Below, piece by piece: positions 1-50,391 of a DNA stretch of 50,391 nucleotides (positions are counted from its first letter, which is position 1; each line of letters opens with the position of its first letter). The notes below the pieces were generated by a model. That model was given only the letters and a program-made list of their open reading frames with translations. It was not told the DNA's origin and searched no databases. The translations under genes were made by a program, and so were the position numbers. The stretch is from an uncultured Clostridia bacterium. Lineage in GTDB: Bacteria > Bacillota > Clostridia > TANB77 > CAG-508. The stretch is from assembly GCA_947623555.1 (NCBI GenBank), contig CANQGW010000007.1, positions 1 through 50,391 on the forward strand. Direction: 5' to 3'.

Positions 1-30
1 TTCATCTTTTGTTACAATTTCTTCAAACAT
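1..30 (-). CDS. 5' end of an unidentified gene (partial)
   Basis: Only the first ten codons of a leftward gene lie in the window, beginning MFEEIVTKDE. The ATG at 30 follows an AAAGGATAA ribosome site, and a promoter lies upstream (66-94). Too little is present to name a product. Confidence 0.5.
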   Translation of the reverse strand, partial: MFEEIVTKDE

Positions 31-65
31 AGATATTATCCTTTCTTTTGTGTTCGTCAATTCAC

Positions 66-94
66 ATTGTATTGGATTATCTATGTTTTTTCAA
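66..94 (-). promoter_or_regulatory. Sigma-A-type promoter for the gene leaving the left edge
   Basis: On the minus strand, TTGAAA (89-94) and TACAAT (66-71) are separated by 17 bases, and an ATG with a ribosome site follows at 30. Confidence 0.6.
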
Positions 95-110
95 TATATT
101 TTTAGAAAAA

Positions 111-138
111 ATTAATGTAGGTATTTGCCTACATTAAT
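111..138. terminator. Perfect 11-bp hairpin, possible terminator
   Basis: ATTAATGTAGG pairs with CCTACATTAAT around a six-base loop. A run of T follows on the minus strand. It lies upstream of both flanking genes, so its client is unclear. The rest of 139-315 is AT-rich with no other feature I can support. Confidence 0.4.
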
Positions 139-315
139 TTTACACTTACATAGTTTACTTGTTTTTTATTTTGTACAATTTTCCTTTTTATATGCAAATT
201 ATGTAGAAAAATAAAACATTTTGTATAAAATTATTTTTTTAATACACAATAAATAATAAATTACTACAAAAACAAAAGGTAGTTTTAAATTTTAGTTTGA
301 AAGGAAGATATTTTT

Positions 316-1221
316 ATGAAAAGAAATATAAAAATTGCATGTGCTTTTATTTTCTTGTTGCTTACAATGATTTTTTTCATGCCACATTCTACTTATGCTA
401 ATACTACTAGTGTAGCTTCAGAAGACGCATTAACTACTGCTATTTCAGGAGCAGTAAATGGAGATGTTATTAAATTAACATCAAATATTGTATTGACAAA
501 ACCTATTGAAATTACTGGAAAAACATTAACTATTAATGGTAGTGGATATACTATATCTGCTTCTAGTAGTTTTGCAGCAGCAGGTGAAAATGGTACTTTA
601 ATTACAGCAGGCGCTGGTGCAAAAGTAACATTAAGTAACCTTACTTTAAAAGATTCCCCTAAATATGGTGTGCAAGCTTATAACGGTGGATATATTGCAT
701 TAAATAATGTTAATATTTCTGGTTGTAAATATGGTGGTGTGTTAGTAAATGCAGGTACTGTTGAAGTAATTAGTTTAAATTTAGGAAGAAATGGTGGAGA
801 TTCTAATAACGGTATAGAAATTGCAAAAGGATATAGTGTTAACACAGGTTCTAACGAGCCTACTCTTATAATGAATGGTACTTTATCTTCTAGCGAGAAA
901 GAAAATGTAGTTTATATTGCAATTAACGATAAGTTAAGTACTTTTGAAGTTAAAAATACAGATAACACTGTTGATAGAATAGCAGTAAGCGGAAATAAAA
1001 TAGTTGTTAGTGACCCAGAGGGTAACATCTTATATCAAAGTAACGCAAGAGACGATATTAAAATTGAAGGAGAAGTTTTTGTTCCAAAGTCTAAAGTAAC
1101 AAATACTCCACAAAAAGATAGCACTCCCAAAACAGGAACAGAAGGAGTTTTAGTAGGTGCTTTAGCTACTATTACACTATCTGCTATATCTATAGCTATT
1201 TTAAGAAGAAAGGTAAAATAA
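316..1221 (+). CDS. Secreted surface protein with sortase sorting signal
   Basis: 301 residues. It has an N-terminal signal peptide (lysines, then a hydrophobic stretch to about residue 28, ending at STYA). The middle, about residues 35-200, is rich in short strands and Asn/Gly turns (for example ITGKTLTINGSGYTI), suggesting a right-handed beta-helix of the pectate-lyase-like kind. The C-terminus has a TPKTG motif, a hydrophobic helix and RRKVK, a classic sortase signal. The PKTG core resembles the (S/P)PXTG substrates of the class B sortase of Clostridioides difficile. The next gene encodes a class B-type sortase, so this is probably its dedicated substrate, covalently anchored to peptidoglycan. 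The start is supported by GAAAGGAAG upstream. Its ligand or function cannot be read from sequence. Confidence 0.75.
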   Translation: MKRNIKIACAFIFLLLTMIFFMPHSTYANTTSVASEDALTTAISGAVNGDVIKLTSNIVLTKPIEITGKTLTINGSGYTISASSSFAAAGENGTLITAGAGAKVTLSNLTLKDSPKYGVQAYNGGYIALNNVNISGCKYGGVLVNAGTVEVISLNLGRNGGDSNNGIEIAKGYSVNTGSNEPTLIMNGTLSSSEKENVVYIAINDKLSTFEVKNTDNTVDRIAVSGNKIVVSDPEGNILYQSNARDDIKIEGEVFVPKSKVTNTPQKDSTPKTGTEGVLVGALATITLSAISIAILRRKVK

Positions 1222-1226
1222 TTACT

Positions 1227-1278
1227 TTAAGAGTTGCTCAATTTATAATATTTTGTTTAAAAGGAGCAACTCTTTTTA
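1227..1278 (+). terminator. Hairpin between the surface protein and sortase genes
   Basis: AAGAGTTGCTC and GAGCAACTCTT form an 11-bp stem followed by TTTATTG. It would attenuate read-through from the surface-protein gene into the sortase gene, making more substrate than enzyme (inference). Confidence 0.6.
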
Positions 1279-1296
1279 TTGTTTTAATTATTAAAA

Positions 1297-2112
1297 ATGA
1301 TAAGTAAAATTGAGATAATGAAAAAAATAAATAAAGTTTTTTACATAATATCAATATTATTGATAGTGTTTTCTATTGCTTTAATTCTTCAATATTATCA
1401 TGATGTATATAGCACTGCAAAAGAAAGGAATTTATTAAATGAAGTTTATATTAATGAAAATACTGGTGTAGAAGAAAATATTAACAATTCATTAAGCAAT
1501 AGTACTACCCAAGCAGAAAAAGTTAATGAAACTTCTAAAGATACACAAAGAATATTAAAGGTACAAAAATTAAAGCAAAAGAATTCAGATATTGTTGGTT
1601 GGATACAAATTGAAAATACAAATATAAATTACCCTGTTGTGCAAGGTTCTAATAATGACTATTATTTAAATCATAATTATGAAAAAAAATATAATGTAAA
1701 TGGGGCTATTTTTTTGGATAAAGATTACTCTTGGGATATTCCAAGTAGCAATTTACTAATTTATGGTCATCACAGTACTTTTAAAGATTTATTAAAATAT
1801 CAAAGTTACGATTTTTATAAAACACATTCTAATATTAGGTTTACTACAAAAGAAGAAGACACTGCTTACAAAATTTTAGCAGTGTTTCGTTCTAAAGTAT
1901 ATTATAAAACCGATAAAAATGTATTTCGTTATTATTATTTTATTAATGCTAAAAATGAAAAAGAATATAGCGAATTTGTTCAGAATGCTAAAAAGGCTTC
2001 CCTTTATGAAACTGGAGTTACTGCTGAATATGGAGAGCAACTTCTTACCCTTTCTACATGTTCGTATCATACACAAGATGGAAGGTTTGTAGTTGTAGCT
2101 GTTAAAAAATAG
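1297..2112 (+). CDS. srtB: Class B-type sortase
   Basis: 271 residues. It has an N-terminal membrane helix (about residues 10-30), a variable linker, then the sortase fold. Class features visible: VGWIQIENTNINYPVVQ at the start of the barrel, LIYGHH carrying the catalytic His, TLSTC with the catalytic Cys, and an Arg in DGRFVVVAV near the end. TLSTC and the insert before the active site fit class B rather than class A. The preceding gene carries a TPKTG signal, so the two form a substrate-enzyme pair. The start is uncertain: an ATG at 1318 (MKKINKVF) begins directly before the membrane helix and is an alternative. The enzyme cleaves between Thr and Gly and links the substrate to the cell wall. 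Confidence 0.85.
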   Translation: MISKIEIMKKINKVFYIISILLIVFSIALILQYYHDVYSTAKERNLLNEVYINENTGVEENINNSLSNSTTQAEKVNETSKDTQRILKVQKLKQKNSDIVGWIQIENTNINYPVVQGSNNDYYLNHNYEKKYNVNGAIFLDKDYSWDIPSSNLLIYGHHSTFKDLLKYQSYDFYKTHSNIRFTTKEEDTAYKILAVFRSKVYYKTDKNVFRYYYFINAKNEKEYSEFVQNAKKASLYETGVTAEYGEQLLTLSTCSYHTQDGRFVVVAVKK

Positions 2113-2120
2113 TGTTGTAT

Positions 2121-4409
2121 TTATTTTACATCATATTCTATAACATTTATCGTTATTATTTCATTAGTATACTCATCTATTACATGATTTACTTTAAATG
2201 TGTCCCTTGCTTTTTCCTTTAATTTATGTCCTTCCAAATTTACTAATACTTCATCTGATAAATTCATTCCTAATGGTAAGGTTTGATTAAAGTTATCGTA
2301 AAAAACTATATTAGAGTAATATAAAATTGGCATACCTTCTTTCCAGTTTAGTTTGTATAAATATGCCTTTTTTTCTTCTAATATTTTCATTTCATCTAAA
2401 TGAAATATTTGTAAATTTTCTAATAAAGCCTCATCATCACTTGCTAAATATATTGGCATTGTATATTCAGATGATATTTTTACAAAAGATTCTTTAATTA
2501 ACCTTAAGTAATTTCTTATATTGTCTATGTATACTGTAAGTTCTGTTTTAGGGTTTATATTTAATATGTTATATTTATCTTTTTCGGTTTCTCTATGCTT
2601 TTGGTTATTAAGCATTTTAATTTTTGTTTTATCATCTGACATCCCGCCAAAAATATCAAAATCTTTTACTTTTATAAACTCTAAATCTTTTTGATATTCA
2701 GCTTTTAACTTATCTAATTCATTTTGTAATATTTCTTTTTGCTCTACTGTTAAATTACTACTTTTGGTAGTACTTAAAATTTGAAATGAGCAAAGTGCTT
2801 GTTTAATAGCAAAAATTCCGTCTATTTCATTTTTAGAAAGCTTCCTTCTTTGTAATTCATCTACAGTTTTTCCCACATCTTCTATATCTATCTCATATTC
2901 AAAACTTTTTGCTATTTTTTCTTTTGATTTATTTTCTTCTTCTCCCTCATTTAAGCTAGGAAGTTCATCTTTGTTTGTAAATTTCCAAAATTCGAAAATG
3001 CTTTTTTTATGAAGTTCTATCTCGTTTAAATATATATTAGCGTTTTTTATTTTTCTTTCTAAATTTACCTTTTTTAGCTCTAATGCTTTATTATCTAAAT
3101 TCAAATTTTTTTGCATTTTTCTTCTGTTTTCTAGCTTTGTACCTATTTCTATTAAGTCTTCAATAGTATAGGCTTCATCTTGTTTATTTACACTTATTAC
3201 TTCTTCTTTATTTTGCTTTTGCTCATCTATTTGTTTTTTTATTCTTTCTTTGTTAGCTTTTTGAAATTCTTTTTTTCTGTTTGAAAAATAATATTTAACT
3301 TTTCCAAAAAAAGTTTTTTTGCACTCTAAAAATGTAGCTATTTGTCGTTGTTTGTTTAAATATTCTTCCGTTTTCTTTTCGGTAATGGCTTTTAGCTTTT
3401 TTGCCTTTTCTTGCTCTTCTAATATTTTTTTATCTTCCAAGCCAATTAATAATTTTTTTTGAGAGGCTTCATTTTGAATAAATTCTAATAAATTGTTATA
3501 TTCTATTACTTTTTCTTCGTCATTTATATATGAAAAAGTAAGTTCTCCCTCATCATTTATTCTTGTTTTAAATATATAATCTTCTGGTAGTCCTGTAGCT
3601 AAAATAAATAATGCTTTAATTAACTTGTATTTTTCTACAGCTTCTTCCTTTGTGTTTAATGTTATTACATAAGTACTTTGTATTTTTTCGTATACTTTAG
3701 CTTTTCCTAATATTTTAAGCTGCATTTTTCCTCTTTTATTATATACCTCAAAAATGCTTGGCCATTCTTTTGTAAAATACCATAAGTAGTTTTCTAAATC
3801 TGTTATTTGACTTTTTACTAAAAAACTACCAGAATATTCTAAATGGCTAATTGGAACATATATTAAATGCTTTGTTCTTGTTTTTTTAGCTTCAATTTGC
3901 TTTTTTAATACATAAAATAAAGCTGTATTATTAAACTCATTTGTTGGTACTAGCATAAAATATCTATCTGATACGTCAGAATAATATATTTGCCAAATAT
4001 AGTTATTATCATATTTTACTTCATAAGGATATTGTTCTTGCAATTTTTCTTGCTCATGCTCTAGGTCTTTTATATCTTGTAACTCTGTGTTATTTAGCAT
4101 AGAAAGAAAAGTGGTAAAGTATTCTAAATTTTCCTCTGATGTAGAGTCTAAATACCTACCAATTGGTAAAGCTAATTTATATTTTTCATTTAAATTAGTT
4201 AATCTATCTGTTGGGATTAAAAGAATTTCAATATCTGATACGTCAATATACTTGTATACTTTATAGCTCATATCATCATAAGATTTAAGTGGTCTATAAG
4301 AAAAAGGAATAAATTCCTTTAAAAAACTTGGTACTTTTTCTAAATTTAGCCCTATGTATTCTAATTTTTCTTTTAATTTATCTTTATCTTCTGCAATATT
4401 TTTAGGCAT
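2121..4409 (-). CDS. Large coiled-coil protein of unknown function
   Basis: 762 residues from the ATG at 4409, which has AGGAGGGCAAAA before it; a longer frame to 4457 lacks a ribosome site. There is no signal peptide or membrane helix, so it is probably cytoplasmic. Residues about 1-330 look globular with mixed alpha/beta character. About 330-520 are strongly charged coiled coil (many K/E heptads, for example EEQEKAKKLKAI), interrupted by an aromatic patch (FFGKVKYYFSN). About 640-760 is a second globular part. I do not recognise a family. It lies tail to tail with the sortase (8 bases between stops) and downstream of thrS, separated by a terminator, so context gives no function. Confidence 0.7.
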   Translation of the reverse strand: MPKNIAEDKDKLKEKLEYIGLNLEKVPSFLKEFIPFSYRPLKSYDDMSYKVYKYIDVSDIEILLIPTDRLTNLNEKYKLALPIGRYLDSTSEENLEYFTTFLSMLNNTELQDIKDLEHEQEKLQEQYPYEVKYDNNYIWQIYYSDVSDRYFMLVPTNEFNNTALFYVLKKQIEAKKTRTKHLIYVPISHLEYSGSFLVKSQITDLENYLWYFTKEWPSIFEVYNKRGKMQLKILGKAKVYEKIQSTYVITLNTKEEAVEKYKLIKALFILATGLPEDYIFKTRINDEGELTFSYINDEEKVIEYNNLLEFIQNEASQKKLLIGLEDKKILEEQEKAKKLKAITEKKTEEYLNKQRQIATFLECKKTFFGKVKYYFSNRKKEFQKANKERIKKQIDEQKQNKEEVISVNKQDEAYTIEDLIEIGTKLENRRKMQKNLNLDNKALELKKVNLERKIKNANIYLNEIELHKKSIFEFWKFTNKDELPSLNEGEEENKSKEKIAKSFEYEIDIEDVGKTVDELQRRKLSKNEIDGIFAIKQALCSFQILSTTKSSNLTVEQKEILQNELDKLKAEYQKDLEFIKVKDFDIFGGMSDDKTKIKMLNNQKHRETEKDKYNILNINPKTELTVYIDNIRNYLRLIKESFVKISSEYTMPIYLASDDEALLENLQIFHLDEMKILEEKKAYLYKLNWKEGMPILYYSNIVFYDNFNQTLPLGMNLSDEVLVNLEGHKLKEKARDTFKVNHVIDEYTNEIITINVIEYDVK

Positions 4410-4477
4410 TTTTGCCCTCCTAAAATTTGTTTGTTTAAGTATATCACAAGAAGGCATTTATTTGCAATGTTTTTTTA

Positions 4478-4523
4478 AAGGGCGTGGCTTAAAAGTTTAA
4501 AATAATTTCCACGCCCCTTTTTT
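4478..4523 (-). terminator. Rho-independent terminator of thrS
   Basis: GGGCGTGG and CCACGCCC form a GC-rich stem, followed on the minus strand by TTTAAAAAAAC. It lies just after the thrS stop. Confidence 0.75.
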
Positions 4524-4525
4524 AT

Positions 4526-6445
4526 TTATCTTTCAAAAGTTTCAATTTCTTTTTTAATTTTTTCTATGAATTCATTTATTGGCATTTGCCCAATATCTCC
4601 ATCTTTTCTTGAGCGCACACCTACTGCATTTGCTTGTATTTCTTTATCTCCTAAAATTAGCATATATGGAATTTTTTGCATTTGTGCTTCACGAATTTTA
4701 TAGCCTATTTTTTCTTGCCTGTCGTCTAGTTCTACTCTTATTCCAGCTTTTAAAAGTTCTTCTTCTACCTTTAGAGCATATTCTTTATGGCTATCAGCTA
4801 TTGGTAATAACTTTACCTGTACTGGTGCAAGCCAAGTTGGGAAAGCACCTGCAAAGTGTTCTGTTAAAATACCAATAAATCTTTCAAATGAGCCAAATAG
4901 TGCTCTATGAATCATAATTGGAGTTTTCTTTTCCCCATCTGAATCAATATACGATAAATTAAAGCGAAGTGGTAACTGAAAGTCAACTTGTACAGTTCCC
5001 ATTTGCCATTCTCTTCCTAAACAGTCCTTCATTTTTATATCAATTTTTGGTCCATAGAAAGCTCCATCACCTTCATTTACACGGTAGTTATCTTTTCCAC
5101 AAATTTCATCTAATACACATCTTAAGTCATCTTCTGCTTTATTCCACAAACTTAATTCGCCCATGTAATCATCTGGTCTTGTAGATAAAGTTAAAATAAA
5201 GTCTAAGCCAAAAATGTTATATAACTTTTTAGCAATTTCTAATATTTCTTTAATTTCATTCTTTATTTGAGATTCCATAACATAGTTATGTGAGTCATCT
5301 TGCCTAAACATTCTTACTCTAAACAAACCATTTAATTGTCCTGATTTTTCGTTACGGTGTATTACGTCTATATCACTAAAACGAAGTGGAAGTTCTTTAT
5401 AACTTCTTAATTTTGTTTGATAAATTTTTATAGAGTTTGGACAGTTCATTGGTTTTAGAGCTTGCTCATTTCCGTCTGCATCTGTTAAAACAAACATATC
5501 CTCTTTATAGTGGTCCCAATGTCCTGATGTTTTCCATAGGCTACTACTATTTAATTGTGGTCCAGAAAATTCTTGATAACCTCTTTTTTTATGTTCTTTT
5601 CTCCAAAGGTCAATTAACACATTCATCATAGTAAAGCCCTTTGGTAGCCAGTAAGCCATACCCGGTGCTGTTTCATCAAAGAAAAATAATTCTAGTTCTT
5701 TTCCTAGTTTACGGTGATCTCTTTTTTTAGCCTCTTCTATTAAATGAAGATATTCCTCTAACATGCTTGCTTTAGGGAATGAAATTCCATAAATTCTTTG
5801 AAGAGTTTGCTTTGTTTCGTCACCTCTCCAATAAGCTGATGATGAATTTAATAATTTAAATGCTTTTACTGCACCTGTATTTAAAATATGTGGACCTGCA
5901 CAAAGCTCTTTAAATTCACCTTGGTCATAAAAGCTAATTTCTTCTGTTTCTGGTAATTCTTCAATTAATTCTACTTTATATGGCTCTTTTCTTTCTTTCA
6001 TAAGTTTAATTGCTTCATCTTTTGGAAGAGTATATCTTGTTATTTCTAAATTTTCTTTAACAATTTTTTTCATTTCTTCCTCAATTTTAGCTAAATCTTC
6101 TTCTGAAAATGGTTTTTCTACATCAAAATCATAATAAAAGCCATTATCAATAGCAGGACCTATTGTTAGCTTTACACTATCCCCATAAATTCTTTTTATA
6201 GCTTGTGCCATAATATGTGATGTTGTATGCCAATATGCCTTTTTTCCTTCCTCATCATCAAAGGTTAATATTTCTAACTTACAATTTTTATTTATTTTTG
6301 TACGTAAATCTTTTACCTCTCCATCTACTTTACCAGCTAATGCATTTCTGGCTAACCCTTCGCTTATTTTTTTAGCAATTTCTAGTATGTTTAAACCTTC
6401 TTCTACTTCTAATTTTGAATTATCTTTTAATGTAATTTTAAGCAT
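4526..6445 (-). CDS. thrS: Threonine--tRNA ligase
   Basis: About 639 residues, the full family length. It attaches threonine to tRNA-Thr in the cytoplasm. Domains in order: TGS (about 1-60), the His-containing editing domain (about 65-215; HTTSHIMAQA), the class II catalytic core (about 240-535) and the anticodon-binding domain (about 540-639). Zinc ligands can be assigned: Cys in MNCP, His in RQDDSHNY, His in IHRALFGSFER. The ATG at 6445 has GGAGATATAAAACT before it and begins MLKITLKDN. A longer frame to 6490 would run into the T-box terminator and is rejected. Expression is controlled by the upstream T-box, so uncharged tRNA-Thr should allow read-through. Confidence 0.97.
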   Translation of the reverse strand: MLKITLKDNSKLEVEEGLNILEIAKKISEGLARNALAGKVDGEVKDLRTKINKNCKLEILTFDDEEGKKAYWHTTSHIMAQAIKRIYGDSVKLTIGPAIDNGFYYDFDVEKPFSEEDLAKIEEEMKKIVKENLEITRYTLPKDEAIKLMKERKEPYKVELIEELPETEEISFYDQGEFKELCAGPHILNTGAVKAFKLLNSSSAYWRGDETKQTLQRIYGISFPKASMLEEYLHLIEEAKKRDHRKLGKELELFFFDETAPGMAYWLPKGFTMMNVLIDLWRKEHKKRGYQEFSGPQLNSSSLWKTSGHWDHYKEDMFVLTDADGNEQALKPMNCPNSIKIYQTKLRSYKELPLRFSDIDVIHRNEKSGQLNGLFRVRMFRQDDSHNYVMESQIKNEIKEILEIAKKLYNIFGLDFILTLSTRPDDYMGELSLWNKAEDDLRCVLDEICGKDNYRVNEGDGAFYGPKIDIKMKDCLGREWQMGTVQVDFQLPLRFNLSYIDSDGEKKTPIMIHRALFGSFERFIGILTEHFAGAFPTWLAPVQVKLLPIADSHKEYALKVEEELLKAGIRVELDDRQEKIGYKIREAQMQKIPYMLILGDKEIQANAVGVRSRKDGDIGQMPINEFIEKIKKEIETFER

Positions 6446-6485
6446 AGTTTTATATCTCCTTTCAAATTTTATTTTAACTAAAAAA

Positions 6486-6523
6486 AGCACCCCCTAATAG
6501 ACTTTTTATCTATTAGGGGTGCT
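6486..6523 (-). terminator. T-box terminator hairpin before thrS
   Basis: AGCACCCC-TAATAG and CTATTAGGGGTGCT form a long stem followed by TTTTTTTAG. It is mutually exclusive with the antiterminator that uses the T-box sequence at 6533-6546. Confidence 0.85.
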
Positions 6524-6725
6524 TATATTTTTGCACGGTTCCACCCTATTTTTAACTTAATTTATTCTTTAACGCAGAACTTTTACGGCTAGCTTTTTAT
6601 TTCTAGCAACAATGAGGTAGTTTTTCAAATCCGTTTTTCGTAAAATTAGCTTTCAGCCGGTGACTAATTTTCTCTTATCCGTAACCTTGATTTTACTTTG
6701 TCTCATTTTTGTTTTTTGTTTTAAT
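6486..6725 (-). promoter_or_regulatory. T-box riboswitch, threonine type
   Basis: The leader between the promoter and thrS has the T-box antiterminator core GGGTGGAACCGTGC (6533-6546) just upstream of a terminator. A stem-I-like AACTACC segment contains ACT (about 6619-6621), in the same position relative to ACC as the ATC in the ileS leader. I take ACT (Thr) as the likely specifier codon. The T-box class is certain; the exact specifier is inferred by alignment with the second T-box. Confidence 0.9.
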
Positions 6726-6731
6726 ATTTTA

Positions 6732-6760
6732 ATTATACTAGTGTTTTTGTTTGTAGTCAA
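6732..6760 (-). promoter_or_regulatory. Promoter of the thrS T-box leader
   Basis: TTGACT (6755-6760), a 17-base spacer and a perfect TATAAT (6732-6737) on the minus strand. Confidence 0.8.
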
Positions 6761-6783
6761 GATAATTTAAAGAATTTTTTTGT

Positions 6784-7485
6784 TTATATTTGAAATATTA
6801 AACATACTATACTATATATTACAATTTTCAAAACACAATTAAATGTTAGTTTAAAATTATAAATTGGTATTCCTATTTTATTAATTTGTTCACAATTATC
6901 TATTATTGTTTTTTGTTCTTCTAAACTTAAGCTTTCTTCTTTTAAATATTCTTCTGCTAATGGCTTTGCCTGTAGCATTGCACTATTTTCCAAATTGCTA
7001 CGAACAGCATAATAAATAAATCCTAGCAATATAAGTATAATTAAAAAAAGCATAGGATAAATATTTAACTTTAATATAGTCAATATGCATATTACTAAAA
7101 AGTACAATAAATATATATTCGAAAAAAAGAAATTAAATAATAATGTTTTTCTGTTTTGCACAGAGTGTAAACATTCATGGCAAATAGTTTGCACCCTGCT
7201 AAATGTTTTTTTAGCATTAGAAATTATAATAGAATTAGTAAGAACAAAATAAAAGCTAGAGTCACCTTCACTACTTTCATTTATAGTAACATTTTCATTA
7301 TTTAGCTTTTTTAAAATGCTTTTACAAATTTGTTTGTTATCTGGTAGTTTATTAGCAATTTTATTTAGGTTTTCGCTATACCCTATTTGTTTCATTATTT
7401 TTATATCACTTATTTTAATATTCCAAGCAAATTTTAATACAAGTAACAATATAATATTTGCGATAATTACAACTATATATTCCAT
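6784..7485 (-). CDS. Membrane zinc metallopeptidase, Zn_peptidase_2/YugP-like
   Basis: 233 residues. A hydrophobic N-terminal segment (about 2-20) is followed by a soluble part, then an HECLH zinc motif in TICHECLHSVQN near residue 95. Two long hydrophobic stretches follow (about 118-160) and a last membrane helix lies at the C-terminus. The HExxH with a downstream Gln/Asn, and the membrane arrangement, resemble the small neutral Zn-peptidases of the YugP type (PF04298). It is somewhat divergent: the usual HExGH glycine is Leu here. Substrate unknown. It sits between the thrS leader and a bidirectional terminator and appears to be monocistronic. Confidence 0.6.
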   Translation of the reverse strand: MEYIVVIIANIILLLVLKFAWNIKISDIKIMKQIGYSENLNKIANKLPDNKQICKSILKKLNNENVTINESSEGDSSFYFVLTNSIIISNAKKTFSRVQTICHECLHSVQNRKTLLFNFFFSNIYLLYFLVICILTILKLNIYPMLFLIILILLGFIYYAVRSNLENSAMLQAKPLAEEYLKEESLSLEEQKTIIDNCEQINKIGIPIYNFKLTFNCVLKIVIYSIVCLIFQI

Positions 7486-7533
7486 TTATATTTTTAATAT
7501 TCCCCTTCCTTTTGCTTGATTTTTAAACATTTA

Positions 7534-7581
7534 AAAAGGTCGCTTAAAAAAGCTTATTCCTTAAAACTTTTAGCGACCTTA
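7534..7581 (-). terminator. Terminator after the YlbF-family gene
   Basis: AAGGTCGCT and AGCGACCTT pair, with AATTTTTTAA on one side and TTTTTAAATG on the other, so it may work in both directions. Confidence 0.65.
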
Positions 7582-7603
7582 ATTTTTTAAAACAACAAAT
7601 ATT

Positions 7604-7937
7604 TTATAAAACATCTTTTATAGCTTCTGCAATAATTTTATTAACATCAGCTATCATAATATTAAACTTCACTTCTAAATCAAAATACTCTTTTATATCT
7701 TTATTTGCAACTAATGTGGCATACATTTCTTCTAATTTTTTAGTTTTTTCTTCATCCTTTTCTTCACCTGTATATGTCATAAGTTGCACTTCATATCTTA
7801 ATTTTTCAAATTCTTCAACTTTTTGCTTTTTTTCTGGGTTACTTCCGTATTTCGTCTTTTAGTTTTTTATATGATTTATATTCTTCTGATTCTTGTATTT
7901 CTTTGGCTAAACGGTTAGCAGTATCATAAACTTGCAT
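7604..7937 (-). CDS. YlbF/YmcA-family protein, needs a +1 frameshift
   Basis: The ATG at 7937 (GGGGGAAAATAA before it) opens 30 codons ending KKLKDEI, then ATA-CGG-AAG-TAA. If the C at 7847 is skipped, reading continues GSNPEKKQKVEEFEKLRYE and on to the TAA at 7604. The joined protein has 110 residues, the normal size of the YlbF/YmcA (Com_YlbF) family, and matches it throughout: SEEYKSYKK, NPE, VKFNIMIADVNKIIAEAI. In Bacillus these proteins form a complex that binds RNase Y and affects competence, sporulation and biofilm formation. The break has the same form as the two in queA, with the C of a CGG codon skipped. Decay or sequencing error are alternatives; the intact reading on both sides argues against decay. 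Confidence 0.8.
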
Positions 7938-7958
7938 TTATTTTCCCCCTTGCTTTTA

Positions 7959-9251
7959 CTATGCATAAGCATGTTTCTTTTTAAAGTTAAGTAAATTTGT
8001 AATTTCTGTTTCGGTATTGTTTGCTTTTTCTGCTTTTTTAGCATTTTCTTGAGCAATTTGTTCTTGTTGTTTTTCTGCCATTGTTTTGCAGATAGCTTTT
8101 TCATAAGTATAGTGAGTATCTTGTGCAATTTTAGTCCAGTTAAATTCTTCTTTTACTTTTTGTTTTGCTTTTTTAGCAATATTTGCACATAATTGTTTAT
8201 CATATAATAAAGTTAAAACAGAATCTGCAATAGAGTTTGGGTTACCTGCATAAGTTTTCATTCCATTTACTCTGTGATCTACTATTTCATTTAATCCGCC
8301 TGCATCTGAAACTATTGTTGGAACACCTGCAAGCATTCCCTCTAGTGCAACAATTCCAAATGGTTCATAAGTACTTGGAAATACTGCTATATCTGCACAT
8401 TTATATATTTTTTGCACTTGTTTTGAATTTAAGTAACCTGTAAAATAAATTTTGTTAGATAGTCCCATTGCATCTGCTTGTGCCCTTAAGTCATCTAACA
8501 TTCCACCTTTTCCTGCAATAACTAATTTAACATCATTATATCCATTTAAAATTTTAGGCATTGCAGAAATTAAATGTTGAATACCTTTTTCAAAAACTAA
8601 TCTGCCTACATAAAGAATAATTTTTTCATTATCCATTGCATATTGTCTTCTAAATTCATAATCTCTTTCAATTCCATTAAAGTTAGTTAAATTAATTCCG
8701 TTTGGAATTACATTTATTTTATCAAATGGAAGTCCAAATAAGTTTTGAACATGTCCTTTCATAAAATTACTATTTACAATTACTTCTGTTGCTTCATACG
8801 TTAAAAGCCATTCTGTATCATTAATATACCTTTGTGTTTCATCATGTATACCAGAGTTTCTACCTGCCTCTGTTGCATGTATTGTAGCTACCAAAGGAAT
8901 TTGAAAAGACTGTTTTAGTGTTTTAGCACTTGTTGCAACTAACCAGTCGTGAGCGTGTATTACATCAAATTTTCCTTTTTCATTCATTATTTGTGTGGCT
9001 TTTGATACCATGTTAAAATTTAATTGTAGAATCCAGTCTATAAAATTGTTAGGATGTATCATATAGTTTTCTACACGATATACCTCCACTCCTTTGTCAT
9101 TTTCATATTCTGGTAAATCGCCATCTTTATATGTTATAACAGTAACCTCATGACCATCTTTTATTAACCTTTTAGATAAATCATGCACTACTCTAGCAAT
9201 TCCTCCTACAATTCTTGGTGGATATTCCCACGTTAACATCAATATTTTCAT
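7959..9251 (-). CDS. GT4-family glycosyltransferase, glycogen-synthase-like
   Basis: 430 residues with two Rossmann-like halves. The N-terminal half has EYPPRIVGGIARVVHDL and HAHDWLVA. The C-terminal half has YVGRLVFEKGIQHLI and the retaining E-x7-E signature in YEPFGIVALEGMLAG. The last 45 residues are a charged, Gln/Lys-rich tail. This is a retaining GT-B enzyme of GT4, the family that includes the Thermococcales/Clostridia-type glycogen synthases and sucrose-synthase-like proteins. The divergently transcribed DUF4912 and GH57 genes next door suggest it elongates an alpha-glucan that the GH57 enzyme branches. The exact donor is not decidable from sequence. The ylbF-family gene starts 21 bases downstream and probably shares the transcript. 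Confidence 0.85.
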   Translation of the reverse strand: MKILMLTWEYPPRIVGGIARVVHDLSKRLIKDGHEVTVITYKDGDLPEYENDKGVEVYRVENYMIHPNNFIDWILQLNFNMVSKATQIMNEKGKFDVIHAHDWLVATSAKTLKQSFQIPLVATIHATEAGRNSGIHDETQRYINDTEWLLTYEATEVIVNSNFMKGHVQNLFGLPFDKINVIPNGINLTNFNGIERDYEFRRQYAMDNEKIILYVGRLVFEKGIQHLISAMPKILNGYNDVKLVIAGKGGMLDDLRAQADAMGLSNKIYFTGYLNSKQVQKIYKCADIAVFPSTYEPFGIVALEGMLAGVPTIVSDAGGLNEIVDHRVNGMKTYAGNPNSIADSVLTLLYDKQLCANIAKKAKQKVKEEFNWTKIAQDTHYTYEKAICKTMAEKQQEQIAQENAKKAEKANNTETEITNLLNFKKKHAYA

Positions 9252-9307
9252 TATTAGTAAGCCCCTTTCAAATTTTATCTTTTGCTTTTAACTTCTAGCT
9301 TGAATTT

Positions 9308-9336
9308 ATTGTATACAAAATTATGACAAAAGTAAA
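9308..9336 (-). promoter_or_regulatory. Promoter of the GT4 gene
   Basis: TTTACT (9331-9336), 17 bases and TACAAT (9308-9313) on the minus strand, within the 240-base divergent intergenic region. Confidence 0.6.
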
Positions 9337-9390
9337 CACATTTTGATAAATTTTTTTGATAAATTTTTTGAATTTTCTGTCTATTTTCTA

Positions 9391-9419
9391 TTGAATTTAT
9401 TTTCAATTTGATATACTAT
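9391..9419 (+). promoter_or_regulatory. Promoter of the DUF4912-GH57 pair
   Basis: TTGAAT (9391-9396), 17 bases and TACTAT (9414-9419) on the plus strand, back to back with the GT4 promoter 55 bases away. Confidence 0.6.
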
Positions 9420-9492
9420 TATTAGTAATATGAATTTTAAAAATTTAATTACTTGTATTTAAATAATAAGTTCTACAAAAGTGGAGGAAAAA

Positions 9493-10389
9493 ATGCCAAG
9501 AAAAGCAAAAGATGAAGTAGTAAAAGATGAAAAAAAATTAGTTTCTAGTAAAAAAACCCAAAAAACAAAATCAGCTGAAAAAGGAGCAACTGCTAAAGCG
9601 GTAGCTTCTAAAAAGGGTGTCTTAAAAGAGGCAAAGGTTTCAAAAAGCGCTGACAAAAAGTCAGCAAATGCAACTGTCAAAAAAGCTAAAGCACCTACAC
9701 CAAAAGAAAAATCTAATACAAAAGTAGCCTCTAAAAAAACTACTACTTCTAAAAAAACATCTACTGTTAAAAAAGCTACTAAAAAAAGCGGAACAAAAAA
9801 ACCATTTATTGAAGATTATTATGATTTACCTACAAGTTATGAAAAAACTCTTGTAAAAATTCTGGCACAAACGCCTAGTATTCTTTTTGTATATTGGGAA
9901 ATTTCTAACAGTGACAAGCAAAAATTTATAAAAGCTTATGGTGAAAACTTTTTTGAGCAAACTACACCATACTTATTAGTTATCAATAAAGACAAAAACT
10001 ACCAATTTGAAGTAGAAATAAATGATTATGCTAATAGTTGGTATTTACATATTCCAGATAGTGACTGTAAATATGAAATAGTTTTAATGAGAAAAAATAA
10101 AAATATGGGATTTGGAGCACCAAATGATACATTTATTACTTCTTCTAATGAAATTACATCACCAAATGATCATATTTTATTTGAAAAATTAGGAAAAACC
10201 ATTTTCCTTAAGAATGTTAAAACTGGTTATGTTGAACAAAAAGATATATCTTCTTTTGCTTTAATGTATAAGCTTGAAAGAATATACAATATTTATGATT
10301 TATATAAAGAAATTTATAAAGATGAATTAAAAGGAAATGAATTAGATGCCAAACTTTCTTCTTCATCATTTAGTTCAAATTTTAAATAA
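9493..10389 (+). CDS. DUF4912 protein with a lysine-rich histone-like N-terminus
   Basis: 298 residues from the ATG at 9493, preceded by GTGGAGGAAAAA. Residues about 1-100 are low-complexity Lys/Ala/Thr/Ser, much like a histone H1 tail (KKTTTSKKTSTVKKATKK). Residues about 105-290 match the DUF4912 pattern: PSILFVYWEIS, a Trp-containing beta segment around SWYLHIPDS, and a C-terminal region with YKLERIYNIYDLY. DUF4912 is commonly found next to GH57 enzymes and glycan synthases in Firmicutes. Its molecular role is not established, though an Ig/carbohydrate-binding-like fold is plausible. The GH57 gene starts 31 bases downstream, so the two are one operon. The basic tail could bind nucleic acid or polyanionic glycan; that is speculation. 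Confidence 0.7.
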   Translation: MPRKAKDEVVKDEKKLVSSKKTQKTKSAEKGATAKAVASKKGVLKEAKVSKSADKKSANATVKKAKAPTPKEKSNTKVASKKTTTSKKTSTVKKATKKSGTKKPFIEDYYDLPTSYEKTLVKILAQTPSILFVYWEISNSDKQKFIKAYGENFFEQTTPYLLVINKDKNYQFEVEINDYANSWYLHIPDSDCKYEIVLMRKNKNMGFGAPNDTFITSSNEITSPNDHILFEKLGKTIFLKNVKTGYVEQKDISSFALMYKLERIYNIYDLYKEIYKDELKGNELDAKLSSSSFSSNFK

Positions 10390-10420
10390 TATTTTGTTAG
10401 TTATGTAAAAGGAGGCAATT

Positions 10421-12019
10421 ATGTCTAATATTAAGGGTTATGTTAGCTTTATTTTGCACGCACATTTACCTTTTATTCATCACCCTGAAAGTGAAGATTA
10501 TTTAGAAGAGCAATGGTTATATGAAGCTATTTCCGAAACCTATCTTCCTTTATTAATAAATTTTACAAAATTAGAGAAGGAAAAAGTTGACTTTAGAATT
10601 ACTATGTCGATGACTCCTCCTCTTTTAAATATGCTAGATAATAAATTGTTACAAACTAGATATATTAAATATTTACATACACATATTGAACTTGCTAAAA
10701 AAGAAATTGTTAGAACAAAGGATAACATTAAAGAAAATGAACTTGCTAAATATTATTTAAACCGCTACTCTAATGATTTACATCTATTTGAAGATGTTTA
10801 TAAATGTAACTTAATAAATGCTTTTAAACATTTTCAAGATATTGGAGTACTAGAAATTATTACTTGTGGTGCAACACATGGATACTTTCCTATTTTATAT
10901 GTTAATGAAAAGGTTGTAAAAGCACAAATTGGTGTTGGTGTTCAAACTTATGAAAAATATTTTGGAAAAAAGCCACGTGGCATTTGGCTTCCAGAGTGTG
11001 GGTATATTCCAGAGGCTGATAAATATTTAAAAGAATTTGGAATTGAATATATTATTACAGAATCTCATGGAATTTTATATGCTGACCCTACCCCTATTTA
11101 TGGTACTTTTGCTCCTATTGTTTCACCAAATGGAATTATTGCTTTTGGTAGAGATATAGAGTCTTCTAGGCAAGTTTGGAGTTCTATTAATGGTTACCCC
11201 GGTGATTTTAATTATAGGGAATTTTATAGGGATATTGGCTATGATGCCCCTTATGATTACATTAAACCTTATATTGCATCAAATGGTGCTAGAGTTCATA
11301 CTGGTATTAAATACTACAGAATTACAGGTAAAAACTGTGAAAAAGACTACTATAACTTAACTTGGGCGCAAGATTCTATTAATAAGCAAGCTGGACACTT
11401 TTTTGATAGTAGAGTAAGCCAAATAGAACATCTTTGTAAACTTACAAATAATCCACCAATTGTAGTTTGCCCTTATGATGCTGAACTTTATGGTCATTGG
11501 TGGTATGAAGGACCTGACTGGCTATATGTATTATTTAAAAAAATATATTACGATGAATGTAATTTTAAATTAATTACACCTAGTGAATATATTGATAAAT
11601 ACCCTGTAATGCAGGTATCTACCCCTTGCCGTTCTAGTTGGGGTGCAAATGGTTATAGTGAAGTTTGGCTTAACCATACAAACGATTATGCTCACAAGCA
11701 CTTGCATAATATTGGTGATAAAATGGTTGAACTTGCTCAAACTTTTTATAATGAAACTGATAAAAATAAAATAAGGGCTTTAAACCAATGTGCAAGAGAA
11801 GTGTTACTTGCCCAAAGTAGTGACTGGTTATTTATTATTACTAATGGCACAATGGTAGATTATGCTAAAAAGCGTATAAAAGCACATGTTGGTAAATTTA
11901 ATAAACTCTATAATGGATTAATACAAAATAATTTAGATAAAACATATATGAATTTATTAAATAATTTAGAAGAAGCAGATTGCATTTTTCCTGAAATTGA
12001 TTATCATATTTATAGCTAA
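10421..12019 (+). CDS. GH57 1,4-alpha-glucan branching-type enzyme
   Basis: 532 residues, typical for GH57 proteins with the DUF1957 C-terminal region. AAAGGAGGCAATT precedes the ATG. The GH57 motifs are present: HAHLPF near residue 13, GATHGYFPIL near 147, WLPECGY near 190 with the nucleophile Glu, and PYDAELYGHWWYEGP near 350 with the acid/base Asp. The C-terminal part (LNQCAREVLLAQSSDWLF) is the helical domain characteristic of the branching-enzyme subgroup rather than amylopullulanase. It probably makes alpha-1,6 branches on a glucan produced by the GT4 enzyme. A 4-alpha-glucanotransferase activity is the main alternative. Confidence 0.88.
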   Translation: MSNIKGYVSFILHAHLPFIHHPESEDYLEEQWLYEAISETYLPLLINFTKLEKEKVDFRITMSMTPPLLNMLDNKLLQTRYIKYLHTHIELAKKEIVRTKDNIKENELAKYYLNRYSNDLHLFEDVYKCNLINAFKHFQDIGVLEIITCGATHGYFPILYVNEKVVKAQIGVGVQTYEKYFGKKPRGIWLPECGYIPEADKYLKEFGIEYIITESHGILYADPTPIYGTFAPIVSPNGIIAFGRDIESSRQVWSSINGYPGDFNYREFYRDIGYDAPYDYIKPYIASNGARVHTGIKYYRITGKNCEKDYYNLTWAQDSINKQAGHFFDSRVSQIEHLCKLTNNPPIVVCPYDAELYGHWWYEGPDWLYVLFKKIYYDECNFKLITPSEYIDKYPVMQVSTPCRSSWGANGYSEVWLNHTNDYAHKHLHNIGDKMVELAQTFYNETDKNKIRALNQCAREVLLAQSSDWLFIITNGTMVDYAKKRIKAHVGKFNKLYNGLIQNNLDKTYMNLLNNLEEADCIFPEIDYHIYS

Positions 12020-12051
12020 AAATAATGATTCAAAAGAATCATTATTTTTAT
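12019..12051. terminator. Bidirectional terminator
   Basis: AAAATAATGATTC pairs with GAATCATTATTTT around a short loop, with T-runs on both sides. It lies between the convergent GH57 and YtxC-like genes. Confidence 0.75.
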
Positions 12052-12052
12052 T

Positions 12053-12910
12053 TTAATGGATAATTTTTGCGTTATTAAGTAACCTATAAGTTTTGCAAAT
12101 ATTACATTCTTTACATACATATACTCTTCCATCAAAAATTAGTTTTATTGTATTTATAAATTCATCTTCTTCATCTATTAAATGAATTTCTATTTTTTCA
12201 GGAAGTAAAGTTAACAAGGTGTTTAGTGCAAAGTCATTTGATGAAAATGATATATCTGACAAATATTTTGCATTATATATATTGTCTGAAATAGATACAA
12301 CATTTTTTTCTTCATCTAATAAAATTGATTCACCTCTATTATATATCAAATGTAATAAATTACATTCTGGCATTCTAGATTCTACATATATTCGAAGCAA
12401 ACTAATAAATTCTGTATATTCTTTTTCTATAACAAACTGATTAACTGCATCATCAACTAAATTATCTAAATATTTATAATAATCTTTTAGTCTAAAATAT
12501 ACAAATCCATCCAAAATCATAGTTTTATGTTCTAATATATATTTCATTAATTCTTTTTTTATAAGCCTATTTTCTTTTATAGTATTTTTATATTCTTGTG
12601 AATTTACAATATCAAAACAATTTTCTAGAATTTTTTCTTTTTCATATTCATCAAAATAAAAGTAATTATAATTAATAAGCTGTTTCATAAGCTTTTCTTC
12701 ATAGAATTTTGTTATTGTTTCTTCAAGTAACTCACATAAAAAATTATAAAACTCTAAATAATTTTTTCCTTGATAATGCACAATAATATTTTCATATATT
12801 TTAAACTTATTTTTAGAATAAGTTAGATTTTCAAAATTTATAGTTTGAATTCTTTCTAGTAGATAATTTAATATTTCAGTATTGTTTATTTTTATGCAAA
12901 ATGAGTTCAT
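12053..12910 (-). CDS. ytxC: YtxC-like sporulation-family protein
   Basis: 285 residues, close to the usual YtxC length. The central part LDGFVYFRLKDYYKYL, followed by VDDAVNQFVIEKEY and EFISLLRIYVESR, is the recognisable core of the YtxC family (PF08812), annotated as sporulation-related. The C-terminus has VCKECNICK, a short Cys cluster. It is soluble and mostly helical. It stands alone behind a terminator, with AAAGGAGCC before the ATG. The family's biochemical function is unknown. The assignment rests on pattern memory and could be tested with a profile search. Confidence 0.65.
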   Translation of the reverse strand: MNSFCIKINNTEILNYLLERIQTINFENLTYSKNKFKIYENIIVHYQGKNYLEFYNFLCELLEETITKFYEEKLMKQLINYNYFYFDEYEKEKILENCFDIVNSQEYKNTIKENRLIKKELMKYILEHKTMILDGFVYFRLKDYYKYLDNLVDDAVNQFVIEKEYTEFISLLRIYVESRMPECNLLHLIYNRGESILLDEEKNVVSISDNIYNAKYLSDISFSSNDFALNTLLTLLPEKIEIHLIDEEDEFINTIKLIFDGRVYVCKECNICKTYRLLNNAKIIH

Positions 12911-13022
12911 TTTTCGTGAGGCTCCTTTCTTCTATGATATTATCTACTAAAATGTCATTAGATATACATATTTTATTCTAGATGCCATTAAATGGTAACA
13001 TGTCACTCAAAAATTAAACAAA

Positions 13023-13352
13023 CTATATATTGTTTAATCCACCTTTTAAATTGTATACGTTTTCATAGCCTAATTGCTCTAACAATTCTTGTGCTTGTTT
13101 ACTTCTTGTACCAGATGAACAATACACAATAATACTAGTTTGTTTATTTGGTACTATTTTACTAATTTCTTTTTTAATTTCATATAACGAAATACAAATT
13201 GCACCTATTAAATGCCCTTCTTCATATTCTTGCTTACTTCTTACATCTATTAAAACTACATCTTTTTGTTTTAACATTGTTTGAAGTGCCTTATAATTTA
13301 TTTCCTTCGTATTAATGTGACGATATAATATTTTTTTTAATTTATCTAGCAT
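13023..13352 (-). CDS. Single-domain rhodanese
   Basis: 109 residues. A 25-residue N-terminal extension is followed by the rhodanese fold: VVLIDVRSKQEYEEGHLIGAI, then the active loop YCSSGTRSKQA with the catalytic Cys, then LGYENVYNLKGGL. Such small rhodaneses carry persulfide sulfur. The active loop CSSGTR is of the usual six-residue sulfurtransferase type. The gene is separated from secF by a terminator, and neighbours give no further hint of the acceptor. Confidence 0.85.
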   Translation of the reverse strand: MLDKLKKILYRHINTKEINYKALQTMLKQKDVVLIDVRSKQEYEEGHLIGAICISLYEIKKEISKIVPNKQTSIIVYCSSGTRSKQAQELLEQLGYENVYNLKGGLNNI

Positions 13353-13390
13353 TATTTAGTCTTCCCTTCTTTATAATTTTTAAGCACATA

Positions 13391-13438
13391 AAAAAACGAC
13401 AATACCCATACTATATAGTATGAATATTGTCGTTTTTT
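13391..13438 (-). terminator. Terminator after secF
   Basis: AAAACGACAATA-type stem flanking an ACTATATAGT centre, with T-runs on both sides, immediately downstream of the secF stop. Confidence 0.7.
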
Positions 13439-13446
13439 GTTTAAAT

Positions 13447-14103
13447 TTATTTTTTCTCTTCTGCTATATAATTACTATATTTATTTTCTTTAATAGCAGT
13501 TACAGTTACAAGAACTATAACATATATTAACATTCCAACTGGAATAACAAAACGATTAATTGGAAATCTAGTAATTGCTAAAAGGCTTAAATATAATGCT
13601 TCTGAACCTAATATTGATAAAATGTATAACATAGCAGTTTTTAACATTCCTATTTTTCTAAATCTAATAATAGCATAAACTACTATTACAACTAAACTTA
13701 TTGCAAGTGGCATTATATAAGGTTTTAAAAGGCTTGAAAGTTTAACTTTAGGTTGATGTTTAACAGAAATACTTTCTTCTACCTTGTTTTCTACACCATA
13801 CTTTTCATTTATTTTAGTATTTAAAGTTTTAATTTTTTCATCAATATTCTCTGCAGATTTTTCTTCTATTAAAATAGATGCCATATCTTCATAATATTCC
13901 ACTTGTTCTACAATAACATTATCAGTTTCAAATACCTCTTTTGCTATTTGCTTAATTTCTTCATTATTAAAAGTTTTACCTACGTAAGCATCAATTCTAA
14001 CATTTTTGCTATATAATAAATTTGCATTTAGCCCAATAGTAGCTATTAAAACTGCTCCTACAATTATTATGCATACTATAATTCCATAAATAATTTTCTT
14101 CAT
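13447..14103 (-). CDS. secF: Shortened SecF-like translocase subunit
   Basis: 218 residues, against about 300 for normal SecF. One N-terminal membrane helix (about 5-25), an extracytoplasmic alpha/beta region (VRIDAYVGKTFNNEEI.., about 35-115) and roughly three further helices (about 130-205) can be seen. The last two transmembrane helices of a standard six-helix SecF are absent, and I do not see the conserved Asp-containing motif (normally near NDTIVVFDR). The gene follows secD by 26 bases, in the normal order. SecDF uses the proton-motive force to help pull proteins out. This copy may have lost that coupling or rely on SecD. The call rests on position and topology more than motif. Confidence 0.65.
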   Translation of the reverse strand: MKKIIYGIIVCIIIVGAVLIATIGLNANLLYSKNVRIDAYVGKTFNNEEIKQIAKEVFETDNVIVEQVEYYEDMASILIEEKSAENIDEKIKTLNTKINEKYGVENKVEESISVKHQPKVKLSSLLKPYIMPLAISLVVIVVYAIIRFRKIGMLKTAMLYILSILGSEALYLSLLAITRFPINRFVIPVGMLIYVIVLVTVTAIKENKYSNYIAEEKK

Positions 14104-14129
14104 TTTTTAGTTCTTTCCTTTCCAAAGTT

Positions 14130-15485
14130 TTAGTTTAAATTATTTTTTGTAGATGATAATATTAATGTTCTTGTAATTATAAAATTATATATAATTCCTA
14201 ATAAAATTCCCCAGAACATTGTCATTCCAAAGCTATAAACTGATTCCCAACTTACGAATGATAATATTACAGCTGTTACTACTAAAGGAATTAATACAAA
14301 TAATGCTTTTGTAGATGCTTTTCTAAAACTAATAGAAGCTCCTTGAATTGTTTTGTCATCCTCATGTTTTAATAAATGTAATAAGTACATACTAAACATA
14401 TAATTTAAAGCTATTGTAATAGCAATACTTGCTATACCATCTAATGTAATTGTAACATTTGCATATCTAATTACTAATAAATAAAGTGCTGTATATCCAA
14501 CAATGCTAATTGATGATAATAATCCATTTTTTCTATAACGTATAATTAAAAATACAAGTGCAACTGCAAAAACTGCTAACAACACAATTATAGGAATATA
14601 TAAGTTTTCTATTTGCATATCAGATACTATATAACGGTTTTGCTCAATAGAATATGTAAGTGGTAGTTGCTCATCATTTAATAATACGGCTAACCTAGAT
14701 GCCTCTTGTGCATAAGTGTTTAAAGTTTCACTAGATGTAGAAGCCTGTCCTATTGATAATTGTATCATTCCATTAGAAATTTCTTCACTAAAGTATGTAT
14801 CCATTAATGTTGTATCATCTACATTTAAATGAACATTTTTAGTTGTAGTATTTCCCTCATCGTCTACTGAACTAACATAAGTATTACTTATCTCTTTTAA
14901 TTTTTCTGTTCCTTCTTTATTAAATTGTATGCTTAAATATACAGTGGTTCCTGAAGTTCCTGAACTATAACCACAATATGCCTTATCTATATTTGACTTA
15001 TTTAATAGCACTTCGTTTGTTTCTTCATCAACAACTGTAAAGTCACCTTTAACTGCACAAAGGCTTAACACATTGTCTGTTTGATCATCTTCTGGTAGCT
15101 GTATACACATACTTCCATTACTTTCATTTAAACGAACAGAATAATTTTTTATTTTCATTTGGTCTAATCTATTACTAATTATTTCTTTTGCTTTTTTATA
15201 ATTTTCTAATGTTAATGTATCTTCTGGGTTAACTGGCTCCTCCTTTTTAGTGGTGCCTTCTCCTTCTTCATCAACTACGTTTCCGTCTTTATCATATATA
15301 GTAGTGTTAACTTCATCACTAACATTAATTTCTAATAACCTATAACCTGTTAAGTCTGTTCCAAAAGAATATTGTGGTACAATGTTATTTACAAATTTAG
15401 TGTTCTTAACAAAAATTCCTCCAAAAGATATAAGACTAATTAATATAATTAATAAAATTATAAATGCTACTTTTAATTTTTTCAC
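14130..15485 (-). CDS. secD: Divergent SecD-like translocase subunit
   Basis: 451 residues. There is a membrane helix at about 5-27, a periplasmic P1-like domain, then about five helices from residue 295 to the end. The domain-1 signature is recognisable but changed: FGTDLTGYRL instead of GLDLRGG. ILSNRLDQMKIKNYSV corresponds to the family's ..RV..LGV.. segment, and SIGQASTSSETLNTYAQEASRLAVLLNDEQLP to the GxF...EA..LA..L..G.LP segment. The conserved membrane motif VDANVLIFERIREE is replaced by LNYMFSMYLLHLLKHED, so the Asp linked to proton transport is missing. Operon: HD gene, secD, secF. Confidence 0.8.
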   Translation of the reverse strand: MKKLKVAFIILLIILISLISFGGIFVKNTKFVNNIVPQYSFGTDLTGYRLLEINVSDEVNTTIYDKDGNVVDEEGEGTTKKEEPVNPEDTLTLENYKKAKEIISNRLDQMKIKNYSVRLNESNGSMCIQLPEDDQTDNVLSLCAVKGDFTVVDEETNEVLLNKSNIDKAYCGYSSGTSGTTVYLSIQFNKEGTEKLKEISNTYVSSVDDEGNTTTKNVHLNVDDTTLMDTYFSEEISNGMIQLSIGQASTSSETLNTYAQEASRLAVLLNDEQLPLTYSIEQNRYIVSDMQIENLYIPIIVLLAVFAVALVFLIIRYRKNGLLSSISIVGYTALYLLVIRYANVTITLDGIASIAITIALNYMFSMYLLHLLKHEDDKTIQGASISFRKASTKALFVLIPLVVTAVILSFVSWESVYSFGMTMFWGILLGIIYNFIITRTLILSSTKNNLN

Positions 15486-15503
15486 TTTTATATCCTCCCT
15501 ATA

Positions 15504-16163
15504 TTACAATAATTTAGTGTCATTAATAATTAATTCAAACCATATATCTAAATATTTTGCTGCATATTTGCTCATCATGGTCCTGTCCATAAATATTTCA
15601 AAATAATCTAATACTGGTGATATTTCTGTGTCTATTGTTAAATCTAATACAACTTTTCTATGTTCTTTATCTATTATAAATTCTGAATTTGTAACTGCAT
15701 AATTTACTTTGTCATGTTTATCAAATGTTGACATATTAGTATTTACTACTCTGTCTCTGTGCACATCTGACTTATCTGCTAAAATTAATGCTGCTGAAAT
15801 ATCGCTTACTGCTGTTCCTGTTTGTTCATCATGGTTTCCAATTGCCATCATAATTTCTGTTCTTTTAGAAGGCTCCATTCCCATTCCTTTTAAAATTTCA
15901 TAAGCTAATATAGCACCTGTATGTGCATGGTCTACCCTGTTTATACAGTTTCCTATATCATGCATATAGCCTGCAATTTTTGCAAGTTCAATTCTTTCTT
16001 CTGGGTAATCTAAAACTCTTAATACTTCGCCTGCTCTATGCGATACTATTCCAATATGCCTTGTTGCATGCTCTGTGTAGCCTAATGCATTTAACTGTTT
16101 TTGAGAGCTTAATATTAATTGCTTTAGTTCTTCATTTTGTTTTATATCTTCTAAAGTAATCAA
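15504..16163 (-). CDS. HD-domain phosphohydrolase
   Basis: 219 residues. Metal ligands of an HD domain are visible: HATRHIGIVSHRAGEV, then YMHDIGNCINRVDHAHTGA (the HD pair), then GNHDEQTG and ALILADKSDVHRDRV. This arrangement is found in stand-alone HD proteins frequently located in or beside the tgt-secDF cluster of Clostridia. The substrate is not known; a nucleotide phosphohydrolase is plausible. TIGR04086-like gene upstream, secD 18 bases downstream. The start has a GGAGGAATAAATTTG-type site. Confidence 0.8.
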   Translation of the reverse strand: MITLEDIKQNEELKQLILSSQKQLNALGYTEHATRHIGIVSHRAGEVLRVLDYPEERIELAKIAGYMHDIGNCINRVDHAHTGAILAYEILKGMGMEPSKRTEIMMAIGNHDEQTGTAVSDISAALILADKSDVHRDRVVNTNMSTFDKHDKVNYAVTNSEFIIDKEHRKVVLDLTIDTEISPVLDYFEIFMDRTMMSKYAAKYLDIWFELIINDTKLL

Positions 16164-16233
16164 ATTTATTCCTCCTAATGTATTTTTCTTTTCTACAAGT
16201 TAAATTTATACTTTATCATTTTATATTAAAACT

Positions 16234-16278
16234 TAAAAAATAGCAACTATTTTAGGAAATTTCTTCCTAAAAAGTTGC
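16234..16278 (-). terminator. Hairpin after the TIGR04086-like gene
   Basis: GCAACT..TTTAGGAA pairs with TTCCTAAA..AGTTGC, and TATTTTTTAAG follows on the minus strand. Confidence 0.7.
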
Positions 16279-16298
16279 CCACATTTTTCGATATTTTT

Positions 16299-16721
16299 CT
16301 ATTTTTTATTTAGATTAACTCCTATAATACCACCTATCATTCCTGCTACAACTCCAGCTATTAACATAATAAATGAATTTGCTGTAAGTGAAAACCCTGT
16401 TAAACATATACTAGATGTAAGGTATAATAAAATAATATATATAAGCCCAACCAAACCGCCATTTAGCAGTCCATTTTTTCTAATTTTTATGGTGCTAATT
16501 GTACTTCCAATTAAAATGCTAATTCCTGTAATAGTGGTTATAACTGGCATCATAGTAGTTTCTGAAAGTTCAGTATATGCAAGTAACATTGCAAATATTA
16601 AAAGCAAAATAAGTGAAAGTATTACTGCAAATATGCTTCCTTTTAAAATTCTAAAAATATTTTTTCTGGTTTCGCTTCCTTCTCTAACAATACTTGGCTT
16701 TATTATATTTTCTTTTTCCAT
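16299..16721 (-). CDS. TIGR04086-like four-helix membrane protein
   Basis: 140 residues with four hydrophobic segments (about 28-50, 57-78, 87-107, 114-136) joined by short loops. The last helix has GVVAGMIGGIIGVN. The length, topology and position in the tgt-secDF cluster match the TIGR04086 family of uncharacterised membrane proteins found there in Clostridia. No catalytic residues are evident. CAAGGAGAGAGAAA precedes the ATG. Confidence 0.7.
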   Translation of the reverse strand: MEKENIIKPSIVREGSETRKNIFRILKGSIFAVILSLILLLIFAMLLAYTELSETTMMPVITTITGISILIGSTISTIKIRKNGLLNGGLVGLIYIILLYLTSSICLTGFSLTANSFIMLIAGVVAGMIGGIIGVNLNKK

Positions 16722-16813
16722 TTTCTCTCTCCTTGTAGTTCACTTTTTAATATTGTATGTTATAAGGAGAATTTTAAGAACTAATATGTGCAAAAAACTT
16801 GCCTTTGAAAACT

Positions 16814-18343
16814 TTAACTATTATTAACAATATTATTTAAAGCAGTGCTGTTTTGTACTACATTTGCAGAAGTATCTAATACATCATTTGCTATAGAATT
16901 TGTTACAGCATTTTGTTGCGTATTTGTTTCTACAGTATTATTGGTAACATTATTAGTTACAGTATTAGTTATAGTATTAGTTTGTGAATTGTCAGAATTA
17001 GTAGCACTATTCTTCACATATTTTTTTATATAATCAATTACATTTAACACTTGATTATTTGATGTCATGTAATAAGTAGTTTCACCTGATGCAGTAATAG
17101 CATAAACAGAATTCAAAACACTTTTTATTAATTCTTTTCCTTCACTATCTATTACACCATATACATTTCCTGTTTTTACAACAATGCCCTCATAATCTGG
17201 AATTAACAACACGCTACGACCATTTTGTGCTCCAGATGTTTTGCTGTCAACTGCGCAACCTAAATCATCATACTTAACTTCTGTAATTTTTCTTCCTGTT
17301 TTATCAAATAATCCCCATTTGTTATTTTGTTTTACAGGTATACATTTGTTATATAATAAATATTGATTTTCTACATCATCACCATATTTTGTAATATCTA
17401 TACCCACTTGGTCATACTCTAGAAAAATAACAATGCTTCCTACTGAATTAACAACACCTTGTTTATTGTTATTTTTTACTAAATATAGTCCACTATCTTT
17501 ATCTATCTGTTTAATATCATCATATTCAGGGCTAATTTTTGTGGTAGAATCATGTAGCATAATTCCCATTTTACCTTCAACCGTTGTTACTATAAATTCT
17601 TGTGTGCTTTCTATAAACTTAATTTTAGAATACTTAATACCTAAAATTTCTTTTCCGTTTAAATTATACACTCCATAATGATTTTCTTCATTTTTTACAA
17701 TAATCATATTATATAATAATGCCTTTTGGTTACTAAAAGAAGCATTATTTTCAGCAATTCCAGCGTTTTGGAATTTAGATGTATAATAAGTTACTAAATA
17801 TGGAAGAGTGTAAATTGTAATTGAATTATTATTTTGGTCATAACTCATTGAAATATTAAAAGCTATTTTAGCACCTTCTATTGTAGTACACAATTGATCA
17901 TTAATCATTACTACTGGTTCATCAATTTCATAATATTCATTATCATTATTTCCATCTTCCAATACTACTTTGTAAATTTTGTTAGAATCTAGGCTAAATG
18001 TTGCAACTTCATTTTGAGATTCAACATAACATTTTGTGGCATCTTCTGTATATTGTTTATAACCACCATTTGAAGACTGGTAACCCACAGTTTGTGCAAA
18101 AGCACGTATTGGAACATATACCTTTCCATTTTGTATAATTAGTATATCTTTTAAGGCTGTATTAGATTTTCCATCCATACTAATTTTTAGTTCTGTTAAC
18201 TGAATATAATAAATTGCCCCAACTAATGCAATACAAAGTACTAACAAAAGAAACAAAATAATTCCAATTATTTTCATCCATTTTTTTGCCTTTAATTGGC
18301 TTTCTGTTTGTTTATAGCTATTTCCACCAATAAAATCATCCAT
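16814..18343 (-). CDS. Membrane-anchored stalk-domain and WG-repeat protein
   Basis: About 509 residues from an ATG at 18343 (GGAG nine bases upstream); an ATG at 18358 would add five residues. A cytoplasmic N-terminus is followed by one membrane helix (about 30-50). Next comes a copper-amine-oxidase-N-like stalk domain (about 55-170, with GKVYVPIRAFAQTVGYQ). At least four WG-type repeats follow: YGVYNLNGKEILGIKYSKI, QGVVNSVGSIVIFLEYDQV, WGLFDKTGRKITEVKYDDL and YGVIDSEGKELI. The last 75 residues are Asn/Thr-rich low complexity. It is exposed on the outside and probably binds wall material. It lies 28 bases after tgt in the same operon. Confidence 0.75.
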   Translation of the reverse strand: MDDFIGGNSYKQTESQLKAKKWMKIIGIILFLLLVLCIALVGAIYYIQLTELKISMDGKSNTALKDILIIQNGKVYVPIRAFAQTVGYQSSNGGYKQYTEDATKCYVESQNEVATFSLDSNKIYKVVLEDGNNDNEYYEIDEPVVMINDQLCTTIEGAKIAFNISMSYDQNNNSITIYTLPYLVTYYTSKFQNAGIAENNASFSNQKALLYNMIIVKNEENHYGVYNLNGKEILGIKYSKIKFIESTQEFIVTTVEGKMGIMLHDSTTKISPEYDDIKQIDKDSGLYLVKNNNKQGVVNSVGSIVIFLEYDQVGIDITKYGDDVENQYLLYNKCIPVKQNNKWGLFDKTGRKITEVKYDDLGCAVDSKTSGAQNGRSVLLIPDYEGIVVKTGNVYGVIDSEGKELIKSVLNSVYAITASGETTYYMTSNNQVLNVIDYIKKYVKNSATNSDNSQTNTITNTVTNNVTNNTVETNTQQNAVTNSIANDVLDTSANVVQNSTALNNIVNNS

Positions 18344-18371
18344 ATTTGCTAACTCCATTCTTTTGTATTAG

Positions 18372-19514
<1,143 letters not shown>

Positions 19515-19630
19515 TTAAATTATGTTTTCATTTAGTTTTAATTTATGGCTTCATTTAGTTAGAAAAATCATTTTTTTTAAAACTAATTTAAACTACTTTT
19601 AGCCCTTATTTTCTTTACTTTGTCTGGTTA

Positions 19631-19659
19631 ATTATACGGTATTTTAGAAGGGGTGTCAA
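19631..19659 (-). promoter_or_regulatory. Consensus promoter of tgt
   Basis: TTGACA (19654-19659), 17 bases and TATAAT (19631-19636) on the minus strand, both hexamers perfect. A 125-base leader runs to the ATG; I see no preQ1 riboswitch in it. Confidence 0.85.
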
Positions 19660-19666
19660 TATATAA

Positions 19667-19699
19667 AAATCCATGATGAAATTTTTTCACCATGGATTT
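19667..19699 (-). terminator. Terminator of the left surface operon
   Basis: AAATCCATGGTGAAA pairs with TTTCATCATGGATTT, followed by TTATATA. It ends eight bases before the tgt -35 hexamer. Confidence 0.7.
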
Positions 19700-19722
19700 A
19701 ATCAATATTATTATATTATTAA

Positions 19723-22700
19723 TTAGCTATTTTCAAATATGACTTTTGCATTTTTATCTTTGCCCTTTGGATTATCATCACTAACTTGTGTTCCATTAGC
19801 TGATGCATAATATTCAAAACGAAGTGTTTTATCTTCTTTTTTATCTGTTAATACCTTATTATTTGGTCCTCTATTATCTTTTGCTGTAATTGTGTATTTT
19901 GAAAAATCGTCTGCATTTTCACCTGAACCAGCTATTTGCATTAAAATAAATCCTGCATAATCTGTTGTACTATCTGTTTCTTTATAAGTATTTTTGTTTA
20001 TTGCAAATTCTGCTGATGCACCAGTTGTGTTAGATAATCTGATTGCATTTGCCGAAATATCAAAAGTATTATTTTCAATAGTTATTTTTGCACCTTCTTG
20101 AACAGCATAGATGTTTATATGGTTATGTGTGTTTGTTGTTCCTTCAAATTTGTTATTTGATATAATAGTTCCGCTTCCAACTGCCTTGCCTGGTTCAAAT
20201 TGAATAGTATTGTATACATTATTTACATTAAATGTGTTAAGTTGGATATTAGCAACAACACCATCTGCTGGTAAGTATAATGCGCTATAAGCTTGTGTAT
20301 CCTCATTTCCATTAGAAATTGTTGTTTGGAACATTGTGAATTTTTTAGCTTCTGATTTTACAATATAGTAACGTTCTTCTGCATCGCCAGCAACTTTGTT
20401 ACCTTCACCACTTCCAACTATATTAAGTTTTTTCAAGTATAGGCTAGGTACTTGAGATGTTGCAGTAATAGTTCCTTTTAAAGTGAAATTTCCTTTACCA
20501 ATTAATGTAACAGACTGCTCTGTATCTATATTTAAGTTATCTATGTTAATTTCTCCAGTTGCTTCAATTATTATTGGTAATCCATCGCTAATACTTTGTA
20601 TTGCCGTTTCTAAATCATCTTTTTTCGTAACTGTCACTTTTGTAAAGTCTGTTTCTGTATATTTTGCATAATAAGTAGTATTTTTTGTTGCTTTTAGTGA
20701 ACCGTTACTAAATTGAAAATTATCAATGTCTCCTACTCCGTCCTTTTCTTTCCATTGATTTGCAAATGTATATCTTTTACCACTCTCCAAATTATCATAA
20801 GGTTTACTTGAAGATGCTGGTGCTGTTATCGCCTCATCATGCATGAAAAATTTAAAGCGGATTCCACTCTCTAAACTAAATGAAATTGTGTATAATTTAG
20901 AGTGATTTGACTCAATATAATAATTTCTAGTATCTTTTATTTCAGCTAATTTGTCCTCATCAGCACCTTTTGTTACTTTATAAGGTTTATCTAAACGAGT
21001 AAAGTTGCTCTCGTTTTTAACTGTTGTTCCTTTTTTAGCTGCAATTGCTGGTTTGTTATAGTCTTCATCTTCAACTTTTAAATCAGTTGCTGTAACTGTT
21101 GCACTATCTTCAACTAAAACTGCTGCACCTGATGCTCCTTTAAGTTGTAGACCTTCTAATGTAACGTCTGTTCCTTCTCCAGAAATTTTAAATACATGAG
21201 TGTCTTCTCCTCCATTATTTCTTGTAACTTTATTTTCTTCTTTACTACTTAAAATAGTAACACTTCTTTTTATTTCAATGTCATTGTCAACTTCAATGTC
21301 ATTTTCAATTACTATGTGTCCTTTCTTTCCTTGTAAAGCTTCTATTAAAGTTTGTTTATTTGTAGCTCTTACATAATCAGATGTGAAATTAATTGTATAT
21401 TCTGCTGTACTATCTTTTGCAGTAACATCTTTAGCTTCTAAAATAGCCTCATCTTTTACTTTTATTGTTACTGTTAATTTTTTATCAACTAAACCGTATA
21501 AATCTGTAGCTGCCATTTTAGTTAAAACTGCTTGAAGTGTTGTCTTCATATTTTCATAATCAGGAGTATCTGTTATCGCTTCGTACTTAGCAGATGTGCC
21601 ATCATATTCTACTGTTACAGATTCTACGCCTTCTGTTTTAAGTATTTCACCTAGTACTATCATAATTCTTGTGCCTTCAACTTCTTCTAATTTTTTGTCT
21701 ATTCCTGTTATATCAATAGTAACTTTTCCACTTGCATAACTTGCTGTAAAACCTTTGCCTACTATTCCCTTAACTGCAGTATTTACTAATTCATCTGTTT
21801 CTACTACTTTTTTGAAAACTGCTTTTAATGTTAAAGCTTCTGTTACTGGTGTGCTAAATTCGTATTGATGTCCTTCATCTCCTGTTTTCTCCCAATATTG
21901 GAATTGATATCCTTTCTTAATTGGATCTGGTTCAGGTTTTTTTGCCAATTCTCCTTTTATAACGGTTTGGTCTGGTTCATTATTTCCACCTTCAAATTTA
22001 ACTGTGAATTTATCTGCTGTAAATACTATGTTATATATCATTGTTTTTCCACCTGTTGTCTCTCTTTTTGCATTTTCATCTAGTTCTATTGTTACAATAA
22101 ATTCCTTACCTAATAAATCTTCATTCTTTTCAATTTCAATTCCTTCTGCTGATAACTTACCAGCTAACCACTCTTTATTATATGAGTCTAATTCTTCTCT
22201 TCTTGCTGTTAGTATAGTTTTTGTTGTTCCTTCACCAGTTTTCATAGCTAAGCTTAGCCAAGAAACATTATCTTTTAACATATTACCTAATGCTACTAAC
22301 ATATTTGATTTAGAAACACTCATTAATTCTTTTTGAGGATTTGTCATATTTATTGTTATTGTTTCATTTGCATATGTAACATTATATTCATTTCCTTCTC
22401 CTTCATTTATTATTTCTGCTACACTTTGAGCAAACTTATCTTTATTAACTATTTCTACAAATTTTATATCAAATTGTGTTTTATCATCTTTTGCTACTGC
22501 TTTATCTTCGTATAGTTTAACATCAAGTTGCATATCTCCACAATTTACTAAATCTCCTAGTGTTACGTTAGTAAAGTCTTCTATGGTTGTTGCCTTTTTC
22601 AATAATTCTTGGAATTTTGTCCAAGCTGGTGAATTAGGTCCAGCACCACCGCTCGCCATATCTTTTGTAAATTCTACATAATTGTCTGGTCCTTCTATTC

Positions 22701-24639
22701 CCTTACAAGTAACCTTTAAGCTCTCCACATTTTCATTTCCAAGGATTCCTACTATATCTCCTATTAATCCAGTTCCTGCTATTTCACTGTTCTTTTTGGT
22801 TTTATTTTTTACATCAAATATTACTGTATTGTCTTTAAATTCTGCTCCATAATCGTCATTAGTTTTTATGTTTCCTACTGCTGTTTGTAACAAACTACTT
22901 ATATCTACTACTACTTTATATTTTGCTGTTAATGTAATATCTCCTTCTACTGGTTCTTGGAATGTATATTCGCTATCTTCTTTTTCTTTTGTCCAGAATT
23001 TAAATACATATCCATCTTTAGTAGGTTCATTTGCTGGTTTTGTTGCTTTATCTCCTTGTATTACTGTTTGTTGTCCTAGTTCACTACCATCTTCATCTTG
23101 AAATTTAACTGTAAATGTTTTTGCTTTAAATACTATATTGTATGTGATGTCTTTTGTTCCTTCACCTGTTTCTGATTTTTCATCTAAATGTAATGTTACG
23201 GCAAATTCTTTGTCTAATAAATCTCTATTTTTTGTAATTCCTTTGCCTTTTAATATATTTTCTAACCATTCATGAGTATATTCTTTTCCTTCTAATCCTT
23301 CTCTGTCTACAGTTAGGACTGTTTCTCCATTTATTGCTAATTCTACTGAACTAGCATTACCATTTAGTAAATTGCCCAATGCTACTAACATATTTGATCC
23401 ACTTATTGTGCTTAATTCTGTTTTTGTATCATCAATATTAATTGTCATTGTTCCGTTTTCATATTCAGCATCGTATCCTTCTCCATCACTTATTAATGTT
23501 GCTACACTATTTGCTAATTCATCTTGTTTTACTATTTCAACAAATTTTATATCAAATGTGTTTTTCTCATCTTTTGCAACTGCTTTTTCTTCATCTAGAG
23601 TAACTTCAAGTTGCATTCCTCCACTTTTTACTAAATCTCCCAATGTTATATCATCATAACTTGAATCCTCTGTAGCTTTCTTTAATAAATCTTGTAATTT
23701 TAATCCTGCTTGTGATGCTTTTCCAGTACCGCTTGCAACCATATCTGATGTAAATTCTACATAGTTATCTGGACCTTCTATTCCTTTACAGGTAACTTTT
23801 AAGTTTTTTACATTTGTATCTTTAAGGATTTCCAAGATACCATCTATAAGCCCTGTACCATCCATATCATTAACTTTTTTTGCCATATTAGTCACATCAA
23901 ATATTACTGAAGCACTATCTGCATCAAATTTTGCACTATAGTTGGTACTTTCTACCTTCTTTACTGCAGCATCTAATAATGTACTTATATCTACCACTTT
24001 ATACCATTCAGCTTCTAATGTGATATCTTCTGTGATTGGTGTTGTACCTATTTCGAATTTTTCTCCATCTTTAGTCCAGCCTTTAAATTTATATCCATCT
24101 CTTGTAAGGCCTGGTATTTCATTTGTTGGTATATTTGTATTCTCTGCTACTCTTATTGTTTTTTCGTATCCACCTTCATATCCATCTTTAAATGTTACAT
24201 GATATTTATTTACTAATTTATTGTAATCTATATATTCTATGTTTATTGAATTGTCTTTATCTAATGCTAAAGTTGTGTCTCCAACCATGTTGTCTACAAT
24301 TTTCCATCCTGTTGTTGTTTCACCATCATCATCAAGTATTGGTTCTAATTCATGTACTGTCATTTTTCCAAATGCTGGTGTAGTGTTAATTTCTCCATCT
24401 GCTGTATCTACCCCTATACTCCTTGCCGCTAACATAACATCTTGTATTGTTAATGGTTGTTTAGCAGATGTGAATGCATATTTTCCTATTATGTATACAT
24501 AATCTGCATATTTATTAATACCTTCTACTTCTTCTTTAAATTCATCCATATTTAGTTGTGCTGCAAAAGCGGTGCTTGTTAGTAATCCAAAGAAGACTAT
24601 TGTAGTTAATAGTAGTATTTTTCTAATTTTCTTCACCAT
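19723..24639 (-). CDS. Giant secreted InlB-repeat and beta-helix surface protein
   Basis: 1638 residues. The signal peptide ends at STAFA (about residue 26). At least three InlB B-type (Listeria-Bacteroides) repeats can be read, each ending in DGY.F..W....L.A.: near residues 150-212, 525-595 and 890-955. Between them are about five units of a roughly 160-residue module beginning VVDISTLLDAAVKKV, VKQDELANSVATLI, VVDISSLLQTAVGNI, VNKDKFAQSVAEII and VETDELVNTAVKGI; each contains a LKVTCKGIEGPDNYVEF-like core. Residues about 1090-1610 look like a right-handed beta-helix (IEVDNDIEIKRSVTIL, AIRLSNTTGASAEFAI). There is no PKTG signal or C-terminal helix, so anchoring may depend on the co-transcribed upstream membrane protein (19 bases away). 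An adhesin or matrix role is inferred. Confidence 0.8.
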   Translation of the reverse strand: MVKKIRKILLLTTIVFFGLLTSTAFAAQLNMDEFKEEVEGINKYADYVYIIGKYAFTSAKQPLTIQDVMLAARSIGVDTADGEINTTPAFGKMTVHELEPILDDDGETTTGWKIVDNMVGDTTLALDKDNSINIEYIDYNKLVNKYHVTFKDGYEGGYEKTIRVAENTNIPTNEIPGLTRDGYKFKGWTKDGEKFEIGTTPITEDITLEAEWYKVVDISTLLDAAVKKVESTNYSAKFDADSASVIFDVTNMAKKVNDMDGTGLIDGILEILKDTNVKNLKVTCKGIEGPDNYVEFTSDMVASGTGKASQAGLKLQDLLKKATEDSSYDDITLGDLVKSGGMQLEVTLDEEKAVAKDEKNTFDIKFVEIVKQDELANSVATLISDGEGYDAEYENGTMTINIDDTKTELSTISGSNMLVALGNLLNGNASSVELAINGETVLTVDREGLEGKEYTHEWLENILKGKGITKNRDLLDKEFAVTLHLDEKSETGEGTKDITYNIVFKAKTFTVKFQDEDGSELGQQTVIQGDKATKPANEPTKDGYVFKFWTKEKEDSEYTFQEPVEGDITLTAKYKVVVDISSLLQTAVGNIKTNDDYGAEFKDNTVIFDVKNKTKKNSEIAGTGLIGDIVGILGNENVESLKVTCKGIEGPDNYVEFTKDMASGGAGPNSPAWTKFQELLKKATTIEDFTNVTLGDLVNCGDMQLDVKLYEDKAVAKDDKTQFDIKFVEIVNKDKFAQSVAEIINEGEGNEYNVTYANETITINMTNPQKELMSVSKSNMLVALGNMLKDNVSWLSLAMKTGEGTTKTILTARREELDSYNKEWLAGKLSAEGIEIEKNEDLLGKEFIVTIELDENAKRETTGGKTMIYNIVFTADKFTVKFEGGNNEPDQTVIKGELAKKPEPDPIKKGYQFQYWEKTGDEGHQYEFSTPVTEALTLKAVFKKVVETDELVNTAVKGIVGKGFTASYASGKVTIDITGIDKKLEEVEGTRIMIVLGEILKTEGVESVTVEYDGTSAKYEAITDTPDYENMKTTLQAVLTKMAATDLYGLVDKKLTVTIKVKDEAILEAKDVTAKDSTAEYTINFTSDYVRATNKQTLIEALQGKKGHIVIENDIEVDNDIEIKRSVTILSSKEENKVTRNNGGEDTHVFKISGEGTDVTLEGLQLKGASGAAVLVEDSATVTATDLKVEDEDYNKPAIAAKKGTTVKNESNFTRLDKPYKVTKGADEDKLAEIKDTRNYYIESNHSKLYTISFSLESGIRFKFFMHDEAITAPASSSKPYDNLESGKRYTFANQWKEKDGVGDIDNFQFSNGSLKATKNTTYYAKYTETDFTKVTVTKKDDLETAIQSISDGLPIIIEATGEINIDNLNIDTEQSVTLIGKGNFTLKGTITATSQVPSLYLKKLNIVGSGEGNKVAGDAEERYYIVKSEAKKFTMFQTTISNGNEDTQAYSALYLPADGVVANIQLNTFNVNNVYNTIQFEPGKAVGSGTIISNNKFEGTTNTHNHINIYAVQEGAKITIENNTFDISANAIRLSNTTGASAEFAINKNTYKETDSTTDYAGFILMQIAGSGENADDFSKYTITAKDNRGPNNKVLTDKKEDKTLRFEYYASANGTQVSDDNPKGKDKNAKVIFENS

Positions 24640-24658
24640 GTTTTCTTCTCCTTTTCAT

Positions 24659-26356
24659 TTATTTTTCTAATATTGCTGTTCTTGTTGTACCATCTTTAAG
24701 TTTTATTGTTACACTTGGATTTCCTTTTACATCTGATGCTTTTACTGTATTGTTTCCGCCTTTAAATCTATATGTATGAGTTCCTATTATTACTGATGTA
24801 AAGTCTGTAAATGCAACTCCATCTCTTGTTACAGTTGCAGTATATTGCATTACTGTTCCGTCCAGTCCAGTGTCTACTGCTTTTAATAATAATTTATATT
24901 TTGATTTTACTGTTATTGTATATGTTGCTGTAAATCCTCCATCTTCTGTTGTTACTTTTATTTCTGCTGTTCCTTCTTTTACTCCTTTTACAACACCTTT
25001 ATCGCTTACTGTTGCTATACCATTATTTTTTGATTCCCATTTTACTTTTTTATTAGTTGCATTACTTGGAGTAATTACTGCTGTTAATGTTACACTGTCT
25101 CCAACATATATATCTTTTCCACCAGTTATTTTTACTCCAGTTACTTTTACTGTACTTTGACTTGGTGTATTTGTTGATTTTGCTTTTACTGTTACTGTGT
25201 ATGTTGCTTTAAAGCCTCCATCCTCTGCCCTTACTGTTATTGTTACCTTTCCTTCTTTTAATCCTTTTACATTTCCTTTTGCATCTACTGTTGCTACTTT
25301 ACTATTGCTACTGCTCCATGTTACCTTTTTATTTGTTGCATTACTTGGAGTAATGGCTGCTGTTAATGTTATACTGTCTCCAACATATATATCTTTTCCG
25401 CCAGTTATTTTTACTCCAGTTACTTTTACTGTACTTTGACTTGGTGTTTGCGTCGGAGTATTTGTTGGTTTTTCTGTTGGCTTTTGTGTTGAATTTTGCG
25501 TTGAATTTTGTGTGCTTGTTTGTTTTGCTTTTACCGTTACTGTGTATGTTGCTTTAAAGCCTCCATCCTCTGCCCTTACTGTTATTGTTGCCTTTCCTGC
25601 TTTTAGTCCTTTTACATTTCCATACCTATCTACTGTTGCTACTTTACTATTGCTACTACTCCATGTTACACTTTTATTTGTTGCATTACTTGGGCTTACT
25701 GTTGCTGTTAGCCTTATTGTGCTTCCTACTGTTACTGTTTTTCCTCCATTTATTTTTACACCTGTTACTGCTACATCTTTTGCCTTCTCTTTCGATACTG
25801 TTACTTCACATGTTGCTGTATAGTTTCCATCTTCCGTTGTTACTGTTACTATTGCTGTTCCTGCTTTTAGTCCTTTTATGTTTCCATTTTCATCTACTGT
25901 TACTATACTTTCATCACTTGATGTCCATGTTACTTTTGGATTTGTTGCATTTTCTGGCTCTACCACCGCTATTAATGCTTCTGCTCCATTTATTCCTAAA
26001 CTTATACTTTCAGCACTTAATTTTACACCAGTTACTGGTGTGGTTGCTACTCCTTCTAATGCCCATTCTGCTTCTAATGTCATGTCTTGTTTTACTGGCA
26101 AGTCAAAATCATATAGTTCTTCATTGTGGTACCATCCTCCAAATATGTAGCCTTCCCTTGTTGGATCTTCTGGCTTTTCAAGCTTTTCATTTTCTTTTAT
26201 AGTTACAGCTGCTACTTCGCTTCCTCCATTACTGTCAAAAGTTACTTTATATTCCTTTTTCATAAATAAAAATAATAGTAGTAATATAAGAAGAAGTAAT
26301 ATAATTACTGCTACTATAATTGCTGCATGCTTCTTTTTTTGTTGTTCTTTTTCCAT
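24659..26356 (-). CDS. Membrane-anchored InlB/Big_2 Ig-like surface protein, left copy
   Basis: 565 residues. A short Lys-rich N-terminus is followed by one membrane helix (about 11-32), which would leave the rest outside. One InlB B repeat follows (about 34-93; GYIFGGWYHNEELYDF). Then four Big_2 Ig-like domains, each with an NATN..VTW.SS...TVD..GNVKGLKAG pattern (about 100-190, 195-275, 310-390, 400-480), and a C-terminal domain of about 80 residues. A Thr/Gln/Pro linker (TQNSTQKPTEKPTNTPT) separates domains two and three. The 437-residue paralog at 31791-33104 has a nearly identical first 110 residues. GGAAGGAGAAAAAATTATA precedes the ATG. First gene of the leader-controlled operon. Confidence 0.85.
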   Translation of the reverse strand: MEKEQQKKKHAAIIVAVIILLLLILLLLFLFMKKEYKVTFDSNGGSEVAAVTIKENEKLEKPEDPTREGYIFGGWYHNEELYDFDLPVKQDMTLEAEWALEGVATTPVTGVKLSAESISLGINGAEALIAVVEPENATNPKVTWTSSDESIVTVDENGNIKGLKAGTAIVTVTTEDGNYTATCEVTVSKEKAKDVAVTGVKINGGKTVTVGSTIRLTATVSPSNATNKSVTWSSSNSKVATVDRYGNVKGLKAGKATITVRAEDGGFKATYTVTVKAKQTSTQNSTQNSTQKPTEKPTNTPTQTPSQSTVKVTGVKITGGKDIYVGDSITLTAAITPSNATNKKVTWSSSNSKVATVDAKGNVKGLKEGKVTITVRAEDGGFKATYTVTVKAKSTNTPSQSTVKVTGVKITGGKDIYVGDSVTLTAVITPSNATNKKVKWESKNNGIATVSDKGVVKGVKEGTAEIKVTTEDGGFTATYTITVKSKYKLLLKAVDTGLDGTVMQYTATVTRDGVAFTDFTSVIIGTHTYRFKGGNNTVKASDVKGNPSVTIKLKDGTTRTAILEK

Positions 26357-26388
26357 TATAATTTTTTCTCCTTCCTTTTATTTTTATA

Positions 26389-26421
26389 TTAAATATCTTT
26401 TCTAACAATTCCTATTCTCAC
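26389..26421 (-). CDS. Possible second mini-ORF in the left leader
   Basis: GGGGGGTGAT precedes GTG, giving ten codons (MRIGIVRKDI). The equivalent place in the right leader (just left of 33180) reads (ATA)RKGIVRNHILI with synonymous GGA/GGC and ATT/ATC changes. It might be translated, or be part of a structured RNA. Confidence 0.3.
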   Translation of the reverse strand: MRIGIVRKDI

Positions 26422-26485
26422 ATCACCCCCCAAAAAATATAAACTAACTTTAATTTGTTAAAAGACACGAAAAGGATGAGAATAC

Positions 26486-26626
<141 letters not shown>

Positions 26627-26663
26627 GACATAAACCTCCTTTTATTTTCTTTACCCACTGTAT

Positions 26664-26693
26664 ATTGTAACACCAAGAGTTAACAAAAGTCAA
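26664..26693 (-). promoter_or_regulatory. Promoter of the left surface operon
   Basis: TTGACT (26688-26693), 18 bases and TACAAT (26664-26669) on the minus strand. The right copy has the same arrangement. Confidence 0.8.
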
Positions 26694-26940
26694 TTCTTTT
26701 TTTAATTTTTTATTATACTAATACTTTCTTACGCAGTATAATTGTATTTGTATTGACTTTCAATATAAAAAATAGTAAAATTGTAACATATTTTATAAAA
26801 TATATTTATATGTTTTAGCTTATCTACCTAGTTGTAGAATAAGAATCCGACTTTTTGACAAAAGCCGGCTTTTTATTATAATATTTTTAGTTAACATTAT
26901 CAATACTTTTATGTTAATTTTTTCCATTTTTTATATTCTA
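26694..26940. other. Spacer between the tgt fragment and the left leader
   Basis: AT-rich, no ORF. The only structure is a hairpin at 26847-26868 (CCGACTTTT with AAAAGCCGG) followed by CTTTTTATT, which would terminate plus-strand transcription. No match to tgt or queA seen. Confidence 0.5.
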
Positions 26941-27000
26941 TGTTCCTAATGGCATAAACACTGGCGTTTGTATATCTCCGTGTGGTGTGTGTACTATTTT
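26941..27000 (-). pseudogene. tgt: Remnant of the tgt 5' coding region
   Basis: Reading leftwards the 60 bases translate [20 protein letters not shown]. Intact tgt (residues about 21-40) reads [23 protein letters not shown] identity is very high over this stretch (four differences in the best 48 bases). The first 20 codons and everything after codon 40 are missing. A copy of the tgt promoter lies just upstream. Confidence 0.9.
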
Positions 27001-27027
27001 ACCATAATTATTTGCTTTGTCTGGTTA

Positions 27028-27056
27028 ATTATACGGTATTTTAGAGAGGGTGTTAA
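27028..27056 (-). promoter_or_regulatory. Orphaned copy of the tgt promoter
   Basis: TTAACA (27051-27056), 17 bases and TATAAT (27028-27033). The surrounding 45 bases match the tgt promoter region. It may still fire and transcribe towards the left surface operon. Confidence 0.75.
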
Positions 27057-27068
27057 TATATAAAAAAT

Positions 27069-27102
27069 ACACCTACAAACTTTTAAAGGTTTGTAGATGT
27101 GT
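27069..27102 (-). terminator. Terminator of the right surface operon
   Basis: ACACATCTACAAAC pairs with GTTTGTAGGTGT, followed by ATTTTTTATATA. It ends about a dozen bases before the orphaned tgt promoter, as in the left copy. Confidence 0.8.
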
Positions 27103-27107
27103 TATAA

Positions 27108-30100
27108 TTAATCAGTTAATACGAAAGAAGGATCATAACCACCGATTATCACATCAAATGTATCAAAATCTGCTGAATAACCTTCTTTATAATTTATTTT
27201 AATCTTTATAGAAAATAATTCTCTTTTTTCATAAAATTGTCTATGCGTAATAGTATCTTTATCTATTCCGACCTTGTTTAATACTTCATTAAAATCACCT
27301 AATAAATCACTTGCAACACTTATATAGTTGCTTTCTGTAATTTCAGACTTACTTTCTACGTCATTAACTATTAATTTGAATGATTTTATTTTATCTTCTT
27401 TTAAGAATTTCCCTAAAGCATCATTTAATCCAGTTCCTTTTCCTCCTAAAAAGCCAATACCAGAAGTAATTGGAGCCGAGAATGTTTGATCATCCATTGG
27501 TTTTGGATCTGCTGCTCTATCTAAATTCCATCCAATAGTTAATGTATTTCCTTGAGGTGTTACTTTATATAATTTTACTTTTGCAGCATATGTTTTTGCT
27601 AAATTTTCTATGTCTACCCAATTCATAAATCTTATTTCAAATGTATCTGATTTATTTGCTTCATCCCATACTGCTGTTTCAGCATTTAATACTGCTTTTA
27701 CTGTAATTGTTTTACCAATTAACCCAGAAAAAGTTAAACTATCTAAATCTTCTGATATAGTAGATGTTCTAGAAACTGTTTGAGGTTGTGTTGTTAATGC
27801 TGTAAATAAATTAGTAATAGCATCATTATTATCTTCATGTTCATCATCTATATAAAAGTCATAAGTTTTTGTATTATATGTGATTTGAATTTTTTCTACT
27901 TCTTCATTAGATAAACCTGTTTTAAATACTTTTGATAAAGCAGTATTTGTTAGTAAATCACTTACTTTTGCACCACTAGCATTTTTAACACTTATTGTAA
28001 TTTTGTCATTTTCTCCACTGTTATCTACTTTAGTAGAAAAGCCTTTTTCTTCAATTTTACCTTCTCCATCACCTAATGCTTTTTCTATCTTTTCATCTGC
28101 ATTAAATACTTTGTACCACTCTGCTGTTAATTCCACATCTTTTAATACTGGTTCTTCAAAAGTATATTCTTCACCACTTTCTGCATCTACCCAACGTTTA
28201 AATTGATATTTTCTTCCTGTATCGTCTACTTTGCTTGGTGCTTTAGTAGGTTTTACTGCGTTTTCTCCTGGTTCTACAAGCTCTGGAGTAGGTGCATTTG
28301 TTGGTGTACCTTCACCTAAATTAAATTTTACCTCTGGGTCTGATTCAAATTTAACTGTATATGTTTCTTCATTTTTATTATTTTCTTGTTTTACACCATT
28401 TGCTAAAGTGATTTTAATTTCAAATTCCTTACCTACTAAATCTCCATTTGTGGCACTTTCAAGAGTTTTGTTTTCTCCTAGCACTTTTACAAGCCATTCT
28501 GATAATTTTTGTGTATTTCCACCTTGTTGAGTTATTTCTAAAGCATCAACTTTTGATGGCTCTGCCTCTTTATATGTTACCGATATTTTAGAAAAGTCGC
28601 CATATAATGATGTTAAATCAGTCATTACTTTTGCAAGTACTTCTGTTAATTTCGTTTGTCTATTTTTCATTTTTAATGTTACTTCATGTTCATTTGTTTC
28701 TTCTCCATAAGTTACCTCATAAGTATCTTTAACTTTTTCTAATAATGCTTTTGTTGTAGTTTCTACATTTACTATTTTTTCAAATTTGACTGTATAACTT
28801 TCTTTTTCTCCTTCTTTTAGTACTGCTATTTCTGGGTCAAGAATTGGTGTAATTGTTAAACTTTTTCCTTTTAATTCATCCAATGTTGCTGTCTCATATT
28901 TATTATCTCCTAATATTTTGTTTAGCAATGCTTTAGCGCTATCTTTTATAGATTGTGCTGTAGCATTTTTTAAATCAAATTCATATGGTGATTCATCTGG
29001 TTCTAGACCATCATCATAATCAATGCTAAATCCGTTAACTCCTTCTTGTTCTGTTAAAGCTTTAAGCATTTCTTCAATTAAGCCAGTTCCTTTAATTGCA
29101 GATATACTGGTGTCTCCATCTAATATATCTACTGTAATATTTCCTTCATTTTGTGACATAGTAAATTGTTTATTTAATTCTGTTTTTGTTTTGTAATTTT
29201 CAAGTGCTTCTGTTATATATTTTTCAATTTCTACTTCATTTGGTTCTGTAAATGTAACTGTATATTTTCCGTCTTGACCATCTTCAAATACTGCTTTTGT
29301 TGGGTCTAATACTATTTGTACATCTAATGTTTTATTAACTAAATCTCCTAATGTTGCTTCTTCATAAGTTGAAGTACCTGCTACCTTTGCGATTAGTTCT
29401 TTTACTTGAAGTACTATATCAGTTATATCTTTGAATTCATATGGTGTTCCATCAAATGTGACAACTACTTTTTCTACTTTGTCATCATTTAACCCTGCCA
29501 TAACTGCTCCTAACAATCCCGTTTTTGAACCTTCAATACCTTCTGATATCTTTTCATCTTTCTTAATTATAACCATATTTACGTTTTCAGTTTTGCCGTC
29601 AAAGAATAATCTAAAGTCTTTTCTTGCAGAAGCATCATCTTCTTTATCATAACCTAATTCTTTAAGTTTTTTTGATATTTCTTCGTCTGAATTTACTTTT
29701 TCTACTTTTGAAAATGTAATTTTATATTTTCCGTTTTGTCCTTCTACAAATCTAGCTTCATCACTGTTTAGTGTTATTTCAACTTCTAGTTCTTTCTTAC
29801 CAACACTTCCATTTAATAGATCACTTAATTTTGGATCTTCATTGCCATATTCTTTTCCAGTAACTTCTTTTATAAGTTTTTTAATTTCATCTGCTACTTT
29901 TTTAGTTGCTTCACCACTAGTCAAAGTTTCATTATTTAAAGTAACAGTCGTACCATTACAAGAAACTTTAATTTCTTTTATTTTTTTATCTGTTAGTGCT
30001 TGAACTATTGCACTAGGAATACCTGTTCCGGTTATGCTTGATATAGGTTCAGTATCATTTACTATACCAAAGTTTACTGTTCCGTCTACTTCTTCTGCAC

Positions 30101-31766
30101 TTGGTGTAAATGTTACTGTAAAGTCATCTCTACTAGCTCCTGGTAATTCTGCTAATACATTATCAATGTATTCATTTACATCAACTTTTTCTAATTCAAT
30201 AAATTCTACTGTATATTTTCCGTCTTGGCCATCTGCAAATACAGCTTTTGTTGGGTCTAATACTATTTGTACACCTAATGAATTACCTACTAAATCTTCT
30301 AATGTTGCGTCATCATACGTTTTACCTGTAACTTCCGCAATTAGGTCTTTTACTTTTTGAACTAATTGGGTTGCATCTTTAAATTCATATGGTGTTCCAT
30401 TAAATGTAACTACTACTTTTTGCACTTTTTCATCTTGTAATGCTGTCATTAATTTTGCCATAAGTGTTGTTCTAGTTCCTTCTACACCTGTTGAAATTAA
30501 TTCTTGATCCTTAGCCACTTTGAATGTAACTTTTCCACTTGTTTCGTCAAAGAATAATTTGAAGTCATCTCTTTGAGTATAATCTTTAAGAGCTTCTGTT
30601 ATTTGTTTATCACTATTTACTTTTTCTAATACTGCAAATGTAACTGTATATTTTCCGGTTTGTGGTGTGCTTGTTCCTTCTTTGTTTGCAAATTTTGCAG
30701 TTTCTTCATTTATTTTTACTTCTGCTTTAAAAGATTTATTTGCTAAATCATTTAATGTTATACTTGCTAAACCTTCTCCATCAACAGATTTGCCCGTTAA
30801 ATCAGCTATCATTTCAACCGCTTGTTGATATACGTTTGTACCTTTTGAGAATGTTTTTGTCACTTGCACAGCATCTTTTGTATAAGTAACATTTATATAT
30901 TCAATTCCTGGTCTTTTTAATGCTTCTTCTATTGCATTAATAACACCAGTTCCAGCTATTGCTGCTATGCTTTGATCACCGTTTACAATACCAAATGTAA
31001 TATTTTCTCCGTCTTGTACAATAGTAAAATCTGTTCTATTTGCATTATTTTCAATTGTTCCTAAAATGTATTTATCTACATCTATAACTTCCATCCATTT
31101 TGCAAAAAATACTGTGTCTTGTGTAATTACTTGGTTTTTTACATCATCTATACTAACATCTTTTACTTTTCCATCTGGCGTTGCCATTACCCAGCCAGTT
31201 AACTCATAGTTTTCTCTTGTAGGCATTGTTACTGTTCCTACTGTTTTTCCTTTTTCTACTTCCTTACTGCTTAATATTTTTTGTTCTTCACCACTTACAA
31301 AAAATACATTATATTTTGTAACTGGTTCTGCTGGCTTTTCTAGTTCTGGCGCTTGTTGTCCTTTCTTTAATACGTTATCTACATACCATATACTCATTGG
31401 TAATTTTGGACTTACTTTTTTTGTTGCCTTTCCATTTACATATTCGTACCATTCTCCAAATGTATATGTGTACATTTTTGGGTATGTATAATCTTTTATT
31501 GATTTATTATTGTTTTCTGATAGATATATTGCTAGGTCGTTTGCTCCTGCTATTGCTGCTTTTTCTCCTGTTACTACTACTCCTGGTGTGAATTTGCTTT
31601 TTCCTATTACTATTGTTCCATCTTTTATTTGATATGTGTCTTTGTTACTGCCTGATTCTACATTTTCCTTTAGATTATTTGTAGCAGCTTTTACTGGAAT
31701 TGTTATTGCTACAATAGCTAATATTATTAAGCTTATTGTTAATAACTGTTTTATTCCTTTTTTCAT
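27108..31766 (-). CDS. Giant secreted repeat protein, right copy
   Basis: 1552 residues. The signal peptide ends near PVKAA (residue about 28). An InlB-like unit lies at about 150-225 and a second near 1150-1215 (YQFKRWVDAESGEEYTF). In between and after are about eight copies of a roughly 155-residue module. The module starts VDKYILGTIENN, VNSDKQITEALK, VDVNEYIDNVLA, VNSDEEISKKLK, VEIEKYITEALE, VETTTKALLEKV, FNADEKIEKALG or VDIENLAKTYAA. Typically it contains an ISAIKGTGLIEEMLKAL segment and ends GKYTVTFxxLEKV. The same module occurs in the 1638-residue paralog, but the beta-helix region of that protein is absent here. No sorting signal or C-terminal helix. It follows the membrane Ig-like protein gene by 24 bases. 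Function is inferred only as a secreted surface or matrix protein. Confidence 0.8.
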   Translation of the reverse strand: MKKGIKQLLTISLIILAIVAITIPVKAATNNLKENVESGSNKDTYQIKDGTIVIGKSKFTPGVVVTGEKAAIAGANDLAIYLSENNNKSIKDYTYPKMYTYTFGEWYEYVNGKATKKVSPKLPMSIWYVDNVLKKGQQAPELEKPAEPVTKYNVFFVSGEEQKILSSKEVEKGKTVGTVTMPTRENYELTGWVMATPDGKVKDVSIDDVKNQVITQDTVFFAKWMEVIDVDKYILGTIENNANRTDFTIVQDGENITFGIVNGDQSIAAIAGTGVINAIEEALKRPGIEYINVTYTKDAVQVTKTFSKGTNVYQQAVEMIADLTGKSVDGEGLASITLNDLANKSFKAEVKINEETAKFANKEGTSTPQTGKYTVTFAVLEKVNSDKQITEALKDYTQRDDFKLFFDETSGKVTFKVAKDQELISTGVEGTRTTLMAKLMTALQDEKVQKVVVTFNGTPYEFKDATQLVQKVKDLIAEVTGKTYDDATLEDLVGNSLGVQIVLDPTKAVFADGQDGKYTVEFIELEKVDVNEYIDNVLAELPGASRDDFTVTFTPSAEEVDGTVNFGIVNDTEPISSITGTGIPSAIVQALTDKKIKEIKVSCNGTTVTLNNETLTSGEATKKVADEIKKLIKEVTGKEYGNEDPKLSDLLNGSVGKKELEVEITLNSDEARFVEGQNGKYKITFSKVEKVNSDEEISKKLKELGYDKEDDASARKDFRLFFDGKTENVNMVIIKKDEKISEGIEGSKTGLLGAVMAGLNDDKVEKVVVTFDGTPYEFKDITDIVLQVKELIAKVAGTSTYEEATLGDLVNKTLDVQIVLDPTKAVFEDGQDGKYTVTFTEPNEVEIEKYITEALENYKTKTELNKQFTMSQNEGNITVDILDGDTSISAIKGTGLIEEMLKALTEQEGVNGFSIDYDDGLEPDESPYEFDLKNATAQSIKDSAKALLNKILGDNKYETATLDELKGKSLTITPILDPEIAVLKEGEKESYTVKFEKIVNVETTTKALLEKVKDTYEVTYGEETNEHEVTLKMKNRQTKLTEVLAKVMTDLTSLYGDFSKISVTYKEAEPSKVDALEITQQGGNTQKLSEWLVKVLGENKTLESATNGDLVGKEFEIKITLANGVKQENNKNEETYTVKFESDPEVKFNLGEGTPTNAPTPELVEPGENAVKPTKAPSKVDDTGRKYQFKRWVDAESGEEYTFEEPVLKDVELTAEWYKVFNADEKIEKALGDGEGKIEEKGFSTKVDNSGENDKITISVKNASGAKVSDLLTNTALSKVFKTGLSNEEVEKIQITYNTKTYDFYIDDEHEDNNDAITNLFTALTTQPQTVSRTSTISEDLDSLTFSGLIGKTITVKAVLNAETAVWDEANKSDTFEIRFMNWVDIENLAKTYAAKVKLYKVTPQGNTLTIGWNLDRAADPKPMDDQTFSAPITSGIGFLGGKGTGLNDALGKFLKEDKIKSFKLIVNDVESKSEITESNYISVASDLLGDFNEVLNKVGIDKDTITHRQFYEKRELFSIKIKINYKEGYSADFDTFDVIIGGYDPSFVLTD

Positions 31767-31790
31767 ACTTCTTCTTCTCCCCTTTCTTTT

Positions 31791-33104
31791 TTAGTTTCCT
31801 TTTACATTTGAAACTGATTTTATTGTACTTCTTACAAACATTGCTCCACTTGCTGGTATGCTTATTGTTTTACTTGTTCCGCCTATACTTGTTAGTGTTG
31901 CTGTTCCTGATACATGTTGTTTCTTTGAATTTATTATATATAGCATATATTGGTCTGCTGAACTTTCTTTTATTTCTACCCATTCATAGCTATATGTTTC
32001 TTTTACTGTTATTGTTACACTCGCTGTTTTTGATCCATCTGCTGTTGTTACTGTTATTGTTACTGTTCCTCCACTTACTGCTTTTACGTTTCCATTTCCA
32101 TCTACTGTTGCTACTGATGGGTTACTGCTTTTCCATGTTACTTTCTTATTGCTAGCATTACTTGGACTTACTGTTGCTGTTAACTTTAAGCTTTGACCTA
32201 CTGTTAAGTCTTTTGCTCCACTTATTTTTACACTTGTTACTTTTACTGTTTTTGGTTTTGTACTACTTGTTTGTTTTGCTTTTACTGTTACTTTATAACT
32301 TGCTGTTTTTCCATTTGTTGCTTTTGCTGTTATTGTTGCTGTCCCTGCTTTTATTCCTTTCACATTTCCATACCTATCTACTGTTGCTACTTTACTATTG
32401 CTACTACTCCATGTTACACTTTTATTTGTTGCATTACTTGGGTTTACTGTCGCTGTTAGCCTTATTGTGCTTCCTACTGTTACTGCTTTTTCTCCACTTA
32501 TTCTTACACTTGTTACTGCTACATCTTTTGCCTTTTCTTTAGATACTGTTACTTCACATGTTGCTGTATAGTTTCCATCTTCGGTTGTTACTGTTACTGT
32601 GGCTGTTCCTGCTTTTAATGCCTTTACATTTCCATACTCATCTACTGTTACTACACTTTCATCACTTGATGTCCATATTAATTTTTGATTTGTTGCATTC
32701 TCTGGCTCTATTGTTGCTAATAATTTGTCTGCTCCATTTACTGATAATTTTAGGCTTGTTACATTTAAACTTACTCCGCTTACTGGTGTTGTTGCTACTC
32801 CTTCTACTGCCCAGCCTGCTTCTAATGTCATGTCTTGTTTTACTGGCAAGTCAAAGTCATATAGTTCTTCATTGTAGTACCAGCCTCCAAATATGTAGCC
32901 TTCCCTTGTTGGGTCTTCTGGCTTTTCAAGCTTTTCATTTTCTTTTACAGTTACAGATGCTACTTCGCTTCCTCCATTACTGTCAAATGTTATTTTATAT
33001 TCCTTTTTCATAAATAATAATAATAGTAGTAATATAAGAAAAAGTAATATAATTACTGCTACTATAATCGCTGCTTTCTTCTTTTTTTGTTGTTCTTTTT
33101 CCAT
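31791..33104 (-). CDS. Membrane-anchored InlB/Big_2 Ig-like surface protein, right copy
   Basis: 437 residues. The N-terminal membrane helix (about 11-32) and InlB B repeat (about 34-93) are almost identical to the left copy. Three Big_2 domains follow (about 100-190, 195-275, 285-365), so it has one fewer than the left copy and lacks the Thr/Gln/Pro linker. The C-terminus (about 366-437) is unrelated to that of the left copy. Domain two is nearly the same in both proteins, as expected after a tandem duplication followed by loss or gain of Ig domains. GGAAGGAGAAAAATTATA precedes the ATG. Probably extracellular, held by the N-terminal helix. Confidence 0.85.
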   Translation of the reverse strand: MEKEQQKKKKAAIIVAVIILLFLILLLLLLFMKKEYKITFDSNGGSEVASVTVKENEKLEKPEDPTREGYIFGGWYYNEELYDFDLPVKQDMTLEAGWAVEGVATTPVSGVSLNVTSLKLSVNGADKLLATIEPENATNQKLIWTSSDESVVTVDEYGNVKALKAGTATVTVTTEDGNYTATCEVTVSKEKAKDVAVTSVRISGEKAVTVGSTIRLTATVNPSNATNKSVTWSSSNSKVATVDRYGNVKGIKAGTATITAKATNGKTASYKVTVKAKQTSSTKPKTVKVTSVKISGAKDLTVGQSLKLTATVSPSNASNKKVTWKSSNPSVATVDGNGNVKAVSGGTVTITVTTADGSKTASVTITVKETYSYEWVEIKESSADQYMLYIINSKKQHVSGTATLTSIGGTSKTISIPASGAMFVRSTIKSVSNVKGN

Positions 33105-33215
33105 TATAATTTTTCTCCTTCCTTTTATTTTTATATTAAAATGTGATTTCTAACGATGCCTTTTCTTATATCACCTCCCAAATATAAATTAACTTTAATT
33201 TGTTAAAAAACACGA

Positions 33216-33255
33216 AAAGGATGAGGATACCTATAACGGTTCTTCCTCATCCTTT
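33216..33255 (-). terminator. Attenuator-type hairpin in the right leader
   Basis: AAAGGATGAGGA and TCCTCATCCTTT form a perfect 12-bp stem around a 16-base loop; TCGTGTTTTTT follows. The TAG of the leader ORF (33231-33233) is in the loop. The arms 33177-33195 and 33256-33280 form an outer stem around it. Confidence 0.7.
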
Positions 33256-33365
33256 AAGTTAATTTTATATTTATTTTGGGCACAAGAAAAAACTCTTCTT
33301 GTAAGAAGATTAGCTCTCTCTCTCTCTCTCTCTCTCTCTACGGCTGCAACGGTTTCAAGTTTCAT
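33231..33365 (-). CDS. Leader peptide with (Glu-Arg)n repeat, right copy
   Basis: 44 codons: MKLETVAAV, four Glu-Arg pairs, ANLLTRRVFSCAQNKYKI, NLKDEEEPL. AAAGAGG lies upstream of the ATG. Compared with the left copy the repeat is three dinucleotide units shorter, so the reading frame downstream is unchanged. With one unit more than 13 (n=14) the stop would be TAA at the base of the hairpin. With two more (n=15) it would be TAA directly after the tract. The reverse strand also has an open frame across the tract, but no ribosome site. Role inferred as a length-sensitive attenuator for the downstream operon. Confidence 0.65.
   Translation of the reverse strand: MKLETVAAVERERERERANLLTRRVFSCAQNKYKINLKDEEEPL
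33314..33339. repeat. Dinucleotide tract (CT)13 / (GA)13
   Basis: An uninterrupted 26-base tract inside the right leader ORF. See the 16-unit tract at 26569-26600. Confidence 0.95.
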
Positions 33366-33401
33366 AACATCAACCTCTTTTTATTTTCTTTCCCTTCTTT
33401 T

Positions 33402-33431
33402 ATTTTACACTATACTATTTACAAAAGTCAA
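33402..33431 (-). promoter_or_regulatory. Promoter of the right surface operon
   Basis: TTGACT (33426-33431), 18 bases and TAAAAT (33402-33407) on the minus strand, 30 bases after the queA stop. Confidence 0.75.
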
Positions 33432-33460
33432 TTCTTTTCTACATTATTTTATAATTTTTG

Positions 33461-34527
33461 TCATTTAATTAGCATTGCATCTCCAAAACTAAAAAAGCGA
33501 TATTTTTTATCTACAGCTTCTTTATAGGCTTTCATTATAAAGTCTTTTCCTGCGAGTGCAGATACTAGCATAATTAAAGTAGATTCTGGCAAATGAAAAT
33601 TAGTAATTAAGGCATCTAAACATTTAAATTTATAGCCTGGATAAATAAAAATATTGGTATCACCTTCTATTTCTTTTACCATTCCATTTTCATCTGCTAC
33701 TGATTCTAATACCCTACAAGATGTTGTGCCAACTGCTATAACTCTGTGACCTTCTCTTTTTGCTTTGTTTATTTTTTCTGCATCTTCTTGTTTTATATAA
33801 AAATGTTCTGAATGCATATCATGCTGTTCAACATTTTCTACTTTAACGGGTCTAAATGTTCCGTATTCCAACATGAAGTGTTACATTTGCTACTTCTACA
33901 TTCTTTTGTTTTAACTTTTCAAATAGTTCTTCTGTAAAGTGTAAACCTGCTGTTGGTGCAGCACTTGAACCTTCATATTTAGCATAAACTGTTTGATAAC
34001 GATCTTTTTCATCTAATTTTTCATGTATATATGGTGGTAGTGGCATTAAGCCTATTTCATTTAATATTTCATTAAATATTCCGTCATATTCAAATAATAC
34101 TTTTCTATTACCGTGAGTCTAATTTTTCTAATATTTCTGCCTTTAATAATGGCTTTTCTATGTACGGTTTTCCATCTTCTTTATGTTTTATTTGCCCAAA
34201 TGTTACTTTTGCACCTGGCATCAATTTTTTACCTGGTCTTACCATAACTTCCCAAGTATTTCCTTCTAATTGCTTTAATAAAAGAAATTCTACATTGGCA
34301 TAAGTTTCTTCTTTTACTCCATAAAGCCTTGCTGGAATTACTTTTGTATTGTTTCTAACTATACAGTCTCCTGGTTGTAAATAGTCTAATATGTCTTTAA
34401 AAATTTTATGTTCTATTGTTTTAGTTTTTCTGTCTAATACCATTAACTTTGACTCATCTCTATTTTTTATTGGAACTTGCGCTATTAGCTCTTTTGGTAA
34501 GTCATAGTTAAATTCTGATACTTTCAT
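33461..34527 (-). CDS. queA: QueA epoxyqueuosine-tRNA synthase step enzyme, two +1 shifts
   Basis: S-adenosylmethionine:tRNA ribosyltransferase-isomerase, which acts after Tgt to make epoxyqueuosine. Three frame segments (34527-34114, 34112-33864, 33862-33461) join to a normal 354-residue protein if one C is skipped at 34113 and one at 33863. Frame 0 at the sites reads GAC TCA CGG TAA and GGA ATA CGG AAC ATT TAG. Skipping gives [12 protein letters not shown] and LHVGIGTFRPVK, both expected for QueA. Other family motifs are intact: [53 protein letters not shown]. No other damage is present, which argues against a dead gene. The surface island starts directly downstream. Confidence 0.9.
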
Positions 34528-34568
34528 TTTTCAACCTTTGCTCCTTTTAATTTTTTGTATTTTTATAA

Positions 34569-35933
34569 TTAAACTGTATTTTCATTCTTTGAAAAATATG
34601 TAAATAGTTTTCCTATTCTTCCACATAAACTTCTAATAATTTCTATAATATTTTCAGGTTCTTTAAATGCATTTACCTGTGTACTATATATAAAATTACT
34701 CTTATTAACTGGTTTATATGAATATATTTGGCTTGGAAGCCCAATTTTTGTTCCATTATAGCTAATATTGCAGTTCATATAATCTGCATACCACTTTTTT
34801 AAACCTTCTGTTCCTTCTTCTTTATAACCATATTGCTTATAATCATGAAGATTTGGTATTTCATATCCATATTCCTTTGCATTGCGTTCTAGAGTATGCA
34901 GAAACTCATGAATAAATACTTCTTCTGGGAATGTATTGTATGCATAGTTAAAGTTATATACATAATTTTCTTCATCATCTGGCATACGAATATTTGAAAA
35001 GCCTATTCCGAAATAGTCCATTCCTCCAAGTCCTACCCAGTCATTCAGTAAAGCGTCGTTTCCTTTTTGTTTGTCTGCCATACGAAATGCAACATATATA
35101 TGGTCATATTCGTTTTCTTTTATATAGCTATCAATGTAATCCCCTACATCATTTTCTGAAACATAATAGCTATTCTCCTCATCATAAGAAAGAGTAGTTA
35201 TTGGGTCTAATATAGTATAAGTTTCACATTCTACAGTCATTTTATTTTTACTAATTTGTGATATAGATGATGAAAATCTTTGTAAATTTGCTTTTACATT
35301 GGCAATGTCATTGTTATTCATTTGCAATTTAACATGCTCTGATTTTCCATTAATATTAACATTTACATCTATATTAGGGAAAATAAAACATGCCATTTTC
35401 CATTTAGTATTTCCGCTTACTGATCCAGTTTCCATTTTTATATCAGAAAACCAAGCTTTGCCTTTTGACTTTTCTTGATAACCTCCTAGCCTAAAACCTA
35501 CATTTACTTTTGTTCTATTTTTAGAATTAAAGTAAAATGTAAGTTCTTGCCAGTCTGAAGTTCCTGATATTGTTTTTGACCTTTCTGTACTTCCATTGAT
35601 ACTTATATGCGCACCACCAGATTTTGTGTCATTTAAGTTTTGCACGTTCTCTACTTTTACCTTGCATGTTACTTTGTATGGCGTATTTGGCAATACAGAA
35701 ATTTCTTCTGAAAACATAGCATCATTATAGTCTGTATTTTCAACTTTATAGCTACTTTGTTTAGAACATTTTATTTTATTGTCTCTAGTAAATTTAGTTA
35801 TTCCAACCTCACTTACGTTTTTTTCAAAATCATTGTAATTATAGTTTCTATATACTATATATATTACAATAATGCCTATTATTATAGTTACTAGCGAAAA
35901 AATTCTTTTACCTATAGATTTTTTCTTCTGCAT
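34569..35933 (-). CDS. Membrane-anchored metalloprotease-like protein
   Basis: 454 residues. An N-terminal membrane helix (about 10-28) is followed by a beta-rich domain (about 50-185) with a pattern like the CBM4/9-type or galactose-binding jelly roll (PYKVTCKVKVENVQ, DWQELTFYFNSKNR, GKAWFSDIKME). The second half (about 190-400) has an HExxH zinc site, FIHEFLHTLERNAKEYG, near residue 340, followed by IPNLHDYKQYGY, which may provide a third ligand. The last 40 residues are basic. Family not recognised; a surface peptidase is the best guess. It lies between ileS and queA, 41 bases before the queA ATG, and is probably co-transcribed. Confidence 0.6.
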   Translation of the reverse strand: MQKKKSIGKRIFSLVTIIIGIIVIYIVYRNYNYNDFEKNVSEVGITKFTRDNKIKCSKQSSYKVENTDYNDAMFSEEISVLPNTPYKVTCKVKVENVQNLNDTKSGGAHISINGSTERSKTISGTSDWQELTFYFNSKNRTKVNVGFRLGGYQEKSKGKAWFSDIKMETGSVSGNTKWKMACFIFPNIDVNVNINGKSEHVKLQMNNNDIANVKANLQRFSSSISQISKNKMTVECETYTILDPITTLSYDEENSYYVSENDVGDYIDSYIKENEYDHIYVAFRMADKQKGNDALLNDWVGLGGMDYFGIGFSNIRMPDDEENYVYNFNYAYNTFPEEVFIHEFLHTLERNAKEYGYEIPNLHDYKQYGYKEEGTEGLKKWYADYMNCNISYNGTKIGLPSQIYSYKPVNKSNFIYSTQVNAFKEPENIIEIIRSLCGRIGKLFTYFSKNENTV

Positions 35934-35956
35934 ATATTTTCCTCCATATATTTTAT

Positions 35957-38734
35957 TTAAGAGTTTGATATAACACTGCTACATTTATGGCAAAGTGTTG
36001 GATGATCTTTATTCTCTCCTACTGTAGTATCATATTTCCAGCATCTTTCACATTTTTCGCCTTCTGCAACTTCTACTTTTATTCCTATTTTTTTATCGTC
36101 TTTTCTTTCATTTTTTTCTACTTGCAAATTAGATACAATGAATACTGTTGTTAATAAATCTTTATTTTTTTCTAAAAATTCATATTCTTGTTCATCAGCA
36201 TATATAGTAACTTTTGCATTTAATGAATGACCTATTACTTTATTTGCTCTAGCAAGTTCTAACTCTTTACTTACATCTTCTTTTAATTTTAAAATATGGT
36301 TCCATTTTTCTTCAATTTCTTTATTGTCATATTTTTCATTTGGCTCTGGTAATGTAGTTAACATTACGCTTTCTACTTGTTCTTCTTTAGGATGAACCAT
36401 ATATTTCCAAATTTCTTCTGCTGTATAGCAAATCATAGGTGCTAATAGTTTTACTAAAATGTCTAAAATGATGTACATTGCAGTTTGTGCAGAACGTCTT
36501 TCTAAAGAGTCTTTTCTAGAAGTATATAATCTATCTTTAATAATATCTAAATAAAAGTTACTCATATCAATTACGCAGAATTGATTAATATCGTGATATA
36601 CTAAATGGAAGTTAAAGTCCTCATAATTTTGTACTGAATCTTTTAATAATTTATTTACCTTTAACAATGCCCATTTATCTATTTCCTGCATGTCCTCATA
36701 TTTTACTTGGTCTTTTTCTGGGTCATAGTCTGAAGTGTTTCCTAATATATATCTTGCAGTGTTTCTCATTTTTCTATAGCTTTCGCTTATTTGTTTTAAT
36801 ATATCTCTTGAGATACTAACATCTGATTTAAAATCTGACGACAATACCCATAACCTTAAAATATCTGCTCCATATTCTTTTATAATATCTTGAGGGCTAA
36901 TACCATTTCCTAATGATTTAGACATTTTTCTGCCTTCTTCATCTATTACCCAGCCATGTGTTAAAATAGCTTTGTATGGAGCTACTCCCTTTGTTGCAAC
37001 AGAAGTTAATATAGATGATTGGAACCAACCTCTATATTGATCATGTCCTTCCAAATATAAGTCTGCTGGGAAATCAATTCCTCTTTCTACAAGTACACCT
37101 TGATGTGATGAACCAGAGTCAAACCATACATCCATAATGTCTGTTTCTTTTTTGAATTCATGGCATCCACATTTAGGGCATGTTGCACCTTCTGGCATTA
37201 ACTCTTTTTCACTTAATTCAAACCATGCATTTGAACCTTTTTGCCTAAATATTTTTTCTACTTTTTCAAAGCTTTCTTTTGTAGCATATTCAGTTCCACA
37301 TTCTTTACAATAGAAAATTGGAATTGGTACACCCCATGTACGTTGCCTTGAAATACACCAGTCTGCCCTATCTTTTACCATGCTTGCAATTCTTTCTTTT
37401 CCCCAGCTTGGTGTCCATTTTACTGTTTCAATTGCTTTTAATGTTTCATCTTTAAATCCATCTACTGATGCAAACCATTGATCTGTTGCTCTAAATATAA
37501 TTGGGTTTTTACATCTCCAACAATGTGGATATGAGTGTAGAATATCTTCTTTTCTTAATAAGTATCCATGCTCGTCTAACCATTCTGGAATTACCTTGTT
37601 AGATTCATCACAACTTAATCCTACAAATGGGCCTGCACCTTCTGTTTGGTAACCTTTTCCATTAACTGTAACAATAATGTCTAAATTATTTCTTAAACCA
37701 CATAGGTAGTCTTCTTTACCATAGCTAGGTGCTGTATGAACTGCTCCTGTACCTGTTTCTAAATCAACTGCAACATCATTTTCTGCGCCTAATACTACTC
37801 TAGAAGTTCTATCTAAAAATGGATGAGCACAAAGTATTCCTTCTAATTCTGCTCCTGTTACTGTTTTTAAAGTTTTATAGTTTTTAGAACCAATTTTACC
37901 CATTACTTGGTCTACAAGTAATGTTGCCATTACCAGTTTTCCTTTTTCACATTCTACTAAACTATATTCATAGTCTCCACCTACAGTAATACCTGTATTT
38001 CCTGGAAGTGTCCATGGTGTTGTTGTCCAAATAACAATGCTTGTGTCAGTATCTAATACTCCCTTTCCATCTACTACTGGAAATTTTACATATATAGATG
38101 GTGATGTAATATCTTTGTATTCAATTTCTGCCTCTGCTAATGCTGTTTCACAGTCAATACACCAATGAACTGGTTTTAAACCTTTATAAATATACCCTTT
38201 TAAATACATTTCTGCAAACACGCCTATTTGCCTTGCTTCAAACTCTGGCATTAAAGTTTTATATGGGTGTTCCCAGTCTGCAAGTACACCTAACCTTTTA
38301 AAACCTTCTGATTGCTTATCTACATATTGAAGAGCAAAGTCACGACAGGTATCTCTAAATTTAGTAATACCAATTTCTTCTCTATTAATTCCTAATGCTT
38401 GAATAGCCTTTTTTTCAGTTGGAAGTCCATGTGTATCATAGCCAGGAACATAATTTATTTTATAGCCCTGCAAACTTTTAAAACGATTTACAGTATCTTT
38501 TAACACTTTATTTAAAGCATGTCCCATATGAATTTCGCCATTTGCATAAGGAGGTCCATCATGTAATACATAATGTTTATGACCTTCGTTTTTCTTTAAC
38601 ATTTTTTCATATAGACCATTATCAAAAATTTCTTCTTTGATTTTTGGCTCATTTTCTGGTAAGTTTCCTCTCATTGGAAATTCTGTGCTTGGTAAATTTA
38701 ATGTTTTTCCATAATCTTGTTTTTCTTCTGACAT
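35957..38734 (-). CDS. ileS: Isoleucine--tRNA ligase
   Basis: 925 residues, the bacterial type. Catalytic motifs: HMGHALN (HIGH variant) near residue 68 and KMSKSLGN near 600. The CP1 editing domain includes TTPWTLPGNTGI and GTGAVHTAPSYGKEDY. The C-terminal zinc-binding end has CERCWKY and CHKC. AAGGGAGGAACTAAAA precedes the ATG. It charges tRNA-Ile and edits Val-tRNA. Expression is governed by an Ile-type T-box. Confidence 0.98.
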   Translation of the reverse strand: MSEEKQDYGKTLNLPSTEFPMRGNLPENEPKIKEEIFDNGLYEKMLKKNEGHKHYVLHDGPPYANGEIHMGHALNKVLKDTVNRFKSLQGYKINYVPGYDTHGLPTEKKAIQALGINREEIGITKFRDTCRDFALQYVDKQSEGFKRLGVLADWEHPYKTLMPEFEARQIGVFAEMYLKGYIYKGLKPVHWCIDCETALAEAEIEYKDITSPSIYVKFPVVDGKGVLDTDTSIVIWTTTPWTLPGNTGITVGGDYEYSLVECEKGKLVMATLLVDQVMGKIGSKNYKTLKTVTGAELEGILCAHPFLDRTSRVVLGAENDVAVDLETGTGAVHTAPSYGKEDYLCGLRNNLDIIVTVNGKGYQTEGAGPFVGLSCDESNKVIPEWLDEHGYLLRKEDILHSYPHCWRCKNPIIFRATDQWFASVDGFKDETLKAIETVKWTPSWGKERIASMVKDRADWCISRQRTWGVPIPIFYCKECGTEYATKESFEKVEKIFRQKGSNAWFELSEKELMPEGATCPKCGCHEFKKETDIMDVWFDSGSSHQGVLVERGIDFPADLYLEGHDQYRGWFQSSILTSVATKGVAPYKAILTHGWVIDEEGRKMSKSLGNGISPQDIIKEYGADILRLWVLSSDFKSDVSISRDILKQISESYRKMRNTARYILGNTSDYDPEKDQVKYEDMQEIDKWALLKVNKLLKDSVQNYEDFNFHLVYHDINQFCVIDMSNFYLDIIKDRLYTSRKDSLERRSAQTAMYIILDILVKLLAPMICYTAEEIWKYMVHPKEEQVESVMLTTLPEPNEKYDNKEIEEKWNHILKLKEDVSKELELARANKVIGHSLNAKVTIYADEQEYEFLEKNKDLLTTVFIVSNLQVEKNERKDDKKIGIKVEVAEGEKCERCWKYDTTVGENKDHPTLCHKCSSVISNS

Positions 38735-38769
38735 TTTTAGTTCCTCCCTTTTATTTTATTTACAAAAAA

Positions 38770-39040
38770 AGCCATCTCGTCTTTGTTTTAGGACGAAATG
38801 GCTTTTACTTTCCGCGGTACCACCTAATTTAAAAGAATAAATGATATTTCTTTTCACTTTTTCCTTTAACGCAGGATTTACGTTTTCTTTTACTTTTATT
38901 TAATTTCAAAGAAACAGCTTAAAAGGTGATAACAATACTTATAAGTTTCTACTAAACTTTCACCAAATGTTTAGTTCTCTGTAAGATTTTGTAAATACTG
39001 TGTTGTCCTTTATAATCGCCCTTGTTTGTTATTTTATTTT
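38770..39040 (-). promoter_or_regulatory. T-box riboswitch, isoleucine type
   Basis: AGGTGGTACCGCGG (38812-38825) is the canonical T-box antiterminator sequence. A terminator follows at 38771-38802. A stem-I segment reads GTTATCACCTTTTAAGC, with ATC (Ile) at 38928-38930 as the specifier codon, matching the downstream gene. Confidence 0.95.
38771..38802 (-). terminator. T-box terminator before ileS
   Basis: GCCATTTCGTC and GACGAGATGGC pair, followed by TTTTTTTG. Confidence 0.9.
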
Positions 39041-39047
39041 CTTGTAT

Positions 39048-39076
39048 AGTTTAGCATATTTTGCTTTGTTTTTCAA
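39048..39076 (-). promoter_or_regulatory. Promoter of the ileS T-box leader
   Basis: TTGAAA (39071-39076), 17 bases and TAAACT (39048-39053), with an extended TGC before the -10, on the minus strand. Confidence 0.7.
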
Positions 39077-39148
39077 GTGGTAAATTTAAGAAATTTTAAG
39101 ACATAAAAACTTTTTAAATAAATTATTGGTAGTTTATTTTTAATTAGT

Positions 39149-39207
39149 AAAATGGAGCTTAAATATATACTCTTTTTTAGTTTGAATACATATTTAAGCT
39201 CCATTTT
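39149..39207 (-). terminator. Long hairpin after the coiled-coil gene
   Basis: AAAATGGAGCTTAAATAT pairs with ATATTTAAGCTCCATTTT (18 bp) around an AT-rich loop. T-rich on both sides. Confidence 0.7.
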
Positions 39208-39252
39208 ATAAATTTAGCAACAAATAAGATCTATCTTTGAAAAAAATATGAT

Positions 39253-39603
39253 TTAAGATAGTAAATGAGCTAATTGTTTTGAATTTTCACTAGTAGTTGT
39301 TTCTAAAGATGATATACGAATAGAATGTTTTTCTGATATATTTTCTAAATTGTCTACCCTTGTTTCTAATTGTTCTTGTTTTTCTTGATGCATTGCATAA
39401 CCGTCAAAAAGTGCTGGAATTTTGTTTGTAACAGCATCTTCAATAATTAATATTGATCTTTGTAAGTCTTTAATCATTTCTTCAATTCTTTCAAAGTGCT
39501 CATCATGTTCTTTTAGTTTTTTGTCTACTTGTATAAAATGTTCATCACAACTTTTTAAATGCTCTTCATGCTTATTTAATGCCATTTTAATTTCTTGATC
39601 CAT
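39253..39603 (-). CDS. Small coiled-coil protein of unknown function
   Basis: 116 residues from the ATG at 39603, with AGAGGTGG upstream; a GTG at 39615 is less likely. Almost the whole protein is predicted coiled coil: HEEHLKSCDEHFIQVDKKL repeats HEEH/DEHF-like heptads in the first half, and QLETRVDNLENISEKHSIRI continues in the second. No signal peptide or membrane helix. The first half has a repeat of about 14 residues (EHLKSCDEHF.., EHDEHFERIEE). No family recognised. It stands between terminators, apparently monocistronic. Confidence 0.6.
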   Translation of the reverse strand: MDQEIKMALNKHEEHLKSCDEHFIQVDKKLKEHDEHFERIEEMIKDLQRSILIIEDAVTNKIPALFDGYAMHQEKQEQLETRVDNLENISEKHSIRISSLETTTSENSKQLAHLLS

Positions 39604-39739
39604 ATTTTTCACCACCTCTCATATAAACTTTATTAAATTTTAAAATTTAATAATTAAAGTATAACATTAGTTATAATTTAATTCAAGGTTTTTTGTAAAA
39701 TTTTACTATTTATTTCTATCTTGTTTTAAGTTTAATTTT

Positions 39740-41026
<1,287 letters not shown>

Positions 41027-41058
41027 TTAGTTTTGATAGCTAATAGTAGCTTTTCATA

Positions 41059-42075
41059 TTATTCAAAATAATCTAGTTTCATTGCCTTTTTTACTTTTTG
41101 CATAGTTTCTTTAGCTGTTTGCCTTGTTTTTAAGGTTCCTTCTTTTAATATTTTTTCTACTAATTCAGGATGTTCTTCATAATATTTTCTTTTTTGCCTA
41201 ATTGGGTCTAGAAAATTATTTACATTTTGTGCTAATTGTTTCTTGCAAGCAACACAGCCTCTTTTTCCTGCTTTACATTCTTCACAAACACATTTCACTT
41301 CATCTAAAGAGCTAAATAATTTGTGATAATATGCTACCATACATATATCAGGGTGCCCTGGGTCGTCTTTTTTTATTCTTGCAGGGTCTGTTACTGCACT
41401 CATTATTTTTTTATTTACTTCTTCTTCTGGGTCTGACAAATAAATAGCATTTCCTAACGATTTGCCCATTTTTTCGTTTCCGTCTAAACCTTTTATCCTT
41501 TTATATTGTGATAAAATAGCTTCTGGCTCTGTTAAAGTTTCGCCATAAATACTATTAAATTTTCTAACAATTTCTTTGCACTGCTCTATTAATGGTAATT
41601 GGTCTTCACCTACTGGAACTACCGCTCCATTTACTACTGTAATGTCTGCAGCTTGGCTTACTGGGTAGCCCAAGAAGCCATATGTAACGCTTTCTCCAAA
41701 CACATCTTTTTTTTGTGCTATTTCTGTTTTTACTGTTGGGTTACGCTCTAACCTTGCAACTGTAACTAAATTAGAATAAAAAACTGTTAATTCTGCTGTT
41801 TCTGGAACCATTGATTGAATATATATAGTAGTTTTTTCTGGATCTATTCCAACTGATAAATAATCCATTACTACCTCTTTTATATTATTTCTTACCTTTT
41901 CTGGATTATCAAAATTATCTGTTAATGCTTGCACATCAGCAATTAAAATATATGGATCATAATTTCCACTATTTTGAAGCTCTACTCTTGTTTTTAGTGA
42001 GCCAAAATAATGACCAATATGCAATTTTCCTGTTGGTCTATCACCTGTTAGCATACGTTTTTTATTGTTTTCCAT
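41059..42075 (-). CDS. trpS: Tryptophan--tRNA ligase with Cys cluster
   Basis: 338 residues. Class I motifs: TGKLHIGHYFGSL (HIGH) and EKMGKSLGN (KMSKS). Near residues 248-284 are cysteines spaced C-x21-C-x6-C-x2-C (first in ICMVAYYH, then CKAGKRGCVAC). This is nearly the C-x22-C-x6-C-x2-C arrangement that binds a [4Fe-4S] cluster in the tryptophanyl-tRNA synthetase of Thermotoga maritima, where it helps anticodon contact. Two further Cys lie in VKCVC. A zinc site is the alternative. It has its own promoter at 42111-42139 and is followed by obgE. Confidence 0.95.
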   Translation of the reverse strand: MENNKKRMLTGDRPTGKLHIGHYFGSLKTRVELQNSGNYDPYILIADVQALTDNFDNPEKVRNNIKEVVMDYLSVGIDPEKTTIYIQSMVPETAELTVFYSNLVTVARLERNPTVKTEIAQKKDVFGESVTYGFLGYPVSQAADITVVNGAVVPVGEDQLPLIEQCKEIVRKFNSIYGETLTEPEAILSQYKRIKGLDGNEKMGKSLGNAIYLSDPEEEVNKKIMSAVTDPARIKKDDPGHPDICMVAYYHKLFSSLDEVKCVCEECKAGKRGCVACKKQLAQNVNNFLDPIRQKRKYYEEHPELVEKILKEGTLKTRQTAKETMQKVKKAMKLDYFE

Positions 42076-42110
42076 TTACACATCATTCCTTTAATAAAAA
42101 TCTATTATCT

Positions 42111-42139
42111 ATTATACTGGTTTTTAATATGTTTTACAA
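42111..42139 (-). promoter_or_regulatory. Promoter of trpS
   Basis: TTGTAA (42134-42139), 17 bases and TATAAT (42111-42116) on the minus strand. Confidence 0.7.
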
Positions 42140-42193
42140 GTTTTTGGAAGAAAAGAAATTTTATTTTTGCTTTATAAGGTAAAATTAAAACAA

Positions 42194-42222
42194 AAGAGTT
42201 GAGATTTTTACCTCAACCCCTT
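42194..42222 (-). terminator. Terminator after rpmA
   Basis: GGTTGAG and CTCAACTC-type stem with TCTTTTGTTTT after it, just downstream of the rpmA stop. Confidence 0.65.
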
Positions 42223-42230
42223 AAAATTAG

Positions 42231-42503
42231 TTATTCAGCTTTACCTTCTACTACTGGATAAACACTGACTTTTTTCTTATCTCTGCCAAGTCTTTCAAAT
42301 TTAACTTTACCAGTTACTTTTGCAAAAAGTGTATCATCACTACCAATACCAACATTAGTACCTGGATGAATTTTAGTTCCTCTTTGCCTTACTAATATAT
42401 TACCAGCTGGAACAACTTGCCCATCTGCTCTTTTTAGACCTAAACGTTTAGATTCACTATCTCTACCGTTTTTAACACTACCTTGACCTTTTTTATGAGC
42501 CAT
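42231..42503 (-). CDS. rpmA: Large-subunit ribosomal protein bL27
   Basis: 90 residues: [20 protein letters not shown] and the conserved [15 protein letters not shown]. It starts directly as MAHKKG. Most Firmicutes make bL27 with an N-terminal extension that the protease Prp removes, and the prp gene normally lies between rplU and rpmA. Here the extension is absent and only 58 bases separate rplU from rpmA, so both parts of that system are missing together. AAGGGAGTGAAAAGC precedes the ATG. Confidence 0.97.
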
Positions 42504-42561
42504 GCTTTTTCACTCCCTTCGATTACGAACTTTAAGGAATTTTCCCTTTTATATTATTTAT

Positions 42562-42957
42562 TTAAGCTTCTTTTTTTGTTTCTGTTTTTGGTTTTGCTGA
42601 TGTTTCTTTTACTTCAGCTTTTGCAGCAGTTTCTGCTTTAGCTTCTGCTGTTCTTATTTTAGTAATTTCTACTTTAGTGTATGGTTGTCTATGTCCTTGT
42701 GTTCTTCTGTAGTTCTTTTTAGCTTTGTATTTGTAAACTAAAACTTTTTCACCTTTACCATGAGAAACTACTTTTCCTTCAACTTTAACACCTTTTACAT
42801 AAGGAGCTCCTACTTCTACTTTTTTTTCGTCAGATACTAAAACAACATTATCAAATGTTACTTTTTTACCTTCTTCAGCATCTAATTTCTCGAAAAATAC
42901 TACTTCTCCCTCTGCTACTTTGTACTGTTTTCCACAGCTTTCAATAATTGCGTACAT
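42562..42957 (-). CDS. rplU: Large-subunit ribosomal protein bL21
   Basis: 131 residues. The first 103 are the bL21 fold ([33 protein letters not shown]). The last 28 are an extra Ala/Lys/Glu-rich tail ([15 protein letters not shown]..) not needed for the fold. It binds 23S rRNA. ATGGGAGGTGTACTAACAA precedes the ATG. The upstream leader probably lets the protein control its own operon. First gene of rplU-rpmA. Confidence 0.97.
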
Positions 42958-42961
42958 TTGT

Positions 42962-43060
42962 TAGTACACCTCCCATATTTGTATACTCGCTAAGCATAAA
43001 TAACAAGGCAATTGCTATTTTATAGCAATATTTAGTTGCCCGACCCAGGCGGCTTACAGA
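42962..43060 (-). promoter_or_regulatory. Ribosomal protein L21 leader element
   Basis: The 5' UTR holds GTAAGCCGCCTGGGTCGGGC, then a hairpin (TTGCTATAAAATAGCAA) before the ribosome site. This matches the general form of the Firmicutes L21 autoregulatory leader. Assigned from memory; a covariance search would settle it. Confidence 0.6.
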
Positions 43061-43065
43061 TAAAT

Positions 43066-43094
43066 ATTTTAACATAATATTGAAGCAATGTCAA
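43066..43094 (-). promoter_or_regulatory. Promoter of rplU-rpmA
   Basis: TTGACA (43089-43094), 17 bases and TAAAAT (43066-43071) on the minus strand. Confidence 0.75.
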
Positions 43095-43112
43095 CACCTT
43101 TGCTAATGTTTT

Positions 43113-44474
43113 CTAGCTTACTTTTTTTCTAGGTCTTCCACGTTTAGGTTTTTCTGGCTCTTGCTCTTTTTCTGGTTTTCCTAGTAAACTAAACATATTT
43201 GATTTGTATTTTTCTACTCCCGGCTGATCAAATGGGTTTACACCTAGTATACTTCCTGAAACCGCACATGCAAGTTCAAAGAAATATATTAAATGTCCTA
43301 AATTATAAGCATTTAGCTTATCCATGGTTATAACAATATTTGGCACATTTCCTTCTACATGTGCTTTTATTGTTCCTTCCATTGCCTTTTTATTTATTTC
43401 ATCTAACCCCTTACCTACTAAATAATTAAGTTCATCTAAATTGTCTTCATCTTGTTTAATTTTTAGGTCTGTTTCAGATTCTTTAATATTAATTACAGTT
43501 TCAAATAAATTTCTTTTTCCTTCTTGAATATATTGACCTAGTGAATGTAAATCTGTTGTAAACTCTACACCTGTGGGGTATAACCCTTTTCCGTTTTTTC
43601 CTTCACTTTCTCCAAATAATTGCTTCCACCATTCAATTATATAATGAAGCTTTGGCTCATAGCTTACTAAAATCTCCATGCTTTTTCTATCTCTATATAG
43701 CATATTTCTAACAACTGCATATTTGTAGCAGTCATTGTATTTTAAATTTTTATCTAAATATTTTTCTTGTGCAAATTTAGCACCTTCTAATAATTTGTCT
43801 ATATCAATTCCAGCTGTTGCAATTGGTAAAAGCCCAACTGGTGTTAAAACAGAATACCTGCCACCTACATCATTTGGTATTACAAATGTAGTATAATCTT
43901 CTTGTTTTGCAATTTGTTTTAACGCTCCATTTTTTTTGTCAGTTGTAACATATATTCTTTTTTTAGCTTCTTTTAAGCCATATTTATTTTCTAAAAACTC
44001 TCTAAAAATACGAAATGCAATAGCAGGCTCCATAGTAGTACCTGACTTTGAAATTACGTTTATAGATAAGTCTTTGTTTCCAATTAGTTCTATTAAATCA
44101 TTTATATAGTTTGGGCTTAAATTATTTCCCACATATAAAATTTGAGGAGTTTTTCTTTGACCTTTTTCAAGGTAATTATAAAATGTATGCGTTAAAGCCT
44201 CTATAACAGCCCTTGCACCTAAATACGAACCGCCAATTCCTATTACTAATAATATATCAGAATCTTCCCTAATTTTTTGAGCAGATTTTTTTATTTTTTC
44301 AACTTCCTTTTTGTCATATTTAGTAGGAAGTTCTAACCATCCTAAAAATTCTTTTTTATCTTTGCTTTTTTTATGTAAGTCTTCATGAATTTCAGCAATA
44401 AGTTCGGCATATTGCATTATATCTTTTTCTGCAATTTTAGTATTTTTTAAATCTAACTTAACATTTTGTATCAT
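43113..44474 (-). CDS. pgi: Glucose-6-phosphate isomerase with AT-hook-like tail
   Basis: 453 residues, the short bacterial type. It interconverts glucose-6-P and fructose-6-P. Visible: [62 protein letters not shown] and [12 protein letters not shown]. The C-terminus carries about 20 extra residues ending [12 protein letters not shown], containing the RGRP core of an AT-hook, which is unusual for this enzyme. Glucose-6-P could feed the glycogen locus at 7959-12019. AGGAGGGGTACTAAT precedes the ATG. Confidence 0.96.
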
Positions 44475-44537
44475 ATTAGTACCCCTCCTCTTTTGTATTT
44501 ATATTATGCAGTTATATGCTAATAGTTTTATATAAAT

Positions 44538-45119
44538 TTAAAATTCTGCTTCGCTTTTTGATAAACTATATTCATTTTTTATAATTTCCATAATAACATT
44601 AACTGTTTTTTGTAGATTATTATTTTTTATTACATAATCATACATTCCTATTTTAGATTCCTCAAAATCGAACCTATTTAGCCTTAATTGTATTTCTTTA
44701 ATACTTGGCTTGTCTACCCTTTGTTCTAGCCTTTTTTCAAGTTCTTCCTTTGGCACTTTTAAAAATATAGTTATAATTTTAACATCATTTTTTAATAATC
44801 TTGTTAAATTTTCTACACCATTTACTTCAATATCTTTAACAATAATTTTGCCACTATTTATTTTTTCATTTAATAGTTTTTTAGAAGTTCCATAATAATG
44901 CTCATGATGTACACTATATTCATATAATTCACCATTTTTTATCATCTCTTCAAACTCTTTAGTAGTAACAAAGTTATAGGTTACACCTGGTATATCGTTG
45001 CTTCTAGGAAGCCTATCTGTATAAGATGGAAGAGATTCTACATTTTCCATTTTTTCAATTAATTCTCTTTTTATTGTATCTTTACCTGCTCCAGACACAC
45101 CAGATAATAATACTAGCAT
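44538..45119 (-). CDS. gmk: Guanylate kinase-like protein
   Basis: 193 residues. P-loop LSGVSGAGKDTIKREL. The GMP-binding region SYTDRLPRSNDIPGVTYNFVT corresponds to the usual S.TTR..R..E..G..Y.F. with changed residues (Asp for the second Thr, Leu-Pro for Arg), and the P-loop has GKD instead of GKS. YEYSVHHEHYYGTSK matches the E......YGT element. KIITIFLKVPKEELEKRLEQR and the lid follow. GMP to GDP kinase is the likely role, but the changed GMP-site residues leave room for an altered substrate. Its ATG overlaps the rpoZ stop (ATGCTAG). Confidence 0.85.
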   Translation of the reverse strand: MLVLLSGVSGAGKDTIKRELIEKMENVESLPSYTDRLPRSNDIPGVTYNFVTTKEFEEMIKNGELYEYSVHHEHYYGTSKKLLNEKINSGKIIVKDIEVNGVENLTRLLKNDVKIITIFLKVPKEELEKRLEQRVDKPSIKEIQLRLNRFDFEESKIGMYDYVIKNNNLQKTVNVIMEIIKNEYSLSKSEAEF

Positions 45120-45301
45120 ACACTCACCTTACCTTCTGCTATTTCATCAGCTGCTAGTGATACAGCAGATGGTTCTTCTTTTTTAGTAAGTGGCGTGCTT
45201 CCTGCTGCTATTTGTCTAGCGCGTTTAGAAGTAGCAGATACTAATTGAAAACGATTATCAACTTTTTCTAATAGTTCTAATACAGTTGGTTTTACTAACA
45301 T
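45113..45301 (-). CDS. rpoZ: RNA polymerase omega subunit
   Basis: 62 residues, close to the minimal omega length. The core NRFQLVSATSKRARQIAAG is diagnostic, and AADEIAEGKV is the second conserved element. It stabilises assembly of beta-prime. AAAGAGGGGAAAACA precedes the ATG. Here it comes before gmk and overlaps it by seven bases; in most Firmicutes the order is yicC, remA, gmk, rpoZ. Confidence 0.92.
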   Translation of the reverse strand: MLVKPTVLELLEKVDNRFQLVSATSKRARQIAAGSTPLTKKEEPSAVSLAADEIAEGKVSVC

Positions 45302-45366
45302 TGTTTTCCCCTCTTTCTTTTAAAATATTATTTATCAAATTTTTATTATAAGTAACATATTTAGTT

Positions 45367-46242
45367 TTATTCAATATTTTGAATTTGCTCTCTTATGTCT
45401 TCTAACTCTGTTTTTAAATCAATTACTATATTAGTAATTTCTAATTTTCCAGATTTAGAGCCTATCGTATTTGTTTCTCTATTCATTTCTTGTACTAGGA
45501 AATCAATTTTTTTACCACAAGGCTCATTTGATTCCATTAATTTTTTAAATTGTGAAATATGGCTTTTTAACCTAGTTAATTCTTCTTGAACTGAATATTT
45601 ATCAGAATAAATAACTATCTCTTGTGCTAACCTTGTTTGATCTACCACATCAACCTTTAAAAGTTCTTTTATTCTTTCTTCCAATTTTACTATATATTCT
45701 TCTACAAGTCCAGTAGAAAGGTTATAAATTTCATCGACATTTTTTTCAATGTTTTGCAGGCGATTTTCTAAATCCTTTTGTATTTTTTCTCCTTCTAGCC
45801 TTCTCATTTCCATAAAATTATCTAATGCACTTTCTAAACATTCAGATAATTCTAGCCAAATTTGCTCTAAACTATCTTCTTCTATTTGAACATTTAAAAC
45901 ATCTGGCATTTTTGAAACCTCAACAGCTCGAAGTCCACTAGGAATACTGCTTTCTTCTGCCAAGTTAGAAAGTTCTTGTATATACCTTTTTGCTAATTCT
46001 TTGTTTATAATAATATTTTTTCCTTCCATTCCATAATTAGCATAATTAACAAAAACCTCTATTTTGCCTCTAGATATTTTATTTAAAACTGATTTTCTAA
46101 TTTTATCTTCTAAATATAAAAGGTTACGAGGTGCTTTAACAGTTATATCTGCATATTTATGATTTACAGACCTAATTTCTACTAAATATTCTCTTGAACC
46201 TTTTTCTAGTTTGGCTCTTCCAAAGCCTGTCATGCTGTTCAT
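45367..46242 (-). CDS. yicC: YicC-family endoribonuclease
   Basis: 291 residues, the normal length. The N-terminal signature MNSMTGFGRA is perfect. The centre has the charged helical part. The C-terminal DUF1732 region ends QEMNRETNTIGSKSGKLEITN, VIDLKTELEDIREQIQNIE. The family is linked to RNA turnover; the Escherichia coli member has been described as an endoribonuclease. AAAGGAGCAAGTAT precedes the ATG. It leads the yicC-rpoZ-gmk group. Confidence 0.95.
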   Translation of the reverse strand: MNSMTGFGRAKLEKGSREYLVEIRSVNHKYADITVKAPRNLLYLEDKIRKSVLNKISRGKIEVFVNYANYGMEGKNIIINKELAKRYIQELSNLAEESSIPSGLRAVEVSKMPDVLNVQIEEDSLEQIWLELSECLESALDNFMEMRRLEGEKIQKDLENRLQNIEKNVDEIYNLSTGLVEEYIVKLEERIKELLKVDVVDQTRLAQEIVIYSDKYSVQEELTRLKSHISQFKKLMESNEPCGKKIDFLVQEMNRETNTIGSKSGKLEITNIVIDLKTELEDIREQIQNIE

Positions 46243-46257
46243 ATACTTGCTCCTTTG

Positions 46258-47256
46258 TTATTTTTTTATTATTTCTTTCATAGAATCTACAAAATATTGC
46301 TTTTGCATTTTTCGGTAAACAATAATTGTTTTAGCAACATAGTAAATTGCAAATAAATATGAAATAAGTACTGCTATTGGTATAAACTTGTCTGACCACA
46401 TTAAATTAATATAAAGTAAAGCCATAGTAACAAATGCTAATATTAAAATTTCTATTCCATTAACTGCCAAACTTAAACTTTCTTTTTTATATGCTATTTC
46501 AAATAATCCAATTGAAATTAGAAGAATTGCTACACTAAACACTTTTAAATCCGTCAAAAAGATATTAGAAGCTATATTAATAAAGCCTAAAACTATAAAA
46601 TTAAAATAAAATAATATTACAACTGCTAAAGCAATTCCTTGAAATACTTTATTTAATATTTTCTTTTCCTTATCTTCTGGAATTTTTTTATTTTTCTTTA
46701 ATTCTTCGTGAACAACCTCTTGTATTTGTGACATTTCTTTTATATTAAGGTTTGCACTTTTTTTATTTTTTTCTTTTTTTATGTTATTGCCTTTATTTTC
46801 ATTTTCTTCACTTTTAGTAGTTTTTTTGGTGGTCTCTTCTTTTTTATTTTGTTCATCGTCAGACTTCTTTTTGACACTTTTTTCTGTTTTAGTTTTTTCT
46901 GATACGGTCTTTTCCTTTTTTGGTTTTTCTTCTGCAGCCTTTTTAGTAGTAGCTTTCTTTTTTGTTTCTTTTAGTTCTACTTCTTTTTCAACTTTTCCTT
47001 GTTTTTCAGCTTTTTTATTACTCTTACTTTCAGTAGCTTTTTTGGTAGTAGTTGTTTTTTTGCTAGCTGTTTTTGGCTTTTTTTCATCTAAAGTTTCTTC
47101 TTTTTTAGTGCTTGTTTTTTTAGTAGCCGTCTTTTCTTTTGATGCTGTAGATGAACTTCTTTTTTGAACAACTTTTTTTGTATTTCCTGTTGCAACTTTT
47201 TTTGTTTTTGGCTCTTTAGTTTCTTCTTTTTTTGCTGTTTGCTTTTTATCTTCCAT
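46258..47256 (-). CDS. Membrane protein with long Lys/Thr/Glu-rich N-terminus
   Basis: 332 residues. Residues about 1-185 are low complexity, almost entirely K, E, T, S and A (KKTTTTKKATESKSNKKAEK), like a histone H1 tail and similar in flavour to the tail of the DUF4912 protein. Four hydrophobic segments follow (about 208-230, 237-255, 262-282, 292-312), then a basic end. The charged part is probably cytoplasmic. No family recognised. It lies between rsmE and yicC in a tight cluster (11 bases after rsmE, 15 before yicC). Confidence 0.65.
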   Translation of the reverse strand: MEDKKQTAKKEETKEPKTKKVATGNTKKVVQKRSSSTASKEKTATKKTSTKKEETLDEKKPKTASKKTTTTKKATESKSNKKAEKQGKVEKEVELKETKKKATTKKAAEEKPKKEKTVSEKTKTEKSVKKKSDDEQNKKEETTKKTTKSEENENKGNNIKKEKNKKSANLNIKEMSQIQEVVHEELKKNKKIPEDKEKKILNKVFQGIALAVVILFYFNFIVLGFINIASNIFLTDLKVFSVAILLISIGLFEIAYKKESLSLAVNGIEILILAFVTMALLYINLMWSDKFIPIAVLISYLFAIYYVAKTIIVYRKMQKQYFVDSMKEIIKK

Positions 47257-47267
47257 TTGTTTCCTCC

Positions 47268-48011
47268 TTATACTTCATATTCATAAATTATATTACTTGT
47301 TATCATAATTGAAGCTGTTTCAGTTCTTAAAATTCTTTTTCCCAATGTTACTACTTTTGCTCCAGATTTTATTAAAGTTTCCACTTCACTTTTTTCAAGC
47401 CCGCCTTCTGGACCAATTATCATACCAATTTTAGCATTTTTAGTATTTTTTAAACTTTTAAGTTCGTTTTTTAATGTATTATTTTCCTCGTTTTCATATG
47501 CTAATATTACAAGGTCAAATTCATTTATTTTTCTACTTAATTCTTGCAAAGTAATTGGATTTTGAACATTTGGTATAATGTTTCTTTCGCTTTGTTTTGC
47601 AGCTGATGTTGCAATTTTTTGCCAACGCTGTATTTTTTTGTCTACATCTTTTTCATTTAATTTAGCTATGCATCTTTGCATAATTACTGGTACAAAAAAG
47701 CTTGCTCCTAATTCTGTATTTTTTTGGATAATATATTCCATTTTGTCTGACTTGGGAAGCCCCTGAAAAATTGTAATTTGTACCTGTGGTTCGTTTGAAG
47801 ATTTAAGCACTTTTAATATATTACATATCACATAATCTGTGCTGCATTTACTAATACATGTTATATAATTTGTTCCTGTGTTTATATCACAAATAGTTAA
47901 TTCCTCGTTATTTTTTGCGCGTAATACTTGAGTTATATGTTTTACATCTTCTCCAACAATTTTTATTTCATTATTATTAATTTGATTTGTTTTTACAAAA
48001 AATTTTGGCAT
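47268..48011 (-). CDS. rsmE: 16S rRNA m3U1498 methyltransferase
   Basis: 247 residues from the ATG at 48011 (AGGAGAAATT upstream). A longer frame to 48047 lacks a site. An N-terminal PUA-like domain (MPKFFVKTNQINNNEIKI, HITQVLRAKNNEEL) is followed by a SPOUT fold with the knot motifs IGPEGGLEKSEVETL and LGKRILRTETASI. It methylates U1498 of 16S rRNA from SAM. dprA is upstream and the Lys-rich membrane protein downstream. Confidence 0.95.
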   Translation of the reverse strand: MPKFFVKTNQINNNEIKIVGEDVKHITQVLRAKNNEELTICDINTGTNYITCISKCSTDYVICNILKVLKSSNEPQVQITIFQGLPKSDKMEYIIQKNTELGASFFVPVIMQRCIAKLNEKDVDKKIQRWQKIATSAAKQSERNIIPNVQNPITLQELSRKINEFDLVILAYENEENNTLKNELKSLKNTKNAKIGMIIGPEGGLEKSEVETLIKSGAKVVTLGKRILRTETASIMITSNIIYEYEV

Positions 48012-48110
48012 AATTTCTCCTAAATATATTGGCTCATATAACACCATAATTATATCATAGTTTTTATATTTTGCAAGGGTTTATATAATGTGAAATGGCT
48101 ATTTTTTGCA

Positions 48111-48752
48111 CTATAAAATGTCTTCTAATATTTCATCTATATTTGTAACTAATTTAGCTCCTTGTTTAATTAATTCATTCGTTCCATAAGAATTATTGCT
48201 TGTAATATTACCTGGAATAATAAATACTTCTCTTCCCTGTTCTAATGCATAGTCAACCGTAATTAAAGTACCACTTTTTTGCCTTGCCTCTACTACTAGC
48301 ACTCCATTTGATATACCACTTATAATTCTATTTCTGGCAGGAAAATTAGCCGGAAATGGTTTAATATTAGGTTCATATTCGGTGATAATAGCCCCTCCTT
48401 GCTCTATAATTGGGTTTAAATATTTTTTATGTTCTGCAGGGTAAATATGTGAAAAACCGCCTCCTAAAATTGCCACTGTTTTTCCATTTGCTTTTACTGC
48501 TCCTAAATGTGCACATATATCAATTCCTTTTGCTAAACCACTTACAATTACTATACCTCTTTTTGATAATTCATACGCAAAGTTAAAAGCCACCTCTCTT
48601 CCATATTGGCTTGCATCTCTGCAGCCAATAATAGCAACTGATGGCTTATTTAAGATGGTTTCATCACCTAACACATATAATTTAGTAGGTGGTGCATAAA
48701 TTTTTTTAAGTTTTTCTGGGTACTCTTTTTGAGTTTGATGAACAATTTTCAT
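48111..48752 (-). CDS. dprA: Minimal DprA/Smf protein
   Basis: 213 residues, against about 280-370 for most DprA proteins. Only the Rossmann-like core is present: VAIIGCRDASQYGREVAF, VSGLAKGIDICAH, AILGGGFSHIYPAEH, FPARNRIISG, ARQKSGTLITVDYALEQGREVF, with STRUCTURAL end GTNELIKQGAKLV. The N-terminal helix-hairpin/SAM domain and the C-terminal winged helix are missing. DprA binds single-stranded DNA and loads RecA in transformation. There is no room upstream for a lost N-terminus (folD ends 50 bases away). GGAGGCAGATATT precedes the ATG. Confidence 0.9.
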   Translation of the reverse strand: MKIVHQTQKEYPEKLKKIYAPPTKLYVLGDETILNKPSVAIIGCRDASQYGREVAFNFAYELSKRGIVIVSGLAKGIDICAHLGAVKANGKTVAILGGGFSHIYPAEHKKYLNPIIEQGGAIITEYEPNIKPFPANFPARNRIISGISNGVLVVEARQKSGTLITVDYALEQGREVFIIPGNITSNNSYGTNELIKQGAKLVTNIDEILEDIL

Positions 48753-48802
48753 AATATCTGCCTCCTATTTATAGCCCCCAAAAATTTTCCCCTTTTTCTT
48801 TT

Positions 48803-49645
48803 TTATTTTAATTTAGCTGATTTTACAACATTTGCCATTAACATTGCAACTGTCATAGGTCCTACCCCGCCTGGTACTGGTGTAATATATGATGCTAATT
48901 TTTCAACATTTTCAAAATCTACATCCCCTACTAATTTTCCTTCTTCATTTCTATTAATTCCTACATCTATTACAACTGCACCCTCTTTTACCATGTCAGC
49001 AGTTACAAATTTTGGTTTTCCTAATGCTGCAACTAATATATCTGCTTGTTTTGTTATTTCTTTTATGTTTTGCGTTCTAGAATGGCAAATAGTTACAGTT
49101 GCATTTGCATTTAATAAAAGCTGTGATAATGGTTTTCCTACAATATTACTTCTTCCAATTACTACTGCTCTTTTTCCTTCTACATTAATGTTGTATTCTT
49201 CTAGCATTTTCATTACACCAGCAGGTGTACATGAAACAAAACCTTCCTCTCCAATAGCAAGTTTTCCTACGTTAACCGGATGAAATCCGTCAACATCTTT
49301 TTTATAATCAATAGCATTAAAAGCTTGCCTTATGTCTAAATGTTTTGGAATTGGGCTTTGAAGTAAAATTCCATTAATATCATCCCTAGCATTTAAGCCT
49401 TTTATTAGGCTTAATAAATCCTCCATTTTAATATTTTCATCTAGTAAAAATTCTTCAAAGGCTATTCCTATTTCATTGCATGCTTTGCTTTTATTGCGCA
49501 CATATACTTCTGATGCCTTGTCGCTACCTACCATTATTACAGCAAGTTTTGGATTAATTCCTTGTTTTGTTAATACCTCTACCTCTTCTTTTAAACCTAA
49601 TCTTATTTTTTGGGCCAATTCCTTACCATTTATTAATACTGACAT
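48803..49645 (-). CDS. folD: Methylenetetrahydrofolate dehydrogenase/cyclohydrolase
   Basis: 280 residues, full length. Catalytic YVRNKSKACNEIGI (with Lys) near 50; LLQSPIPKHLD near 95; VIGRSNIVGKPLSQLLL near 160, the NADP site; TPVPGGVGPMTVAML near 260. It oxidises 5,10-methylene-THF and hydrolyses the product to 10-formyl-THF. The gene follows the small EF-hand-like membrane protein by 16 bases. Confidence 0.97.
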   Translation of the reverse strand: MSVLINGKELAQKIRLGLKEEVEVLTKQGINPKLAVIMVGSDKASEVYVRNKSKACNEIGIAFEEFLLDENIKMEDLLSLIKGLNARDDINGILLQSPIPKHLDIRQAFNAIDYKKDVDGFHPVNVGKLAIGEEGFVSCTPAGVMKMLEEYNINVEGKRAVVIGRSNIVGKPLSQLLLNANATVTICHSRTQNIKEITKQADILVAALGKPKFVTADMVKEGAVVIDVGINRNEEGKLVGDVDFENVEKLASYITPVPGGVGPMTVAMLMANVVKSAKLK

Positions 49646-49661
49646 TTTTTCCTCACTTCTT

Positions 49662-50222
49662 CTAATTAGTTGTTTTTATTTCTATTTCATCAATATATCC
49701 GTTATTATCATGGTCAAATGAAACATTGTAATTGTCTGATAACGTTATTTTTGTTTTTGCATTATTTACATTATAGTATGTTGTTCCATCTATTTCAACA
49801 GTTATACTTCTTTCAGGAGATGTTTCGTTATTAATCATTACCATATTTAACAACGCCTTTACTGAAGCCCCTTTTTGCAAACCTTTATAGGATTCAAATT
49901 TTCCATTAAAAATATTCACTGCTTGAGAAGATAAAGAAGGATATGTATCGTCTAATGTTTCTGCAGCATTATTAAAAATATATACTCCCAAGCCTACTAT
50001 TGATATAAAGCTTTCTACTAATAATACCATTATCATAATAGCACATATAACAATTCCTGCTATTCCTATACCTCTTTTCTCACCTGTTTTTCCCTTTTTT
50101 ACTACATCTACAATTCCTAAAATTAAACCTACAATTACACCAATTAAACCAAGTGGTGAAATTATAATAGTAATAGCTGAAACAATTCCTATAATTCCTA
50201 ATACTAATGACGCAACTCCCAT
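49662..50222 (-). CDS. Small membrane protein with an EF-hand-like C-terminus
   Basis: 186 residues. Two or three hydrophobic segments (about 3-38 and 52-85) with GIVGLILGIVDVVKKGKTGEKRGIGIAGIV, a layout like DUF4190-type proteins. An extracellular part of about 95 residues follows. Its end, DHDNNGYIDEIE, matches a calcium-binding EF-hand loop (Asp at 1 and 3, Asn at 5, Gly at 6, Glu at 12). AAAGGAGGTATTTAAAA precedes the ATG. Function unknown. First gene of the operon leading to folD, dprA and rsmE. Confidence 0.6.
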   Translation of the reverse strand: MGVASLVLGIIGIVSAITIIISPLGLIGVIVGLILGIVDVVKKGKTGEKRGIGIAGIVICAIMIMVLLVESFISIVGLGVYIFNNAAETLDDTYPSLSSQAVNIFNGKFESYKGLQKGASVKALLNMVMINNETSPERSITVEIDGTTYYNVNNAKTKITLSDNYNVSFDHDNNGYIDEIEIKTTN

Positions 50223-50249
50223 TTTTAAATACCTCCTTTTATTTATTTT

Positions 50250-50278
50250 ATTCTATTATTACTAATATATTTTGTCAA
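50250..50278 (-). promoter_or_regulatory. Promoter of the folD-dprA-rsmE operon
   Basis: TTGACA (50273-50278), 17 bases and TAGAAT (50250-50255) on the minus strand. Confidence 0.75.
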
Positions 50279-50352
50279 TAATTATTTGTTTAAGTTTGAA
50301 TGTTTTTTTATTTTACGGGAATTTGACAGTTGCAAATAAAAAAAATCTATGT

Positions 50353-50371
50353 AAGCATTAAAAATGCTTAA
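50353..50371. terminator. Small hairpin near the right edge
   Basis: TAAGCATT and AATGCTTA around AAA, with T-runs on both sides. Probably ends the next gene to the right; its client is outside the window. Confidence 0.5.
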
Positions 50372-50391
50372 TTTTTTTGTCAATTTTTCAA

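Follow-up and report, generated by a model that had tools for sequence, protein, structure and literature searches.

Twin AG-tract leader elements before surface-protein genes of an uncultured Clostridia bacterium as probable phase-variation switches acting by transcription attenuation

Results

The window (the whole 50,391-nt stretch of DNA that was analyzed, from an uncultured Clostridia bacterium) contains twin elements of one layout on the minus strand, the right one at 33216 to 33431 and the left one at 26471 to 26693 (Table 1). Downstream of each leader ORF lie a paralogous gene with Big_2 domains, at a distance of about 126 to 129 nt in both modules, and then a giant repeat-protein gene. 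The two modules (leader, Big_2 gene, and giant-protein gene) form a tandem duplication between queA and tgt. The duplication is marked by a remnant of the tgt 5' end at 26940 to 27060 (minus strand), which matches the intact tgt (18372 to 19499) and its upstream region with 92 to 93% identity over stretches of 56 and 49 nt. In the assembly, two frameshifts divide the queA gene (PF02547; 33461 to 34527, minus strand) among three frames, the sign of either a pseudogene or an assembly error.

Table 1. Features of the right and left modules
Feature	Position	Strand	Details
Right module, promoter TTGACT-18-TAAAAT	33402..33431	-	Consensus scan, 10/12 matches; such scans alone are weak evidence
Right module, Shine-Dalgarno sequence AGAGG of the leader	33374-33378	-	
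Right module, leader ORF, 44 aa	33231..33365	-	ATG at 33365; assembled in the ON frame
Right module, AAACCGTTG motif	33347..33355	-	Constant spacing to the tract that follows; DNA conserved whichever of the two frames is read
Right module, phase tract (AG)13	33314..33339	-	
Right module, intrinsic terminator hairpin	33216..33255	-	Fold; T run after it, about 33205-33212
Right module, controlled gene, 437 aa	31791..33104	-	N-terminal membrane anchor, Flg_new repeat, three Big_2 domains (Pfam)
Right module, second gene, 1552 aa	27108..31766	-	Secreted repeat protein
Left module, promoter TTGACT-18-TACAAT	26664..26693	-	Consensus scan
Left module, leader ORF, 46 aa	26486..26626	-	Assembled in the ON frame
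Left module, phase tract (AG)16	26569..26600	-	
Left module, intrinsic terminator hairpin	26471..26510	-	Stop codon in the loop; -20.4 kcal/mol, z -5.6
Left module, controlled gene, 565 aa	24659..26356	-	Membrane anchor, Flg_new, four Big_2 domains
Left module, second gene, 1638 aa	19723..24639	-	Protein with Flg_new repeats

The right leader encodes the peptide MKLETVAAV(ER)4ANLLTRRVFSCAQNKYKINLKDEEEPL, and its TAG codon (33231 to 33233, minus strand) sits in the loop of the terminator hairpin. This hairpin folds with -21.7 to -23.3 kcal/mol (z about -6), and none of 20 shuffles of its 220 nt was equally good. The expected number of 16-nt GA runs, from shuffling the window, is 0.00. An earlier note on this DNA had described a promoter spacing of 18, a leader ORF, a hairpin, and a stop codon in the loop as common to both copies, and coordinates and folds confirmed this description. 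The right tract, which the note gave as (GA)13, reads as (AG)13 after a one-base shift. As the note had said, this tract is three units (6 nt) shorter than the left one, which leaves the two copies in the same frame, and the leader peptides differ at GI/RV and K/E. Its "compensated hairpin" was an error for the two window copies: the change is a one-sided C-to-U (G-C to G-U) in the left 3' arm, and the other difference between the two hairpins lies towards the loop. True compensation is present in a related set of hairpins.

A run of AG units encodes alternating Arg and Glu in whichever frame it is read. In both window copies, a tract with n = 1 mod 3 lets translation enter the terminator and end at the stop codon in the loop, and one with n = 0 mod 3 leads to a stop one codon past the tract. 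With n = 2 mod 3, the left copy has a stop 12 nt past the tract, and the right copy has a TAA at the foot of the hairpin. Both copies are assembled at n = 1 mod 3, the ON phase. Because translation of the right copy at n = 2 mod 3 ends at the hairpin foot, this phase may also be ON by analogy to the rule established for Streptococcus gallolyticus pil1 (PMC3894217), in which case two of the three phases of this copy would be ON.

Next, the distribution of the tract in relatives was examined. Searches of related genomes found the leader-ORF attenuator again, as the earlier note had anticipated. Combined BLAST and pattern searches yielded 101 T(AG)8+ tracts in 15 of the 30 genomes of the genus, with 32 in genome G007, 19 in G024, and 14 in G025, and the reversed-pattern control yielded 1 match. 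Within the genus these tracts sit at the 5' ends of ORFs. The stricter pattern T(AG)9 occurred in 66 of 292 genomes of the family, representing 21 of its 39 genera, and the order-wide count was 20 of 143 genomes, a few of them outside the family. The named matches were metagenome-assembled genomes (MAGs) of uncultured Clostridia; viral contigs searched for the motif plus the tract gave no match. The genome to which the window belongs has a third tract (C4; n = 14, OFF) upstream of a prepilin-like gene (L078). Among its other genes are those for a prepilin-peptidase-family protein and T2SSE ATPases.

The AAACnnTTG motif before the tract is a further conserved part of the cassette. At the motif position, TTG was present in 93 and AAA in 97 of the 101 genus tracts, and the motif was kept whichever frame the start codon sets; in the window's own genome, the exact motif together with the start of a tract occurs only at the three tracts. 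Since the frame is reset by the tract, a 5' cassette inherited from a common ancestor could explain why the frame is free, but it does not obviously explain the conservation of the motif.

To compare the copies, the tract regions of relatives were translated in all three tract phases. The usual pattern was a long frame from one phase, with the others stopping soon after the tract. Class A consists of ORFs of 400 to 680 aa that have the tract near their start and usually include a prepilin-like GITLIALVVTIVVLLILAG segment. In class B, the tract is part of a leader ORF, mostly of 40 to 120 codons, and a terminator separates this ORF from a downstream prepilin-like or Big_2 gene. AG cassettes were also observed in or before genes resembling those for membrane acyltransferases (L213 and L190), and the switch is therefore not confined to pilin-like proteins. 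At another locus (L131, G024:C6), the ON frame of the tract is 33 aa long, and small genes, possibly phage structural genes, lie downstream; a scan of this locus for a hairpin found none.

A run of AGA codons in a leader ORF ahead of a terminator is also the general layout of an attenuator, and the Arg (AGA)/Glu (GAG) codons might stall ribosomes when charged tRNA is low, with the stall setting the terminator. Several results make such an amino-acid sensor very improbable. The AG tract also occurs inside long structural genes that lack the attenuator layout, and frames are scrambled among the copies, a state in which no sensor could work. The folds computed around the terminator showed no evident alternative antiterminator hairpin, and the controlled genes encode Big_2, Listeria-Bacteroides-repeat, and prepilin-like surface proteins, not proteins of arginine or glutamate metabolism.

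The geometry expected of a phase-variation switch acting on a terminator was assessed in class B representatives, mostly with different leaders and terminators. One phase reached the terminator in 16 of 16 representatives, whereas dinucleotide shuffles predict 3.9 (P about 4e-13, provided that the representatives are independent); the requirement for leaders of at least 35 aa gives a slight bias toward reaching close hairpins, not those 90 to 136 nt away. In 15 of these 16, exactly one phase did so. In a slightly different set of 16 representatives, every hairpin was better than all 20 shuffles of its own stretch. A loose hairpin finder matched everywhere and sometimes chose the wrong hairpin (e.g., at L050 and L114); the stricter scans were relied on. 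The position of the ON stop varied: it was in the loop in the window copies, two G024 copies, and Lapin-016 bin83, in a hairpin arm in L078, L143, and L155, and well past the hairpin in G007. A stop trap after the tract, CTATAnTTTAG, is conserved in several clades, and such traps were found in 10 of 16 representatives versus 7.3 expected (P = 0.13), a level not beyond composition.

The earlier note had proposed that both the ORF and the RNA structure are under selection, with substitution bias in the former and covariation in the latter as checks. None of 21 distinct G007 leaders, 15% divergent on average, had a premature stop in the ON frame, whereas 12.6 sequences with a stop were expected when columns were permuted among sites sharing the consensus base (P = 0.0026); these leaders were picked for a common end, yet all complete G007 leaders pass the hairpin. 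In the G007 hairpin, 99.5% of cells held standard pairs and seven cells were changed on both sides, and the covariation score was above all 500 shuffles and all slid controls, so that the covariation check came out positive. The bias in the ORF did not appear: there were 26 synonymous alleles in the G007 leaders versus 23.4 expected, which is no excess. These substitution patterns show selection acting on the pairing of the hairpin and on the openness of the frame across it, and to this extent the proposal was borne out; for the sequence of the peptide it was not. The open frame, together with the lack of a synonymous excess, suggests that it is the act of translation that matters, not the peptide product.

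This result bears on whether the leader might encode a functional small protein, with the tract and hairpin incidental. A start codon, a Shine-Dalgarno site, and a frame open across copies are what such a protein would have, but in addition to the synonymous counts, peptides are unrelated between families while the relation of frame to terminator is kept, and most copies are out of frame. Of the alternatives considered here, we regard this one as the least probable by a small margin.

Tract lengths were then compared between copies; with one MAG per species, the variation seen is between paralogs and species. Among genus tracts, 11 were ON and 73 OFF (P = 4e-5 versus one third, with copies that are not independent). 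Near-identical paralogs differed in n, and the difference changed the frame in 15 of 22 pairs; at L051, tracts of n = 13 and 11 are followed by an identical 140 nt. Two G024 attenuators with the layout of the window copies, a loop stop, and a similar peptide (VYASKISFISYTQNKYKIKLKDEDNLL) have n = 11 and 14 and are OFF, and the same alternative frame is kept open in both. Contrary to the earlier note, the frame was thus not kept, since the tract changes it freely in relatives and paralogs. Such free change contradicts the kept-frame version, yet it matches the prediction for a phase-variation switch. In G024, G025, and G007, most tracts are OFF and one or two are ON, a proportion below one third. 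One possible meaning is that few surface variants are expressed at once in these genomes.

The tract lengths were read from consensus assemblies of short reads, and slippage errors may be among them. It could be argued that the differences are errors of assembly or PCR slippage in dinucleotide runs, which are error-prone in short-read MAGs, and that the frame is truly fixed. This is most unlikely, given that the out-of-frame alleles are the majority (73 of 84) and lie several units apart, and given that stop-free alternative frames are kept in both classes.

Discussion

Our results suggest, with a probability of roughly 0.86, that the two window elements are phase-variation switches that operate by leader-peptide transcription attenuation. 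Sequence analysis shows the tract, the frames, the terminators and their relation, the variation between copies and species, and selection on openness and pairing; from these we infer expression in the ON and OFF states as well as surface location. In the proposed mechanism, the AG tract would gain or lose 2-nt units by slipped-strand mispairing at replication, and each change of a unit, as read from the sequence, shifts the frame in which the leader ORF is read. Ribosomes in the ON phase would translate into or across the terminator, the hairpin would be blocked, and RNA polymerase would enter the surface-protein genes. In the OFF phases, ribosomes would come off the RNA shortly past the tract, and the terminator would then form and end transcription. 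In class A, where there is no terminator, an AG cassette inside long surface-protein genes would switch translation directly.

A wider proposal is tentative, and we think it rather less than likely to hold in full: that uncultured gut Clostridia of one order owe a combinatorial repertoire of surface proteins, spread over the whole genome, to one dispersed AG cassette, used both in genes and as an attenuator, with most loci OFF and only a few ON at any one time, and that AAACnnTTG marks a dedicated function (e.g., slippage tuning or a cassette-exchange site).

About half of the genera of the family have such AG tracts, and a single genome can have as many as about 30, mostly in or before genes for prepilin-like surface proteins. 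Since one cassette serves in two ways, the switching of translation can be compared directly with that of transcription. A simple sequence rule would make it possible to tell from metagenomes which surface genes are ON and which are OFF, and it would account for the truncated appearance of such genes in automatic annotation. In the literature searched, which covered few subscription journals, no earlier report of the AG cassette was found, and there is one experimentally shown case of phase variation by a leader-peptide attenuator, that of S. gallolyticus, to which the AG cassette would add an independent and far larger one. The principle is already known; what appears to be unreported is the AG cassette, together with its scale, double use, and lineage.

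In S. gallolyticus, the pil1 locus undergoes leader-peptide phase variation by GCAGA repeats, with similar behavior at pil3 (Danne et al. 2014; PMC3894217). Expression is low when the stop codon lies about 40 to 50 nt before the terminator and high when it lies 4 nt upstream of the terminator, inside it, or past it; expression rises when the terminator is deleted and falls when the start codon is mutated (PMC3894217). The elements described here share with pil1 and pil3 a repeat in a short leader ORF with its own start, a premature terminator, and surface genes after it, and in both systems a stop codon that lies upstream of the hairpin is shifted into it or past it by a frame change. The streptococcal repeat is a pentanucleotide, present in 13 to 22 units at two loci for sortase pili. 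In contrast, the repeat here is the dinucleotide AG, in 8 to 27 units at up to about 30 loci per genome, with many unrelated terminators, before genes mostly for prepilin-like or Big_2 proteins of uncultured Clostridia, and the AG cassette is also used inside coding genes. By this analogy, the window elements would work like pil1 but differ in the repeat unit (AG, not GCAGA), which points to the same kind of mechanism and not to the same element.

Intragenic slippage switches are known from the G-tracts of Bifidobacterium breve pilus genes (PMC9187656), the CT repeats of Helicobacter oipA (PMC10564699), and the AG repeats of Mycoplasma MmyCI (PMC3498834), the last of which shares its unit with the cassette described here. 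The class A copies resemble these switches, with a tract near the 5' end of the gene and a frame shift that switches translation, whereas in the window copies the tract is in a separate leader ORF and acts on a terminator. As in ribosome-controlled attenuators of the trp type, the position of the ribosome on the leader would decide whether the terminator forms. Unlike in those attenuators, no metabolite would be sensed, and the state would be heritable and set by the length of the tract.
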